The notes beneath the pieces were generated by a model. That model worked only from the letters and a program-made list of their open reading frames with translations, searched no databases and was not told where the DNA came from. DNA of 64,000 nucleotides from Planctomycetota bacterium (GTDB lineage: Bacteria; Planctomycetota; Phycisphaerae; Phycisphaerales; UBA5793). The DNA lies in the NCBI GenBank assembly GCA_963205185.1, contig CAUJHZ010000030.1:1-64000 (forward strand), given 5' to 3'. A program made the position numbers and the translations under genes. Of this stretch, positions 1-64,000 are shown piece by piece (position 1 is the stretch's first letter; each line of letters starts with the position of its first letter).

Positions 1-121
1 GCTCCTCGCACTGGGCAAGCCCAAGAAGGCCGCCCTCATCGCCGTCACCCGCAAACTCCTCACCACCATCAACGTCATGATCCGAGACAACCAGCCATGG
101 AATCCTTCAATAAACACTTGA
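1..121 (+). CDS. IS110-family transposase, C-terminal end (5' part outside window)
   Basis: The reading frame is open from base 2 to a TGA at 119-121 and encodes 39 residues. They contain GKPKKAALIAVTRKLL followed by a hydrophobic turn and a short tail, which matches the end of the transposase_20 domain in IS110/IS1111 elements, enzymes with an RuvC-like DEDD domain. The catalytic part lies outside the window, so activity cannot be judged. The bases just after the stop (TTGACTTCAAAGACAGTC, 119-136) look like the usual terminal sequence of such elements, which suggests that the insertion ends near 140, beside the DUF309 gene. The family call is from recognition of a short segment. Confidence 0.7.
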   Translation, partial: LLALGKPKKAALIAVTRKLLTTINVMIRDNQPWNPSINT

Positions 122-136
122 CTTCAAAGACAGTCG

Positions 137-598
137 CTACGGTGCGCGGTCCAGGTCGGCCGCTTCGCCGGTGTCGAACGGGTCGTAGAGCAGCTGCACC
201 TTCGGCACGCGGTGGCGGTTCCACTTGAGTTCCACGTCGTAGGGCTGCTGGCCCGGCACGGTCTCCATCTCCAGCACGTGCGCCACGACCAGGCGCAAGG
301 CGCCGAGAAACTGCGTGGTGTTCACACCCATAAACACCTCGGGCAGGCCGTCAAACTTGGTCAGCATGCTCGCCCACACGCGCTGCACGCCGCGCGGGTT
401 GGCGCGATTCATGTGCTCAAGCGTCACCGCCGCCTGGATGAGGCCCTGGTAGAACTTCGCCTTGCGGCCGGCGGTGTTCTTCCAGATCTCCTCCCACGCT
501 TCGTGCGCCTCGAAGAACTCGCCTTCATTGAAGAGGTCGATCCCCTCCTGGAAAAATCGCTTCTCCTCAGCGGGGTCGTAGGGAGCGTACGCAGGCAT
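137..598 (-). CDS. DUF309 family protein
   Basis: A 153-residue helical protein. Its core has the pattern EGIDLFNEGEFFEAHEAWEE followed by W and FYQGLIQAA, which is the DUF309 signature (a small all-helical domain with conserved His, Glu and Trp; no established reaction). The length suits a single-domain member. The start ATG (596-598) shares one base with the TAA stop of the upstream SPOR-domain gene (598-600), so the two are probably co-transcribed and translationally coupled. Its 3' end runs up to the IS110-like element. Family assignment is firm; the role is unknown. Confidence 0.85.
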   Translation of the reverse strand: MPAYAPYDPAEEKRFFQEGIDLFNEGEFFEAHEAWEEIWKNTAGRKAKFYQGLIQAAVTLEHMNRANPRGVQRVWASMLTKFDGLPEVFMGVNTTQFLGALRLVVAHVLEMETVPGQQPYDVELKWNRHRVPKVQLLYDPFDTGEAADLDRAP

Positions 599-1431
599 TA
601 CTCGCCGAGGCTTTCCATGGTGCGCACGATCGCGGGCTGGTTGATCGAGTCGCGGGCCCGCAGCGCCGCCGAGAAGGAGTTGAAGATGCCGACGTGCACG
701 TAGTAGAGCGTCTCGCCGCGATCGCCCTTGGCTGTCATGATGCTGGCAGGGCCCAGCTGACCTGCGGCGGGCGTGCGGCCGAAAGATTCGACGACACTCT
801 CTGCGTTGGACCGGCCCGCGAAAACACCCAGTTGAAGGGTGAAGCCGTTGGTCCGCAGTTCGCGATCGACCTTGGCCTGGAACGCGGCATCGTTACTCGC
901 GCCGCGCGCGATGAGGAACTGCACGCGCGCCTGGCTGGCGAGGTTGGCCTCGCGGTATGCCAGGCCGGCGCGGTAGGCCGCTTCGGCTTTCTCCTGGCCG
1001 CGGAAGCGGTCTGCGGCCTGCTTGAAGTGGGTCGCCGCCTCGCGGTAGTTGCCTCGTTCCATGTCGGCCAGCCCCAGCGTGCCCGCCGCCCGTCCGGCCA
1101 CTTCGGGATCGCGCGAGTGCACCAGTGGCGACAGATACCGATCGACGCTGGCGTACTGCTGCATGCGATACGCGCTCAGGCCGGCGAGATAGGCCGCCTG
1201 ATCGCGCGTCGCGAGATCGCTCCGCCGCGAGAGTGTGACGGCGTCGGTGTAGGCCTGCTGGAAGCGGCCGGCGTCGTAGTCGGCGGTGATGGACTCGATC
1301 GTGGGCGCTGCATTTGGGCTGGCGCCCCGGCCGGGCGCAGCGCAGCCGCCGCATTGGAGCAGCCACAGGCTCAGCAGGACGGTCAACAGGCTTAGAAAAC
1401 TGCAGTTGCGTTGCAACGACATGGCAAGCAC
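598..1431 (-). CDS. TPR-repeat protein with C-terminal SPOR domain, probably envelope-anchored
   Basis: A protein of about 277 residues. A hydrophobic N-terminal segment ends in LLQCGGCAAPG, so a lipoprotein signal is possible though the lipobox is not canonical. The middle (about residues 45-180) has TPR-like helical repeats such as AAYLAGLSAYRMQQY and AAEAAYRAGLAYREANL, in the manner of YbgF/BamD-type periplasmic proteins. The C-terminus (about 195-275), starting FTLQLGVFAGRSNAES, is a SPOR domain, which in characterised proteins binds denuded septal peptidoglycan. The GTG at 1431 has a purine-rich GGGAGGG about 4-5 bases upstream; an ATG at 1422 is the alternative start. Transcribed divergently from purL. 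Confidence 0.75.
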   Translation of the reverse strand: MLAMSLQRNCSFLSLLTVLLSLWLLQCGGCAAPGRGASPNAAPTIESITADYDAGRFQQAYTDAVTLSRRSDLATRDQAAYLAGLSAYRMQQYASVDRYLSPLVHSRDPEVAGRAAGTLGLADMERGNYREAATHFKQAADRFRGQEKAEAAYRAGLAYREANLASQARVQFLIARGASNDAAFQAKVDRELRTNGFTLQLGVFAGRSNAESVVESFGRTPAAGQLGPASIMTAKGDRGETLYYVHVGIFNSFSAALRARDSINQPAIVRTMESLGE

Positions 1432-1547
1432 AGCGCCCTCCCGCTCGATTGGAGCAAAGTTCGTGCGGCTCCCGCGAGGACGATAGGGCGCGCCGCCCGC
1501 GCGACAAGCGGGCTTTGCCCGGTGCGTCCGCGCGCCGCATCTCAGAC

Positions 1548-1553
1548 TACAAT
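1548..1553 (+). promoter_or_regulatory. Putative -10 box for purL
   Basis: TACAAT 54 bases before the purL ATG. Unlike several other genes in this window, purL also has a GGAG Shine-Dalgarno (about 1598-1602), so a leader of roughly 45-50 bases is predicted. No convincing -35 hexamer was seen. Confidence 0.35.
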
Positions 1554-1607
1554 GCGCGCGAAGCGCCGATCGCTCTCTCCACCTGCAGTACAGCCGCCGG
1601 AGCCAGC

Positions 1608-4592
<2,985 letters not shown>

Positions 4593-5126
4593 TCAGACCG
4601 CGCGCGGGTGCGCGGCGGCGGTGGCGATGAAGCGCTGGTACATCAGTTCGAGCGCCGCCGGGATGACGCGTACTTCGCCGACGACCGTGATGAAGTTCGT
4701 ATCCCCGCTCCAGCGCGGCACGATGTGCACGTGCAGGTGCTGCGGCACGCCCGCGCCGGCGGCGCGGCCCTGGTTCACGCCGATGTTCACGCCCTGGCAG
4801 TTCAGCGTTCGCTCGACGAGATCCGTCCCGCGATCGACAAGTCGCCACAGCGCTTCGCGTTGGGCCGGCTCATAGTCGAGCAGGCGCGGCCGGGCATCGC
4901 CCAGCGCGACCAGCAGGTGCCCGTTCGTGAAGGGGTAGAGATTGAAGAGGATCATGCCGTGCGCATCGCGCTCGATGACAAAGTGCTCGGCATCGCGCTG
5001 CGGCTGGTCCCAGTAGTCGAGCAGAAACGAGCGGGCGGGGGCGGCGGGTGCAGTGGCGGAGGACTCGTCCTTGATCGCCTCGATGTACTGCATCCGCCAC
5101 GGCGCCCAGAGATTCTGCGTCTTCAT
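4593..5126 (-). CDS. HIT family protein, diadenosine tetraphosphate phosphorylase/hydrolase-like
   Basis: A 177-residue protein. The histidine-triad motif QHLHVHIVPRW lies near residues 129-139 and is preceded by the substrate-loop pattern GVNIGVNQGRAAGAG. The N-terminus MKTQNLWAPWRMQYI is the usual opening of the Ap4A-phosphorylase-like HIT branch, which cleaves or phosphorolyses dinucleoside polyphosphates. The exact substrate cannot be fixed from sequence. The start ATG (5124-5126) has no Shine-Dalgarno but a TACCGT box ends 5 bases before it, so the mRNA may be leaderless. The stop codon (4593-4595) directly abuts the purL stop (4590-4592), so the two genes converge with no spacer. Confidence 0.88.
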   Translation of the reverse strand: MKTQNLWAPWRMQYIEAIKDESSATAPAAPARSFLLDYWDQPQRDAEHFVIERDAHGMILFNLYPFTNGHLLVALGDARPRLLDYEPAQREALWRLVDRGTDLVERTLNCQGVNIGVNQGRAAGAGVPQHLHVHIVPRWSGDTNFITVVGEVRVIPAALELMYQRFIATAAAHPRAV

Positions 5127-5131
5127 GCCCA

Positions 5132-5137
5132 ACGGTA
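5132..5137 (-). promoter_or_regulatory. Putative -10 box of a leaderless HIT-gene transcript
   Basis: TACCGT on the minus strand, 5 bases before the ATG, with no ribosome-binding site between. One of ten such arrangements in this window. Confidence 0.4.
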
Positions 5138-5295
5138 GGGGCGTTCGGCTCCGGCCGCAGGCACGGGCGAGCCGGCGGGTGCACCGGATCGGCGCGACAG
5201 CGGTATCACGGACGCTAAACTCTCCACCTGCGCTGCGAGCCTTGTGTCGAATCGCCGGGCGAGCAGCGGACTCCCGCCACGACTGAAAGGAAGCC

Positions 5296-6783
5296 TTGGT
5301 GTACCAGACCATCGAGATCGCCGCCCGCCCCGCCGCCAAGCCTGCAGCCGCGGTGTGTTTCTTCTTCGATGACAGGAAGCTTCGCGACAGCGATACGCGG
5401 CTGGACAGGTCGGCCAAGGGCGCCGTCGCCGCGGCGCTCAAGCGATCCGAGGTAAGCGGAAAGCTCGGTGAATCACATCTGGTGGATGGGGGTTCTTCGC
5501 GCTTCGTGCTCATCGGACTTGGGGAGCGAGCCAAACTTGACGGCCGCGCAGCGCGCCAGCTCGGCGCGGCCGTGGTGCGGGCGCTCGATCGCATCGGCGC
5601 CGCAACGGCGACGCTGCAGATCTCCGGGCTGGGAACGGAGTCCCTGCCGGCCGAGCGGCTGGCGCAGGCGGTGGCGGAGGGCATCGGCCTGGCCGCGTTC
5701 GACTTCAACGACTTCAAATCGACGACAAAGAAGGAAGCCAAGGTCAAATCACTCAAGATCGCCTGCGACGAGCCGGACCTGACCAGCGCCCTGCGCAAGG
5801 GCCTGGCCCTGGCGGACTCGACGAATTTCACGCGCCGCCTCGCCGCGACCCCGCCCAACATCGCCACGACGACGTACATTGCCAACCAGGCGCAGAAGCT
5901 CGCGCGCGGCTCCAAGGGGCGCCTCAAGTGCCGCGTGATCAAGGGCGAGTCGCTGGTGAGCAACAAACTCGTGGGGCTGATCAACGTCGGCAAAGCGAGC
6001 GAGAATCCGCCGTGCCTGATCGAGCTGACCTACGCGCCGCGCAGCGCCAAGCAGACGGTCCTGCTCGTGGGCAAGACGATCTGTTACGACACGGGCGGCT
6101 TGTCGCTCAAGATCAACAACGGCATGAAGGGGATGAAGTACGACAAGAACGGCGGCATGGCGGTGCTCGGCGCCATGCACGCGATCGCGCACAGCATCAA
6201 ACCCACGTGCAAGGTGGTCGCGCTGCTGCCGGCCGCGGAGAACAGCATCAGCGACGAAGCATACCGGCCAGATGACATCATCACCTATCTCAACGGCGTG
6301 AGCGTGGAGGTGACCAACACCGACGCCGAGGGCCGCCTCGTGCTGGCCGATGCGCTCGCGTGGGGGGAGAAGAAGTACAAGCCGGATGCGATCATCGATC
6401 TCGCGACGCTCACGGGCGGCGTGGTCGTGGCGCTGGGCGCGACATGCGCGGGCCTCTTCTGCAACGACGACGCCCTGCGCGGGCGCATCGAGTGCGCCGC
6501 CGAGGGCACGGGCGATCGCGTCTGGCGCCTGCCGCTCTGGGAAGACTACCGGGAGATGATGAAGAGCAAGCACGCGGATATCTGGAACAGCGCACCCGTG
6601 CGGCACGCGCATCCGATCCAGGGCGCCGCGTTCCTGAGTTACTTTGTCGATGAGAAGACGCCCTGGGCGCACATCGACATCGCCGGGACGAGCAACCTCG
6701 ACAGCGAGCAGTCGCCGTTCGTCGCGGGGCCGACGGGCTTCGGCGTGCGCCTGCTGGCGTCGGTGCTGGAGAACTGGAACTGA
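5296..6783 (+). CDS. pepA: Leucyl aminopeptidase, M17 family (PepA-like)
   Basis: A 495-residue cytosolic two-metal aminopeptidase that removes N-terminal residues from peptides. The C-terminal catalytic domain (about 180-490) carries the metal and catalytic signatures VGKTICYDTGGLSLK, MKYDKNGGMAVLGAM and the invariant NTDAEGRLVLADAL; the N-terminal macro-like domain (1-170) is variable, as usual. The length is typical. The start is TTG at 5296 or GTG at 5299, behind a purine-rich GAAAGGAAG; TTG is kept here. A TAAACT at 5216-5221 could be the -10. It is transcribed divergently from the HIT gene. A PepA-type DNA-binding role is possible but cannot be read from sequence. Confidence 0.93.
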   Translation: MVYQTIEIAARPAAKPAAAVCFFFDDRKLRDSDTRLDRSAKGAVAAALKRSEVSGKLGESHLVDGGSSRFVLIGLGERAKLDGRAARQLGAAVVRALDRIGAATATLQISGLGTESLPAERLAQAVAEGIGLAAFDFNDFKSTTKKEAKVKSLKIACDEPDLTSALRKGLALADSTNFTRRLAATPPNIATTTYIANQAQKLARGSKGRLKCRVIKGESLVSNKLVGLINVGKASENPPCLIELTYAPRSAKQTVLLVGKTICYDTGGLSLKINNGMKGMKYDKNGGMAVLGAMHAIAHSIKPTCKVVALLPAAENSISDEAYRPDDIITYLNGVSVEVTNTDAEGRLVLADALAWGEKKYKPDAIIDLATLTGGVVVALGATCAGLFCNDDALRGRIECAAEGTGDRVWRLPLWEDYREMMKSKHADIWNSAPVRHAHPIQGAAFLSYFVDEKTPWAHIDIAGTSNLDSEQSPFVAGPTGFGVRLLASVLENWN

Positions 6784-6789
6784 GGTTCG

Positions 6790-7053
6790 ATGACGTTCAG
6801 CGATGATGATTTCGATCCTGAAGCGGAAGGGCCCAGCGAAGCTGACATCGCCCGCTTCAGCGACAATACCTTTCGCTGTTACGAGTGCGGTGCGATGCTG
6901 TACGCGGGCGTGGATGTGTGCAGCAAGTGCGGCGCGATCCAGTTTCACGAGAAGGATGTGCGCGGCCTGCGCAACCCGCTGCTCCGCCACCCGTGGCTCA
7001 TGGCGGCGGTGATCGTCATCGTGCTCGTCGCCTTTACGCTGCTGGTATTGTGA
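6790..7053 (+). CDS. Small zinc-ribbon membrane protein
   Basis: An 87-residue protein with an acidic N-terminus, then a two-CxxC ribbon (CYECGAMLYAGVDVCSKCG, about residues 30-48), then a basic stretch and one C-terminal transmembrane helix (about 68-87). The arrangement predicts a cytoplasmic zinc finger tethered to the membrane by its tail. It starts 6 bases after the pepA stop, so it is probably in the same transcript. No specific family or function is recognised. Confidence 0.75.
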   Translation: MTFSDDDFDPEAEGPSEADIARFSDNTFRCYECGAMLYAGVDVCSKCGAIQFHEKDVRGLRNPLLRHPWLMAAVIVIVLVAFTLLVL

Positions 7054-7107
7054 ACCGGCCGCGCGAGCCGGCCGCTCGTAACATTGCGGCTCAGGAAAGG
7101 ACCGTTC

Positions 7108-7980
7108 ATGTCGCGAATCACCCGGGCCGCGCTCATCCAGGCCAGCCTGTGCGAACGCACGGATGCGCCGCTGCCGCGCATCAAACAGGCGATGATCGAC
7201 AAGCATCTGCCGCTGATTGCCGAGGCGGCCGAGGGCGGGGCCCAGGTCTGCTGCCTTCAGGAACTCTTCTATGGCCCGTACTTCTGCGCTGAGCAGAATG
7301 CCCGCTGGTACGACCTCGCCGAGCCGATCGACGGCCCGACGGTGCAACTCATGCGCGAGACCGCCCGCAGGCATGGGATGATGCTCATCGTGCCCATCGC
7401 TGAACTCGCCACGGATGAGGGCGGGGCCATCTACAACACCGCGGCCGTCATCAGCCACGACGGCGAGTACCTCGGCAGGTACCGAAAGCACCACCTGCCG
7501 CACTGCCATCCCGGCTTCTGGGAGAAGTTCTACTTCAAACACGGTACGGGTGGATACCCGGTTTTCAATACGCCGTTCGGACGCATCGGCGTCTACATCT
7601 GTTACGACCGCCACTTCCCGGAAGGCGCGCGCGAACTGGGCCTCAATGGGGCTGAGATCGTGTTCAACCCCTCTGCGACCGTCGCGGGGCTGAGCGAGTA
7701 TCTCTGGAAACTCGAGCAGCCGGCGCACGCGGTGGCGAACCAGTACTTCGTCGGCGCGATCAACCGCGTCGGCCGCGAGCAGCCGTGGGACATCGGCGAG
7801 TTCTACGGCACGAGCTACTTCTGTGATCCGCGCGGCCAGATCATCGCACAGGCGTGTCGAGATAGAGACGAAGTGCTCATCGCCGACCTGGACCTCGACC
7901 AGATCGCCGAGGTGCGCAAGGTCTGGCAGTTCTATCGCGATCGGCGGCCGGAAACGTACGAGCGCATTGCCAGAGCGTGA
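7108..7980 (+). CDS. Carbon-nitrogen hydrolase, beta-ureidopropionase / N-carbamoylputrescine amidase-like
   Basis: A 290-residue nitrilase-superfamily amidase. The catalytic triad is visible: Glu52 (CLQELFYGPYF), Lys127 (YRKHHLPH) and Cys165 (GVYICYDRHFPEGAR). The stretch around AEIVFNPSATVAGLSEYLWK resembles beta-ureidopropionase, which hydrolyses N-carbamoyl-beta-amino acids in pyrimidine breakdown; N-carbamoylputrescine amidase (polyamine synthesis) is the main alternative. No agmatine deiminase or dihydropyrimidinase neighbour is present to settle this. The ATG at 7108 has AGGAAAGG about 9 bases upstream. The next gene follows by 17 bases. Confidence 0.85.
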   Translation: MSRITRAALIQASLCERTDAPLPRIKQAMIDKHLPLIAEAAEGGAQVCCLQELFYGPYFCAEQNARWYDLAEPIDGPTVQLMRETARRHGMMLIVPIAELATDEGGAIYNTAAVISHDGEYLGRYRKHHLPHCHPGFWEKFYFKHGTGGYPVFNTPFGRIGVYICYDRHFPEGARELGLNGAEIVFNPSATVAGLSEYLWKLEQPAHAVANQYFVGAINRVGREQPWDIGEFYGTSYFCDPRGQIIAQACRDRDEVLIADLDLDQIAEVRKVWQFYRDRRPETYERIARA

Positions 7981-7997
7981 AACAGGCTGGTTGAACC

Positions 7998-8831
7998 ATG
8001 TGCACCGGCAAGACCATTTTCGGGCGGGACAAGGCGCTGATCGGCATGGTGCACGTGGGCGCGCTGCCCGGCACGCCGCGTGCAAGCGAATCGCTCGACG
8101 CGCTCGCGGACCGGGCGGCCGAAGAGACGGCGCTGCTCGCGCAGGCGGGCTTTGATGCGCTGATCATCGAGAACATGCACGACCGGCCCTATCTGCGGCG
8201 AAATGTGGGGCCGGAGATCGTGGCGGCGATGACGCGCATCGGTCTGGCGGTGCGCCGCGCCGTCGGCGCTTTGCCGCTGGGTGTGCAGATTCTCGCGGGC
8301 GCCAATCGTGAGGCGCTGGCCATCGCGCACGCGATCGGCGCGCAGTTTATCCGGGCTGAGGGCTTCGTCTTCGCTGCCGTGGCCGATGAGGGTCTGATCG
8401 AAGAGGCGGATGCCGGTCCGCTTCTCCGCTACCGGCGGTCCATCGGCGCGGACGGGATCGCCGTGTTCGCCGACATCAAGAAAAAGCACAGCGCTCACGC
8501 CATTACCGCGGATGTGGACATCGCGGCGACGGCTCGCGCTGCCGAGTTCTTCGCGGCAGATGGGCTCATCGTCACCGGGGCCGCGACAGGGCAGCCGACG
8601 AGCCTGGATGATCTGGCCGCGGTGCGCGGGGCGTCGTCGCTGCCCGTGCTCGTGGGAAGCGGCGCCAATCCGGAGAATCTCGCGGACCTCCTCGCCCGAG
8701 CGGACGGCGTGATCGCCGGCTCCTGCCTGAAACAGGACGGACGCTGGGATCGGCCTATTGACGCTGCGCGCGTGCGTGTATTCGTTGCTGCCGCTGAGAA
8801 AGCGCGGCGGCCGGGCCGCGGCAAACGCTGA
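7998..8831 (+). CDS. BtpA/SgcQ family TIM-barrel protein
   Basis: A 277-residue protein with the family opening FGRDKALIGMVHVGALPGTP, the barrel motif DALIIENMHD, and later ADGLIVTGAATGQPT and VLVGSGANPENLADLL. BtpA is needed for photosystem I stability in cyanobacteria and SgcQ is a predicted sugar-related enzyme; outside those cases the reaction is unknown. The phosphate-binding-like GSGAN end suggests a phosphorylated ligand. It lies 17 bases downstream of the amidase gene, suggesting co-transcription. The family assignment is firm and the function open. Confidence 0.88.
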   Translation: MCTGKTIFGRDKALIGMVHVGALPGTPRASESLDALADRAAEETALLAQAGFDALIIENMHDRPYLRRNVGPEIVAAMTRIGLAVRRAVGALPLGVQILAGANREALAIAHAIGAQFIRAEGFVFAAVADEGLIEEADAGPLLRYRRSIGADGIAVFADIKKKHSAHAITADVDIAATARAAEFFAADGLIVTGAATGQPTSLDDLAAVRGASSLPVLVGSGANPENLADLLARADGVIAGSCLKQDGRWDRPIDAARVRVFVAAAEKARRPGRGKR

Positions 8832-8915
8832 TCTACTCGGGCCGGCCTGTCCGGCGACCCTTTCTGCCCAGGCGTGCGTATCGTAGGTATGACCTGCCTG
8901 AACTGGAGTTCGCTC

Positions 8916-9773
8916 ATGATTCGTCGCACCCTCACGCTCGGCGCCGGCTTCGTCGCCGCCCTGTTGCTGCCCCTGGCCGCCTGCGATCAGCAGGACGACT
9001 CGACCGATTCGCAGACGCCTGAATTCGAGTCCGCCACCGAAGAACTGCCCGAATGCTGCCAGCCTGATGATGCCATCATCGACCGCACAGCCAAGGCGCC
9101 GGCGGAGGCGGAATCAGATGAACAGGCGGCCGTGACCATCGACGAAGCAATTCTGGCGCCCAATGCGCCTGAACTGATCGCACAAGTCGGTTCGATCCAG
9201 ACGTCTGTGGATGAGAGCATCAACGGCACGCTGATCGGGCAGAAGCCGTTTCTCGATCTAAACTTTGTGAACCAGGACGGCGAGGAAGTGAACCTGGCCC
9301 GCGACTACGCCGGCAAGACGATCGTGCTGTCCACGATTTTCACTTCCTGCCCGACGCCGACGGCGTGCCCGCGCATCACCGCTGATTTCGCCGAGATGGC
9401 CGGGCGCCTGCCGACTGAACTGGCCGATGAGGTGCGGTTCGTGCTCGTCAGTTTCGATCCGGCCAATGACACGCCGGAGGTGCTCAGGATCTTCGGCCGC
9501 AAGCATGGCATCGACTTCGATCGCGTCGATCTGCTCGTATCGGACGTACCGACGACCAAGCGACTCATGATCGACGAACTGGGCATTCCGATCGAACTCG
9601 ATGCTGAGACGGGCAACTTTGCCAACCACGCGCTGATGGCGCACGTCATTAATAAGGACGGGTTCATCGTCGTGGAGCGCACGGCGGGCAGCAGCGCGAA
9701 GATCGCCATGCTATTGGACGAAGCAATCCGCGCCGTGAAGTTGCCGTTCGTCGCGCCCGATAATGACGGCTAA
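8916..9773 (+). CDS. SCO1/SenC family lipoprotein
   Basis: A 285-residue protein. The signal peptide ends in LLPLAAC (Cys23), a good lipobox, so it is probably membrane-anchored outside the cytoplasm. An acidic linker (25-100) leads to a thioredoxin-fold SCO domain (about 105-275). The copper-binding cysteines appear as Cys145 and Cys151 (TSCPTPTACPR), a CX5C spacing rather than the classical CX3C; the partner histidine is likely within NHALMAHV near residue 245. SCO proteins deliver copper to cytochrome c oxidase or act as thiol oxidoreductases; no oxidase genes are in view. The ATG at 8916 has GGAG 8 bases upstream and is preferred over the longer in-frame opening at 8874. Confidence 0.87.
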   Translation: MIRRTLTLGAGFVAALLLPLAACDQQDDSTDSQTPEFESATEELPECCQPDDAIIDRTAKAPAEAESDEQAAVTIDEAILAPNAPELIAQVGSIQTSVDESINGTLIGQKPFLDLNFVNQDGEEVNLARDYAGKTIVLSTIFTSCPTPTACPRITADFAEMAGRLPTELADEVRFVLVSFDPANDTPEVLRIFGRKHGIDFDRVDLLVSDVPTTKRLMIDELGIPIELDAETGNFANHALMAHVINKDGFIVVERTAGSSAKIAMLLDEAIRAVKLPFVAPDNDG

Positions 9774-9958
9774 GGCCGGCCGGACCTTTCCAATTCCGCG
9801 CAATGCGAACCGGGCCCCGGGCAGACCCGGCGGGTGCTAAACCAGACAAACTATGCCGCCGATGATCGCTGTGGATTCTCAGCGTGCGGCGACGGTTGCG
9901 CTATTGGCCCGCGAAGGGGCAGTGGTGGAGACCGCGCCGAGTGGGAGGCGGCAGATCG

Positions 9959-11203
9959 ATGGCTCTGGGCTTTTTCAAATCGAGCATCGCGCCCGTGGCG
10001 ATCGACTTCGGTTACGCGGAGTTGAAACTGCTCCAGGTGCAGCCCGGCGAGCCGGCGACGCTCATGGCCGCCGCCCGCGAAGTCATCCCCGAGCCGGCCC
10101 GCAACGATCCCGCCGCCCGGCAGCACTTTCTCGCCGAGGCGCTGCCCCGCCTGATCCGCGACGGCGGGTTCAAGGGCAAGACCGCCATCTGCTCGATCCC
10201 GGCGTGGCAGACGTTCGTCCAGCACATGCAGGTGCGCGGCGGCGACAGCGCCGAGGACATCGGCACCCAGTTGAAGTCGCAACTCCAGGCCATCATCGCC
10301 TGCGATCCAAACAACGTCGTGGTGCGCCACGTCGAGGTCGGCGAAGTCTTCAGGGACAACCAGCAGATGACGGAAGTGATCTGCTTTGCGGTCGCGCGCG
10401 ATGTGGTCATGCGCCAGATCGAACTGCTCAACAAGTGCCGGATGGAAATCGGCGGCTTCCACGCCGAGCCGATCGCCGTCGTCAAGTCGTTCGAACACCT
10501 CTACCGGCGTCAGGGTGATGATCAGATCACGACGTTGTACGTGGACCTGGGCGCCAGTTGCACCAAGGCGATGATCGCGCATGGCAAGGAGATCCGCTTC
10601 GCCAAGACGATTCCCGTCGGCGGGCGGCATCTGGATCAGCGCCTGGCGGAAGTGCTCAACTGCGACGTTGCCGCGGCGCGTTCGCACCGGCTCGCCGAGA
10701 CGCGGCCAGCGGCCGCGGCGCAGCAGCGAAGCGCGGCGCACGTCGGTGCGGTCCTGGCGCAGGCGACGCGGTCTGCGGCGGTGGGCACCGCCGCCGATCG
10801 CCGGGTCGGCAGTATTCCCAGCGAATTCGCTGCGGTGCCGGGCGCCGACGCTGCTACGGCTCAAGCAGGTGGGTCCGGCGACGAGAAGAGTTCCGTGGTG
10901 CAAGAAGCGATGGAGCCGCTCGCTGAGCAGTTGATCGATGAACTCAAGATGTGCGAGCGCTACCACCGCCGCCTGTTCGAGGACCGATCGCTGGATCGGA
11001 TCGTGTTTGTCGGCGGCGAGAGCATGGATCGCTCGATGTGCTGCGCAATCGCCGAGGCGATCGGCGTGGTGACGTATCAGGGCAATCCGTTCGGCCGCCT
11101 GCAGCGGACGGGTGAGGAACGCTTTGTCGGGTTCGACGGTTCGCATGCCGAGCCGGGCTGGTCAGTGGCTTTGGGATTGTGCGTCTGCCCCGCCAATGGA
11201 TGA
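9959..11203 (+). CDS. pilM: Type IV pilus assembly protein PilM
   Basis: A 414-residue actin-like ATPase-fold protein. The N-terminus ALGFFKSSIAPVAIDFGYAELKLLQ is the PilM opening (phosphate-1-like segment); later VDLGASCTKAMIAHG and IVFVGGESMDRS correspond to the phosphate-2 and adenosine motifs. An Ala-rich low-complexity insert (about 240-310) is extra compared with proteobacterial PilM. PilM sits on the cytoplasmic face and binds the N-terminus of PilN to link the inner-membrane PilNO complex to the motor. First gene of the pilus operon (pilM-pilN-pilO-PilP-like-pilB-pilT-pilC). The ATG at 9959 has GGGAGG about 12 bases upstream. Confidence 0.85.
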   Translation: MALGFFKSSIAPVAIDFGYAELKLLQVQPGEPATLMAAAREVIPEPARNDPAARQHFLAEALPRLIRDGGFKGKTAICSIPAWQTFVQHMQVRGGDSAEDIGTQLKSQLQAIIACDPNNVVVRHVEVGEVFRDNQQMTEVICFAVARDVVMRQIELLNKCRMEIGGFHAEPIAVVKSFEHLYRRQGDDQITTLYVDLGASCTKAMIAHGKEIRFAKTIPVGGRHLDQRLAEVLNCDVAAARSHRLAETRPAAAAQQRSAAHVGAVLAQATRSAAVGTAADRRVGSIPSEFAAVPGADAATAQAGGSGDEKSSVVQEAMEPLAEQLIDELKMCERYHRRLFEDRSLDRIVFVGGESMDRSMCCAIAEAIGVVTYQGNPFGRLQRTGEERFVGFDGSHAEPGWSVALGLCVCPANG

Positions 11204-11256
11204 GCGGGCCCCGGCCCGCGTGATTTCGATGTGTGTGACAGGAACGGAGTGAACCC

Positions 11257-12069
11257 ATGCCGCATGCCAGTTTCCTTCCGGAAGACTACCTCGCCCAGCG
11301 GGCGGAGCGGCGCACGAGCATTCTCAGCCTCACGCTGTTCATCGTGGTGATGACGGCGGTGGTGGGGGCGTTTCTCGTCACCAATCGCCAGTGGTCGCGC
11401 GTACGAGTCGAGCAGCAGGAGATCAACATCCACTACACCGAGGCCGCCAAGCGCATCGGCGAACTCGAGGAACTCGAGCGACAGAAGCAGCAACTCGTCG
11501 AGCGGGCCGAGGTGGCTGCGGCTCTCGTCGAGCGCGTGCCGCGCTCCATCCTGCTCGCCGAACTCATCAATCGCATGCCCGACGCGGTGAGCCTGCAGGA
11601 GTTCGATCTCAAGTCTGAAAAGGAAAAGGTCAAGCGGCCGGCTCCTTCAGCGACCAAGGTGAAGTCGATCACCGGTGACAAGAACGCGCGCAAGCCGACC
11701 AAGGCCGAGGAAGCGGACGAGCGCAAGATCGAAGTGCCTTCCTACATGGTCGTGATCGAAATGGAGGGCATTGCGCCTTCGAACCAGCACGTGGCGGAGT
11801 ATCTGACCAAACTCGGCCAGTGCTCGCTGCTGCGGGACGTGGAGCTGCGCTACTCGAAGGAAACGAAGGTCGAGGAGCAGTCGGTGCGGGTGTTCCGCAT
11901 TCGCGCCGTTCTCGATCCCAGGGCTGACGCCAAGCAGTTCGAGCCTCTGAAACTCCGCCGCACCATGCGCGACCCCACGGAAAACACGCTCGAGTTCGAG
12001 CAGTTCGATCCAAGCCTCATCGAGGTTGATCTCGGCGAGGATGAGCCGAACCCCAGCGGAGGGAACTGA
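11257..12069 (+). CDS. pilN: PilN-like type IV pilus inner-membrane protein
   Basis: A 270-residue bitopic protein. A short cytoplasmic N-terminus containing ASFLPEDYLAQRAERR, where PilM would bind, leads to one transmembrane helix (about 25-47), a long coiled coil with repeated ELEELERQKQQLVERA, and a ferredoxin-like periplasmic domain (about 150-230). This order is that of the PilN/fimbrial-assembly family. A Lys/Ala-rich linker (125-155) is unusual. It lies between pilM and pilO, separated from pilO by 2 bases. Sequence identity to characterised PilN is likely low, so the symbol rests on layout and context. Confidence 0.75.
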   Translation: MPHASFLPEDYLAQRAERRTSILSLTLFIVVMTAVVGAFLVTNRQWSRVRVEQQEINIHYTEAAKRIGELEELERQKQQLVERAEVAAALVERVPRSILLAELINRMPDAVSLQEFDLKSEKEKVKRPAPSATKVKSITGDKNARKPTKAEEADERKIEVPSYMVVIEMEGIAPSNQHVAEYLTKLGQCSLLRDVELRYSKETKVEEQSVRVFRIRAVLDPRADAKQFEPLKLRRTMRDPTENTLEFEQFDPSLIEVDLGEDEPNPSGGN

Positions 12070-12071
12070 CC

Positions 12072-12635
12072 ATGCGATTCGGAGTGCGCGAAGTCCTGTT
12101 CATTCTGGTGCTGCTGGCGGTCCCGGTCGCGGCGTTCTGGTTCGTCTTCAAGCCGCGCAACGAAGACATTGCTACGGCGCGCGCGGAGATCGCCGGCAAG
12201 CGCCAGACGCTCAACAAACTCAACGAGGCCTCGACGAAGATCAAGGATCTCGGCGAGGCGATCGCCGCCGGTCAGGAAGCCATCGAAGTTATCGAGGCCA
12301 AACTCCCGGCCGAGCAAAGCGTCGATGAGGTGCTGCGCCAGGCGTCGGACATCGCCATGACGCACGCGCTGCACATCAAGACCGTGACGCCGCAGAAGAA
12401 GGTGCCGGCGTCGCAGTACATGGAGCTGCCCATCGCGTGGGAACTCTCGGGCAATTTCGACGGCTTCTACGAGTTTCTGCTCGATCTCGAGCAGTTGCCT
12501 CGCCTGACCCAAATCCGTGATCTGAACATCAAGCGGGTCGACCAGGATCCCGGCGCGATGACGGCGACGTTCACGCTGAGCATCTACTTCCAGCCTCGAA
12601 CGTCGTCCACGAAACTCGTGGAGGTCAAGCCATGA
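12072..12635 (+). CDS. pilO: PilO-like type IV pilus inner-membrane protein
   Basis: A 187-residue protein with one N-terminal transmembrane helix (about 5-26), a coiled coil (about 30-85) and a small C-terminal alpha/beta domain containing YMELPIAWELSGNFDGFYEFL and LPRLTQIRDLNIKR, which is the PilO ferredoxin-fold signature. PilO heterodimerises with PilN. The stop overlaps the start of the following gene by 4 bases (12632-12635), showing tight translational coupling. Confidence 0.8.
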   Translation: MRFGVREVLFILVLLAVPVAAFWFVFKPRNEDIATARAEIAGKRQTLNKLNEASTKIKDLGEAIAAGQEAIEVIEAKLPAEQSVDEVLRQASDIAMTHALHIKTVTPQKKVPASQYMELPIAWELSGNFDGFYEFLLDLEQLPRLTQIRDLNIKRVDQDPGAMTATFTLSIYFQPRTSSTKLVEVKP

Positions 12636-13321
12636 CGATGGAGCACTTCAACCCGCAGTCGGGGCACATTCCGGATTCGCCCGGGGGCGAGGGTCTCAAC
12701 GGCGGGTCGGTCGAGCAGATCGACCTCGTCGGTACCGCCGCCGGAAAGAAGCGCGTCAGCGACGCCACCATCGTGCTCGTGGGCACGCTGCTCGTGGGCG
12801 CCGGCATCCTCACGGGCATGCGGTGGCTGGGGACCAAGTCTTCGAGCCTCGGCGTGGACAAGGCCATCGAGAAAACCGTCAACGACTTTCTCGGCCGCAC
12901 GTCCAATGCCTCGGCCCACGCTCCCCAGGCGGCGCCGGGTCAATCCGAACTCGTGCTCGACTCGCTCACGGAGGATCGCACTGAGGCGCAGGTTTCGCTC
13001 GAATACGTCAAGAAAAACCCGTTTGTGCTTCGCCTGGCGCGTGGCCCGGCGCAGACCAGCGACGATCCGGGCATCGACATTGCCTCGCAGCGCGAACAGG
13101 CTCGGCTGGCGGAACTTCGCCGCACGCTTGAGCGCGACGCCCAGGCCATGCGCCTGAGCAGCATCATGGGCCAGCCGGGCAAGCGCGTCGCCGTGCTCAA
13201 CAACCTCGTGGTGCAGGTGGGCGACGTGGTGAATGAAACGTACACCGTCACCGACATCACGGCGTTCGAAGTGGTGCTGGCGGCTGAAGGCATGGAGTTT
13301 CGCAAGAGCCTGAAGGAATGA
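12632..13321 (+). CDS. PilP/GspC-like pilus component
   Basis: A 229-residue protein. A transmembrane helix (about 45-63) is followed by a disordered linker, and the C-terminal 60 residues contain the pattern VAVLNNLVVQVGDVVNETYT and VTDITAFEVVLAAEG. This resembles the small beta domain of PilP/GspC proteins (here named by analogy: 'own-name, lack of precursor; parameters of a gate with L-V-G-D'), which links the inner-membrane PilNO complex to the outer-membrane secretin. Position after pilO is where pilP normally sits. It is not an obvious lipoprotein, unlike proteobacterial PilP. Function is inferred from position and weak motif similarity. Confidence 0.6.
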   Translation: MTMEHFNPQSGHIPDSPGGEGLNGGSVEQIDLVGTAAGKKRVSDATIVLVGTLLVGAGILTGMRWLGTKSSSLGVDKAIEKTVNDFLGRTSNASAHAPQAAPGQSELVLDSLTEDRTEAQVSLEYVKKNPFVLRLARGPAQTSDDPGIDIASQREQARLAELRRTLERDAQAMRLSSIMGQPGKRVAVLNNLVVQVGDVVNETYTVTDITAFEVVLAAEGMEFRKSLKE

Positions 13322-13350
13322 GAGTCGCCAGCGGCGATTGAGCGCCAGCC

Positions 13351-15420
13351 ATGGGAAGATTCGATCTCGACAGTCTGCTGAGCGAACTGGGCGTCAAACG
13401 ATCTGGCGGCCAGAAGGCCTCCGCCGCCGCCACGGAAGAGCCGGGCGGCTCGCCGGATGTGCACAGCGATGAGTCGTCGCACAACGAGACTGATCCATCA
13501 GCGCCGCCCGAGAAGATGTCCTCCACCACTCCCCCCACAACTCGAGCGTTTGTGCGCAATGATCCGCGCGAGACGCCGCGCCCGCCCGACGTGGCGGGCC
13601 GGGGACTGAACGCCGAAGTGGACCCGGCGCGCGTGGCCGAAAAGGCCGACCGCCTTTCGCTGCGGCCCGACGATGCGCTCGGGTTGCTGTGGGGGCCGAC
13701 CGAGGGGCAGCGGGGCGCGGTTCGCGGGCGCGACCTCGGCGCCGAACTGCAGGCGCGCGGCGTCATCGCCGCCGATCAGTTGACCAGTCTGCGCACCGTG
13801 CTGCGCCAGAGCCCCGGCCGCACCGCCTCCGAGGTGCTCCTCGAAATGGGAGTGCCCGAGGAGCAGATCCAGCAGGTGGTGGCGCAGATCCACGGGCTCG
13901 AGTTCGCCCGGATCAATCCCGATGACGGGTTCCACAGCAGTTACTTCAATCGCCTCGGCGCCGACTTCTGCCGGCGACACGGCGTGCTGCCGCTGCGCAA
14001 GGACGGCCTGCGGCTGGTTGTCGGTACGGTCCATCCCGACGATGTGTTCGTCATCGACGAAGTCCGCCGTCTGCTGGGCGTGAGCGCGGTGCGGCAGGTG
14101 ATCGTCACCTCATCGGACATCAACCTGATCATCGAACTCCAGTCGGCCGGTGAAGAGCAGGACATCGCCGTCAACGACATCCTCGCCGATATCGACGAAG
14201 GCGACGTCGAAGTCGTCGAGAACGATCAGGAAGACGTGGACTTCGCCAAGCAGGCGGGCGAGTCTCCGGTCATCCGCTACGTCAACTTCATCATCCAGAC
14301 GGCGCTCAAGGAAGGCGCCTCGGACATTCACATCGAGCCGGCCGAGAAGAAGTTGAAGGTGCGATTCCGAATCGACGGCATCCTGTTCGACATGATGAAT
14401 CCGCCGCACAAAATGCATGCGGCGATCATCTCGCGCCTCAAGATCATGGCCAATCTGGACATCTCGGAGCGCCGCCTGCCGCAGGACGGGCGCATCCGCG
14501 CCGTCGTGGCCGGCCGCAAGCTCGACCTGCGCGTGTCCACGCTGCCGACCGTCACGGGCGAGAAGTGCGTGCTGCGTATTCTCGACGCCCGGTCGATCGC
14601 CGTGGGTCTCGAACAACTCGGATTCGACGAGACGTCGCTGCACATCTGGCGCCGGCAGATCAAGCAGCCGCACGGCATCATTCTCGTGACCGGCCCGACG
14701 GGCTCGGGCAAGACGACCACGCTCTATTCGTCGCTGCGCGAGATGGACACGAAAAAGCTGAACGTATCGACGACTGAAGACCCGGTGGAGTATCACCTCG
14801 ACGGCATCACGCAGGTGCAGATTCACGACAAGATCGGCATGTCATTCGCGGCGGCGCTGCGGAGCCTGCTGCGCCAGGATCCGGATGTGGTGATGGTCGG
14901 CGAAATCCGCGACGCCGAGACGGCGCGCATCGCCATCCAGGCGGCATTGACGGGCCACCTCGTGCTCAGCACGCTGCACACCAATGACGCTCCGAGTTCG
15001 GTCACGCGCATGATCAACATCGGCGTCGAGCCGTTTCTGATCGGCGCCGCCCTTAACGCCGTGCTCGCCCAGCGCCTCGTGCGCCGCATCTGCGACCACT
15101 GCAAGACGGCCGACGCCCTGAACGAAGAGATGCAGGAGTTCCTCATGACCCAGGGCCTGGACGCAGCACAGGTGAGCAAGGGCGCCGGCTGCGACCGCTG
15201 CCGCCAGACCGGTTATGCGGGCCGTCTGGGCATCTATGAACTGCTCGTGCTCGACGACGTGACGCGGGACGCGATCGCGCGAAGCCCGTCGGTCACCGAG
15301 TTCCGGCGCATGTGCGTCGAGCGCGGCATGGTGACGCTCCGCCAGGACGGGCTGGCCAAGGTGGTTCGCGGACAGACGACGATTGAAGAGGTGCTGCGTG
15401 TGACGGAAGCGACGATCTGA
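13351..15420 (+). CDS. pilB: Type IV pilus / type II secretion assembly ATPase (PilB/GspE)
   Basis: A 689-residue hexameric motor ATPase. A disordered N-terminal segment (1-125) precedes a GspE_N/MshEN domain (about 125-280) and the ATPase core. Core motifs are Walker A GPTGSGKTTTLYSSL (about 447-461), the Asp-box DIHIEPAE, Walker B DVVMVGEIRDAET (about 511-523) and the His box. The paired CxxC zinc site typical of PilB/GspE is present (CDHC near 579 and CDRC near 614) and is lacking in PilT-type retraction motors, so this is the extension motor. It follows the PilP-like gene by 29 bases. Confidence 0.92.
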   Translation: MGRFDLDSLLSELGVKRSGGQKASAAATEEPGGSPDVHSDESSHNETDPSAPPEKMSSTTPPTTRAFVRNDPRETPRPPDVAGRGLNAEVDPARVAEKADRLSLRPDDALGLLWGPTEGQRGAVRGRDLGAELQARGVIAADQLTSLRTVLRQSPGRTASEVLLEMGVPEEQIQQVVAQIHGLEFARINPDDGFHSSYFNRLGADFCRRHGVLPLRKDGLRLVVGTVHPDDVFVIDEVRRLLGVSAVRQVIVTSSDINLIIELQSAGEEQDIAVNDILADIDEGDVEVVENDQEDVDFAKQAGESPVIRYVNFIIQTALKEGASDIHIEPAEKKLKVRFRIDGILFDMMNPPHKMHAAIISRLKIMANLDISERRLPQDGRIRAVVAGRKLDLRVSTLPTVTGEKCVLRILDARSIAVGLEQLGFDETSLHIWRRQIKQPHGIILVTGPTGSGKTTTLYSSLREMDTKKLNVSTTEDPVEYHLDGITQVQIHDKIGMSFAAALRSLLRQDPDVVMVGEIRDAETARIAIQAALTGHLVLSTLHTNDAPSSVTRMINIGVEPFLIGAALNAVLAQRLVRRICDHCKTADALNEEMQEFLMTQGLDAAQVSKGAGCDRCRQTGYAGRLGIYELLVLDDVTRDAIARSPSVTEFRRMCVERGMVTLRQDGLAKVVRGQTTIEEVLRVTEATI

Positions 15421-15558
15421 CAAGCGGCGGGGGCGTGCGAAACTCCCCGGCCCTGAGCGTTATTGGTTATCCGGTGGCGGCATTCGGCCGATGATGCGGG
15501 CAGCGCCGCGCCGTCGCGGTTCCCCGGGCCCGTTCGATTCGATGAGGGGTGTCATTCG

Positions 15559-16614
15559 ATGGATTTCAACACGATCCTGAAGACCGCGGCCGAGCACAAT
15601 GCCTCCGATATTCACATTGTCGCGGGGCATCCGCCGCTGATGCGCGTCCATACCATCGTCACGCCGATGGATTATCCGGTCGTGACGCCCGAGTCGGCAC
15701 AGCGCATTCTCGAAGCGGTCGCCCCGCCCAACGCCATCGAGACGTTCAAGCGGCAGTCGGACGCGGACTTCTCCTACGAAGTGCCCGGCCTGTGCCGCTA
15801 TCGCGTGAATGCGCACATGCAGCGCAAGAGCGTCGCCATGGCGTTTCGCGCCATCAAGTCCAAGGTGCCGCCGCTCGAATCGCTCAACCTGCCCGATGTG
15901 ATCGGCCGGCTGACCTACCTGCCGCGCGGCCTGGTGCTCGTCACGGGCGATACGGGTTCGGGCAAATCCACCACGCTGGCCGCGATGATCCAGGCGATGA
16001 ATGAACGCTACCGCAAGCACATCATCACGCTCGAAGACCCGATCGAATACGCGTTCGAGTCGAACAAGAGCGTGATCGAGCAGCGCGAACTCGGCGCCGA
16101 CATGCCCAGTTTCGCCTCGGGGCTCAAGCACATTCTGCGTCAGGACCCGGACATCATCCTCGTCGGCGAAATGCGCGACCTGGAAACGACGGCCCTGGCC
16201 ATCACCGCGGCCGAAACCGGCCACCTCGTGCTCAGCACGCTGCACACGGTTAACGCATCGCAGACGGTCGAACGTATCGTGGACATGTATCCGGCGGATC
16301 AGCAGAACCAGATCCGTTCGATGCTCGCCAACACGCTGCAGGCCGTCGTGTCGCAGACCCTGTTCAGCCGCATCGACCAGGCCGGCATGGTGCCGGGCGT
16401 TGAGATCATGCTCTGCACGCCCGCGGTGCGGAACATCATCCGCGAGAACCGCTCGTTTGAAATCCCGAACGTGATCGAAACGAACCGCAACCTGGGCATG
16501 GTGAGCCTCGACACGTCGATCAGCGAGTTGTACTTCAACGGCATGATCAGCCGCGAAGACGCGATTGCACAGGCGGCGTATCCGGACAAACTGGACCGCG
16601 CCCTGGCGGCATGA
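15559..16614 (+). CDS. pilT: Type IV pilus twitching motility ATPase PilT
   Basis: A 351-residue retraction motor. It has the PilT opening DFNTILKTAAEHNASDIHI, Walker A VTGDTGSGKSTTL (about 129-141), Walker B PDIILVGEMRDLET (about 196-209), the HVLSTLHT-type His box (HLVLSTLHTVNAS) and the C-terminal AIRNLIRE-like motif seen here as AVRNIIREN. There is no zinc site, as expected. The ATG at 15559 has AGGGGTG 6-8 bases upstream and is preferred to the longer frame from 15463, whose N-terminus lacks homology. Retraction implies true dynamic pili (twitching or DNA uptake) rather than only secretion. Confidence 0.92.
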   Translation: MDFNTILKTAAEHNASDIHIVAGHPPLMRVHTIVTPMDYPVVTPESAQRILEAVAPPNAIETFKRQSDADFSYEVPGLCRYRVNAHMQRKSVAMAFRAIKSKVPPLESLNLPDVIGRLTYLPRGLVLVTGDTGSGKSTTLAAMIQAMNERYRKHIITLEDPIEYAFESNKSVIEQRELGADMPSFASGLKHILRQDPDIILVGEMRDLETTALAITAAETGHLVLSTLHTVNASQTVERIVDMYPADQQNQIRSMLANTLQAVVSQTLFSRIDQAGMVPGVEIMLCTPAVRNIIRENRSFEIPNVIETNRNLGMVSLDTSISELYFNGMISREDAIAQAAYPDKLDRALAA

Positions 16615-16688
16615 CAACGAGGCCCACGGCGGGCCGGAGATCGACGCGGTCGCCGCGGCCGGCGAACGTGGTGGGTGAGGAGTGAGGC

Positions 16689-17915
16689 ATGGCGCTGTAT
16701 CGGTATCAGGCTAAGGGAGGCAACGGCGAGATGCGCTCGGGCACGCTCGCCGCTGACAGCGCCATGATGGCGGCGGCGATCCTGCGCAACCAGGGCCAGC
16801 GCGTCATCAATCTCTCGCCGGTCGAGACGAACAACGTCAAGAGCTTCCGTTCGACGCTCAAGAGCCTCAACTACAGTTCGGGACCCAGCCAGAGAGACGT
16901 GCTCGATTTCACCACGCAGATGGCGGTGATGATCCGTGCAGGCATTTCCATCCGCGCGGCGCTCGAAGGCATTGCCGACCAGGTGCAGAATCCCAAGTGG
17001 CGCGAGATCCTCAAGAACGTGCGGCAGGACGTGGAGGGCGGTCGGCAGTTCTCCGAGGCCATCGCCCGCTATCCAAAGCTGTTCAGCCCGCTGTACGTGA
17101 ACATGGTTCGCGCTTCGGAAATGTCCGGTTCGTTCGCGAAGATGCTCGACCGCATCGCGGCGTACATGAGCCAGCAGCTCGAGACGCGCAAGATGGTCAT
17201 CGGCGCGATGATCTACCCGGGCATCATCGGCACCATGGCCGTGGGCGTCACGGTCTTCCTGCTCACCTTCGTGCTGCCGCGCTTTGCGATGGTCTTCAAG
17301 GGCAAGGAAGATTATCTGCCCAAGCCGACGGTCTTTCTGATGGCCGTGTCGGCGTTCATGGTGCAGTTCTGGTACGTGCTGCTCATCCTGGCGATCCTGC
17401 TGGGGGTCGGCTTCTTCGTTTTTACGCGAACGCGCGTGGGCCGCACGACCATGGACCGCGTGAAGCTGCGCGTGCCGCTGTTCAAGCGCATGTTCCGCGC
17501 GCTGTACATCAACCGCAGCCTGCACACGATGGGCGAACTGCTCAGCGCCGGCGTGCCGATGCTCGATTCGCTGGCGATCACCGGCGACATCTCGGGCAAC
17601 TCGGTTTATCGGCACCTGTGGCGCTCGGTGTATGCGTCCGTTAAGCAGGGCAAGAAGCTGGTCCAGCCGCTTCAGAAGTCCACTCTGCTGCCCCGAAGCG
17701 TCGTGCAGATGATCGCCGCCGGCGAAGAGTCTGGTAAACTCGCCGACGTTTTACAGGAAATCGCGTCCTATTACAGCAAGGTGCTGCGCGACGCGATAAA
17801 GACGGTGACGAGCATGATTGAACCGATCATGATCATTGTGATGGGTTCGATCGTCGGATTCATCGCGATGGCGATCATCCTGCCAATCTTCAAGATGTCC
17901 TCGCTCGTTAAGTAA
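16689..17915 (+). CDS. pilC: Type IV pilus platform protein PilC/GspF
   Basis: A 408-residue inner-membrane protein with the duplicated GspF domain: first copy about 70-195, containing FTTQMAVMIRAGISIRAALE, and second about 275-400, containing LHTMGELLSAGVPMLDSLAI. Three transmembrane stretches lie at roughly 170-200, 220-250 and 375-400. The N-terminal ALYRYQAKGGNGEMRSGTL is the usual PilC start. It is the platform on which PilB and PilT turn. The start is preceded by GAGGAG. Confidence 0.9.
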   Translation: MALYRYQAKGGNGEMRSGTLAADSAMMAAAILRNQGQRVINLSPVETNNVKSFRSTLKSLNYSSGPSQRDVLDFTTQMAVMIRAGISIRAALEGIADQVQNPKWREILKNVRQDVEGGRQFSEAIARYPKLFSPLYVNMVRASEMSGSFAKMLDRIAAYMSQQLETRKMVIGAMIYPGIIGTMAVGVTVFLLTFVLPRFAMVFKGKEDYLPKPTVFLMAVSAFMVQFWYVLLILAILLGVGFFVFTRTRVGRTTMDRVKLRVPLFKRMFRALYINRSLHTMGELLSAGVPMLDSLAITGDISGNSVYRHLWRSVYASVKQGKKLVQPLQKSTLLPRSVVQMIAAGEESGKLADVLQEIASYYSKVLRDAIKTVTSMIEPIMIIVMGSIVGFIAMAIILPIFKMSSLVK

Positions 17916-17948
17916 GCGAAGGGTGGAGTTTTGAGGAAGGCACGCTCC

Positions 17949-18539
17949 ATGCGCGATCGCCAGGCCATGCTCCAGTCCGGCTCACCATCACATCGACGTC
18001 CGATTCGACGCGCCGGCTTTACGCTCATGGAGACCGCGCTGGCGATCGTCATCGTCAGCACCGGCGTGCTGGCCATTCTCTACGCCCAGATGGCGTTCCA
18101 CAGGCAGAATGACTGGTCCACGCACACCTCGACGGCCACGTTCCTCGCGAATGAAATCCGCGAGATGACCGTGCGCATGCCGCCGCATGATCCGGTAACC
18201 GGTCTGGCCTACTGGGGGCCGGAACCCAATGAGCCGACCCTGGACGATTTCGACGACCTCGACGACTTCGACGGCACCGAAGGGCTGGGCACCATCTTCA
18301 GCGCCGAGGAGGAAACCGGGCCAGTGAATGCGATGCGCATGATCATCCCGGACATGGCGGGCTGGTCACAGGTCGTGCGCGTGTCGAAGGTGCCCAAGAA
18401 CAACATCAGCGGGGAAGAAGATCCCAATCTCCCCGAGGAAACATCGGTCCTTCGCATCGAAGTGAGCGTGCTCTATCAGGGGCCGCGCGATGAGGAAGCC
18501 ACGGAAGTGACCAAGATCGCGTGGATCAACGAGTATTGA
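17949..18539 (+). CDS. Type IV pseudopilin (PilV/GspI-like)
   Basis: A 196-residue protein with a prepilin leader ending in RRAGFTLMETALAIVI: Gly at -1, Phe at +1, Glu at +5 and a hydrophobic helix, all as required by prepilin peptidase. The rest has the EIREMTVRMP pattern seen in PilV/GspI-type minor pilins and an acidic DDFDDLDDFD stretch. The ATG at 17949 with AGGAAGG 8 bases upstream is chosen over the TTG at 17931. It is probably a minor pilin that primes pilus assembly. Highly variable family, so the subtype is uncertain. Confidence 0.75.
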   Translation: MRDRQAMLQSGSPSHRRPIRRAGFTLMETALAIVIVSTGVLAILYAQMAFHRQNDWSTHTSTATFLANEIREMTVRMPPHDPVTGLAYWGPEPNEPTLDDFDDLDDFDGTEGLGTIFSAEEETGPVNAMRMIIPDMAGWSQVVRVSKVPKNNISGEEDPNLPEETSVLRIEVSVLYQGPRDEEATEVTKIAWINEY

Positions 18540-18582
18540 GCCGGCGGCAAGTGAACGGGTGCGGTGGTGAAACGGAGCGGCC

Positions 18583-21036
18583 ATGAGCAGGCGGAGTGAT
18601 TGCAATCGAGGGGGGACGCTGGGCGCAACGGGATGGGAATCCCGCCGGTTGCCTGCCGCGCCACGCCGCCGCGCTCGACGCAGCCGGCGCGGCGTCGCTT
18701 CCGTGCTGTCGATGATGTTCCTGGTGATCTTCGGTTCGCTGGCCGCGGTCATGGCGGTCGTCGCGCAGGGCAACGTGCGCACCGCGCATTCTCATCTTCA
18801 GGTCAACAAGGCCATGAGCGCCGCAGAGACCGGGCTGAGTTTCGCCGCTCGCCGCCTCACCGAGGCCGCCCAGCGTTTCGTCGTCGAAAAGGGTCTGGTC
18901 ACCGACGAGTTCGGCGAGAGACTCTGGAACGGCACATGGGAAGCGAGCGATGGCGAGGTCACCATCCTCGATCCCGAAGGCTTCGTGGAAGGCGAACCGG
19001 CCACCAGCCTGGCGACGGCGGTCCTCAATGCGCACGCCGCCGATGAGCACAATCTGATCATCGATCCGGGCGACGAACTGCTGCCCGATCTCGACGAGTT
19101 CGGCAAACTCGTCGTTCAGCCGATCGCCGTCACCTCCGAAGAAGCCGCCGCGTACTTCCGTCTCAGTTACGAGCCGCTTGCAGACGGCCGCTTCGTGCGC
19201 GTGATCAGCGTGGGCTGCGATGGATCGCTGACGCGAACGCTGCAGATGGATTTCCAGATCGTCAAGCGCCTGGACGCGGCGATCATTTCGCCCAACCGCA
19301 TCATGATCGGCAAGAACGTCCACATCGACGGGCCGATCGGCACCCGCTTCGGCGAAGATCCCGAGGATCTGGAAGAGCCGCTCGGGCATCCGATGGTGAT
19401 GAAGTCCGACTTCCGCCACCTCGATGAAGAACTCGACGGCCGAATCGAGGCGCTCATCGCACAGATCGGTCTGCACGATGTCAACGGCGACAACCGCCTG
19501 CGACCCGGCCACCCCACCGAGCAGGATGGCCTGACTGAGCCGTACATGATCGACGCCAACGACGATGGCTACGTCGATGACTACGACCTCTGGCTCGACT
19601 TCTTCGACTCGAATGAAGATGCTCTGATCGTGTGGGACGCTGATCTCGCCTATGCGGCCGGTCGCGGAACCATGGACGAAGAGTTTGCCGGCGTCGATGA
19701 TGACCTCGCCACCATGATCGACGGACTGAATCCCGATCGAAACGGCGACGGCGAGATCAATGAGGACGACACCGTTCTGGGCTACATGGACGGCGTGATC
19801 GACACGCTCGATGGCTACGCCAAGGTGAATGGCAACCTGCTCTTCAAGGCGAGCAAGGAGTCGTGGGAGGGCGCCCAGGGCGGGCAGCCGTGGCAGAACT
19901 TCGTGAACGGCCCGGTCGAAGCCGAGATCGAGTATTCCTCGACCGAATTCGAAGTGCCGGACACGCGCCTGTATGACCTGAGCATCACCGACTTCACCAA
20001 CGCGCAGAACGCGCTCAAGGACGTCACCATCGGCAGCGGTTCGTTCGACGACCAGCTGGAAGCGCAACTGGGCGGTGATCCTGCGTCGCACGTGTGGTCC
20101 GACCATCCCACCGAGCCGGACTACCTGCGGCCGGACCTGGGAATCTGGGAGCAGATGCCGCTCGGCTCGCCGGGGTATTACGACTGGTACCAGCGCCCGA
20201 TCTACAAGAACATGACGTTCGTGAACGTCGCGATCCCGCAGGGCAACAACGGCCTGTTCATCAACTGCACGTTCATCGGCGCGGTCTACGTGCAGACCTA
20301 CAGCGACAACACGCACCACAACTGGAACTTCCTGGGCATCAAGGAACTCGTAGAAGGCAACTACGTGGACAAGTACGACTACGAGTCATGGGAGCCGGTG
20401 CTCGAGATCAGCGGCAGCCCGGTGTATGACACCAAGCCGTTCTCGAACAACATCCGCTTCCACAGTTGCGCGTTCATCGGCTCGGTCGTGTCCGACCCGG
20501 CCGGCGACCTGACGCACGTGCGCAATAAGATCCAGTTCACCGGCTCGACGCACTTCTCGCTGGACGCGGAGGACATTCAGGAAAGTAACCTGACCACCGA
20601 AGAGAAAGAACTCGCGACCGAGAAGTTCCTCGAGAGTTACGAGCAGTTGCGCCGCAGTTCGCTGCTGTTGCCGAACTTCTCCGTTGACGTGGGCAGTTTC
20701 GAGAATGCGGCCGAAGTGGTCGAGATGCAGGGCACCATCGTGGCCGGCGTGCTGGACGTGCGCGGCCGGGCGAACATCGTCGGCGCGCTGCTCATGACCT
20801 TCAAGCCCGAGCCGGGCGAGGGCCCGCTCTACTACGGCGGCACCGCCTCGGCGTTCAACACGACTCTGGGCTACTTCAGTCCGGAAGACGGCGACGGCGA
20901 AGGCGGCGAGCCGCTCAACGGGTTCGGCAATATCACCCTCCGCTACGACGCGGACATCCCCATGCCCGACGGCATCAAGGCGCCGATCAAAGCGGTGCCG
21001 GTGGCGGGCACGTACGTGGAAGGAGCGACGCCATGA
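18583..21036 (+). CDS. Large PilX-like pilus-associated protein with calcium-binding loops
   Basis: An 817-residue protein. A basic N-terminus leads to a hydrophobic helix (about 37-62, VASVLSMMFLVIFGSLAAV) followed by NKAMSAAETGLSFAARRL, the PilX N-terminal pattern. Residues about 299-396 contain three dockerin/EF-hand-like loops: DVNGDNRLRPGH, DANDDGYVDDYD and DRNGDGEINEDD. The C-terminal half (430-800) is beta-rich with no recognised family. It overlaps the following pseudopilin gene by 4 bases. By position and N-terminus it probably joins a minor-pilin tip complex, and calcium could control its fold, as it does in PilY1; that link is inference. Confidence 0.65.
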   Translation: MSRRSDCNRGGTLGATGWESRRLPAAPRRRARRSRRGVASVLSMMFLVIFGSLAAVMAVVAQGNVRTAHSHLQVNKAMSAAETGLSFAARRLTEAAQRFVVEKGLVTDEFGERLWNGTWEASDGEVTILDPEGFVEGEPATSLATAVLNAHAADEHNLIIDPGDELLPDLDEFGKLVVQPIAVTSEEAAAYFRLSYEPLADGRFVRVISVGCDGSLTRTLQMDFQIVKRLDAAIISPNRIMIGKNVHIDGPIGTRFGEDPEDLEEPLGHPMVMKSDFRHLDEELDGRIEALIAQIGLHDVNGDNRLRPGHPTEQDGLTEPYMIDANDDGYVDDYDLWLDFFDSNEDALIVWDADLAYAAGRGTMDEEFAGVDDDLATMIDGLNPDRNGDGEINEDDTVLGYMDGVIDTLDGYAKVNGNLLFKASKESWEGAQGGQPWQNFVNGPVEAEIEYSSTEFEVPDTRLYDLSITDFTNAQNALKDVTIGSGSFDDQLEAQLGGDPASHVWSDHPTEPDYLRPDLGIWEQMPLGSPGYYDWYQRPIYKNMTFVNVAIPQGNNGLFINCTFIGAVYVQTYSDNTHHNWNFLGIKELVEGNYVDKYDYESWEPVLEISGSPVYDTKPFSNNIRFHSCAFIGSVVSDPAGDLTHVRNKIQFTGSTHFSLDAEDIQESNLTTEEKELATEKFLESYEQLRRSSLLLPNFSVDVGSFENAAEVVEMQGTIVAGVLDVRGRANIVGALLMTFKPEPGEGPLYYGGTASAFNTTLGYFSPEDGDGEGGEPLNGFGNITLRYDADIPMPDGIKAPIKAVPVAGTYVEGATP

Positions 21037-21653
21037 TTGCCTCGCTTTCAGTGCCTCGCCTGCATCGAGCCGCCTGCCCGCAGCGCCGCCGGCACAGCCG
21101 CGCGTTCAGCATCGTCGAAGTGCTGCTGGCGATCTCGATCACGTCACTGCTGCTTACTTCGCTGCTCGCGGCGCTCTCGGCTTCGTTCCGCGCGTACCAG
21201 GCCACGACGGAGTCCGCCTCGCGCCACACGATCGCCCGGCTGACGATGCACCGCCTGCTGGCGCTGCTGCGCACCGGCACGCAGTTCGGTCCTTACCCGG
21301 CCAACGTCATCACGGACCCGATCATCCAATCCGACTACGTCGAGTTTGTCGCGGCGGACGGGACCTTTGTGCGCGTCGAGTACCGGCCGATCGAAGAGGC
21401 GCTCTACGTCATCGTCGATCCGACCGGAGAGGCGAACGAAGAGCTGCTGCTCACCGGCGTGGCGCCGGTTTATGACAGCGAAGGCGAGCGCGTGCCGCCG
21501 TTCACGCTGCAGTACGTCCGGGGGCCGCTGCTGTATCGCGCGACGGTCGATCTGCTGATCGCCGAAGATGATGCGGTGGATCTCGCGCTCGAAGGATCCG
21601 ACGTGCCCCCGCTGCGGATGGTGGCATCGACGATGCCGCGCAACAACATGTGA
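21033..21653 (+). CDS. Type IV pseudopilin (PilW/GspJ-like)
   Basis: A 206-residue protein with the prepilin-type segment RRHSRAFSIVEVLLAISITS: Phe at +1, Glu at +5 and a long hydrophobic helix. The -1 position is Ala instead of Gly, which prepilin peptidases sometimes tolerate. The remainder (YRPIEEALYVIVDPTGEANE) resembles GspJ/PilW minor pilins. It is the last gene of the pilus operon; its stop is followed by the convergent NeuD-like gene after 5 bases. Confidence 0.7.
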   Translation: MIASLSVPRLHRAACPQRRRHSRAFSIVEVLLAISITSLLLTSLLAALSASFRAYQATTESASRHTIARLTMHRLLALLRTGTQFGPYPANVITDPIIQSDYVEFVAADGTFVRVEYRPIEEALYVIVDPTGEANEELLLTGVAPVYDSEGERVPPFTLQYVRGPLLYRATVDLLIAEDDAVDLALEGSDVPPLRMVASTMPRNNM

Positions 21654-21658
21654 GTCGC

Positions 21659-22282
21659 TTACCCCTCGCGCGCCGGATTGCCGCAGACCGTGGTCTGGTC
21701 CGGTACATCGCGCGTGACCACCGCGCCGGCGCCGACCACCGCCCCGTCGCCGATGTTGCGGCCGGGCAGGATGCGACTTCCCAGGCCCACGAGCACGCGA
21801 ACGCCGGTGCGCACGGCTCCACACAGCGCCGCCCCGGGCGCGATGTGGCTCCAGTCGCCGACGACCGAATCGTGCTCCACGATGGCGCCGGAGTTGATGA
21901 TCACGCCCGTGCCGATCGTGGCGCCCGGATTGACAATGGCGCCGGGGCCGATGAACACGCCCGGACCGATGCTCACGCCGTGCCTGCTGATGATGGCGGA
22001 AGGATGGATCACGGTCGCGAGGCATTCCGGATCGCGGCCGTCGAGCATACCCAGCAGCAGCGCGCAGCGCGTGGCGTTGTCGCCGATGGCGGGCATGAAG
22101 CGCACTTCAGGTCCACACTCCCGCCAGGCGCGGATGGCGCCGAGTTGCGGCACATCCAGTTCGCGCAGCGGTGCGTCGGCCCGGTCATCGAGAAAGCCCT
22201 CGACCTTCAGCCCCGCTCGATCCGCTGTGTCGAATACGACTTTCGCGTGTCCGCCGCCGCCAACGAGGACCACCTGCTTCAC
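21659..22282 (-). CDS. NeuD/PglD-type sugar O- or N-acyltransferase
   Basis: A 207-residue protein. The N-terminal Rossmann-like unit MKQVVLVGGGGHAKVVFDTA (1-80) is followed by a left-handed beta-helix of hexapeptide repeats (GVSIGPGVFIGPGAIVNPGA, residues about 98-190), which is the NeuD/PglD architecture. Such enzymes transfer acetyl groups to nucleotide-activated amino sugars for glycans or sialic-acid-like sugars. The ATG overlaps the stop of the upstream membrane-protein gene (22279-22282), so they form a two-gene operon. The substrate is unknown. Confidence 0.85.
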   Translation of the reverse strand: MKQVVLVGGGGHAKVVFDTADRAGLKVEGFLDDRADAPLRELDVPQLGAIRAWRECGPEVRFMPAIGDNATRCALLLGMLDGRDPECLATVIHPSAIISRHGVSIGPGVFIGPGAIVNPGATIGTGVIINSGAIVEHDSVVGDWSHIAPGAALCGAVRTGVRVLVGLGSRILPGRNIGDGAVVGAGAVVTRDVPDQTTVCGNPAREG

Positions 22283-22782
22283 GGCATCGCCTCCGGATGG
22301 TGCGTCTGGTTCGCGTCCTCAACCGCCCGCTGACGCACCGGGCGGTACTTCTCTCCAATCGCAAGATCCCATTGCTCGTGACTGGCGTCGATCGCCACGT
22401 CGCGGAACTCGCTGCGACAGCGGTAGCACACGAGGCATTCTTTCGTGAAGACGTAGACGATCCGGTCGATCACCACCGCGGCGAGCAGGACGCACATCGA
22501 CCACAGCGCCTGCCCCCGGGCCAGCAGAATGACGCTGGTGATCGCTGCGGCAATCACCAGCATGAGCCCGAAGCGCTGCGGGAAGTCGCGCCGCCTGAAG
22601 ATCTCCCGGCAGCCGCACACCACGCATCGGCGCAGCCGGCCCTGCTCGTCGACCGCGTTGGCCCAGTTCAGATCGACCTCTCGGTCCGCCGGGCGCAGTC
22701 GGGCGCGCGGGGGCTGCGACGTCTCATCGACGACGGCGACGCCCTGCGGCTCCCGATCGAGATTGTTCACGGAGATGCGCAT
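22279..22782 (-). CDS. Membrane protein with CxxC pairs flanking two transmembrane helices
   Basis: A 167-residue protein. CVVCGC (about residues 53-58) precedes two hydrophobic helices (about 71-88 and 91-112), which are followed by ECLVCYRCRSEF (about 115-126). Two CxxC half-sites on either side of a helical hairpin would meet at the cytoplasmic face and could form one zinc-ribbon. No named family is recognised. It is translationally coupled to the NeuD-like gene downstream, and lies divergent from mqnA across about 90 bases. Confidence 0.6.
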   Translation of the reverse strand: MRISVNNLDREPQGVAVVDETSQPPRARLRPADREVDLNWANAVDEQGRLRRCVVCGCREIFRRRDFPQRFGLMLVIAAAITSVILLARGQALWSMCVLLAAVVIDRIVYVFTKECLVCYRCRSEFRDVAIDASHEQWDLAIGEKYRPVRQRAVEDANQTHHPEAMP

Positions 22783-22863
22783 GCTCGAAACACGTACATC
22801 CTAGACGCGCCTCCCGTCGGCTGCGGTCGGGCTCGCTCTGCGGGGGCGGGCCGTCGGGGAACC

Positions 22864-22869
22864 TACAGT
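22864..22869 (+). promoter_or_regulatory. Putative -10 box of a leaderless mqnA transcript
   Basis: TACAGT six bases before the mqnA ATG, with no Shine-Dalgarno between. Confidence 0.4.
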
Positions 22870-22875
22870 ACGTCC

Positions 22876-23709
22876 ATGAATGCGAATAAGGTTGCGCCCC
22901 GACACCGCTTCGGCGTGGTCAGTTTCCTCAACACGCTGCCGCTCATCGACGGCTTGGAGGGTCTTGCTGATCTTCAGCTCAAACCCGCCGTGCCCAGCGA
23001 TCTCATCCGCCTGCTCATGTCCGGGCAGGTCGAGGTGGCGCTGTGCTCGATCGTGGATTATCAACTGGCGCCCGAACCGCTGAAGATTGTGCCGGCGGGG
23101 CTGCTCGGCTGCGATGGCTCGACGATGACGGTGCGGCTCTTCAGCCAGACGCCGCTCGAACGAATAACGAGGATTCACTGCGACACCGACAGCCACACGT
23201 CTGTCATGCTTTTGAGGGTGCTGCTGCACGAGCGCCACGGCATCCAGCCTGAACTGGTCGAATTCGATGCCCGCCGGCACCGCACCGGCGCCGGCGAAGA
23301 TGTGCAGTGGCCGCAGGCCATGCTGCTCATCGGCGACAAAGTCGTCACGGATTCGACGCCCGCGATCCGCTATCCGTATCAACTCGATCTTGGCGCGGAG
23401 TGGAAGGAACTCACCGGCCTGCCGTTCGTGTTCGCCACCTGGCTGGCGCGCCGCGAGACCGATGCGTCAGCCATCGGCGCGGTGCTCGACCGCCAGCGCC
23501 GCCACAACAAGGAGCGCATCGAGGACATGCTTGCCAGACAGGCGCCTCAGCACGGTTGGCCGGTCGATCTCGCCCGCGCCTACGTCTGCGAGATGCTGCG
23601 CTTCGACTGGACCGACCAGATGGTCTGCGGCGTTGAGCGGTTCTTCGCACTGGCTCACTCCATGGGACTCATGGTGGAGAATCGCCCGCTCCTATTCGAG
23701 CGCGTATGA
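22876..23709 (+). CDS. mqnA: Chorismate dehydratase (menaquinone futalosine pathway)
   Basis: A 277-residue protein of the periplasmic-binding-protein-like fold. The N-terminus FGVVSFLNTLPLIDGL and later VALCSIVDYQLAPE, CDTDSHTSVMLLRVLLHE and LLIGDKVV are the MqnA signature. MqnA converts chorismate to 3-[(1-carboxyvinyl)oxy]benzoate, the first step of menaquinone synthesis by the futalosine route. Other mqn genes are not in the window. The ATG at 22876 is used; the longer open frame from 22171 runs antisense through the neighbouring operon and is not coding. Confidence 0.9.
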   Translation: MNANKVAPRHRFGVVSFLNTLPLIDGLEGLADLQLKPAVPSDLIRLLMSGQVEVALCSIVDYQLAPEPLKIVPAGLLGCDGSTMTVRLFSQTPLERITRIHCDTDSHTSVMLLRVLLHERHGIQPELVEFDARRHRTGAGEDVQWPQAMLLIGDKVVTDSTPAIRYPYQLDLGAEWKELTGLPFVFATWLARRETDASAIGAVLDRQRRHNKERIEDMLARQAPQHGWPVDLARAYVCEMLRFDWTDQMVCGVERFFALAHSMGLMVENRPLLFERV

Positions 23710-23738
23710 CCCGCGCGCGATCCCGGTGACGGTGCCCG

Positions 23739-25406
23739 ATGGCTCGACCTCCCCGCTTTACGATCTCGTCCCTGGCCGATCTGCTTTATGAACTGCGGTA
23801 TGCGCCCCCGGAGACGCTCTCGCGACAGATGCAGGCGGCCGAAAAACTGCTCAACGAGATCGAGCCTCAACGCAACTACCCGGATGATTACATTCGCTTT
23901 CGCATCACCGGTTTTCGCGGCGAGCGCAGCGAGGGCGCCCTGTTCGTCGGCTCAGCGCTCGTCGGCGACCTGGCCAAGTTCATCGAGAGGCTCAGCGCGG
24001 CTCTCGCCTGGAGCGCGCGTGACTACGCGCCGCGCACGCCGCTGCTGCCCGAGGAGGTCGCCAGGCGCTTCAGCGTCAGCGCCGTTACGCTGCATCGCTA
24101 TCGCAAGGAGGGACTTGTGGCTCATCAGGTGCGGCTGGACGACGGCCGGCCCCGGCTCGTGTACTTCGCTGATGCGGTTGAGCGATTTGCAGCCGCCAGA
24201 CCCGTCCGCGTTGAGCATGCCGCCCGTTTCACCCGCATCGACGCCGACACCCGGCACCGCATCATCCGCCGCGCGCGCCGCTACGCCGGGTCGCTCGATT
24301 TGTCGCTCAACGAAGCGGCGCTTCGCCTGGCTCGACGGTTCGGCCGCAGCCACGAAGGCATAAGGCGGCTGCTGCAGCAGCATGACCGGCAGCATCCGGC
24401 CGAGGCCATCTTCGCTGATCACGGGCCGATGACCGAGCGGCAGCGCCGCCTCATATTGCGGGCGCACGATCGCGCCGTGCCGGCTGCCGAAGTGGCGCAG
24501 CGGGTGGGAAGATCCGTGAACACGATCTATCGCACGGCTCTCGAGCAGCGGGCCCAGCGGCTGCGCACGTGGCAGATCCGTGCGGTCGAACTGCCGACGT
24601 TTTCGCTGGAGGGTGCCGACGAAGTGATCCTGACCAGTGCCGTGGCCGCGCGCGACCTGCCGGTCGATCTCGGCACGGGCGGTGACTTTGCCGCGTGGAT
24701 TGATGCGGCGCCGAGCCTGCAGCTGGACGTCGAAGTGGAGCAGACGCAGTGCGTCGCCGCACTGCACTATCTTTTGTGGTCAGCGCAGCGCGTGATTGCG
24801 CGTCTCGATCGCCACCAGAGCCGCGCCGCAGAGATCGATCTCGCCGAAACGCGATTGCGCTGGGCGACGCGGCTCAAATTGAAACTGCTCGCCGGGCTGC
24901 GATCCAGCCTCATTTCTCACGTTGAGATTCACCTCGGCCGCAAACTTCGGCAATCGGCAACGACCGAGATCGAAGCGGCCTACCGGCTTATCGTGGCCGC
25001 CGCCCTGCGCGCCATCGACGCGTTCGACCCATCGCGGCAGGGACGGCTGAGCCAGGTGGCGGTGCACGCGCTGCGCAGCGATCTGGCCCGCCGCTCCGCG
25101 CCACCGTCCTCTTCCGTGGCCAGAGCGAGGCATGAGCAGGGTGGGATACGGCTGCCTGATCTCGGCGCGACCATCTACCCGTGGCGGGCCGTTCTCGAAC
25201 TGAACGCGAGAGCGCTGCAGGGCGCCGCGCGGCTCTCCGCGGACTCCCGCGAGATTCTGGCCGCCCGCTTCGGCTGGTCGGGCCAAGCGCCTCAGACCCA
25301 CGCCGCGATCGCCGCGGCGTCGGGCCGGCCAGTGCATCGCATCGTCGCCGCCGAGCAGCAGGCCCGCCGCCAACTTGCGCAAATTCTGCGCGAGTCTTCC
25401 TCCTGA
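23739..25406 (+). CDS. Divergent sigma-70-like protein with N-terminal helix-turn-helix segments
   Basis: A 555-residue basic, helical protein. Residues 101-152 (LPEEVARRFSVSAVTLHRYR) look like a MerR/excisionase winged helix-turn-helix. Two further HTH-like segments lie at about 193-213 (LRLARRFGRSHEGIRRLL) and 243-270 (RAVPAAEVAQRVGRSVNTIY). The C-terminal third resembles sigma-70 region 2 (about 385-450, with AAALRAIDAFDPSRQGRLSQ) and region 4 (about 498-550, with LSADSREILAARFGWSG and a degenerate recognition helix). The aromatic residues of region 2.3 used for promoter melting are missing. It may be an alternative sigma factor, an anti-sigma or a decayed regulator. It lies just upstream of the flagellar operon. 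Confidence 0.6.
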   Translation: MARPPRFTISSLADLLYELRYAPPETLSRQMQAAEKLLNEIEPQRNYPDDYIRFRITGFRGERSEGALFVGSALVGDLAKFIERLSAALAWSARDYAPRTPLLPEEVARRFSVSAVTLHRYRKEGLVAHQVRLDDGRPRLVYFADAVERFAAARPVRVEHAARFTRIDADTRHRIIRRARRYAGSLDLSLNEAALRLARRFGRSHEGIRRLLQQHDRQHPAEAIFADHGPMTERQRRLILRAHDRAVPAAEVAQRVGRSVNTIYRTALEQRAQRLRTWQIRAVELPTFSLEGADEVILTSAVAARDLPVDLGTGGDFAAWIDAAPSLQLDVEVEQTQCVAALHYLLWSAQRVIARLDRHQSRAAEIDLAETRLRWATRLKLKLLAGLRSSLISHVEIHLGRKLRQSATTEIEAAYRLIVAAALRAIDAFDPSRQGRLSQVAVHALRSDLARRSAPPSSSVARARHEQGGIRLPDLGATIYPWRAVLELNARALQGAARLSADSREILAARFGWSGQAPQTHAAIAAASGRPVHRIVAAEQQARRQLAQILRESSS

Positions 25407-25560
25407 GCTGATGTTCGAGACGCGCTTCACTCGACGTGGTCGTCGCGGCAGTTCTTGCGCATCTCTGGAGGTGCGTCGAGCCGGGGTGGCGCCGCAGTGC
25501 GGATCGTAAGTCGATTCTCTAACGTCAATTGCGCCAGATGCCCGGATCGTCATCCGCCGC

Positions 25561-25576
25561 GGCACGTTGGTTGCAC
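25561..25576 (+). promoter_or_regulatory. Sigma-54 promoter candidate for the flagellar operon
   Basis: GGCACGTTGGTTGCAC matches the -24/-12 consensus TGGCACG-N4-TTGC at all positions except the first T. The GG and GC dinucleotides are separated by exactly 10 bases, as required. Predicted transcription start near 25586, about 33 bases before the first ATG of the flagellar genes (25619), which has AGGAG before it. No enhancer-binding protein is encoded in the window. Confidence 0.6.
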
Positions 25577-25618
25577 TGAGTCGCCGGCAACGGTGAAGCA
25601 GGCAAGGAGTGCCGCATC

Positions 25619-25879
25619 ATGCTCGCGGATCGCATGGAGGCGATTGAAAACGAGCGCGGGCGAGTCAGCGAGATTCGCCGCCCATCAGAAGTCGCCCGGC
25701 TCGCACTGAGCGGGGCGCCGGTGCTGGGCGACAGCGCGCGGTCTGGAGAAGAACTCGCCCGCCGCATCATGCGGCTCGCATCGGTGGCGGCGGTGCTGCA
25801 TGCGGCCCGGGCGGCCGCTCAGCGGCGACAGGCGGATCCGGCGAAGGCGGCGGCGGACGAAGCGGAGGCGCGGTCATGA
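25619..25879 (+). CDS. Small hypothetical protein leading the flagellar operon
   Basis: An 86-residue, Arg/Ala-rich, largely helical protein (ERGRVSEIRRPSEVARLALS and EELARRIMRLASVAAVLHAA). The ATG has AGGAG about 9 bases upstream, and the stop overlaps the flgF start (25876-25879), so it is translated and coupled to flgF. It sits directly behind the sigma-54 promoter candidate. No family is recognised; a small flagellar regulator or assembly factor is only a guess from position. Confidence 0.6.
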   Translation: MLADRMEAIENERGRVSEIRRPSEVARLALSGAPVLGDSARSGEELARRIMRLASVAAVLHAARAAAQRRQADPAKAAADEAEARS

Positions 25880-26655
25880 ATTACGGCCTGTACACCGCCG
25901 CTTCGGGCATGCTCGTCAACATGTACCGCATCGACGTGATCGGCAACAACCTCGCCAACGTCAACACCACCGGATACAAGCCCGACGTGACCGCGTTTCG
26001 CTGGCGCGAGGCCGAGCGCATCGAAGGACGCGTCGGCAACGTGCCCGCGCACACGATGCTCGAACGCCTTGGCGGCGGAGTGCACGTCGCGCCGAACATC
26101 ACGCTCTTCAACGATGGCGATCTCGAAGAGACAAACAACCCGCTCGACCTGGCGCTCCAGGGCAAGGGCTTCTTCAAATACGCGACGGGGCGCGGCGAGG
26201 GCGCGGAGCGCATGCGATTCAGCCGCGACGGCCGCATGACCATCAGCAAGGACGGCTACCTCGTTCACGCCGGCACGGGAATGCGGGCGCTGGACGAGGG
26301 CGACAACCCGATTCAACTGCAGTCGACGGGCCAGGTCCAGATCCAGCCCGACGGCACGATCGAGCAGGCCGGCCTGCCGGTGGCGAAACTCGGAATCGTC
26401 GTCCCGCCGGATTTCAAGTCGCTTCGCAAGGCCGGCGAGAACATGTTCATTCTCGACAACGTGTCGCAGGAAAGCCTGCTCCCGGCGCGCGCGAGCGTCA
26501 AAGCCGGCTGGCTTGAGGGCAGCGCCGTGGACTCGATGGCCATGATGATGGAGCTGTCATCCGCGAACGGCGCCATCGCCGCCAACGCCCGCATGATCCA
26601 GATGAATGACGAACTGATGAACAACGCGATCAACCGCCTTGGCCGCGTGGCCTGA
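25876..26655 (+). CDS. flgF: Flagellar basal-body rod protein FlgF
   Basis: A 259-residue member of the rod/hook family. The N-terminal NYGLYTAASGMLVNMYRIDVI with NNLANVNTTGYK and the C-terminal coiled part (ANGAIAANARMIQMNDELMN) are the conserved self-assembling ends; the central portion NPLDLALQGKGFFK is the beta-domain start. It is taken as FlgF because a second, more FlgG-like paralogue follows 29 bases later. It builds the proximal rod. Confidence 0.88.
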   Translation: MNYGLYTAASGMLVNMYRIDVIGNNLANVNTTGYKPDVTAFRWREAERIEGRVGNVPAHTMLERLGGGVHVAPNITLFNDGDLEETNNPLDLALQGKGFFKYATGRGEGAERMRFSRDGRMTISKDGYLVHAGTGMRALDEGDNPIQLQSTGQVQIQPDGTIEQAGLPVAKLGIVVPPDFKSLRKAGENMFILDNVSQESLLPARASVKAGWLEGSAVDSMAMMMELSSANGAIAANARMIQMNDELMNNAINRLGRVA

Positions 26656-26684
26656 GGTCGGCGATCGGAGGAGTGTGAGCTTCC

Positions 26685-27494
26685 ATGTCAGTCATTGCCC
26701 TTCATTCCGCGGCGACGGGTCTGACCGCCCTGAACACCGAACTGGATGTCATCGCCAACAACCTGGCGAACCTGAACACCACCGGCTTCAAGGCCAGTCG
26801 CGCCAACTTCCAGGACCTGCTCTACATCGAGAAGAAGCAGGCCGGCGTGGAAAACCTCAATGGCGACCAGCGCCCCATCGGGCTCTACGTCGGCCTGGGC
26901 ACGCAGGTCTCGGGCACGCAGAAGAACTTCGAGATGGGGCCGGCCGAGCAGACCGGCCGCGAACTCGACATCCTTATCGAGGGCGCCGGCTTCCTGCAAG
27001 TGAAGATCGAAGACGATCGCGGCCGCGACGGGATCGGCTACACGCGCGCCGGCAACCTCACCCTCAACAGCCGCGGCGAACTCGTGCTTGCGACCGACCA
27101 GGGCCGTGTCCTCTATCCCGCGATCACCATTCCCGAAGATGCGCTGAGCATTTCAATCGGACTCAACGGCGTGGTGACGGTCGGCGAGCCGGGCGGAACG
27201 CAGACTGAAGTGGGGGAGATCGAATTGGCCACGTTCGTGAATCCAGCCGGACTCGAGGAGATCGGCGAGAACCTCTTCGTGGCGACTGAAGCGTCCGGCG
27301 TTCCGATCACGGGCCCTCCCACCGAAGAGAACCGCGGCGGCATTCGCCAGGGGTTCCTCGAAGGCTCCAACGTCGAGCCGGTGCGCGAACTGGTGCATCT
27401 CATCAAGAGCCAGCGCGCCTTCGAACTCAACGGCCAGGTGATCCGGGCTGCGGACGATGCGCTCCAGCAGGTGAATCAGCTTCACAGAAGGTAA
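26685..27494 (+). CDS. flgG: Flagellar distal rod protein FlgG
   Basis: A 269-residue rod protein. ALHSAATGLTALNTELDVIANNLANLNTTGFK begins the family pattern (quoted in two parts it is the typical FlgG opening with the DVIANNLANLNTTGFKASRA motif). Later come LDILIEGAGFLQVK, GYTRAGNLTLNSRGELV and the C-terminal QGFLEGSNVEPVRELVHLIK with SQRAFELNGQVI, all strongly FlgG. It forms the distal rod just below the hook. The start follows a GGAGGA-type ribosome-binding site. Confidence 0.93.
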   Translation: MSVIALHSAATGLTALNTELDVIANNLANLNTTGFKASRANFQDLLYIEKKQAGVENLNGDQRPIGLYVGLGTQVSGTQKNFEMGPAEQTGRELDILIEGAGFLQVKIEDDRGRDGIGYTRAGNLTLNSRGELVLATDQGRVLYPAITIPEDALSISIGLNGVVTVGEPGGTQTEVGEIELATFVNPAGLEEIGENLFVATEASGVPITGPPTEENRGGIRQGFLEGSNVEPVRELVHLIKSQRAFELNGQVIRAADDALQQVNQLHRR

Positions 27495-27501
27495 GTGAGT
27501 C

Positions 27502-28590
27502 ATGACTGACGCGAACTCGAAGTTCGTCGGAATCGTCCGCGTGTGCATAGCCGCAGCGGTCCTCGCATGCAGCGGGGGCGCGCTGGCGCAGGATCGAATC
27601 CTGCTGCGCGGGTCGGTGCGCCTGGATGCGGATCGGCTGGCTGTCTCGCTGGCGGATGTGGCGCAGCTCGAAGGCGACGTCGCGCAGGCGCTTGGAGAGG
27701 CCGTGGTCTTCGAAGCCAGCGAGCCGCCGGCCCGACCGGTGACGATCAGCCTCTCTGAGATCCGCCGCCGGCTCGACGAGCGCGGCGCCAATCTCGGCCT
27801 GCTCGCCCTGAGCGGACGCGACTGCGTGATCCGCTGGCGCGGGGCAGAGCCCGCCAAGCCGGCGCCGGCGCCGCAGGAGACCGTCCAAGCCCCCGCCGCG
27901 GCGACTGCGTTCGCCAGTGACTTCGTCGGCGAACCGACCGTGCGCGGCGCGATTGCGAATTACCTCGCCGGCGTCGTGCTCCGCTGCGAGCCCGCCGACC
28001 TTCAACTCACGTTTCGCGAATCCGAGCGCGATGAACTGGACCGGACGACATCGGGATTCGAACTCGAGATCAAGCCCCTGGCGTCGCGGCTCTCGGCGAC
28101 TATGCCGGTGCTTGTGAATTGCTTCAAAGGTGCACGCATTGTGCACAGCGCCCGCGTGACCGTTGACGTTGCGATGCGGCAGCGGGTGCTCGTGGTCCAG
28201 CGCTACGCAGCCCGCGGCGACATTCTCGGCGCCGGCGACGTGGTCGAAGACCTGCGCCTGCTTGAGCCGCAGGGCTCGCCCCCGCTGCGCCGCGTCGAAG
28301 AGGCGCTGGGATTGGAAGTCCGCGGCCGCCTGGTGCCGGGCCAGATTCTGTGCGAGAGCGACACGGTGTCGCAGATCATCGTCGCGCGCAACAGCGAAGT
28401 CACCATCCGCGCCAGGCACGGCCTGTTTGTGCTTCGCATGCGGGGCCGCGTGCTGCAGGACGCCCGGCTGGGCGAAGTCGTGCGCGTGCAGCGCATCACC
28501 GATCGTGTCGAACTCACCGGGACCGTCTGCGAGAACGGGGAGATCAGCGTTGACACCGGATTCGTCGATCGAGAGGAGACCGAGCGATGA
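27502..28590 (+). CDS. flgA: Flagellar P-ring chaperone FlgA
   Basis: A 362-residue exported protein with a signal peptide (about 1-30, ending GGALAQD). The C-terminal part (about 215-355) is the SAF/FlgA domain with VVQRYAARGDILGAGDVVED, GLEVRGRLVPGQILCE-like text and FVLRMRGRVLQDARLGEVV. It is longer than enterobacterial FlgA (about 219 residues) owing to an N-terminal extension. FlgA assists assembly of FlgI into the P-ring. It is coupled to flgH by a 4-base overlap. Confidence 0.85.
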   Translation: MTDANSKFVGIVRVCIAAAVLACSGGALAQDRILLRGSVRLDADRLAVSLADVAQLEGDVAQALGEAVVFEASEPPARPVTISLSEIRRRLDERGANLGLLALSGRDCVIRWRGAEPAKPAPAPQETVQAPAAATAFASDFVGEPTVRGAIANYLAGVVLRCEPADLQLTFRESERDELDRTTSGFELEIKPLASRLSATMPVLVNCFKGARIVHSARVTVDVAMRQRVLVVQRYAARGDILGAGDVVEDLRLLEPQGSPPLRRVEEALGLEVRGRLVPGQILCESDTVSQIIVARNSEVTIRARHGLFVLRMRGRVLQDARLGEVVRVQRITDRVELTGTVCENGEISVDTGFVDREETER

Positions 28591-29306
28591 ATGTCCGCTT
28601 CACTTATGGCACAGCAGCAGCGTTGTCGGCGACGTGCCTGTTGGTCGGAACCGCACCAGCGCAGGGCCAGAGCAGTTCGGTTCTCGCTCAGGCGCAGGCC
28701 AATCCTGCGCCACCGCCGCCTGCTGATGCCGATCCGGCCCTCTCGCTTCACGCCATTGCGTGGTTCACCGTGCCACAGCCTCAGCCCGTCGTGTGGCGCA
28801 AGCACGACCACGTGCAGATCATCATCCGCGAAACGAGCACGGCGCGCAGTTCGCAGGCGCTGGACACGTCCAAGGACTACGACCTTCAGGCGGAGATCAA
28901 GGACTTCCCGCAACTGACGATCAACGATCTGCTCGAAGGCATCCTCAAGGCAAGTGAGAACGCCAATCCCGCCAAACTCGACATCGCCTACAAGAACGAG
29001 TTCAAGGCCGACGGCAAGTATCTGCGCTCCGACGACTTCTCCGCCCGCGTCACGGCCGAGGTCATCGACGTGTGGCCCAACGGGCACCTCGTGCTCGAAG
29101 CGCGGACGTACGTGCAGACCGACCAGGAAACATCCACCATTCTGCTCTCGGGCGTGTGCGACCCCCAACTGGTCACGCCTGCGGGCACGATCCTGAGCAA
29201 CCAGCTTTTTGACCTTCGTGTGATCAAGATGCACGAAGGCCAACTGAAGAAGACCACCAAGAAGGGGCTCATCCCGCGCGTGCTCGAAACGATCTTTGCC
29301 TTCTGA
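28587..29306 (+). CDS. flgH: Flagellar L-ring protein FlgH
   Basis: A 239-residue protein with an N-terminal signal sequence and the FlgH core: KHDHVQIIIRETSTARSSQ, then FKADGKYLRSDDFSARVTAE, GHLVLEARTYVQTDQET and LSGVCDPQLVTPAGTILS. It forms the outer-membrane L-ring, so this organism has an outer membrane with a Gram-negative type basal body. The usual lipobox is not evident: the only early Cys is in ATCLLVGTAPAQG, which is not a canonical site. Coupled to flgA by overlap. Confidence 0.88.
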   Translation: MNVRFTYGTAAALSATCLLVGTAPAQGQSSSVLAQAQANPAPPPPADADPALSLHAIAWFTVPQPQPVVWRKHDHVQIIIRETSTARSSQALDTSKDYDLQAEIKDFPQLTINDLLEGILKASENANPAKLDIAYKNEFKADGKYLRSDDFSARVTAEVIDVWPNGHLVLEARTYVQTDQETSTILLSGVCDPQLVTPAGTILSNQLFDLRVIKMHEGQLKKTTKKGLIPRVLETIFAF

Positions 29307-29355
29307 TCGGCTGTTGAGAGAGGCGAGCGGCAGCGGCCGCGAGGAGATTCTGAAG

Positions 29356-30483
29356 ATGCGTACCGCCAGACGATTCACGAAGCGCGACTTGATCGCCGGC
29401 TGCATTGCCGCGTGCCTGCTCGCCGCCTGCGTCAATGCGGCGATGGGCACGGACGTGCAGACCCTCGTGCGCGTGAAGGGTCTCGAGAACAACCAACTCA
29501 CCGGCATGGGCCTGGTCGTCGGACTGAACGGCACCGGTGATTCGGCGCGGCGCAGCGATTATCCCGCCAAGTTCCTCGCCGAGTTCTACCGCAACAACGG
29601 CATGGGTGTGTCCTCTCCGGCCGATCTCCAGGCCTCCGACAGCGTGGCGGTGGTCAGCATCAGTTGCCTCGTGCCTGCAACGGGCGCGCGCGAAGGCGAC
29701 CGGCTCGACGCGACGATTTCCATCCTCGGCAACGCCAAGAGCCTCAAGGGAGGAACGCTGACGCAGAGCTTCGTGCGATTCACGAAGAACGGCGACGTGG
29801 GAGCGTGGGTCTCCGGGCCGATTGACGTCGATCCGACGAATCCGCGCGTCGGCATCATTCGCCAGGGCCTGCAGATGCTCAGCGACATCCGCGCCAACGC
29901 GTTCGTTGAAGGCTCGCGCGAGGTCACGCTCGTCATCAGGCCACAGTACGCGGGCTATCCGGTGGCCAACATGCTGGCCGATCAGATCACGCAGCAACTG
30001 CAGATCGGCGCCAGCGGCGGCGAAGGCCGCGCGGTCGTGCGCTCGCCAAACGAGGTGGTCCTGACCATCAGCGAGTGGGCCTGGGAGCGGCGGACGGCGA
30101 CGCTCAACTACGTGCTCACCATGCAGATCGATACGAGCCTGCTCGAGTTGCCGGCTCGCGTGGTGATCAACCGCCGCTCGGGCGTCATCGCTCTCAATGG
30201 CGATGTGCAGATTTCCCCCGTGGTGATCTCCGCCAAGGGGCTGTCGATCACGCGCATCACACCGCCGCCGGTGCCGTCGGCCGCTGACCCGATCTTCGAC
30301 ACCGAGGCTCAGGTCAAACTGAGCACGGTTGACGACGGCTTGCCCACCGCCAAGGCGCGACTCACCGATCTGTTCGAGGCGCTCGATGCGCTCAAGGTTG
30401 ACTTCGATACGCGCGTGGATGTCCTCTACGAACTCAAGCGCCTTGGCGCTCTGCACGCCGAACTGATCGACGCCCCGCAATGA
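29356..30483 (+). CDS. flgI: Flagellar P-ring protein FlgI
   Basis: A 375-residue protein. It has a signal peptide (about 1-32), then the diagnostic VKGLENNQLTGMGLVVGLNG, GTGDSARRSDYPAKFL-like text, DATISILGNAKSLKGGTLTQ and the C-terminal TRVDVLYELKRLGALHAELI. It forms the periplasmic P-ring around the rod. The ATG at 29356 has AGGAG 10 bases upstream and yields a proper signal peptide; the longer opening at 29296 overlaps flgH and is not preferred. The stop overlaps the flgJ start. Confidence 0.93.
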   Translation: MRTARRFTKRDLIAGCIAACLLAACVNAAMGTDVQTLVRVKGLENNQLTGMGLVVGLNGTGDSARRSDYPAKFLAEFYRNNGMGVSSPADLQASDSVAVVSISCLVPATGAREGDRLDATISILGNAKSLKGGTLTQSFVRFTKNGDVGAWVSGPIDVDPTNPRVGIIRQGLQMLSDIRANAFVEGSREVTLVIRPQYAGYPVANMLADQITQQLQIGASGGEGRAVVRSPNEVVLTISEWAWERRTATLNYVLTMQIDTSLLELPARVVINRRSGVIALNGDVQISPVVISAKGLSITRITPPPVPSAADPIFDTEAQVKLSTVDDGLPTAKARLTDLFEALDALKVDFDTRVDVLYELKRLGALHAELIDAPQ

Positions 30484-30959
30484 TCTCCGTCGAGCCCAGC
30501 CCGTTTCGCCCGCTCGCGCCTGCGATGTCCGGCGCCACCGCGCGAAGTCAACATTTCGACCGGCTCGGAGCGGAGGCGGCGGCCCTGGCGGGCGGCAAGC
30601 CGGCCACGCCCGGCGCCGCCAACTTCTCGCATCTCATGGATCGCATGATGGGCTGCGACGAGACGCCGCTGCAGCGGCGCGAAAAGGTGCGTCGCAACGT
30701 GGAAGAACTCGTGGCGCAGACGCTCGTCATGCCGGTGCTCGAGCGCATGCGGCAGGATCCGCTCGACAGCGGTCTGTTCAAGAAGACGCACGCCGAGCAA
30801 TCGCTGCGGCCGCTGCTCGAGGCGGAGGTGGCCAAGTCGATCGTGCATCGGATGCCCAGCGGGCTCGTGGATCAGATGGCGCACCGTTTGCTCAATCCGC
30901 AGGGGTCGAGGGCAGTGACCTCGGGAAGGCGCGTCAACGAAGTGCAAGGGAGTGCCTGA
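30480..30959 (+). CDS. flgJ: Rod-binding protein, FlgJ N-terminal domain only
   Basis: A 159-residue protein. EELVAQTLVMPVLERMRQDP, then LFKKTHAEQSLRPLLEAEVA and VDQMAHRLL give the rod-binding (rod cap) domain. It lacks the muramidase half of proteobacterial FlgJ, so wall opening must be done by another enzyme. It is coupled to flgI upstream and ends next to flgN (ATG at 30961). Confidence 0.78.
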   Translation: MISVEPSPFRPLAPAMSGATARSQHFDRLGAEAAALAGGKPATPGAANFSHLMDRMMGCDETPLQRREKVRRNVEELVAQTLVMPVLERMRQDPLDSGLFKKTHAEQSLRPLLEAEVAKSIVHRMPSGLVDQMAHRLLNPQGSRAVTSGRRVNEVQGSA

Positions 30960-30960
30960 C

Positions 30961-31491
30961 ATGCCTGAATTGCGCAGTGGAACCGGCATCGGCATCTGCG
31001 TGCAGCGTCTCGAGCAGATTCTGCGCGAAGGGACCGATCTGAATCGCGAGCTGCTTGGGTGCATCACGGAATCGCAGCAGTGCCTTCGCACGGCGGACAC
31101 GGCGCGTCTGGCGCTGTGCCTCAAGAAGGAGCGCGAACTGGTGGATGCCATCGACCGGCTCGAACAGCGGCGCAAAGTCGTCGCCGCCACGCTGGCCAGT
31201 GCGCTGGGGATCACCTGCGAGGAAGAAGTCCGCCTGGGCGATCTCGCCGAAGTGCTGGGCGAGCCGGCGCAGAGCACGCTCATCGAACTCGGCGAGACGC
31301 TGCGCTCGAGCATCACCGCCGTACGCGAAGCGGGTGGCGTGCTGCGCGACAGCTGCGAATCGCTGCTCGGGCACGTCACGGGGCTGATGCAGACGATCCA
31401 GGCGGGGTTGAGCAAGACCAAGTTGTACGGCCGGGACGGACGCATCGGCGTCAACGCGGCTGTCTGCGGTGGACTGGACCTGAGGACGTAA
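30961..31491 (+). CDS. flgN: FlgN-type flagellar export chaperone
   Basis: A 176-residue helical protein. LEQILREGTDLNRELLGCIT and ALCLKKERELVDAIDRLEQR give the FlgN pattern of long amphipathic helices, with a C-terminal GLSKTKLYGRDGR tail that fits the motif (Y-G-x-x-G) found at FlgN ends. It would escort FlgK and FlgL, encoded next. The ATG at 30961 is preferred over the in-frame GTG at 30952 that lies inside flgJ. Confidence 0.78.
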   Translation: MPELRSGTGIGICVQRLEQILREGTDLNRELLGCITESQQCLRTADTARLALCLKKERELVDAIDRLEQRRKVVAATLASALGITCEEEVRLGDLAEVLGEPAQSTLIELGETLRSSITAVREAGGVLRDSCESLLGHVTGLMQTIQAGLSKTKLYGRDGRIGVNAAVCGGLDLRT

Positions 31492-31500
31492 GGAACCACC

Positions 31501-33207
31501 ATGGGCCTGACGAGCGCGCTTCAGATCGGCCGCACCGCCCTGAACTATGCCCAGGCGGCATTGCAGGTCACCGGCAACAACATGGCCAATGCGACGACGC
31601 CCGGCTTCACGCGCCAGACCGCCATCGGCGCGCCTCTGCCCGGCGATCGCCTCGGCCGCTTCGGCTCGACGGGCGGCGGCGTGCTGCTCTCCACGATTCA
31701 GCGCCACGTCGATGAAGCCATCAACGCGCGCATTCGAGGCGCCATCGGACGCGAGCAAAGCGCCCTGACGCGGCAGAACCTGTTCAGCCAGATCGAGTCC
31801 ATCCAGAGCGAACTGACCGACACTGATCTGTCCAGCGCGCTGACGCGCTTCTTCAACGCGTGGTCCGAACTGGCCAACAATCCGGGCGATCTCTCGGTCC
31901 GCACCCTGGTCGTGCAGGAGGGCGTGAGCCTGGCGGGCCGACTGCAGGACACCCGGCGCGACTATGTCGATGTCCGCAACCAGATCGATCGCGATGCGGC
32001 GCTGCAGGTGAGTCGCGCCGATGAACTGCTGACGCAGATCGCGGCCATGAACCTCTCCATCGTGCAGGCGGAGCAGGGGCAGGGGACTGCTTCTTCGCTG
32101 CGCGACGAGCGGGACCAACTCATCGACGAACTGGCTGGCTTCATGGACATCTCCGTGGTCGAGCAGCCGGCCGGCACGGTGGATATTTTCGTCGGCTCAA
32201 CGCCGCTGCTGCTGGGCAGCACCTCGCGCGGCCTGACGCTGCGCACCGTCACGACTTCGGCCGGCTCGGAAACGATCGTTGAAACACGCGAGGACGGCGC
32301 CGATCTCGACCTCACGAGCGGATCTCTGGGCGCGCTGATGTCCGCCCGCACCGACATCGTCGAGGGCGTCATTGATGATCTCGACAACCTTGCCTCGACG
32401 CTCATCTTCGAAGTGAATCGCATCCACTCCCAGGGCCAGGGCAGCCGCGGCTTTGAGACCGTGGAAGGGACGTATCGTGTCGATGACCCGGCCGCGGCGC
32501 TCAACAGCGCCGCCGCCGGTCTGCCATTCACCATCGTCAACGGCAGCCTGCAGATCCATCTCACGCAGCAAAGCACCGGCGAGCGGACATCGTACCAGAT
32601 CGATGTCGATCTCGACGGCGTGGGCTCGGACATGAGCCTCAACGACCTGGTCAACGCCATCAATACCACGATTGGTCCGGGAAATATCACTGCCGCCGTC
32701 ACCGCGGACGGCCGCCTGAGCCTCGCCGCCGCGGATGGCTACACGCTCTCGTTCAGCGACGACACGTCGGGCGTGCTGGCGGGGCTGGGCGTGAATACGT
32801 TCTTTACGGGCGAGAGCGCGCTGGACATCGCCGTCAACGACGTCGTGCTCAACGACGCGACCTATCTCGCCGCCGGCAGCGATCACGTAGAGGGCTCGAA
32901 CGAAACGGCGCTGGGGATCGCGGCCCTGATCGCGCAGCCGCTCGATTCGCTCGGCGGGCTCTCGCTGCCGCAGTCGTGGACTGCGAGCGTCGAGTCGCTG
33001 GCCATCCGCGGCCGGGCGGCCATCGGTGAGACGGCCTCGGCGCAACTCGTCAAGGAGAGCCTGCAGGCTCAGCGTGCGGCAGTCAGCGGCGTCAGCCTCG
33101 ATGAAGAAGCCGTCAACCTGCTCAACTACCAGCGTCAATACGAAGCGGCCGCGCGGTACATCAGCGTCGTCGATGAACTCATGCAGACTCTCATGACCAT
33201 CATCTGA
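31501..33207 (+). CDS. flgK: Flagellar hook-associated protein FlgK (HAP1)
   Basis: A 568-residue protein with the conserved ends: LTSALQIGRTALNYAQAALQ and VTGNNMANATTPGFTRQ at the start; VSLDEEAVNLLNYQRQYEAA and ARYISVVDELMQTL at the end. The middle includes LRDERDQLIDELAGFMDISV and a flagellin-IN-like unit around 370-430. It forms the hook-filament junction. flgL follows after 3 bases. Confidence 0.92.
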   Translation: MGLTSALQIGRTALNYAQAALQVTGNNMANATTPGFTRQTAIGAPLPGDRLGRFGSTGGGVLLSTIQRHVDEAINARIRGAIGREQSALTRQNLFSQIESIQSELTDTDLSSALTRFFNAWSELANNPGDLSVRTLVVQEGVSLAGRLQDTRRDYVDVRNQIDRDAALQVSRADELLTQIAAMNLSIVQAEQGQGTASSLRDERDQLIDELAGFMDISVVEQPAGTVDIFVGSTPLLLGSTSRGLTLRTVTTSAGSETIVETREDGADLDLTSGSLGALMSARTDIVEGVIDDLDNLASTLIFEVNRIHSQGQGSRGFETVEGTYRVDDPAAALNSAAAGLPFTIVNGSLQIHLTQQSTGERTSYQIDVDLDGVGSDMSLNDLVNAINTTIGPGNITAAVTADGRLSLAAADGYTLSFSDDTSGVLAGLGVNTFFTGESALDIAVNDVVLNDATYLAAGSDHVEGSNETALGIAALIAQPLDSLGGLSLPQSWTASVESLAIRGRAAIGETASAQLVKESLQAQRAAVSGVSLDEEAVNLLNYQRQYEAAARYISVVDELMQTLMTII

Positions 33208-33210
33208 ACC

Positions 33211-35202
33211 ATGAGCGCTATTCCCAGCAATCTCGCCCGCGTCCCCGTCAGCCTCACCACCCAGGCGATGCTCGGCAATCTGACGCGCACGAGCCAGCAG
33301 TTGCTCGACGCCCAGGTGCAGCTGGCCAGCGGCCTGGCGGTGGGCAAGCCGAGCGACAATCCCATCGGCGCCTCGCTCATTCTTACATTGCAGCGCGGCA
33401 TGGACATCCGCGAACAGCGGTTCCGCAATCTCAATCAGGCCGAATCGTTCATGAACATCGCCGACGGTGCGCTGGGCGAGGCGACGGATATCGCGCTTCA
33501 GGCCCGGGATATCGCTTCGCAGATGATCGGCCTCGGCGGCGACACCGAGACCCGCCGCAACAGTGCTGAAGTCATCAACGCGATGATCAACGAGATGGTT
33601 GATCTGGCCAACTCACAGTTCACATCGAACTACATCTTCGGCGGAAGCCAGATCGGGCGCGCGCCGCTCGAATCGACGCTCGGCGGCTATCGGTACACCG
33701 GCACCAAGTCCGGCCTGCATCTCGACCTCGGCGCCGGGCAGCCGCTCGAGGTCACGCTGCCGCTCGATCGCGCCTTTGGCGCGCTCTCGGCGCGCGTGCA
33801 GGGAGATCGCGATCTGGACCCCGCTCTGATCGGGGCGACGAAGATCGTCGACCTGAACGGAGCGCGCGGTCTGGGCGTCAGCCTGGCCACCATCAGCATC
33901 GACGTCGGAGCGGTGGGTTCGACCCAGGTCGATCTCTCGGGCGCCGACACGGTCCAGGATGCGATCGATCTGATTGATGACGCCATTGCCGCGCTCGAAT
34001 CGAGCTCCGGCACGCCGATCCTCGGACCGTCGCGCGTCGGGATCAATTCGACCGGCGACGGCCTGGCCCTCGACGTGCTGGCGGGACTGACGGTCACCAT
34101 CGGCGAAGTGGGGGGCGCCACCACCGCCGCCGATCTGGGGCTGTCGCAGTCGCCTTTCACCAATGCGTCGCCAGACGGGGCCGATCTCGATCCCCGCCTG
34201 ACGATCCTCACCCGCATCTCGGATCTCTCAGGCGTCGGTCCGCTCAACGACTTTGTCATCACCAACGCCGGCCAGACGCGCACCGTCGATCTGACCGGCG
34301 TCACGACTATTCAAGACCTGGCCAACGCAGTGTCTCGAACCGACATCGGCGCCCGGCTGGAGATCGCCGAAGACGGCCAGCGCATCAACCTCATCAACGA
34401 ACTTTCCGGCAGCCGGATGTCCGTCTCCGAAACCGTCGGCGGGACGACAGCGACCGAACTGGGCGTGAGGTCCTTCACGTCGTCGACGCAACTTTCGGAT
34501 TTCAACAACGGCCTCGGGGTCGAGATTCTCAGCGGTTCGGTTGATCCGCAGACCGGCCTCCCGGATCCGGCGCTGGACGTCGATTTCCGGATACACCTCA
34601 GCGACGGCACCTACTTCGACGTGGACCTCGCCGGCGCCGAGACAGTGCAGGATGTGATCGACATCACCAACGCAGCGGCCCCGCCGGGCTCGTTCACGAT
34701 CGCGCTGACGGATGGGTCCAACGGCCTGACGCTGACCGACCTCACGGGCGGGGCGGGTAATTTCGTCGTCGAGCCGCGCAACGGCTCGCACGCCGCCGAG
34801 GACCTGGGCATCAAAGTCAGCGCTTCAGGCGCAACTATTGCCGGCGAAGATCGCGCGATGATCGAGGTGGACAGCGTGATTACGCACCTGATCAACCTCA
34901 GAGACGCGCTAATGAACGACGATTCGCGCGGCATCACGTTTGCTGGAGAGGCACTGACTGCCGACGTCGATCGGCTGGCCCAGGCCCGGGCGGTGCTCGG
35001 CCAGCGGGCCAACCGGGTGCAGGCGATCCGCAGTCGGGAAGAGGACCGTCAGTTGCTGGACCGGAGCATGGTCAGCCAGATTCAGGATGCGGATTACAAC
35101 GAGGTGTCCATTCGCTTTGCGACGCTTCAGACACAGTTACAGGCCGCGATGATCACGGCCTCGCAGTTGGGGAGCCTGAGCTTGATTCGATTCCTGGGGT
35201 GA
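33211..35202 (+). CDS. flgL: Flagellar hook-associated protein FlgL (HAP3), enlarged
   Basis: A 663-residue protein, about twice enterobacterial FlgL (317). The N-terminus (LTRTSQQLLDAQVQLASGLA, NQAESFMNIADGALGEATDI) and C-terminus (SVITHLINLRDALMNDDSRG, QDADYNEVSIRFATLQTQLQ) are the flagellin-like D0/D1 helices. Between them lie three units of about 100 residues (211-311, 331-419, 431-534), each with a VDLxGAxTVQDxID-type core and ending AxDLG. These resemble flagellin hook-IN motifs and would form extra surface domains. It is the second hook-filament junction protein. Confidence 0.9.
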   Translation: MSAIPSNLARVPVSLTTQAMLGNLTRTSQQLLDAQVQLASGLAVGKPSDNPIGASLILTLQRGMDIREQRFRNLNQAESFMNIADGALGEATDIALQARDIASQMIGLGGDTETRRNSAEVINAMINEMVDLANSQFTSNYIFGGSQIGRAPLESTLGGYRYTGTKSGLHLDLGAGQPLEVTLPLDRAFGALSARVQGDRDLDPALIGATKIVDLNGARGLGVSLATISIDVGAVGSTQVDLSGADTVQDAIDLIDDAIAALESSSGTPILGPSRVGINSTGDGLALDVLAGLTVTIGEVGGATTAADLGLSQSPFTNASPDGADLDPRLTILTRISDLSGVGPLNDFVITNAGQTRTVDLTGVTTIQDLANAVSRTDIGARLEIAEDGQRINLINELSGSRMSVSETVGGTTATELGVRSFTSSTQLSDFNNGLGVEILSGSVDPQTGLPDPALDVDFRIHLSDGTYFDVDLAGAETVQDVIDITNAAAPPGSFTIALTDGSNGLTLTDLTGGAGNFVVEPRNGSHAAEDLGIKVSASGATIAGEDRAMIEVDSVITHLINLRDALMNDDSRGITFAGEALTADVDRLAQARAVLGQRANRVQAIRSREEDRQLLDRSMVSQIQDADYNEVSIRFATLQTQLQAAMITASQLGSLSLIRFLG

Positions 35203-35369
35203 AAGGTGAGATGAGAGCAAACTTCGCCGGCGCCTCGGCCGCGACGGCGAAATGAACATGGACGAGGGGCACTCGATCGCGTTGGAGCGCGAGCGAGCAC
35301 CCCGCACGCCGGTCCAAGGAGTGGATCGGTGAGACCAGGATGGTTCGGCCGAACAATTGGAGCGTTCTC

Positions 35370-35816
35370 ATGAACGTGAAGACGAGTCGTTTTGGCACCG
35401 TGGAGATCGATGCCGATCGGATCATCACCTTCAGGTCCGGCCTGCTGGGCTTCTCGAACCAGACGCGGTTCGCACTGCTCCAGCCCAATCCGGAAGGCGT
35501 GTTCTACTGGCTGCAGGCCGTGGACGCCCCGGACCTGGCTTTTGTGGTGACGGATCCGAGTCTGTTCGTCACGGGGTACGAAGTGCCGATCCGCGACGAC
35601 CAGGCGGCGAGTCTCGGGCTCAAGTCGCTCGAAGAGGCCCAGGTGCTGGTCATCGTCAATCGCTACGGCGAGAGCCTGACGGGCAACCTGCAGGGGCCGC
35701 TGGTGATCAACGTTGAGCAGCGCGTCGGCGAGCAGTTGGTGCTCGCCGACCAGCGGTGGTCGACCCGTCACCGGCTCGTGGAAGTCGGCCAGACCGCGCA
35801 CGCGGCCTCGGCCTGA
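35370..35816 (+). CDS. fliW: Flagellar assembly factor FliW
   Basis: A 148-residue protein. KTSRFGTVEIDADRIITFRS, then GLLGFSNQTRFALLQ and FYWLQAVDAPDLAFVVTDP are standard FliW. In Bacillus and Campylobacter, FliW binds flagellin and, when free, the translational repressor CsrA, closing a homeostatic loop. Its place immediately before csrA and two flagellin genes fits this exactly. The ATG at 35370 has TTGGAG 8 bases upstream. About 167 bases upstream (35203-35369) hold no gene. Confidence 0.93.
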   Translation: MNVKTSRFGTVEIDADRIITFRSGLLGFSNQTRFALLQPNPEGVFYWLQAVDAPDLAFVVTDPSLFVTGYEVPIRDDQAASLGLKSLEEAQVLVIVNRYGESLTGNLQGPLVINVEQRVGEQLVLADQRWSTRHRLVEVGQTAHAASA

Positions 35817-35923
35817 TCCACGGCGACGCAAGCCGCGGGCGCCTGATCTTCGGATCCGGCGCAGGTGTGGGAAGGCTGGCGATACGGCGCAGGGAGTGCG
35901 CCCTGATCGAATGGAGCAACGGA

Positions 35924-36223
35924 ATGCTTGTGCTCTCACGTCAGCGCGATGAAACGATCATGATCGGAGACCACATCGAGGTCACCGTCGTCGATGTCAG
36001 GGGCGACAAGGTTCGCATCGGGATCAACGCCCCGACGAGTGTCGCTGTCCATCGCAAGGAAGTTTACGACGCCATCAAGTCGGAGAACGAACAGGCGGCC
36101 CGCTTTGACCAGCGGCAACTGGACGGCGTCAAGGTCGCCGGCCCGACGCCGCTGCGCGCCGGCCGGGCCCGCACGCCGAATCGAACCCCCAGACTTGATG
36201 CGCTCAAGTGCAGAACTGCATGA
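35924..36223 (+). CDS. csrA: Translational regulator CsrA
   Basis: A 99-residue protein. MLVLSRQRDETIMIGDHIEV and INAPTSVAVHRKEVYDAI are the CsrA core, including the Leu4 and Arg44-type residues that contact GGA motifs in mRNA. The last 35 residues are an Arg/Pro-rich tail longer than in E. coli CsrA (61 residues). The ATG at 35924 has GGAG 6 bases upstream. CsrA would bind GGA sites at flagellin ribosome-binding sites; both flagellin leaders downstream carry GGAGGA. Confidence 0.92.
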   Translation: MLVLSRQRDETIMIGDHIEVTVVDVRGDKVRIGINAPTSVAVHRKEVYDAIKSENEQAARFDQRQLDGVKVAGPTPLRAGRARTPNRTPRLDALKCRTA

Positions 36224-36319
36224 ACCAGGAGCACGCGGCGCGGCCGGAGTTCGCCGCACCAGGCCGGCTCGACCAACCAGGCGCTCAACCGCCGTCGAGC
36301 CGCAAGACACGACCAGTAG

Positions 36320-36340
36320 CCTCAATCAAGGAGGATTGTC
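36320..36340 (+). promoter_or_regulatory. Hairpin covering the Shine-Dalgarno of fliC1
   Basis: CCTC (36320-36323) can pair with GAGG (36331-36334) inside the ribosome-binding sequence AAGGAGGA, seven bases before the ATG. A GGA in or beside the loop is the usual CsrA target form. Confidence 0.4.
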
Positions 36341-37810
36341 ATGGCTAGGATCAACACCAACATCTCTTCGCTGATTGCTCAGTCGAGCCTCAATCGATCC
36401 TACAAGGATCTTGACATCAGGCTCGAGCGCCTGTCCACGGGCCTGCGCATCAATCGTGGCGCCGACGATCCGGCCGGGCTCATCACCTCCGAGCGGCTGC
36501 GAAGCGAGATGGCCAGCATCACCAAGGCCGTGTCCAATTCCGAGCGAGCGGGCTCCGTCATCGCCACCACCGAAGGCGCCCTGAGCGAGATCTCGGAAAT
36601 GCTCAACTCCATCAAGGGGTTGATTATCGAGGCCGCCAACACCGGCGGCGTCTCGCAGGAAGAACTTCAGGCCAACCAGTTGCAGATCGACTCGGCCATC
36701 GACGCCATCACGCGCATCAGCAACACGGCGAGTTTCGCCGGGTTGCAACTGCTCAATGGAACGCTCGATTACCTCACCTCGGGCGTGCCCACCTCGGCGA
36801 TCGCCAATGCCAACATCCTCGGCGCCGCCTTTGGCAACGCATCGAACGTGCCAGTCAATGTCCAGGTGCTCGGCTCGGCTCAGACGGCGTCGATCACCCT
36901 CACGGCCGACTACCCCGGCACGACCAACGACGGCACCCTGCTCAGCAGCATCACGCTCGAAATCTCCGGCAACGACGGCGTGCAGGTGCTCCAGTTCGTC
37001 TCCGGCCAGTCCATCGCCGACGTCGTCAGCGCCGTCAATAAACTGCGCGATTCCACCGGCGTCGAGGCGAGCCTCGTCAGCGCCGGCAACCTCAGTTCGG
37101 GCATGGTGTTCACCTCGATCGAGTACGGCTCCAAGTCGTTCGTCAGCGTCCGCAAGATCGGCGAGGCCGGCGAGTTCTTCGACACCCGCATCAGCAGCCA
37201 GCGCGACAGCGGCCGTGACGTGACGGCGGCGGTGAACGGCATCCTCGCCACGGGCAAGGGTCTTGAGATCGCCGTCAAGACCCCGGCTCTCAATGTCGAA
37301 CTGCTGCTCACCGAAGACTTCGCCCAGGACACCGCCAACACCAAGACGTTCTACATCACCGGCGGCGGTGCCCAGTTCCAGTTGGGGCCCACCGTCAACG
37401 TCAACCAGCAGATCAACTTCGGCGTGCGCTCCGTGGCGGCGTCGCGGCTGGGGGCGACGATGATCGACAGCGAGTTGCAGTACCTCAACTCGCTGCAGTC
37501 AGGCGGGGCCAACTCGCTCGACTCGGGCAACTTCCTCGCGGCGTCCAAGGTGATCGATTCGTCGATCGATGAAGTGGCGGTGCTTCGCGGCCAGCTCGGC
37601 GCCATCGAGCGCAACACCATCCAGCCGAACATGCGTTCGCTGCAGGTCGCGCTCGAGAACATCACCGCGAGCGAATCGAAGATCCGCGATGCGGACTTTG
37701 CGGTCGAGACCAGCCTGCTCACCCGGGCCCAGATCCTCGTGCAGGCCGGTACCGCGGTGCTCGCGACCGCCAACTCGTCGGCGCAGAGCGTGCTGCAATT
37801 GCTCGGATAG
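36341..37810 (+). CDS. fliC: Flagellin 1
   Basis: A 489-residue flagellin. D0/D1 ends: ARINTNISSLIAQSSLNRSY, LERLSTGLRINRGADDPAGL and, at the C-terminus, LENITASESKIRDADFAVET with AQILVQAGTAVLATAN. Central residues about 170-380 contain flagellin-IN-type beta units. It is 117 bases after csrA and may be read from the same transcript. A strong terminator follows. It is paralogous to the second flagellin downstream, of exactly equal length. The leader has a Shine-Dalgarno that can be paired in a hairpin. Confidence 0.95.
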   Translation: MARINTNISSLIAQSSLNRSYKDLDIRLERLSTGLRINRGADDPAGLITSERLRSEMASITKAVSNSERAGSVIATTEGALSEISEMLNSIKGLIIEAANTGGVSQEELQANQLQIDSAIDAITRISNTASFAGLQLLNGTLDYLTSGVPTSAIANANILGAAFGNASNVPVNVQVLGSAQTASITLTADYPGTTNDGTLLSSITLEISGNDGVQVLQFVSGQSIADVVSAVNKLRDSTGVEASLVSAGNLSSGMVFTSIEYGSKSFVSVRKIGEAGEFFDTRISSQRDSGRDVTAAVNGILATGKGLEIAVKTPALNVELLLTEDFAQDTANTKTFYITGGGAQFQLGPTVNVNQQINFGVRSVAASRLGATMIDSELQYLNSLQSGGANSLDSGNFLAASKVIDSSIDEVAVLRGQLGAIERNTIQPNMRSLQVALENITASESKIRDADFAVETSLLTRAQILVQAGTAVLATANSSAQSVLQLLG

Positions 37811-37839
37811 CGATGAACCTTAATAGAGGTGGAGGCGCA

Positions 37840-37876
37840 CGCGAGCCCGGATTTGATCCGGGCTCGCGGGCGTTTT
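37840..37876 (+). terminator. Rho-independent terminator after fliC1
   Basis: A perfect 13-base-pair stem (37840-37852 with 37856-37868; core GCGAGCCCGGAT / ATCCGGGCTCGC) with a TTG loop is followed by GGCGTTTT. Confidence 0.8.
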
Positions 37877-37902
37877 GAAGGTCCGGGTAATCTGGCCGAT
37901 AA
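37876..37902 (+). promoter_or_regulatory. Sigma-28 (FliA) promoter candidate for fliC2
   Basis: TGAAGGTC, 11 bases, then GCCGATAA (37895-37902). The -10 is an exact match to the FliA consensus and the -35 has TGAA for TAAA at the right distance. The -35 begins on the last T of the fliC1 terminator. It predicts a transcription start near 37910. Confidence 0.6.
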
Positions 37903-38199
37903 CCTGCGGCTCACGCGGCGGGCGGGGCGGCTCCCGATAATCGGGGAGCCGTCATTCGTTTTGACGGCGTTTCGCGAGATGACTCGTCAGCCGGAAAGTG
38001 ACAGAAATCCATGTTCCGAGTAAGCCGGCTTAACCTGGGCAGTATCGCGGACGATATGTAGGCGTGGTCGTAGTGGATGGGCGTCCGTTGTGGATGCAAT
38101 GCGACCAGAGCGTCTGACCGGTCTCGAAGGAGCGAGGTCGATTAGAAGCGAACAACAGGCAGCCCCCTGAAGGGCACACTTCCAGTCACGGAGGATGGC
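37903..38199 (+). promoter_or_regulatory. Long structured leader of fliC2
   Basis: About 290 bases between the predicted start and the ATG, with no gene of its own. It has a stem at 37929-37950 (GGCTCCC / GGGAGCC) and a second at 37949-37967 (CCGTCA / TGACGG) that overlap by two bases and compete. At the 3' end CTTCC (38179-38183) can pair with GGAGG (38190-38194), the Shine-Dalgarno, around a six-base loop. Confidence 0.45.
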
Positions 38200-39669
38200 A
38201 TGAGTCGCATCAATACAAATGTTCCGTCATTGATCGGGCAGCGAACGCTCGGTTTGCAGAACCGTTCGCTCAACATCAGCCTCGAACGGCTGAGCACGGG
38301 TCTGCGCATCAACCGCGGCGGCGACGATCCCGCCGGTCTGATCGCATCCGAAAACCTTCGCGCCGAGATGAAGGCCATCACCGCCGCCATCAAGAACGGC
38401 GAGCGAGCTGAGCAGGTCGTCAACGTCGCCGAGGGCGGTCTGCAGGAAGTCAGCAACCTGCTCCAGGAACTCCAGGGGCTCGTCGGCCAGTCCGCCAACG
38501 AAGCCGGCCTGAGTGACGAGGAGAAGGAAGCGAACCAGCAGCAGATCGACTCGATTCTGCAAACGATCGACCGCATCTCCAACGCCACGTCGTTCCAGGG
38601 CAGCAAGCTGCTTAACGGCAACTTCGACTACACGACCTCGGCCGTCACCGGCAGTCTGCTGTCGGACGTGACCATCAATTCGGCGAAACTGCCTTCGACC
38701 GCCGGCGCGTACCTGACCGTCACGGTCGATACGCTCACCTCGGCCCAGACGGCTGAAGTGTACCTCTCGACGGCCGCCACCTTCGACGGCAACGGCGGGT
38801 CGTACAGCATCGAGATCACCGGCAACACCGGAACCCAGCAGATTACGATCTCCGACGGCTCCAGCCAGGCGGACATCATCAACGCCATCAACCAGTTCAA
38901 GGATGTGACCGGCGTCTCTGCTGCTCAGAACAGCACGAACACCGACCGCATCGAGTTCCGCTCCTCCGGCTTCGGCAGCGACGCGTTCGTGCGTGTGAAG
39001 GAATTGACGGGCAGCACCTCGAACCTGATCTTCACCGGTGCTTCGGGAGGTTCGGGCACAGACGACGTGAAGGACGAAGGTCGCGATGCGACACTCCTGA
39101 TCAACGGTATCCAGGCCACTACGAACGGCCTGCAGGCGAGAGTGTCCAGCGACGGCTTTGACGTCTCGGTCACCATCGATGGAACCAGCGCCCTGAACAT
39201 GACAAACGGCACGACGTCGTTCTACATCAGCGGTGGCGGCGCGACCTTCAGCCTCAACCCCGATGTCAACCTCGCCGGCAAGGTCAGTCTGGGCATCCAG
39301 TCCGTCTCCAGCGGTAACCTCGGCAACGCCATCACGGGTTACCTCTCCGACCTCAAGTCGGGCGGCACGGGCAACGTCCAGACGGGCGACATCGACAAGG
39401 CTCAGACCATCATCGACGCCGCGATCAAGCAGGTGTCGGGCCTTCGCGGCCGCCTGGGCGCCTTCCAGACGAACGTCGTCGGCGCATCGGTCCGCTCGCT
39501 GGGTATCTCCTTCGAGAACACTGCAGCGGCCGAAAGCCAGATCCGCGACACCGACTTCGCCGCGGAAACCGCCGGCCTCACGCGGTCTCAGATCCTCGTG
39601 CAGGCGGCCACGACGGTGCTCTCACTGTCGAACCAGCAGCCGCAGAGCGTTCTGGCGCTCCTTGGCTAA
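38200..39669 (+). CDS. fliC: Flagellin 2
   Basis: A 489-residue flagellin: SRINTNVPSLIGQRTLGLQN, LERLSTGLRINRGGDDPAGL and the C-terminal SQIRDTDFAAETAGLTRSQI with LVQAATTVLSLSNQQPQSVL. The conserved ends resemble flagellin 1, while the centre (about 150-400) differs, with Ser/Thr/Gly-rich IN-type units. Transcription from the sigma-28 candidate plus its own terminator makes it a separate unit from fliC1. It likely forms a different part or state of the filament. Confidence 0.95.
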   Translation: MSRINTNVPSLIGQRTLGLQNRSLNISLERLSTGLRINRGGDDPAGLIASENLRAEMKAITAAIKNGERAEQVVNVAEGGLQEVSNLLQELQGLVGQSANEAGLSDEEKEANQQQIDSILQTIDRISNATSFQGSKLLNGNFDYTTSAVTGSLLSDVTINSAKLPSTAGAYLTVTVDTLTSAQTAEVYLSTAATFDGNGGSYSIEITGNTGTQQITISDGSSQADIINAINQFKDVTGVSAAQNSTNTDRIEFRSSGFGSDAFVRVKELTGSTSNLIFTGASGGSGTDDVKDEGRDATLLINGIQATTNGLQARVSSDGFDVSVTIDGTSALNMTNGTTSFYISGGGATFSLNPDVNLAGKVSLGIQSVSSGNLGNAITGYLSDLKSGGTGNVQTGDIDKAQTIIDAAIKQVSGLRGRLGAFQTNVVGASVRSLGISFENTAAAESQIRDTDFAAETAGLTRSQILVQAATTVLSLSNQQPQSVLALLG

Positions 39670-39707
39670 GGACTCCTCCGAAGGATTCCTCCCTCCGTGA
39701 CTTCAAG

Positions 39708-39742
39708 CGCGGCGGCCGAAAGGTCGCCGCGTTTGTTCTTTT
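39708..39742 (+). terminator. Rho-independent terminator after fliC2
   Basis: A stem of about 10 base pairs, GCGGCGGCC (39709-39717) with GGTCGCCGC (39722-39730), one G-U pair, a GAAA tetraloop, and the tail GTTTGTTCTTTT. Confidence 0.85.
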
Positions 39743-39777
39743 GACCCCTCGCTCATGCGCCGCGCGCAGCGGCACCA

Positions 39778-39783
39778 TACAAT
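39778..39783 (+). promoter_or_regulatory. Putative -10 box of a leaderless epimerase transcript
   Basis: TACAAT 9 bases before the ATG at 39793. No Shine-Dalgarno. Confidence 0.45.
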
Positions 39784-39792
39784 CGAGCCGCC

Positions 39793-40827
39793 ATGCCCGC
39801 TCGACCAGACCTCGCCGCACATTATCGAGACCTTCCCGTCCTCGTCACCGGCGGCGCCGGCTTCATCGGCTCGCATCTGACGCGGGCGCTTGTGGCGCTT
39901 GGCGCGCGCGTCACCGTCATCGATGACCTCTCCGGCGGCAGCGAAGAAAACCTGAGCGACCTGCTCCCCGGCGCCGGCTCAACGATTGCGCCCTCGCACG
40001 GGTTTCGCTTCGTTCGCGCCTCCATTCTTGATTGCGATGCGCTTGAACAGTGCTGTCGCGGAGTGGCGCTGGTCTTTCACGAGGCAGCGCTGGCAAGCGT
40101 CCCGGCCAGCATCGAGCAGCCGCGCCGATACCTGGATGTCAACGTCACGGGCACGCAGCAACTGCTCGAGACCGCGGTCAGGTGCGGCGTGCGGCGGGTC
40201 GTCTTCGCTTCGTCGAGCAGCGTGTACGGCGATCAGCCGGTGCTGCCCAAGGTGGAGAACCAGATGCCCGACCCGCTCAGCCCCTACGCCCAGGAGAAGC
40301 TCACCGGCGAACATCTCATGCGCGTGTGGGCGCTGTGCTATGGCCTGGGCACCGTGTGCCTGCGCTATTTCAACATCTTCGGCCCCGGGCAGCGGGCGGA
40401 TTCCGCCTACGCCGCGGTCGTCGCCGCCTTCGCCAGCGCGCTGCTCAAAGGTCGCCGTCCGAGCATCTTCGGCGACGGCAGCGCTTCGCGCGACTTCACA
40501 TTTGTCGATGACGTCGTGCAGGCGAATCTGCTGGCGGGCTCGATCCACGGCCTCGACGCCCCGCCCGCCCAAGAGCCGATGCTGGCTGGGGGCGTGATGA
40601 ACATCGCGCGCGGTGACCGGGTCACCGTGCTCGAACTGGCCCGACTCATGGCCGAGATCGTCGGCATCGATGCGCCGCCGGAGTTCAAGCCGCCTCGGTT
40701 TGGCGATGTGCTCCACAGCCAGGCGGACATCTCGCGAGCCCGTAAGTGGCTGGGCTACGAGCCGCACACCTCGGTTCGAGACGGCCTGAAAGCGACGCTT
40801 GACTGGTACCGCTCTATACGGGACTGA
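39793..40827 (+). CDS. NAD-dependent sugar epimerase/dehydratase (UDP-glucose 4-epimerase-like)
   Basis: A 344-residue extended short-chain dehydrogenase. NAD-binding GGAGFIGSHLTRAL (residues about 19-32), catalytic Ser in VFASSSSVYGD and the YAQEK Tyr-Lys pair, then LRYFNIFGPGQ and the substrate-side SRDFTFVDDVV. This pattern is shared by UDP-glucose and UDP-GlcNAc 4-epimerases (WbpP-like). It could supply activated sugars for surface glycan or flagellin glycosylation, since it directly follows the flagellins. The exact substrate is not determined. Confidence 0.87.
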   Translation: MPARPDLAAHYRDLPVLVTGGAGFIGSHLTRALVALGARVTVIDDLSGGSEENLSDLLPGAGSTIAPSHGFRFVRASILDCDALEQCCRGVALVFHEAALASVPASIEQPRRYLDVNVTGTQQLLETAVRCGVRRVVFASSSSVYGDQPVLPKVENQMPDPLSPYAQEKLTGEHLMRVWALCYGLGTVCLRYFNIFGPGQRADSAYAAVVAAFASALLKGRRPSIFGDGSASRDFTFVDDVVQANLLAGSIHGLDAPPAQEPMLAGGVMNIARGDRVTVLELARLMAEIVGIDAPPEFKPPRFGDVLHSQADISRARKWLGYEPHTSVRDGLKATLDWYRSIRD

Positions 40828-40865
40828 ACCCGCGAGACCGTTCCGCGGATCGCCTCCACCGCGCG

Positions 40866-40871
40866 TACAAT
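40866..40871 (+). promoter_or_regulatory. Putative -10 box of a leaderless transcript
   Basis: TACAAT 8 bases before the ATG at 40880. No Shine-Dalgarno. Confidence 0.45.
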
Positions 40872-40879
40872 CAGCCGTG

Positions 40880-42199
40880 ATGCCATATCTGCTATGGAAT
40901 GCAAGCGACCGACCTCGCCGCCGGTTCTGCCTCCCGGCAGTGCTGCTGCTGTTGGGAAACGCGGGGCTGTGTGCCGCCCGGCAGGAGGCGCCGCCGCAGC
41001 CAGCCGGCGAGGCGGGGGCTGCGGCCCAGACCACTCCCGCCGCCGCTCCTGAGTTTGACCGGAGCCTCGCTGGCGTCAACCGCGCCCGCGCGCTGTTTGA
41101 CAAAGTGGTCGAGACGTACCGGACCGCTCCGGCCATCCGCGACGAAGTCACGGTGACGTTGCGGTTTTCAGGTGGCGGCGAGGAAGGCGAACAGTCCAGC
41201 ACTGTCCCGCTGATCATCAGCAGGCAGGGCGTGCGCATCACCCTCAACGACATCACTTTTACAGCCATCGACGGCACGATCTACGGCGAGTACGCTCCCA
41301 AACCCAAGAGGCTGTTCGTGGAGGACTTCCAGGGCCCGCTCAGCGTCGATCTCTTCACGATCCAGAACTCGATCTTTCCGTTTCCTCACTTTGGCCTGTG
41401 TCTGTCGGACACGCCCATCGACGAACTCTTCCAGTTCACATTTGACGCCCGCCTCGTCGGCCATCGGACGATCGACGACGCCAAACTGGGTTCCGTCGAA
41501 CAGATTCTCGTCGAATCAAGCACCGAAGGCGCGCCGTGCACGCTGACAATCGATCCTGCGACGAGTCTCGTCCTGCGATTCGAATCGGAGCTGAAAGACC
41601 TGGCGAATCCGGACACGAAGTGGCTCATCACCTCGGAGATGAAGCCGCAGCCGCTGGACCACTTCCCGATCGAAGAAATCGTCGTGGACATGGATGGCCG
41701 CAAGATGGTCCAGTCCGTCGGGCTGTTGGTTGCTGAACACGCCACGGCTGACCTCATCGACACGCCTTCGCCCGATTTCACCTTCACTGATCCGGAGGGC
41801 AACACGCTCAGCCTGGAGGATTGCGCCGGCAAGGCGACGGCGATCATGTTCTGGTGGATTCCCTCGGAGGCGGAGTCGCCCGTTCTCGAGTCGGTGATCG
41901 AACTGCAGAAATGGATCGAGCAGGAGCAACTCACCGCGCAGATCGTGCCGGTCAACTGCGGCGATCGCGTTGAGGACCTTGATCTGTATCTTGAAGGTCG
42001 AAAGGTCGAAATCGATCGCTGGCAGGACGAGGGCGGCGCCGCGTCGATCGGCGCCTTCTTTGCACCGAAGTGGCCCACCACCGTGGTCATCTCCCCCGCC
42101 GGCAAGGTTGTCCAGGCGTTTGTCGGCACCGATCCGAGCGGCACCTTTACCGAGCGCGTGCGCAAAGCGATCCACGAAGCCCTCAACGAAGATCTCTGA
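40880..42199 (+). CDS. Secreted redoxin-fold protein lacking the CxxC site
   Basis: A 439-residue protein with an N-terminal signal peptide (about 10-35) and an Ala/Pro-rich linker. Residues about 70-280 form a beta-rich lipid-carrier-like domain (DUF2092-type: LFDKVVETYRTAPAIRDEVT, VRITLNDITFTAIDGTIYG). Residues about 295-435 are thioredoxin-like (TPSPDFTFTDPEGNTLSLED, VVISPAGKVVQAFVG). The position of the active CxxC is ATAIMFWWIPSEAESPV, without cysteines, so disulfide chemistry is not expected. The ATG at 40880 is used. Role unknown; possibly an envelope sensor or chaperone. Confidence 0.65.
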   Translation: MPYLLWNASDRPRRRFCLPAVLLLLGNAGLCAARQEAPPQPAGEAGAAAQTTPAAAPEFDRSLAGVNRARALFDKVVETYRTAPAIRDEVTVTLRFSGGGEEGEQSSTVPLIISRQGVRITLNDITFTAIDGTIYGEYAPKPKRLFVEDFQGPLSVDLFTIQNSIFPFPHFGLCLSDTPIDELFQFTFDARLVGHRTIDDAKLGSVEQILVESSTEGAPCTLTIDPATSLVLRFESELKDLANPDTKWLITSEMKPQPLDHFPIEEIVVDMDGRKMVQSVGLLVAEHATADLIDTPSPDFTFTDPEGNTLSLEDCAGKATAIMFWWIPSEAESPVLESVIELQKWIEQEQLTAQIVPVNCGDRVEDLDLYLEGRKVEIDRWQDEGGAASIGAFFAPKWPTTVVISPAGKVVQAFVGTDPSGTFTERVRKAIHEALNEDL

Positions 42200-42229
42200 A
42201 ACCCGTCCGATCCACCCGGGCGTCCGCGC

Positions 42230-42235
42230 TTTAAT
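42230..42235 (+). promoter_or_regulatory. Putative -10 box of a leaderless transcript
   Basis: TTTAAT 8 bases before the ATG at 42244. No Shine-Dalgarno. Confidence 0.35.
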
Positions 42236-42243
42236 GGGCGTCG

Positions 42244-45200
42244 ATGGGCTCCACCTCACTTCCTGTCATCTCGAACGAGCAATCGGCGATGATGCGTCAC
42301 GCTGCGGCGCTGCGCGACCTTGTTCGCGGGCAGGTGCGCTTCGACCGGCATGATCGGATGCTCTATTCGACCGACGCGAGCATCTACCAGGTCGAGCCGC
42401 TGGGCGTCGTGGTGCCGGCGGATGAAGAGGACGTCGAGACGGTCATCCGCTACGCGCGCGATCACGGTCTGCCCATCCTGCCGCGCGGCGGGGGGACCAG
42501 TCTGGCCGGCCAATGCGTCAATCGCGCCATCGTCATCGACACGTCCGTCAACCTCCGCGACATCGGTTGGATCTGCCGCTCCACGAAGTGCTGCATGGTT
42601 GAGGCGGGGATGACGATTGATGATCTCAATGACCGGTTGCGGCCCGAAGGACTTTTCTTCGCACCCGACCCCGCAACGGCCCGGCAGGCGAACATCGGCG
42701 GATGCATCGGCAACAACGCCGCCGGCACGCGCTCGATCAAATACGGCCGTACGGTCGAAAACGTCGAAGCCGTGCACGTCGTGCTGTCAACCGGCGAGCG
42801 CATCACCCTGGCCCGGGGCGCTGCGGGCTGCGGCAATTTGCGGGGAATCGAAATTCCCCCCCGGGTGCAGGAGCGCCTGGATCGCCATCGCGCCGTCGCG
42901 CGCCGCCTGACTGACGGCGTGATCGACGTTGTGCGCCGCCATGAGCGACTCATTCGCGAGCGCTATCCGAAGACGCTTCGCCGCAACGCCGGTTATGCGC
43001 TGGACCTGATCCTGGCCGACCTCGATGAAGCGCAGCGCACCGGCAGCGATCCGCTGGATGTGGTCGATCTTTCCAGGCTCATCTGCGGATCCGAGGGCAC
43101 GCTCGCGTTCGTGACCGCAGCCAACCTCTGGCTGCATCCGATTCCATGCGCCACGGGTCTGGCGGTCATCGGCTTTGCCTCGCTCGAGCAAGCGATTGAT
43201 GCAGTCGTGCCGCTGCTGGGACTCAACCCATCCGCCGTGGAACTGCTCGATGATCTCATTCTCAACCTCGCGAATGAGAATGCCGAGTACCGCCAGTACG
43301 TGCAACTGATGCCCCAACCGGCTGCGGGGAAGGCGCTGCGCCCGCAGGTTCTGAGAGCCGTGCTGTACGTCGAGTTCCAGTCGCAGCAGGGGGCCGTTGA
43401 AGTCGAGGAACGCTTTGCGCTTCTTCGCGAAATGGCCGCGCGACAGTTTCCGGGCGCGACGGTCGCCTGCTACGGCGATCGGGCCGCCATCATGCAGGCG
43501 CTCAAACTCCGCAAGGCGGGCGAGCCGCTGCTGCACGGCATTCCGGGCCGGCGCAAGCCCGTCGGCTTCGTCGAAGACAATGCCGTACCCGTCGAACGCC
43601 TCAGCGAGTTTGTGCGCGATTTCCGCCGGATCGTCGAGTCGCGCGGCACAATCGCCTCGTTTTACGCACATGCGTCGGTCGGCGTGCTGCACGTGCGCCC
43701 GCTGCTGGATCTGCGCGAAGCCGCTGACCGCAAGCGCATGGAGGAGATCGCCATTGAGACGGCCGACCTTGCGCAGTCGCTCGGAGGCGTCATGTCGGGT
43801 GAGCACGGCGACGGTCGGGCTCGCGGGCCACTGCTCGAGCGCTTCTACGGGCGCGAACTCATGAACGCCTTTCGTGAGATCAAGCAGATCTTCGATCCGC
43901 ACAACCTGTTCAATCCCGGCAACATCGTCGCGCCCGGGCCCATCGCGTCGATTCACGAATCCACGCGCGTGCAGCACGAAGAGCGGTCCGGCGGGGCGGC
44001 CGGCCTGCCCGAGATGTTCTTCGATTACAGCCGCGAAGGAGGTTTCGACCACGCCGTCGAACTCTGCAACGGCGCCGGCGTCTGCCGCAAGAAGACCGGC
44101 GGCACGATGTGCCCGTCGTACATGGCGACTCTCGACGAGCGCCACAGCACGCGCGGGCGCGGCAACGCACTGCGCCTGGCCATCTCCGGCCAGTTCGGTG
44201 AGCGCGGCAAAGCCGACTGGAACGACGCTGGCACGCTCGAAACGCTCGATCTGTGCCTCAGTTGCAAGGCGTGCCAAACGGAGTGTCCGAGCAACGTCGA
44301 TGTCGCGAAGTACAAGGCGGAGTACCTGGCGCAGTCGTATCGCGACGCCGGGCGCGTTCCGCTGGCGGCGCGTTTGCTCGGCCGGGTGGATTTGCTGAAC
44401 CGGGCCGGTGCGTGGATGCCGGACTTCGCCAACGCCCTCGTCGATGCGCCGCCTCTTCGCTCGCTGGCCAATCGCCTGCTCGGCCTGGCGCCGCAGCGCA
44501 CCTTGCCGCGCTTTGCGCACTCTCTGTTTCGCCAGGCGCTGGACTTCCGATCGACGGCGGAGGTGGGTGCACCGGCCGTCATCCTCTACGGCGACTGCTT
44601 CACGTCGTTCAATGAACCGCACATCGGGTTCGCCGCGATGCGGCTGCTCGACGCGTTCGGCTATCGCGTGGTCGTGGCCGACGCGGGCTGCTGCGGCCGG
44701 GCCATGATATCAACCGGCTTGCTCGACCGGGCGCGCCGCACCATCACCGCCACGGCCGGGCGGCTCGTATCGCTCATCCATAGCCACCAGGCCCGCGCGG
44801 TTCTCGTTTGCGAGCCGAGTTGCCTGGCCAGCATTCATGATGAGTGGCAGACGCTGCGCCTTGACGAGTCGTCTCGCGCGCATGCGCAATCCATCGCGCC
44901 GCGGGCCTGGCTGGTTGAAGATTTCCTGGAACGGTTTGACGATGTGCACCCGCGCCGGCCGCAGTGGGCGCCACGAGGGGGCGAGCCCGCCGAGGGGCGC
45001 ATTCTCCTGCACGGGCACTGCCACCAGAAGGCGCTGTGGGGGGTGGATACTTCCTCCGCCATCCTCCGCCGCCTGTACGGTCCGCGCCTGCACGTGCTCG
45101 ACACGGGCTGCTGCGGCATGGCCGGTTCATTCGGCTACGCCGCACACCGGTACGACCTCTCGATGAAGATCGGCGAGCTGGCGCTCTTCCCGGCGGTCCG

Positions 45201-45324
45201 GCAGCGAAACGAGGGTGACGTGGTTCTGGCGCCGGGCACGAGTTGCCGCCACCAGGTGCACGACGGCGCCGGCGCGACGGCGCTGCATCCGGTCGAATTC
45301 CTTGCGGCGTCGCTGCGCCAATAA
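42244..45324 (+). CDS. FAD-linked oxidase with Fe-S and CCG domains (D-lactate/glycolate dehydrogenase-like)
   Basis: A 1026-residue one-chain oxidoreductase. PCMH-type FAD-binding domain (about 50-280; PRGGGTSLAGQCVNRAIVID and GCIGNNAAGTRSIKYGRT), FAD-oxidase C-terminal domain (about 285-570, ending SGEHGDGRARGP), a 4Fe-4S module (NGAGVCRKKTGGTMCPSY and CLSCKACQTECPSNVD, about 615-690), and two CCG cysteine-rich units (GCCGRAMISTGL and GHCHQKALWG/DTGCCGMAGSFGY). The gene joins what are glcD and glcF or lldE-like subunits elsewhere. It oxidises a 2-hydroxy acid and passes electrons to the membrane pool; the acid is not identifiable. Confidence 0.88.
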   Translation: MGSTSLPVISNEQSAMMRHAAALRDLVRGQVRFDRHDRMLYSTDASIYQVEPLGVVVPADEEDVETVIRYARDHGLPILPRGGGTSLAGQCVNRAIVIDTSVNLRDIGWICRSTKCCMVEAGMTIDDLNDRLRPEGLFFAPDPATARQANIGGCIGNNAAGTRSIKYGRTVENVEAVHVVLSTGERITLARGAAGCGNLRGIEIPPRVQERLDRHRAVARRLTDGVIDVVRRHERLIRERYPKTLRRNAGYALDLILADLDEAQRTGSDPLDVVDLSRLICGSEGTLAFVTAANLWLHPIPCATGLAVIGFASLEQAIDAVVPLLGLNPSAVELLDDLILNLANENAEYRQYVQLMPQPAAGKALRPQVLRAVLYVEFQSQQGAVEVEERFALLREMAARQFPGATVACYGDRAAIMQALKLRKAGEPLLHGIPGRRKPVGFVEDNAVPVERLSEFVRDFRRIVESRGTIASFYAHASVGVLHVRPLLDLREAADRKRMEEIAIETADLAQSLGGVMSGEHGDGRARGPLLERFYGRELMNAFREIKQIFDPHNLFNPGNIVAPGPIASIHESTRVQHEERSGGAAGLPEMFFDYSREGGFDHAVELCNGAGVCRKKTGGTMCPSYMATLDERHSTRGRGNALRLAISGQFGERGKADWNDAGTLETLDLCLSCKACQTECPSNVDVAKYKAEYLAQSYRDAGRVPLAARLLGRVDLLNRAGAWMPDFANALVDAPPLRSLANRLLGLAPQRTLPRFAHSLFRQALDFRSTAEVGAPAVILYGDCFTSFNEPHIGFAAMRLLDAFGYRVVVADAGCCGRAMISTGLLDRARRTITATAGRLVSLIHSHQARAVLVCEPSCLASIHDEWQTLRLDESSRAHAQSIAPRAWLVEDFLERFDDVHPRRPQWAPRGGEPAEGRILLHGHCHQKALWGVDTSSAILRRLYGPRLHVLDTGCCGMAGSFGYAAHRYDLSMKIGELALFPAVRQRNEGDVVLAPGTSCRHQVHDGAGATALHPVEFLAASLRQ

Positions 45325-45369
45325 TCACCGCCAAAGGCGGCGCGCCGGCCGCCGCATCCGAGGATCCGC

Positions 45370-46716
45370 ATGGACCAGTTCAACTATCGTGACGGCAGCC
45401 TGTTCTGCGAGGATGTTGCCGTCGAAGACATTGCCGCCGCGGCGGGCACGCCCGTGTACATCTACAGCGCCGCGACAATCGCCGATCACTACCGCAAGCT
45501 CGTCGCGGCTTTCAAGGACGTCTCGCCGCTCATCTGCTACTCAATCAAGAGTTGCTCGAATCTTTCGATCCTCAAACTGCTGGCCGATCTTGGCGCAGGG
45601 ATGGACGTCGTCAGCGGGGGGGAACTCTTCCGCGCCGGCCTGGCGAAGGTGCCCGGCAGCCGCATCGTCTTCGCCGGCGTCGGCAAGACGGATGACGAGA
45701 TCGTCGAAGCGCTCGACTACAACCCCGAGGGTTCGACGCGGCACGGCATCCGGCTCTTCAACATCGAATCCGAGGCGGAGTTTGAGAACATCGCGGCGAT
45801 CGCGCGCAGCCGCGGCGTGAGCTGCGAAGCGACGCTGCGCGTCAATCCCGACGTTGATCCCAAGACCCACGTCTACACGACCACCGGCAAGAAGGAGACG
45901 AAGTTCGGCGTCGATCTTGAGCGCGCTCGGGCGTTCTTCCGCAAGTACGGCCGCGACGAACATTGCCGCCTGAGCGCGATCCACCTGCACATCGGCTCGC
46001 CCGTGTACACCGTGGAGCCCTACATTGAGGCCGTGAAGCGCGCCTTGGCGCTGATCGATGAACTTGCCGCGTCGGGTCACCGGATCACCGCGCTCAATCT
46101 CGGCGGGGGGTTCGGCGCCGACTATACCAGCGCGCAGTCGCCCCTCGCCGCCGACTACGCCTCGGCGATTGTGCCGCTCGTCAAGAGCCACGTCCAGAGC
46201 GGCCTGAAGATCATCCTCGAACCCGGCCGGACCATCATCGCCAACGCCGGCATTCTGCTCAACCGGGTGCAGTACCTCAAGAAGTCGGGCCAGCGGCACT
46301 TCGTCATCATCGACGGCGGCATGCACGCGCTGATCCGCCCCGCGCTCTACGGCTCGTTTCACTTCATCTGGCCGGCGCGGGTTTCGCGCCTCCACGTGCC
46401 GCAGAAACGCGAGCAGGAGATGGATCTGCCGGGGCTGGAATTGTGCGACGTCGTCGGCCCCATCTGCGAGAGCAGCGATTTTCTCGCCAAAGACCGCCGC
46501 CTGCCGCCCATGGTGCGAGGCGACCTGCTGGCCGTCTTTTCCGCGGGCGCCTACGGCATGGTCATGGCCAGCCACTACAATTCTCACCCGCTGCCGGCCG
46601 AAGTGCTCGTCGTCGGCAAGCGGGCCACGGTGATCCGCACACGCGAGACGTATGACGATCTCGTCGCGCGGGAACGGCAGCCCGAGGCCCTGCTCGGACC
46701 GCCTCTTGAGGACTGA
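45370..46716 (+). CDS. lysA: Diaminopimelate decarboxylase
   Basis: A 448-residue PLP fold-III decarboxylase. The Schiff-base Lys lies in LICYSIKSCSNLSIL, followed by HIGSPVYTVEPY, LNLGGGFGADY, LEPGRTIIANAGILL and the active-site Cys in VVGPICESSDFLAKDR. It makes lysine from meso-diaminopimelate. The variant YSIKSCSN (for YAxKAN) is typical of this branch. The bpt gene follows after 5 bases, probably co-transcribed. Confidence 0.92.
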   Translation: MDQFNYRDGSLFCEDVAVEDIAAAAGTPVYIYSAATIADHYRKLVAAFKDVSPLICYSIKSCSNLSILKLLADLGAGMDVVSGGELFRAGLAKVPGSRIVFAGVGKTDDEIVEALDYNPEGSTRHGIRLFNIESEAEFENIAAIARSRGVSCEATLRVNPDVDPKTHVYTTTGKKETKFGVDLERARAFFRKYGRDEHCRLSAIHLHIGSPVYTVEPYIEAVKRALALIDELAASGHRITALNLGGGFGADYTSAQSPLAADYASAIVPLVKSHVQSGLKIILEPGRTIIANAGILLNRVQYLKKSGQRHFVIIDGGMHALIRPALYGSFHFIWPARVSRLHVPQKREQEMDLPGLELCDVVGPICESSDFLAKDRRLPPMVRGDLLAVFSAGAYGMVMASHYNSHPLPAEVLVVGKRATVIRTRETYDDLVARERQPEALLGPPLED

Positions 46717-46721
46717 CAGTC

Positions 46722-47558
46722 GTGACCGAGCAGTCGCCGGAAGTTCGCCAGTCGGCCGTGCAGGTGCTGCACACGCTGCCCGAGTCGCCGCCTCACCCCT
46801 GCGCGTACCTCCCCGGCCACGTGGCGCGCGATCGGGGTTTTGGCGTGCATCGGATGCAGCCGCCCACATGGCAGGCGATGCTCGAATCGGGCTGGCGCCG
46901 TTCGGGCATGACCATCTACGAACCCGCCTGTCCCTTCTGCAGCCAGTGCAAGTCGCTGCGCATCCCCGTTGACGCATTCACGCCAGATCGCACGATGCGC
47001 CGCGTCGTGCGGCTCAACAGCGATCTCGCGACGCGCCTCGTGCCGATCACGATCAGTGACGAGCGCTACGACCTCTATCGGCGCTACGTCAGGCAGCGGC
47101 ACGACGGCATGATGACCGGCTCTCGCCGCGAGTTTGAACTCTTCCTCGGCCAGTCGCCCGTCGATACGTGCGAACTCGAGTTCCGGCTGGACGGCCGGCT
47201 TGTGTGCGTCGGCACGATCGACCGCACGCCCGATGCGTGGAGTTGCGTTTACTGCTACTTCGACCCGGAACTGCCCAGGCGCTCGCTGGGCACGTACAAC
47301 ATCCTCAAGTCCATTGAGTTCTGCGCCCGTCATTGCCCGGCTGGCGCCGAGGCGAGCCTCTACCTCGGCTATTGGGTGGATGGTTCCAAGACGATGGCCT
47401 ACAAGGCGCGTTTTCGGCCGCATGAAGTACTCGATGCCGGCCGCTGGAAACGCGTCGAGCAATCGGTGCCCTGGGATCGCATACCGGTCGTCGAACTCGG
47501 TCCGGCGCTTCGCATTCACGAAGGCTCGGTCTCGAGAGGCGCCTCGTCGTCCTGGTAA
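46722..47558 (+). CDS. bpt: Leucyl/arginyl-tRNA--protein transferase (Bpt/Ate1 family)
   Basis: A 278-residue enzyme that attaches an amino acid (Leu in bacterial Bpt) to proteins starting with Asp or Glu, marking them for ClpS-ClpAP under the N-degron rule. N-terminal Cys-rich part: HPCAYLPGHVARDRGF, then YEPACPFCSQCKSLRIPVD. C-terminal GNAT-like part: LYRRYVRQRH, YCYFDPELPRRSLGTYNI and LYLGYWVDGSKTMAYKARF. The start is GTG at 46722. The 3' end overlaps the convergent der gene by 43 bases. Confidence 0.9.
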   Translation: MTEQSPEVRQSAVQVLHTLPESPPHPCAYLPGHVARDRGFGVHRMQPPTWQAMLESGWRRSGMTIYEPACPFCSQCKSLRIPVDAFTPDRTMRRVVRLNSDLATRLVPITISDERYDLYRRYVRQRHDGMMTGSRREFELFLGQSPVDTCELEFRLDGRLVCVGTIDRTPDAWSCVYCYFDPELPRRSLGTYNILKSIEFCARHCPAGAEASLYLGYWVDGSKTMAYKARFRPHEVLDAGRWKRVEQSVPWDRIPVVELGPALRIHEGSVSRGASSSW

Positions 47559-49033
47559 TCGTCCGGCGCTTCGGCCGGCAGTTCCGCTTCCAGTTCATCC
47601 ATCTCCGGTAATGCCTGTCTGGCGCCGTGCTTGAGGTCGTGCAGCGCCTTGCGCTTGCGGTCGCGAAAGAGCAGGCGGATGGGCACTTCGCTGAAAGGCA
47701 GTTCTTCGCGCAGACGATTGAGCAGGTAGCGCTCGTAGTTGCCATCGAACAGATCGCTGCGATTGACCATCAGCGCGATGGTGGGCGGGTGCACGGCGAC
47801 CTGGCTGACGTAGTAGATCTTCGCCTGGCGGCCGAGGTGCGAACTCGGGCCGCGCTGTTCGAGAATGCGCTGGAACACGGCGTTGAGCGCGCCGGTCGAC
47901 TCGCGGTGCCCCGCCTGCTGGTAGAGGTTGAACGCCATGGCGACCACGTCGCGGACGCCCTCGCCCTTGCTTGCCGAGATGAACACGCACGGCGCGTAAT
48001 CGAGCCCCCCGAGTTCTTTCGTCAGGTAATCGAGATAGTCATCGGGTGTGATCCGCTGGCCCTTGCGGTTGGTGCGGCCGGACGTGAGGTCCCACTTGTT
48101 CACCACGATGACGCAGGGCTTGTAGTGGTTCTGGATTTCCTGCGACAGGTGCTTGTCCACCTGGCTCACCGGCACGGTCGCATCGACGAGCAGCGCGACG
48201 ACGTCGGCCCTGCGGATCGATCGCAGCGCGCGGTGCTGGGAGTAGAACTCGACGTCATTCTGCAGGCTCTTGCTCTTGCGCACGCCGGCGGTGTCGATGG
48301 CGATCATCGCCTGGCCGTCGATCTCGAAGCGCACGTCCACCGAGTCGCGGGTCGTCCCGGCAATCTCGGAGACGATCACGCGCTCTTCACCGGCCAGGGC
48401 GTTGATGAGCGTGCTCTTGCCCGCGTTGCGCTTGCCGACGATGGCCAGCTTCATGACCGGTTCGGCCTCGATGGGGGCGCTGGGCAGGAGGTCGTAGAGC
48501 ATCTCAAAGAACCGCCGGCGGTTGTAACCGTTCAACGCCGAGATCGGCATCGCCGCGCCGAAGCCCAGTTCCGCCGCCTCCGCCGCGTGCGTCTCCCACG
48601 ACTCGGCATCGACTTTGTTGGCGATCAGTCGCACGCGATCCGTGGCCCCCTGTCGGCGGAGCAGTTCCGCCACGGTGCGATCGAGCGGAGTCAGCCCGCT
48701 CTGGGCATCGATCAGAAAGAAGATGTAGTCCGCTTTCTGAATGGCCTGGCCGATCTGGAACTCGACATCTTTGATCAGCGCCTTGGAATCCGCATCGTCC
48801 TCCTCGCCCGAGTAGATGCCGTAGCCGCCCGTGTCGATGATCTCGACCTGCCTTGGCGGCAGGTCGGCCTTTCGATCGGTGGGTGGCTGCACCTCCACGA
48901 CGACCGAAATGCGGTCGCGGGTCACGCCGGGCGTGGGTGCGACGATCGACACCCGGTGTCGGGCGATCATGTTGAGCAGGCTGCTCTTGCCGACGTTGGG
49001 CCGGCCGACAATGGCGATGCGGGTGATGGACAT
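47516..49033 (-). CDS. der: Ribosome-assembly GTPase Der (EngA)
   Basis: A 505-residue protein with two GTPase domains in tandem and a C-terminal KH-like domain. G1 motifs are GRPNVGKSS (near residue 10) and GKRNAGKST (second domain), the latter diverging from the usual GRPNVGKS; NKVD and NKWD are the respective G4 motifs; SALNGY and SASKGE the G5. The C-terminus is acidic (DYQDDEAPLETEPS), an extension beyond E. coli Der. It assists 50S assembly. The ATG at 49033 lies 7 bases after a TACCAT box. Overlaps bpt tail to tail. Confidence 0.95.
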   Translation of the reverse strand: MSITRIAIVGRPNVGKSSLLNMIARHRVSIVAPTPGVTRDRISVVVEVQPPTDRKADLPPRQVEIIDTGGYGIYSGEEDDADSKALIKDVEFQIGQAIQKADYIFFLIDAQSGLTPLDRTVAELLRRQGATDRVRLIANKVDAESWETHAAEAAELGFGAAMPISALNGYNRRRFFEMLYDLLPSAPIEAEPVMKLAIVGKRNAGKSTLINALAGEERVIVSEIAGTTRDSVDVRFEIDGQAMIAIDTAGVRKSKSLQNDVEFYSQHRALRSIRRADVVALLVDATVPVSQVDKHLSQEIQNHYKPCVIVVNKWDLTSGRTNRKGQRITPDDYLDYLTKELGGLDYAPCVFISASKGEGVRDVVAMAFNLYQQAGHRESTGALNAVFQRILEQRGPSSHLGRQAKIYYVSQVAVHPPTIALMVNRSDLFDGNYERYLLNRLREELPFSEVPIRLLFRDRKRKALHDLKHGARQALPEMDELEAELPAEAPDDYQDDEAPLETEPS

Positions 49034-49040
49034 TCTGGTG

Positions 49041-49046
49041 ATGGTA
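49041..49046 (-). promoter_or_regulatory. Putative -10 box of a leaderless der transcript
   Basis: TACCAT on the minus strand, 7 bases before the ATG. No Shine-Dalgarno. Confidence 0.4.
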
Positions 49047-49088
49047 CGCGGAGCGCGGCAGGTGCGGTCCGGAGCCGCGATTCGTGGA

Positions 49089-50306
49089 TTACCGGCTTGA
49101 GGACGTCGCCGCATACTCCTGGCAGATTTCCTGCAGTGCATCGCAGAGCGCATCGACCTCCGCCTCGGTGTTGAAAGCGCCGAAACTGATTCGCGTCGTT
49201 CCGCCGAGGCGATCGGTGCCCAGCGTGCGGTGGGCGAGAGGCGCGCAGTGAAAACCAGCCCGCGTGAGCAGGTGGTACTCGTCTTCGAGGATGGCCGAGA
49301 GTTCGTTGGGCTCGATGCCGTCGATGACGATCGAGAACACGCCGCAGCGGTTCTGGAAGTCCGGCGGTCCGATGAGCCGCAGCCCCGGCATGTCGTCTTC
49401 GTCGAGGCGCTGGAGCATGTGGTTCATGATCTCTTCTTCGTGCTCCCAGAGATGCTCGACGCCGCGCTCAAGAATCCAGCCCACGCCCGCGTGCAGGCCG
49501 GCGATGCCGATGGCGTTGTGGCTGCCCGCCTCGAACTTGTCGGGCATGTTCGAGGGGTGAATGTCGCTCTCAGACAGACTCCCGGTGCCGCCTTCGCGCG
49601 TGGTGCGGATACGGTCTTCGATCCCCGGCCGGATGTAGAGACACCCGGTGCCCAGCGGTCCCATGAGCCCCTTGTGCCCCGGGCAGGCCAACACGTCGAT
49701 ATTCATGGCGCGGACGTCGATGGGCACATGGCCGGCAGTCTGCGCCGCATCGACGAGGAACACAACGTCGCGCTCGCGGCAGATGGCGCCGATCTCGGCG
49801 ATGGGCAGGAGCGTGCCCGTCACGTTTGAGCCGTGGACGATGGCGACGAGCCGCGTGTGGGGCGTGATGGCGCGGGCGATCTCGTCCGGATCGACCATGC
49901 CGGTCTTCGGGTCGCAGGGAATGCGCGTCTGCTCGGTGTCGCCTCGCTCGGCCAGTGCGTTGAGCGGGCGAAGAACCGAGTTGTGCGCCATCCACGTGGT
50001 CACGGCGTGGTCGCGCGTGCCGGGATTGATCAGCCCTTTGATCGCCAGATTGAGCGAATCCGAGCCGTTGAGCGTAAAAATGACGTGTTCTGGCGATTCG
50101 CCGTTGATGAGCCGGTTGATGCGCTCGCGGCACTCGTGCTGGATGCGGCCGGCCTCGCGGGCTTCGGCGTAGCCGCCGCGCCCCGGCGATGCGTCGATCT
50201 CGGTGGCGAAGCGCATCATCGCCTGGTAGACCTCGGGCGGCTTGGGATGGCTCGTCGCCGAGTTGTCGAGGTAGATGCGCGCGCGAGATGGTTCAGCCGG
50301 ATTCAC
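49089..50306 (-). CDS. Cysteine desulfurase / class V aminotransferase (SufS-like)
   Basis: A protein of about 405 residues. IYLDNSATSHPKPPEVYQAM begins the PLP fold-I class V pattern; DAAQTAGHVPIDV holds the cofactor Asp; CPGHKGLMGPLGTG the Schiff-base Lys; and RAGFHCAPLAHRTLGT the sulfur-carrying Cys. It releases sulfur from cysteine for Fe-S clusters or thiolation. Two GTG starts are possible: 50321 and 50306. The second is chosen because a TACAAT box lies at 50312-50317, 5 bases before it. No suf or isc partner genes are nearby. Confidence 0.88.
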   Translation of the reverse strand: MNPAEPSRARIYLDNSATSHPKPPEVYQAMMRFATEIDASPGRGGYAEAREAGRIQHECRERINRLINGESPEHVIFTLNGSDSLNLAIKGLINPGTRDHAVTTWMAHNSVLRPLNALAERGDTEQTRIPCDPKTGMVDPDEIARAITPHTRLVAIVHGSNVTGTLLPIAEIGAICRERDVVFLVDAAQTAGHVPIDVRAMNIDVLACPGHKGLMGPLGTGCLYIRPGIEDRIRTTREGGTGSLSESDIHPSNMPDKFEAGSHNAIGIAGLHAGVGWILERGVEHLWEHEEEIMNHMLQRLDEDDMPGLRLIGPPDFQNRCGVFSIVIDGIEPNELSAILEDEYHLLTRAGFHCAPLAHRTLGTDRLGGTTRISFGAFNTEAEVDALCDALQEICQEYAATSSSR

Positions 50307-50311
50307 GGGTG

Positions 50312-50317
50312 ATTGTA
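50312..50317 (-). promoter_or_regulatory. Putative -10 box of a leaderless desulfurase transcript
   Basis: TACAAT on the minus strand, 5 bases before the GTG at 50304-50306. It lies inside the longer alternative reading frame and so argues for the shorter start. Confidence 0.4.
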
Positions 50318-50366
50318 TCACCGCCCCAGTCGCTTCTGAATGAGGGCGACACCCGAACAGCGGGGC

Positions 50367-53300
50367 TCAGTTCGCGCCCCAGCGCCTCGGCCGCTCCGCC
50401 GGTTCGGGGATGGGGCCGGCGGTCACGCTGCACGACCCCGCCCCGACGGTCTCGCGAATGAACTCCAGCAACGACTCGCTGACTGCGACCTTGATCCGCG
50501 CCGGCTCCAGGACCACGTGCCGGCTGTCGGTGTAGAGATGCAGCCGGACGGGCACCGGCCGGCCAGCGCTGCCGTTGAGACGGGCCTGCCGCTGCAACTC
50601 GCCGTTGAGCATCGCCAGCGTCGCCTCGGCCTGCTCGCCGTCTTCGAGGCTGATCTCGATCGAACCGGCCAGTTCCGAGGCGGCCCGGGCCATGGGGATG
50701 ACCCGATCGACCTTGATGCTCGGTGTGCCGCGCGACTTGTCCACCTGACCGACCAGGAAGAGCATCGCGTGATCCACGAGCGCATCGCCGCACTTGGCAA
50801 ATGTGTCGGAGAACAGCACGCCGTCGATCTGCCCGTGCAGGTCCTCGACCGTGATCATCGCCATCTTCTGTCCTGCGCTGCGGCCGTTGCGCACGAGCAC
50901 CGGCCGCACGCGCGTGAGCATGCCGCCGAGCACGACCTGCGCGCCGTCGTGCAGATCGGGGGCAGTAGCGGACGTGGCTGTGCCGAACGTCTGGAGCTGC
51001 TGCTGGTAGCGTTCGAGCGGATGGCTCGAGACGAAGAAGCCCAGCACTTCCTTCTCGTTCATCAGGGCCTGCTGCAGATCCCACGGCGCCGTGCGAGGCA
51101 GCGGCGTTTCCGTCTTTACTTCGATCGTCGCGCTCGCCGCCGGCGCCTCGCCAAAGCCGAACAGCGAGCCCTGGCCCGAAGCCCGGTCCGCCGCGAGCGC
51201 CTGCCCGGCCTTTACTGCGGCTTCGATGGCTTCGACCATGGCGGAGCGCTGCTCCATGCCGTGCACGGAGTCGAAGGCCCCGGCCTTGATGAGCGCTTCG
51301 ATCGTCGCCTTGTTCACGATCGTGAGCGGCACGCGCTCGCAGAAGTCGTAGAGCGAGCGGTAGGCGCCATGCTTGCCTCGCTCTTCGACGACTGCGGCGA
51401 TGGCTTTCTCCCCGGCTCCCTTCAGGGCGCGCAGACCGAAGCGGACGTGGCCGTGGTTGTGGTCGCGCGGCTCATCCGCGTCGAACACCACGGAAAAGTC
51501 CGACGCCGACAGGTTGATGTCCGGCGGCTGCACGTCGATGCCTGCGTGCCCATCCGGGAACATTGCCCGTCGGCAGTCTTCGAGATACGCAATCCAGTCG
51601 GCGACCTTCTGTGCCTGCGACTCGTAAGTGAGCGTGGCGGCCATGTACTGGTTCGGGAAGTAGGTCTTGAGGTACGCGGTCTGATACGCGACGATGGCGT
51701 AGCCCGTCGAATGGCTCTTATTAAAGCCGTAGCCCGCGAACTTGAGTATGAGATCGAACAGTTCCTCGGCCTTGCGCGCTTCGAGCCCCTGTTTGACGGC
51801 TCCTTCGATGAAGACGGGGCGCTCGGCGTTGATGACCTTCTCCTTTTTCTTGGAGATGGCCTTGATGAGCGTGTAGGCAGCGCGCAGCGGGATGCCGCCC
51901 AGCTCGTGGCAGATCTGCATGACCTGCTCCTGGTACACCATCACGCCGTACGTTTCCGCGGTGAACCGATCCACGATCGGATGCACCTGCGGCACGGGCT
52001 GCTCGCCGTGCTTGCGGCGGTTGTAGTCCGGAATGAGATCCATCGGACCGGGTCGATAGAGTGCGTTCGCGGCGATGAGATCTTCGAGCCGGTCCGGGCG
52101 CATCTCCATGAGCAGTTTGCGCATGCCGCCGGATTCAAACTGGAACACGCCGGCCGTGTCGCCGCGCTGGAAGAGTTCAAACACGCGCGGGTCGTCGTAG
52201 GTCAGCCGCTCGAGATCGAGCGGATCGCGATTGGGGTCGTCGATTCCCAGTGCCGCGCGGATCGCCTCTTCGCTGAGCGATTCGCGGATGAGTTGCTTGG
52301 CCCGCTCGATGATCGAAAGCGTGCGCAGGCCGAGAAAGTCCATCTTCAGCAGGCCGAACTTTTCGACTGTCGGTCCGTCCCACTGCGTGATCGCTTCGCC
52401 TTCGCCGGCCTTGGCGCCCGTCGGGCGCGCCAGGGGGATGATGTTGTCCAGCGGCTGAGTCGCGATGACCACGCCCGCGGCGTGCACGCCCGTGTGCCGC
52501 ACCTGGCCCTCGAGCGCTTTGGCCGTGTCGATGAGGGTCTGGATCTCCGGCCGCGAGTCGTACTCCTTGCGCAGGTCGGGCTCTTTCTCAAGCGCATCGT
52601 CGATGGAGACGTTGAGCCCGTCGGGCACCATGTTGGCCAGGCGCTGCGTCTCGCCGGGCAGCAGGCCGAGCACGCGGCCGACGTCCTTGATTGCCGCCCG
52701 CGCCTTGAGCGTGCCGAAGGTGATGATCTGCGCCACGTGGCCGTACTTCTGGCGCACGTACTCGATGACCGCGCCGCGACCGTCCTGGCAGATGTCGATG
52801 TCGATATCCGGGTACTCGCTGCGGTCGGGGTCGGTGAAGCGCTCAAAGAGCAGGCCGTAGCGCACGGGGCAGGCGTTGGAGAGGCCCAGCACGTAGCCGA
52901 CCATGGTGCCCACGCCCGAGCCGCGCGCGTTGGCGGGGATGCCGCGCTGCCGGGCCCAGTTCACGAAATCCCACACGATGAGGAAGTATGCCGAGATCGA
53001 CTTGTCGGCGAGGATGCGAAGTTCGCGATCGAGCCGCGCGCGGATCTCTTCCGTCACTCCCTCGGGCCCGTAGCGCCAGATCAGGCCCGCATCGCAGAGT
53101 TCGCGCAGCGCCCTGTCGCAGCGCTGTTTCAACTCGTCCGGCGTTTCCTTGTCGCGCATCGCATCAAAGGGCTCGAGGTCGTAACGGGCGCAGAACTCGG
53201 TGTACCACTTCGTCCGGTCGCCTGTGGCGTACTTCAACTTGCCTTTGGGAATGACGGGTTTGACGACGGGCGCGTGGTTCTGGCCCGCGGGAAGCTCCAC

Positions 53301-54173
53301 GTTGCAGCGCTCGGCGATGCGCAGCGTGTTGTGCATCGCCTCAGGGAGGTCGGGGAACAGTTCGGCCATCTGCTCCGGGCTCTTGACGTAGAGATCGCGC
53401 GGATAGCGCAGACGGTTCTCTTCCGACTTCACCTTCGCCATCGAGATGCAGCAGAGCGTGTCGTGCGCATCGTAATCTTCCGCGCGCATGAAGTGCGCAT
53501 CGTTGTCGCACACGAGAGGCAGGTCGAGTTCCCGGGCGAGGCGAACTAGGTGCGGGTTGATGGCGTCCTGCTCCGGCACGCCGTGGCGCTGGAGTTCGAT
53601 GTAGAAGCGCGGCTCGCCGGCCTCATTGGGCTTGAAGACGCGCGCGTGCCACTTCGCCTCCTCCACCGCGGCGTGCCAGTGCGACTCCGTTTCCGGATTC
53701 TGCACGTACCGGAGCAGGTGGTGCGCAACGCTGCTGCCGAGGTGCCCGTTGATGGCGATGAGCCCATCCGCCCACTGTTCGAGCGTGCTCTTATCCATGC
53801 GCGGCTTGAAGTAGAAGCCGTTGAGGAACGAATCGCTCGTCAGTTTGAGAATGTTCCTCCAGCCCTGCTCGTTTTCGGCGAGCAGCACGAGGTGGAAGCC
53901 GCCGTCGGCCACGCCCGTGAACTGCCGGTCGCGCCGATCGCCCGGCGCGACATAGGCCTCGATGCCGAGAACGGGCTTGATGCCGGCTTCCTTCGCCTTG
54001 GTGTAAAACTCGACGGCGCCGAACACGTTGCCGTGATCGGTCATGGCGACGGTGTCCATGCCGAGTTCACGCACGCGCTGAACCAGTTTGTCGATGCGGT
54101 TCCCGCCGTCGAGCAGGCTGTACTCGGTGTGCAGGTGCAGATGAACAAATTGCGGCGGGTTCTGTTTGGTCAT
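50367..54173 (-). CDS. dnaE: DNA polymerase III alpha subunit
   Basis: A 1268-residue C-family polymerase. PHP domain at the N-terminus (FVHLHLHTEYSLLDGG, AMTDHGNVFGAVEF), then the palm with catalytic Asp residues in YPDIDIDICQDGRG, the fingers/tandem HhH (FNKSHSTGYAIVAYQTAYLK), and a C-terminal OB-fold and tail. The length is near that of typical bacterial DnaE1. The start at 54173 is preceded by a TACGAT box 7 bases upstream and gives the conserved MTKQNPPQFVHLHLHTEY; the frame further upstream has no homology. It is the replicative polymerase. Confidence 0.96.
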   Translation of the reverse strand: MTKQNPPQFVHLHLHTEYSLLDGGNRIDKLVQRVRELGMDTVAMTDHGNVFGAVEFYTKAKEAGIKPVLGIEAYVAPGDRRDRQFTGVADGGFHLVLLAENEQGWRNILKLTSDSFLNGFYFKPRMDKSTLEQWADGLIAINGHLGSSVAHHLLRYVQNPETESHWHAAVEEAKWHARVFKPNEAGEPRFYIELQRHGVPEQDAINPHLVRLARELDLPLVCDNDAHFMRAEDYDAHDTLCCISMAKVKSEENRLRYPRDLYVKSPEQMAELFPDLPEAMHNTLRIAERCNVELPAGQNHAPVVKPVIPKGKLKYATGDRTKWYTEFCARYDLEPFDAMRDKETPDELKQRCDRALRELCDAGLIWRYGPEGVTEEIRARLDRELRILADKSISAYFLIVWDFVNWARQRGIPANARGSGVGTMVGYVLGLSNACPVRYGLLFERFTDPDRSEYPDIDIDICQDGRGAVIEYVRQKYGHVAQIITFGTLKARAAIKDVGRVLGLLPGETQRLANMVPDGLNVSIDDALEKEPDLRKEYDSRPEIQTLIDTAKALEGQVRHTGVHAAGVVIATQPLDNIIPLARPTGAKAGEGEAITQWDGPTVEKFGLLKMDFLGLRTLSIIERAKQLIRESLSEEAIRAALGIDDPNRDPLDLERLTYDDPRVFELFQRGDTAGVFQFESGGMRKLLMEMRPDRLEDLIAANALYRPGPMDLIPDYNRRKHGEQPVPQVHPIVDRFTAETYGVMVYQEQVMQICHELGGIPLRAAYTLIKAISKKKEKVINAERPVFIEGAVKQGLEARKAEELFDLILKFAGYGFNKSHSTGYAIVAYQTAYLKTYFPNQYMAATLTYESQAQKVADWIAYLEDCRRAMFPDGHAGIDVQPPDINLSASDFSVVFDADEPRDHNHGHVRFGLRALKGAGEKAIAAVVEERGKHGAYRSLYDFCERVPLTIVNKATIEALIKAGAFDSVHGMEQRSAMVEAIEAAVKAGQALAADRASGQGSLFGFGEAPAASATIEVKTETPLPRTAPWDLQQALMNEKEVLGFFVSSHPLERYQQQLQTFGTATSATAPDLHDGAQVVLGGMLTRVRPVLVRNGRSAGQKMAMITVEDLHGQIDGVLFSDTFAKCGDALVDHAMLFLVGQVDKSRGTPSIKVDRVIPMARAASELAGSIEISLEDGEQAEATLAMLNGELQRQARLNGSAGRPVPVRLHLYTDSRHVVLEPARIKVAVSESLLEFIRETVGAGSCSVTAGPIPEPAERPRRWGAN

Positions 54174-54180
54174 TGTCAGG

Positions 54181-54186
54181 ATCGTA
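54181..54186 (-). promoter_or_regulatory. Putative -10 box of a leaderless dnaE transcript
   Basis: TACGAT on the minus strand, 7 bases before the ATG. No Shine-Dalgarno. The 196-base divergent gap to the next gene holds no other obvious feature apart from a TGCACTGSC direct repeat (near 54245 and 54270). Confidence 0.4.
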
Positions 54187-54358
54187 GCGGGCTCGAAGTC
54201 AAGGGAAGGGGAGGGAGGCAGGGAACACCACATATCGCCGCGCTTGCACTGGCCAACCACTATCGCAAGTGCACTGCCTGATGGCAAGCAAGCGACAGGT
54301 TATCCAGAGGCAATCGCCGTGTTTCTCGGCCTGGCCGAATGCCGCCGCCGGCTTTCCC

Positions 54359-54364
54359 TATGAT
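54359..54364 (+). promoter_or_regulatory. Putative -10 box of a leaderless transcript
   Basis: TATGAT 5 bases before the ATG at 54370. No Shine-Dalgarno. Confidence 0.45.
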
Positions 54365-54369
54365 CCGGT

Positions 54370-54660
54370 ATGCGTTTCGAGTATTCGTCCTTCAGCACCG
54401 ATCGCCTGCGGCGGGTGCACCAGCGCGTCGCCGCCCAGCCGAACTGGGTCGTTCGCGCGGCCCTGATGACTTTTCTGCTGATCATCCTGCTGCCGATCGT
54501 GCTGCTCGTGCTGGTCGCGTTTACGCTGGCGATCCTGGTCTTCGGCGTGCTCGGGCTGGTGCATCGGTTGACCGGCCTCTTTCCCGGCCGCCACGGACCG
54601 CTGGGCGATCGCGGCAACCAGGGCAGGCGCAACGTCACGGTCCTGCCGCGCCAGAGTTGA
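54370..54660 (+). CDS. Small membrane protein
   Basis: A 96-residue protein. A basic N-terminus (RLRRVHQRVAAQPNWVVRA) is followed by one long or two short hydrophobic segments (about 32-66, AALMTFLLIILLPIVLLVLV and on) and a Gly/Arg-rich tail. No family is recognised. It is divergent from dnaE. Confidence 0.55.
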   Translation: MRFEYSSFSTDRLRRVHQRVAAQPNWVVRAALMTFLLIILLPIVLLVLVAFTLAILVFGVLGLVHRLTGLFPGRHGPLGDRGNQGRRNVTVLPRQS

Positions 54661-54686
54661 TCGCCCGGCCGTCCCGTCTGCCCCGC

Positions 54687-54692
54687 TACACT
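54687..54692 (+). promoter_or_regulatory. Putative -10 box of a leaderless transcript
   Basis: TACACT 10 bases before the ATG at 54703. No Shine-Dalgarno. Confidence 0.35.
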
Positions 54693-54702
54693 GACGCCGG
54701 GC

Positions 54703-56655
54703 ATGGACCACCCACCTGACTCATCAGCCCATGCAGCGCGCCGGCGTGCGTGGATTGAAGCGTTGCTCGGCCTGATGCTGTTGATCGCGCCGCTGCTGCC
54801 GGCGCCAGCTCTGCGAGTGGGCCCGCTAGATCCATCGCTCATGCGATCCAACGGCGGGTATGCCTACACGGCTCGCGCCGCCGAACTGGGCCTCAATCGA
54901 CCTCTTCCCGGCCGCGGCACGAGCCTGACTGAAGACGGTCGGCCGCTGACCATTGACCACATGCACAGCGCTATCCGCAGCGCCGGCGGCGGGCGGTATT
55001 CGCCGTGGGGTTCGACGCTCTACTTCTCCGCGACCGACAATTCCGATCCGCGCACCAACGGCCGAGCGTACGTGCTCGTCCTCCGCGCCTCGCTGCTTCA
55101 GCGGCTGACGCTCAATTCGCCGTTGTCGAACTACCTGGCGGCGCTTCTGATGATCGCAGGCGCCTTCCTCCTCTGCCGCGGGCTTGGTTCGACCCGGCCG
55201 CGGCTGGGAGTCAAAGTGAGCGCCGGCGTGGTGCGGTACGCGCCGTTCGATCTTCGCTGCATCCTGCGCGTGGCGCTCGTCTACGTCGCATGGCGCGAAG
55301 CCAGCGCCGATTATTCCGCGCTCCCCCGACTCCTCGAAAGCCCGGCGCTGCACGCGCTCTCGCCGCGATCTCTCGACCGCGGCGCGCAGTGGCTCGGCGC
55401 CGCGCTGCTCAATACGCCCATGAAACTTGCGGTCGTCCAGGTGGCTGCGGTCGCGCTGCTGCTCCTCACGGCGCTGTGCCTGCGCCGGTGGCTCCTGTGG
55501 CTCGCGCTGGCCGCGACGCTGGTCATCGAGTGGACGGCGTACCGCTTTCGCGGCCAACTCCCCGATGTTGATCCAATGCTGGCGCTGCTGCTCCTCGCGG
55601 CGCTCTGGCCGGCATCCTGGCGCGCCGTGACCCGCCCTGGCCGTACCGTCTCAGCATCCGCCACCGCGCTGGGCGTCGCGCTGGCTTCGTACATCGCGGC
55701 CGTGTACTTCATCTGCGGCTGGTCGAAGATCATCACCGACGGTCCGTGGTGGAAAGTCGTTCATCTCGAACTGCTCTACGCGGCGATGATCGTCTGGATG
55801 GGATCGAGCCCGCCCGACTGGCTCGACGGCATCGCGCGCGGCCTGCGCGACCTCTTCCTGCGCTGGCCGTGGTTGGGCGAAGCCTCGGCGCTGCTGACCA
55901 TGATTCTCGAACTGGCCTGGCCGCTGGCGCTGCTGGGCCGCTGGGCGCGACTCGTAGTGCCAGGGTTGATGCTCGCCGCCCACGCGGTGATCTTCCTGAC
56001 CAGCGGCATTCTTTTTCTGCCTTTGGCGCTGACTGGTTTGAGCGTGGTGATTCCATGGAGACGCGTGATGTCGCGCACAGCATCTGAACCGGCGTCCGCC
56101 GAGTCGCCGTTGCGCGCGTGGATGATCTGGCCGGCGGGGATCGCCGCGATGTTCGCCGTCGCACCCGCCATGCACAGCGCCGACTTCTTTCCCTTCTCCA
56201 ACTATCAGCACTTCAACTGGAACCACTCCACGCTCTTAAAGCCGACGATGGCGTATCGCCTCGGCTATCGCGATCGTGACACCGGACTCCTGCGCCCCAT
56301 TCCACCCAACTACGGCGGTTTCATGGACTGCTGGGGCGTCACCCTCGCCGGCCGCGAGGTCGATCTCTATCTCAATGCGGAGTCCGAGCAGCAGCGGCGC
56401 GCGGCATTGGTGCGCCTGCTCCAGTACGCCCGCGCACTGCGGCCGCACCGGAGTTCGCAGCGCCTCGGCGTGCTTTCATGCCCGCCGCATGTGCTCGGCG
56501 CTTCGCGCGAGATTCCCGTCGAGTGGTTCGACGAACTGCACCTGCTGTGCGCCCGCTTCGAAGCGCCGCACGAATCGCTCGATGCGCCGTGGGAAGACTG
56601 CGGCCTTCTGCCCGGCTGGCCCGAGACGGACGACGCCGCTACCCCCGGGCCCTGA
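54703..56655 (+). CDS. HTTM-like polytopic membrane protein
   Basis: A 650-residue protein with around ten hydrophobic segments between residues 20 and 490, followed by a soluble C-terminal part (about 500-650). The stretch AAVYFICGWSKIITDGPWWK and PLALLGRWARLVVPGLMLAA resemble the HTTM (vitamin-K-dependent carboxylase-like) family. Most HTTM members have no known reaction outside true carboxylases. The 3' end overlaps the convergent methyltransferase gene by 17 bases. Confidence 0.6.
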   Translation: MDHPPDSSAHAARRRAWIEALLGLMLLIAPLLPAPALRVGPLDPSLMRSNGGYAYTARAAELGLNRPLPGRGTSLTEDGRPLTIDHMHSAIRSAGGGRYSPWGSTLYFSATDNSDPRTNGRAYVLVLRASLLQRLTLNSPLSNYLAALLMIAGAFLLCRGLGSTRPRLGVKVSAGVVRYAPFDLRCILRVALVYVAWREASADYSALPRLLESPALHALSPRSLDRGAQWLGAALLNTPMKLAVVQVAAVALLLLTALCLRRWLLWLALAATLVIEWTAYRFRGQLPDVDPMLALLLLAALWPASWRAVTRPGRTVSASATALGVALASYIAAVYFICGWSKIITDGPWWKVVHLELLYAAMIVWMGSSPPDWLDGIARGLRDLFLRWPWLGEASALLTMILELAWPLALLGRWARLVVPGLMLAAHAVIFLTSGILFLPLALTGLSVVIPWRRVMSRTASEPASAESPLRAWMIWPAGIAAMFAVAPAMHSADFFPFSNYQHFNWNHSTLLKPTMAYRLGYRDRDTGLLRPIPPNYGGFMDCWGVTLAGREVDLYLNAESEQQRRAALVRLLQYARALRPHRSSQRLGVLSCPPHVLGASREIPVEWFDELHLLCARFEAPHESLDAPWEDCGLLPGWPETDDAATPGP

Positions 56656-58012
56656 CGAGCACCGCCTGACCCGTTGGAAGACGGACGAAGCGCTGGCCGG
56701 TTGCAGCGGCGAACTCATCCACCGCCCGCCGGGCGCCCGGGCACGTCAGGAAGCCGTCATCATCGATCACGATGATGCCGCCGGCGATGAGTCGCGGATG
56801 AAAGAACGCCAGGGCATCGCGCGTCGGCTCGTAGAGATCAACGTCGATGTGCACGAAGGCGAACCTGGCCTCGCGCGCGGCTTCGAAGCATTCCGGAATC
56901 CAGCCGCGATGGAACGCGAGGTCTTCCCAGCGCGCCAGCGTCTGCTTCACATCATCGAGACTCCAGGCCATGTCGCCCGCGCGCCACGGCCGCACGCCGG
57001 CAGCCGGCGCGTCAACGGGCGCGGGTGCGGAAAGCCCTTCGAACGAGTCGAAGAGGTGATGGCGATAGCCGGCGCGTCGCGGCAATTGCTCGGCGTAGTG
57101 ACGAATGATCCACGACCCCAGGCCGCGGTAGATGCCGCATTCGGCCGTGTCGGCGCCGAGCCGGCCCAGCGAAGCCAGGAATTCCTTGATGACGTAGTAC
57201 CGGTCGCGCGGCCCCGGCCCGCACAGCGCTTCTCCCTGCTCGCAGACGCGGGTGAACTCCTCCTCCTGCTGCCAGTAGAGCAGATCATCGCGCAATCGGG
57301 CCGTGGCCGTGGGCGCGGCCTTCTGGTGGGTGTCGATCGGACCGACGATGGTCGCGGGTTCCGCGACCTTCCGGGCAACGAGCACGAGCAGCGCGTATTC
57401 GCGCAGCGAGTCGGCCTGGAGCGGTGCGTCAAAGTCGGTGAGATCATCGAAGCGAGCTTCGCGAATCGAACTGGTCTTGGACAACCGCACGACCTGCGCG
57501 CTTTCGATCTGAAATCCGTTGGCGCGATAGAAGCGCGTGAGCAGTTTCGGATTGATCGAGTAGAAGCCGTGATTCTCCCAACCCGAGAGCGGAGAGACGT
57601 GGAACGCCGCGCCGCCCACTTTGAGCAGGCCGACGATGTGCCGCAGCGCCGCTGCGATGTCGAACACGTGCTCAATCGTCCCGCCGTCGATGACCAGATC
57701 AAAATGAGCCCGCCACCGGTGCGGCACGGGCTGCGAGAGGTCGTGAATGATCGAAGCGCCTTCCGAGTCCAGCAGATCGAGCGATTGGTACTCGCTGAAC
57801 CGAAGCGCCTTGAAGAAGCGATCCGCAGCGATCGCGTCGCCCGGTCGAAGCGCGGGCGGAGAATCAGCGATTGGCGCGCCCGCGAGCAGCGATTCGACTT
57901 CATCAGCTGTTGCGTCGATGTCCTGCACGCCAAGCGTGAGGACGGCGCCGCCCGCCGGCCGGGCGCGGCAGTGTTCCGCGAGAAGGCGCACGACCGGCAG
58001 AGGCAGGCCCAT
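56639..58012 (-). CDS. Methyltransferase-TylF fusion protein
   Basis: A 457-residue two-domain protein. The first half (about 1-235) is a surface-glycan-cluster type methyltransferase with VLTLGVQDIDAT, EYQSLDLLDSEGA and DLVIDGGTIEHVFD-type motifs and HGFYSINPKLLTRFYRANGF. The second half (about 255-455) is a macrocin-O-methyltransferase (TylF) domain: AECGIYRGLGSWIIRHYAEQ, HLFDSFEGLSAP, FVHIDVDLYEPTRDA and DDDGFLTCPGARRAVDEF. Both would methylate sugars. Downstream of the Wzt-type ATPase, hence probably decorating the exported polymer. SD GGGAGAG precedes the ATG. Confidence 0.82.
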   Translation of the reverse strand: MGLPLPVVRLLAEHCRARPAGGAVLTLGVQDIDATADEVESLLAGAPIADSPPALRPGDAIAADRFFKALRFSEYQSLDLLDSEGASIIHDLSQPVPHRWRAHFDLVIDGGTIEHVFDIAAALRHIVGLLKVGGAAFHVSPLSGWENHGFYSINPKLLTRFYRANGFQIESAQVVRLSKTSSIREARFDDLTDFDAPLQADSLREYALLVLVARKVAEPATIVGPIDTHQKAAPTATARLRDDLLYWQQEEEFTRVCEQGEALCGPGPRDRYYVIKEFLASLGRLGADTAECGIYRGLGSWIIRHYAEQLPRRAGYRHHLFDSFEGLSAPAPVDAPAAGVRPWRAGDMAWSLDDVKQTLARWEDLAFHRGWIPECFEAAREARFAFVHIDVDLYEPTRDALAFFHPRLIAGGIIVIDDDGFLTCPGARRAVDEFAAATGQRFVRLPTGQAVLVRARG

Positions 58013-58051
58013 CAGCGACTCTCCCGCATTGCCCGGCCCGGTACCGGCGCG

Positions 58052-59599
58052 TCAGCCGGGGCAATCATTGCACACGCGCTGCCACCGCGATGGCGGGTCG
58101 TAGATCTGCTTGAACGGAAGGTCTTCACGGTAGAAGCCGAATGATTTCACCCGCCATTGACGAAGCAACTGGTCGGCCGGAGTGAAGTGCTTGGCCTTGG
58201 GAGCGATTCCCACACCGATGTGGTACTTGCCATCGCACAAGAACAGCCGCGGGAATTCGACGCGGAACGTCTGCACGCCCCTGCGGATGTTGAGCGGTTG
58301 CGGGCTCGGGCGACCCTGCTCATCCAGCTGTGTCAGGTTCGTCGAGGTGATGATGTGAATGTCCGCTTCGTTGAAGATCTGCACGCCAATCGCGATGCGA
58401 TCCTTGCGCACCCGGCTGTCGACGGTGATTTCGACGGCCATCGTTTCGCCCGTGCGGAAGCGGTCTTTCTCCCGGCCGTCGCCGTCCAGCAGGCGCAGGC
58501 GCACCAGGCGCACCAGTTCGAGGTGCAGGATCGCCGGGCACACATCCTCGGGGTCATCCAGCAGCCGCTGGATGTCGGCGGGCAGGGGGGGATACGCCGG
58601 GTCATCCTGCTCGGATTCGACTTCCGCTCCAACCGCCGGCACCAGCCGGTCCGGGGCGGGGCGATCCAGCGGAAACGCCGGCTCCTCGAGGTGGTTCGCA
58701 GCGATCGACGCCGGCTCGAGGCGCTTTGACTTCTCCTGCTCCAGGGCGAACTCGCTGAGCAGTTGCTTTTCGTACATCTGGGTGATCTCGCGGCTGGGGC
58801 CGTCCGCCACAAGTTCGCCCTCGCGCAGATACAGCGATCGCGAGCAGAGTGTTTCGATGAAGAACATGCTGTGCGACACGACCAGCGCCGTGGCCCCGCC
58901 GCTGCACAGATCGATGATCCGGTTCGTGCACTTCTGCTGGAACGCGAGGTCGCCCGTCGACAGCGCCTCATCCACGATGAGAATGTCGGGCTTGCGGCAG
59001 AACGTGACGGCGAAGGTCAGCCGCGACTTCATGCCGCTCGAGTACGTGCGGAAGGGATGGTCGATGACCCGCCGCAGGCCGGAGAAGTCGATGATCCACT
59101 CTTCGCTCTCGCGGATCTCCGCCTTGCTGTAGCCGAGGCAGTAGCCGCCCATGTAGATGTTTTCGCGGCCGGTGTACTCGTCGTGGAAGCCCGTGCCCAG
59201 CTGCAGGATGGCGCGCAACTGGCCGGCGATGTGGAACGAGCCCTCGGTGTGATCGAGCGTCCCGGCGAGGATGCGCAGCAGCGTGCTCTTCCCCGCGCCA
59301 TTGGCGCCGACCACTCCGACGAGTTCGCCGCGGCCGACCTCGAATGATACATCCCGCAGCGCCCAGCGAGGCTGGTACATGGGCTTGCGCAGCACCATCT
59401 CCTTGAGGATCAGCGAGGGCTTGCGATAGATCTTGTAGAGCTTGGACAGGTTCGACACGCGGATCGCCGGCTCGCGTTTGGCCGCAGCGGGTCGCGCCGG
59501 GGCCCGCCTCTCCTGTGCGACTTCGGCGGGTCTGGCGTCGGCCGTTGGGGGCGCCACTTCAATCGGCCGCGAGGTTGTGCTGGTCAGCAGTTCAGTCAT
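58052..59599 (-). CDS. wzt: O-antigen/polysaccharide ABC transporter ATPase (Wzt-like) with C-terminal binding domain
   Basis: A 515-residue protein. ATPase domain about 45-290: Walker A GANGAGKSTLLRIL, signature YSSGMKSRLTFAV, Walker B DILIVDEALSTGD. The C-terminal part (about 355-500; GREKDRFRTGETMAVEITVD, GRPSPQPLNIRRGVQTFRVE) is the Wzt carbohydrate-binding domain that recognises the terminal cap of the polymer. The partner permease (Wzm) is not in the window. Methyl caps are common recognition marks for this type, which fits the methyltransferase neighbours on both sides. Confidence 0.9.
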   Translation of the reverse strand: MTELLTSTTSRPIEVAPPTADARPAEVAQERRAPARPAAAKREPAIRVSNLSKLYKIYRKPSLILKEMVLRKPMYQPRWALRDVSFEVGRGELVGVVGANGAGKSTLLRILAGTLDHTEGSFHIAGQLRAILQLGTGFHDEYTGRENIYMGGYCLGYSKAEIRESEEWIIDFSGLRRVIDHPFRTYSSGMKSRLTFAVTFCRKPDILIVDEALSTGDLAFQQKCTNRIIDLCSGGATALVVSHSMFFIETLCSRSLYLREGELVADGPSREITQMYEKQLLSEFALEQEKSKRLEPASIAANHLEEPAFPLDRPAPDRLVPAVGAEVESEQDDPAYPPLPADIQRLLDDPEDVCPAILHLELVRLVRLRLLDGDGREKDRFRTGETMAVEITVDSRVRKDRIAIGVQIFNEADIHIITSTNLTQLDEQGRPSPQPLNIRRGVQTFRVEFPRLFLCDGKYHIGVGIAPKAKHFTPADQLLRQWRVKSFGFYREDLPFKQIYDPPSRWQRVCNDCPG

Positions 59600-59626
59600 G
59601 GCGACGTGGCACCGAGGTCCGGCTCA

Positions 59627-62600
59627 TCATTTTACGAACCGCTTCACGAACGAGCCGATCGCGCTGCGCTTCGAGAGCACCCCGGGCGGGATTGGCCGGT
59701 CGGTCCGCCGAACGAAGAGGCGGCTGCTGAGCACGAGCAGTTGCGCGTCGGTCATGGCGGCGAAGCGGCCGCTCAACTGCGGCCGGGCCGCGGCCAGTTG
59801 CTCGGGCGTGGCGAAGAGGTTTTCATCGACGCGCACGGTGTCGAAGCCCGCCTTCTCAAAATCCTCGACGAGTTCGTGCGAGCGCACCCGATTGCCGTTC
59901 TCGTTGCGCGACTGCAGGAACAGGCGCTGGTACTCTTCCTCGCTGTACTTGAGAAACTCGAATGGGTGATCGAAATCGCGGTGATCGCGGTAGTCCACCT
60001 GGTGGACGCCAAGTCCGCCGGGTCTCGTCAGGCGCGCCAGTTCGCAGGCGGTGAGGTACGTGTCGCCGACGTGTTCGAGCGTGGCGTTGGAGACGATGAC
60101 GTCGAACGAAGCGTCGGGCAGGTCGCTCGGGGGCGTGGCCAGGTCGCACCCGTGCTGCGAGACAACGCGCCGCGGGTGGCGCGCCGTCGCAAGGATCTCT
60201 TCGATCCCATCCCACCGCGCACGCGGCAGGCGCTGCCGGCCCACCTGCATGAGTTTCGCGTAAAACGCCGGGTGATACGCTGGCTCCCACTGCGCGAGGT
60301 ACTTGTCCAGCACCGCCACGCGCGCGCCCAGCGCCTGGCAGATGAGCATGCTGCCGAAGTTGCGTCCGGGCCCGAGTTCGAGAACGCTCAGGCCGGAGAG
60401 ATCGGGAATGTTCTGCAGGACGCGCACCTTGGTGAAGTCCGGGATCCCGCCTTCTAGCCTGCCGAAGTGCTCGCCGATGCAATAGGCGTAGTCAATCGCG
60501 TTGCGCAGGCAGTAGCCGATCTGGTCGTTGATGCACTTGGTGAATTCAGCTTCGTCATCGCGCGCGTGGGCGACATCGTCGGCGCGGGGCTGGGCGAAGA
60601 CGCGGCCGATGGCGTCCGGCTCGTCCACTTCCGCCGCGGGCTTGCGCACGAACAGCCGGGCGCTGACCACCATGAGTTGCTCGTCGGTCATCGCGGCAAA
60701 GCGTTCGATGAGCCGCGGCCGCATCGCGGCGATGTGCTCGGCGGTTGCAAACAGGTTGGCTTCGACTGCCTCGACATTGAAGGCCGCCCGGCGGAAATCA
60801 TCAGCCAGCTCGTGAGCCCGCACGCGATTGCCCTGGCTGTTGCGCGACTTGATGAACCGCTGAGCGAATTCGTCTTCCTGAACCGCGAGGAATGTGAGCG
60901 GCTCCTGCTGCCTTTCGTGGTCGCGGAAATCGACCTGGTGAATGCCCACGCCGCCGTCGCGCGTCAGTCGCGCCAGTTCGCCGGCCATCTTCTTCGTATC
61001 GCCGATGTGTTCGAGCACGGCGTTGGAGACGATCGCGTCGAATGATCCGTCGCCGTAGGCGCTGGGTGGCTCGGCAAGATCGCCCGAGGCGCTGCGGATG
61101 AGGGTCTCATCGTGCCGGCCGAGTTCGACGAGGCGCCGCAGCGCCGTCCAGTCGGCATACGGGAAGCTGGCCTCGCAGGCGTCGAGCAGCGCGCGGTAGA
61201 GCTTGGGGTGGTACTTCTCATCCCACTGGGCAAGGTACTTGTCGAACACCGCCACCTCGGCGCCGCACGCCTTGCAGATGAGCATGCAGCCGAAGTTCGG
61301 CCCGGGCCCGAGTTCGAGAACGCTCAGGCCGCTCAGATCGGAGAGGACGCCGTAAGGCCCGGGCGCCTCGGCGGGCGCGCCTGCGAGCACGCCGCGCCCG
61401 AACTGACGCGCGACCGCCGAGGCGTAGAAGACGCCGTTGACGATCGCGTAGCGCACGTGCTCGTCGATGGCGCCGGGCACGGCCCAGCGATCTTCTTCGA
61501 GATCTGTTTCCGCGTACTTCTTCTGCCCGCTGCGATTCAAAGGCGCACCCTGCCGCTGGAGAAAGAACCGGCCGCTCACGACTGCGAGCGTCTCATCGCT
61601 CAGCGCCGCGAACTGCGGCTGGAGGCGCGGGCGTACGGCCGCGATGTGCGATGCTTCGGCCCAGATGTTGGCGTCGAAGCGCCGCACCTCGAAGCCCACC
61701 GACTTGAAGTCGTCAGACATGGCGTGCGGCCGCACGCGATTGCCGTTGCCGTTCATCGTCTCGTCAAAGAGTTTCTGGTAGGCCGGATCGGGCATGGTCA
61801 GAAACTCGAGCGGCCGGGTGAAATCGCGGTGGTCGCGGAAATCGACCTGGTGGATGTTGATGCCGCCGGGCCTCGTGAGCCGCGCCATCTCCGCGGCGGT
61901 CTGCGGCACGTCGCCGACGTGTTCGAGCACCGCGTTGGAGACGATGACATCGAACGAGGCGTCGCGAAAGCCGCTGGGCGGGTGAGCGAGATCGGTGCGA
62001 TCCTGCTCGACGATGTCGGGCAGGTGGTCCGCCGCGGCGATGATGCGATCGACCGCCGTCCAGTCGCGCTGGGGCAGCCGTTCGTCAAGCGCCTCTCGCA
62101 GGAACCGGTAGAAGCGCGGGTGGTAGACCTCATCCCAGTCCGCAAGGTACTTGTCGAGCACGGCCACTTTCGCGCCGTAACAGTGCAGCAGCAGCGGCGT
62201 GCCAAAGTGCCGCCCCGGCCCGAGTTCGAGCAGTTTCAGGTTTGCCAGCGGCATGGCCGCGGCGGCGTCGCGACCGAGTTCGCGGCTGATGAGTTCGACG
62301 TATTCGAGAGCGATGCGAATGGCGTAATCCACGTCCTCGCGGACCTGAGCGTCGGTGATGGCGCGCAGGTAGAACCGGCCGCTGATCGGCCGCAGATCGT
62401 CGTCGGACAGAGCGGCATAGCGCAGCGAAAGGCGCGGCCGCAGCGCCTTGAGATACGCCTCGTCGGCGAACATGTTGGGTCCGAAATGTTCGACGCGAAA
62501 GCCAATGCTGCGAAAGACCTGCTGCATTTCGACCGGTCGCAGCCGGTTGCCGCGCGACCAGCGCCCGGCCCGCCGCTGCGCGTCGATCTCCTCGTCGCTG

Positions 62601-63211
62601 AGCGTGAGGAACTCAAGCGGCCGGCTGTAATCCGCGGTGTCGCGAAAATCGACCTGGTGAATGCCGAAGCCGCTCGGTCGCGTGATGCGTCCCAGTTCGC
62701 GCATGAGAGCCGGCAGGTCCACCTGGCTGAGAATCGCGTTGCTTACGATGCAGTCGAAGGACGCATCATTGATCTCCAACGGCCCGGAGAGGCTCGAGAT
62801 CTTGTGCAGACCCAGGGCTGCGCCATCGTACGTGCCGGCTTGAATGACCTCGTCAATCCAGGACCAGTCGGCTTCGGGGTACTCTTCGCGGCCAGTTTGC
62901 CCCAGCGCCTGCAGAAACGCCGGCGCCTCATCGTTCCAAGGCACAAAGTGGGTGTTGATCGCGGCGACGCTGGCGCCAAATGCGCGGCACACCAGCATCG
63001 GGCCGAAGCGATTGGGCGTGCCGAGTTCCGCGATCGCCAGATTCGACAGATCCGGGTGCGGGTGCATCTGCCGCGCCAGGTGGTTGGCCACCGTCTTGGC
63101 GTATTCGTAGCCGTTGTCTAGCGCGAAGCTCACCTCGGCCAGCACCGCCGCATCGAGCGGCGCTTCGACCTGCACGGGCTGACCGGAAAGGCGCGGGGCG
63201 GTTCGTGACAT
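59627..63211 (-). CDS. Tetra-modular methyltransferase-like protein
   Basis: A 1194-residue protein of four repeats of about 270-335 residues: 17-285, 286-554, 555-858 and 859-1194. Repeats 2-4 keep a class I SAM-binding motif (LLELGPGRHFG, VLELGPGPNFG, VLELGPGRNFG), a CYGAKVAVLDKYLADW-type acidic strand and SFDVIVSNAVLEHVGD. Repeat 1 is degenerate (AELGTPNRFG, CIVSNAILSQVDL). Each repeat ends in a GNRVRxHExxxDF stretch and a SGRFFLx-type strand. No partner domains. The ATG at 63211 has AAGGAAG 5 bases upstream and is chosen over 63230-63232. It lies between a glycosyltransferase and wzt, so glycan methylation is likely. Confidence 0.78.
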   Translation of the reverse strand: MSRTAPRLSGQPVQVEAPLDAAVLAEVSFALDNGYEYAKTVANHLARQMHPHPDLSNLAIAELGTPNRFGPMLVCRAFGASVAAINTHFVPWNDEAPAFLQALGQTGREEYPEADWSWIDEVIQAGTYDGAALGLHKISSLSGPLEINDASFDCIVSNAILSQVDLPALMRELGRITRPSGFGIHQVDFRDTADYSRPLEFLTLSDEEIDAQRRAGRWSRGNRLRPVEMQQVFRSIGFRVEHFGPNMFADEAYLKALRPRLSLRYAALSDDDLRPISGRFYLRAITDAQVREDVDYAIRIALEYVELISRELGRDAAAAMPLANLKLLELGPGRHFGTPLLLHCYGAKVAVLDKYLADWDEVYHPRFYRFLREALDERLPQRDWTAVDRIIAAADHLPDIVEQDRTDLAHPPSGFRDASFDVIVSNAVLEHVGDVPQTAAEMARLTRPGGINIHQVDFRDHRDFTRPLEFLTMPDPAYQKLFDETMNGNGNRVRPHAMSDDFKSVGFEVRRFDANIWAEASHIAAVRPRLQPQFAALSDETLAVVSGRFFLQRQGAPLNRSGQKKYAETDLEEDRWAVPGAIDEHVRYAIVNGVFYASAVARQFGRGVLAGAPAEAPGPYGVLSDLSGLSVLELGPGPNFGCMLICKACGAEVAVFDKYLAQWDEKYHPKLYRALLDACEASFPYADWTALRRLVELGRHDETLIRSASGDLAEPPSAYGDGSFDAIVSNAVLEHIGDTKKMAGELARLTRDGGVGIHQVDFRDHERQQEPLTFLAVQEDEFAQRFIKSRNSQGNRVRAHELADDFRRAAFNVEAVEANLFATAEHIAAMRPRLIERFAAMTDEQLMVVSARLFVRKPAAEVDEPDAIGRVFAQPRADDVAHARDDEAEFTKCINDQIGYCLRNAIDYAYCIGEHFGRLEGGIPDFTKVRVLQNIPDLSGLSVLELGPGRNFGSMLICQALGARVAVLDKYLAQWEPAYHPAFYAKLMQVGRQRLPRARWDGIEEILATARHPRRVVSQHGCDLATPPSDLPDASFDVIVSNATLEHVGDTYLTACELARLTRPGGLGVHQVDYRDHRDFDHPFEFLKYSEEEYQRLFLQSRNENGNRVRSHELVEDFEKAGFDTVRVDENLFATPEQLAAARPQLSGRFAAMTDAQLLVLSSRLFVRRTDRPIPPGVLSKRSAIGSFVKRFVK

Positions 63212-63232
63212 CAACACTTCCTTCGATTGCAT

Positions 63233-64000
63233 TCAGGTTCGCACGGCGGCCGGCCGCACCGTCTGCACCGTTGGCGCCGGATTCTCATCTTCGAAAGCAG
63301 CGGGCGTGGAGGCTGGCGCCTCGCGCCGCGGCCGGGGCGTCTCGACCCGCTCCTGGCGCTCGGCGCCGCTGAGCGCCTGCTCGTAGACGCGGCAGGTCAG
63401 ATCCACCATCTGATCGAGATTGAAACAGGCGTCCACGTACTCCTGCGCCGCCACCGCGAACTGCTCGCGCATGGCGCCGCTGGTGAGCAGGCGCTGCAAC
63501 CCAATGACCAGGGCGGCGACATCATCCACGCTGCTGATGTAGCCGGTGGCGCCGTGGGATACCGCATCCGCCGTGCCGCCCGCATCGGTCGCGACGACCG
63601 GCACGCCGATGTGCTGGGCCTCGAGCGCGACGTTCGGGCATCCTTCGTAGCGGCTGGTGAGCAGCAGGACGTCCGCGGCGCTCATGATCTCGACCACATC
63701 GCTCACGCGACCCAGCAGCGTCACCGTCTGCTCCAGATTCCTTCGCGCGATGATCTCGCGGACGCGCGCCTCCAGCGGGCCGCTCCCGGCCACGATGACG
63801 CGGACTTTGGGAAGCCGCTCGCGGAGCAGCGTGATGACCTTGAGCATCAGTTCAGGCTGTTTTTCTTCGTCGAGCCGATTGACCACCGCGACCACCGGCG
63901 CCTCGGTCGGCAGGCCCAGCCGCTGCCGGGCAGCGCGCCGCTGAGCGGGCGTCGGCCGGTCGAAATGCTCGCGGAAGAGGCCGTTGAAGACGATGTGAAA
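63233..64000 (-). CDS. Family 4 glycosyltransferase, C-terminal part (5' end outside window)
   Basis: The frame is open to the window edge (255 residues visible, starting FHIVFNGLFREHF). The GT-B C-terminal domain motifs are evident: VVAVVNRLDEEKQPELML, VRVIVAGSGPLEARVREI, ITLLGRVSDVVE-like text and SRYEGCPNVALEAQHIGVPV with VATDAGG, which is the EX7E donor site region. An Ala/Pro/Arg-rich tail follows. It transfers a sugar from a nucleotide donor in surface polysaccharide synthesis. It is upstream of the four-module methyltransferase and probably in its operon. Confidence 0.88.
   Translation of the reverse strand, partial: FHIVFNGLFREHFDRPTPAQRRAARQRLGLPTEAPVVAVVNRLDEEKQPELMLKVITLLRERLPKVRVIVAGSGPLEARVREIIARRNLEQTVTLLGRVSDVVEIMSAADVLLLTSRYEGCPNVALEAQHIGVPVVATDAGGTADAVSHGATGYISSVDDVAALVIGLQRLLTSGAMREQFAVAAQEYVDACFNLDQMVDLTCRVYEQALSGAERQERVETPRPRREAPASTPAAFEDENPAPTVQTVRPAAVRT

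Follow-up and report, generated by a model that had tools for sequence, protein, structure and literature searches.

The locus analysed here raises the question of what a single bacterial protein with four consecutive methyltransferase (MT)-like modules, the first of which lacks SAM-pocket residues, does within a cluster for polymer export. The gene, here termed QUAD, lies in a window of 64,000 nt (the whole stretch of Planctomycetota DNA that was analysed) belonging to a 4.55-Mb genome assembly. Its longest open frame spans 59627-63232 on the minus strand and encodes 1201 aa. Based on a GGAAG sequence just upstream, and on the frame of the most divergent orthologue, which opens only at the same Met, position 63211 is the likely start. 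Residue numbers of the repeats below follow the 1201-aa frame.

59627..63211, minus strand: QUAD, four-module MT gene, 1194 aa from the likely start (open reading frame and orthologues in congeners)
62366..63145, minus strand: R1, pseudo-methyltransferase module, residues 30-289 (AF2, Foldseek and lost SAM-pocket residues)
61535..62341, minus strand: R2, the most conserved of the four repeats, an MT module with intact motifs, residues 298-566
60614..61468, minus strand: R3, MT module with intact motifs, residues 589-873
59693..60541, minus strand: R4, MT module with intact motifs, residues 898-1180

Pairwise comparison of the repeats over 263-298 aligned residues revealed identities of 46-49% among R2, R3 and R4 and of 37-39% between R1 and these three, far beyond chance. 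A Pfam scan of QUAD returned several Methyltransf_23/11 stretches, with R1 the weakest, on its own barely passing one cut-off (21.2 bits), and a full-chain structural model displayed the same order of strands and helices four times at moderate confidence. The four tandem MT-like repeats in one 1194-residue protein that an earlier note had read from the DNA were thus borne out by repeat identities, by Pfam matches and by four modelled folds. The models of R1 and of the full chain both place QUAD in the class I SAM-dependent MT fold (Pfam Methyltransf_23/11 clan), and the R1 model in particular runs counter to any suggestion that the repeats do not fold as MTs. The full-chain prediction thus recovered four MT-like folds but not their arrangement, since its pTM of 0.40 is too low for module packing. 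None of 23 NCBIfam matches exceeded its own cut-off, leaving QUAD without a family name, and a single-sequence search of the PDB found no chain. Neither Pfam nor NCBIfam detected a kinase family in QUAD, and the full-chain model, at its moderate confidence, contained no uninterrupted helix or coiled coil of ruler length. Two further candidates were rejected: a C-terminal amphipathic membrane helix, because its hydrophobic moment lacked significance in four of the five species, and long antisense ORFs such as 61112-63121 (plus strand), which we regard as coding-shadow artefacts of high GC because the minus frame is conserved.

We found full-length orthologues of QUAD at the same locus in all 4 other congeners examined, each with four repeats, 1193-1223 aa long and 63-92% identical. 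This survey of copy number (four repeats in 5 of 5 congeners) contradicted an assembly error as the source of QUAD, which intact orthologues in 4 other genomes rule out. A reported stop within the orthologue of genome G002 was likewise rejected, as its frame runs uninterrupted through 1193 aa and all four repeats. QUAD was absent from the one examined genome of another genus in the same family, and relatives outside the genus carried one family domain each among 298 sampled genomes of the class and 392 of the phylum, a survey restricted to Planctomycetota and non-exhaustive, with 6-8 candidates scored per genome. A search of plasmids for QUAD relatives yielded only two weak Caballeronia matches. 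The four-repeat arrangement looks like a maintained invention of the genus, neither decay nor assembly error.

In a phylogenetic tree, the copies of each repeat from the five species grouped together as a separate clade, with no sign of concerted evolution, indicating that the duplications predate the genus. These results supported the internal duplication proposed in the earlier note, and placed it before the radiation of the genus. Grouping of the 20 repeats as one clade that excludes the single-domain copy L050 had p 0.3. Elsewhere, single-domain relatives of the repeats are often found next to GT4 genes or within glycan clusters, and QUAD would have arisen by repeated internal duplication of such a single-domain glycan-cluster MT. 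An exception to the glycan setting is L050 (3219-4286, minus strand), an extra single-domain member in genome G004, which adjoins two BNR-repeat proteins. Another single-domain member (L103, 3599-4516, plus strand) sits on a contig from IMG/VR, a viral collection.

The first module was compared with 45 other family domains, comprising the 15 R2-R4 domains of the five species and 30 sampled single domains. Its positions of interest are as follows.

63002..63031, minus strand: degenerate SAM loop of R1, AELGTPNRFG in place of LELGPGxxFG, residues 68-77
62723..62728, minus strand: site of the lost Glu-His pair in R1, residues 169-170, SQ here and SQ or NQ in orthologues
62330..62395, minus strand: R1-R2 junction LRPISGRFYLRAITDAQVREDV, residues 280-301, the longest invariant run of QUAD

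The second Gly of the SAM loop is Pro in all five R1 orthologues and Gly in 45/45 of the other domains. The beta-2 acid is replaced by Asn or His in 5/5, and the His of RDH is also missing from all five. Scored against the class I SAM landmarks, R1 thus retained 0/5 for the second loop Gly, the acid, the Glu and the His, whereas SAM-loop Gly, beta-2 Asp, Glu-His, HxxD, RDH and NRxR were each present in 15/15 R2-R4 domains, and residues lost from R1 were almost always present in the 30 sampled single domains. Both the loss of the glycine-rich SAM loop and that of the EH after SNA had been noticed earlier, and both recur in every orthologue, which supports a non-catalytic first module. R1 retains the Asp of HxxD and, apart from one His for Asn among the five orthologues, NRxR. 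Of the positions invariant in active relatives, it keeps 10/20 in the N-terminal part (through SNA and the next turn) and 20/22 in the C-terminal half, after the SNA/post-beta-4 motif. By analogy with class I MTs in general, the conserved C-terminal half of R1 is taken as a putative acceptor-binding surface.

Further comparisons of the congeners showed that R1 is under constraint. Its dN/dS was 0.10-0.31, compared with 0.06-0.39 for R2-R4, with dS near or above 1 for many distant pairs, and 53% of its residues were invariant across the five species. An AF2 model of R1 from a 50-sequence alignment reached a pLDDT of 92.8, and its top Foldseek matches were MTs. The 22 residues of the R1-R2 junction were invariant and gap-free, while the R2-R3 and R3-R4 linkers varied in both length and sequence. 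R1 is a preserved pseudo-methyltransferase. The earlier description of it as decayed, in the sense of eroding, does not hold, because the same substitutions are fixed in 5/5 orthologues under purifying selection like that on the active repeats. We infer that R1 and R2 make up one fixed unit, with R1 either binding the acceptor or supporting R2. A precedent for a degenerate partner of this sort is METTL14, whose MT fold helps METTL3 by keeping the complex intact and by binding substrate (PMC5023411).

The neighbouring genes point to the possible substrate.

63233..64000, minus strand: 3' part of a GT4 glycosyltransferase gene (PF00534/PF13439) that extends to contig position 65353, upstream of QUAD
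58052..59599, minus strand: Wzt ATPase with a Wzt_C cap-binding domain (PF00005, PF14524), downstream of QUAD
56639..58012, minus strand: second MT of the cluster, with an N-terminal MT-like part and a TylF-like half (PF05711, PF13578, weak PF08242)

The Wzt_C domain matched PF14524 at 35.3 bits (cut-off 30.4), and NCBIfam polysaccharide-export ATPase models matched the protein too. The GT4, Wzt and TylF-like MT genes are syntenic with QUAD in 5/5 genomes, with a further MT gene, MTcc, beyond GT4. Domain matches and synteny thus supported the polymer-export setting with glycosyltransferase and Wzt flanks that had been described earlier. The four genomes with a longer contig stretch continue with AsnB, a radical-SAM protein, Wzm and a further conserved protein, then with one or two P-loop sulfotransferase-like proteins identified by eye. 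In contig stretch L011 two such proteins, also recognized by eye, are adjacent (14862-17746, minus strand), and genome G001 apparently keeps one. We also observed a domain of about 90 residues (GGGRYSHWxxxLxFSSSDNSDPRTNGRxY) in four proteins of the QUAD neighbourhood and in another planctomycete. Its carriers near QUAD are the radical-SAM protein, the protein at L011 13495-14865, a small ORF and an ORF at 54703, and it occurs at 54991 of the window (plus strand), at about 10532, 12130 and 14508 of L011 (minus strand), and at about 642 of L108 (plus strand) as well as in the radical-SAM ORF of L108 (14313-16001, minus strand). Those Pfam and NCBIfam scans that covered the carriers gave this domain no name. 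In other bacteria, what the Wzt_C domain recognises is a chain end that carries a modification, such as the 3-O-methyl mannose of Aquifex (PMC9445017).

MTcc lies two genes upstream of QUAD, just outside the window (L011 6263-8470, minus strand). Pfam assigns it an MT domain, and its C-terminal ~280 residues, which differ in length between species, read by eye as a likely coiled coil. In 5/5 genomes its motif I carries Trp instead of the middle Gly, which leaves its own methylation activity uncertain. Alignment of its N-terminal ~200 residues with the QUAD family domain by hhalign (E 1.3e-5, probability 81%, 61 columns) suggested that this region may hold a further, very degenerate member of the family. 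Two genomes of a different planctomycete family, G446 and G525, encode a protein in which a single QUAD-type domain is joined to a domain of the MTcc type (E 7e-40 and 40% identity against MTcc), and the fusion in G446 adjoins Wzt (41%), GT4 (38%) and a radical-SAM protein. A phmmer search of MTcc against PDB chains returned 37 MTs, none named WbdD. Terminators of ABC-exported polymers carry a coiled-coil ruler (PMC11231755), as does WbdD (PMC3482155), and by this analogy MTcc looks like a WbdD-type terminator.

These cumulative results suggested, with a probability of roughly 55%, that QUAD is a three-site glycan O-methyltransferase with a non-catalytic R1, acting on an ABC-exported polymer. 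R2, R3 and R4 would all be SAM-binding modules that methylate the acceptor. R1, its SAM pocket gone but the opposite side of the fold retained, would assist R2 without catalysis, by binding the acceptor or in a structural role, and R3 and R4 would hang on the longer, variable linkers. MTcc would be the probable chain-length ruler and terminator and the partner of QUAD on the lipid-linked polymer, so that methylation of the end or backbone precedes export by Wzm/Wzt. Within this proposal we infer the three active sites, the binding role of R1, the choice between cap and backbone and the sugar acceptor itself, the last from the gene neighbourhood alone. Considering that the nearest solved tandem MTs are phosphobase N-methyltransferases, a non-sugar acceptor is possible. 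Comparisons of QUAD were made on genome assemblies, with no biochemically known relative among the sequences.

How the three presumed active sites would share the work could be read in two ways. They may have diverged for different hydroxyls or for successive residues, a possibility we hold open without favouring it. R2-R4 are only 46-49% identical, yet keep their catalytic landmarks and are each separately conserved in the genus, and the closest solved tandem MTs, the phosphoethanolamine N-methyltransferases (PMTs), split successive methylations between domains, the N-terminal domain of the nematode enzymes carrying out the first step and the C-terminal domain the later ones (PMC10269165); however, HQVDFRDH and GNRVR, near the presumed active site, are almost alike in R2-R4 and give no sign of regiospecificity. 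That equivalence of landmarks would instead suit an avidity or processive design, in which three equivalent catalytic modules and a binding module hold a long polymer and modify many units per encounter, as would the variable R2-R3 and R3-R4 linkers and the polymer-export neighbourhood. End-capping alone would not need three equivalent sites, and we consider this design somewhat doubtful.

A similar degree of doubt attaches to QUAD being the chain terminator itself, with its product read by Wzt_C. Its gene has GT4 and Wzt as immediate neighbours, Wzt domains are known to read methylated caps (PMC9445017), and the Trp in motif I of MTcc in 5/5 genomes means that MTcc might not methylate by itself. 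Known terminators, however, have a coiled-coil ruler (PMC11231755), and it is MTcc that appears to have one, whereas QUAD is without a long coiled-coil helix. Dismissal of R1 as drifting duplication debris, which would make QUAD a three-domain MT with a useless N-terminus, could appeal to its complete loss of SAM landmarks and to the long branch leading to the R1 group in the tree, but is highly improbable given that purifying selection acts on R1 as it does on the active repeats and that 53% of R1 is invariant in five species; simple decay is ruled out by this selection, by the 22-residue invariant junction and by identical losses in 5/5 R1. Beyond the three-site glycan O-methyltransferase that we prefer, an unlikely and more elaborate scheme would have R1, locked to R2, hold the glycan while three catalytic modules methylate several sites close to the chain end, yielding a multiply methylated cap read by Wzt, the job once done by a single terminator-fused module having moved to the quadruplicated protein as the terminator's own copy degenerated.

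Of the known systems compared with QUAD, WbdD of E. coli O9a and K. pneumoniae O3 is likewise an MT in an ABC-transporter-dependent glycan cluster, beside a Wzt with a cap-binding domain, but it joins a methyltransferase-kinase to a coiled-coil ruler, whereas QUAD consists of four MT repeats with no kinase found and no coiled coil; in layout MTcc is closer to WbdD than QUAD is. The PMTs (plant PMT, nematode PMT1/PMT2) are tandem class I MTs and the closest solved tandems by profile and fold, differing from QUAD in their two modules, phosphobase acceptor and lack of a glycan cluster. Orthology with them is not supported, as no PDB chain was found by single sequence and the profile matches were weak and local. 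RsmC, a bacterial rRNA MT with tandem MT-like halves, was a tandem structural match to the full-chain QUAD model, although it has two modules and an rRNA acceptor. In RsmC the N-terminal half no longer binds SAM and contributes to binding and folding. METTL3-METTL14 shares with QUAD the pairing of an active MT with a degenerate MT fold (PMC5023411), but consists of two chains, acts on RNA and is not homologous at the family level. Single-domain Planctomycetota glycan-cluster MTs (~300 aa) share LExGPG, SNAxxEH, HxxDxRDH and GNRxR, the distant ones partly; they have one family domain, and none has a SAM pocket as degenerate as that of R1. A literature search returned nothing relevant on tandem MTs in polysaccharide pathways, four-domain MTs, methylated planctomycete glycans or RsmC duplication.

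If the proposal is true, four MT modules of the same family in one chain, one of them a pseudo-module that selection has preserved throughout a genus, would be an unusual enzyme architecture, and QUAD would offer an in-chain test case for dead MTs that help live ones. The cluster points to a planctomycete polymer pathway that resembles WbdD-Wzm/Wzt and in which several MTs share the methylation, and it suggests that these bacteria carry a methylated surface glycan.
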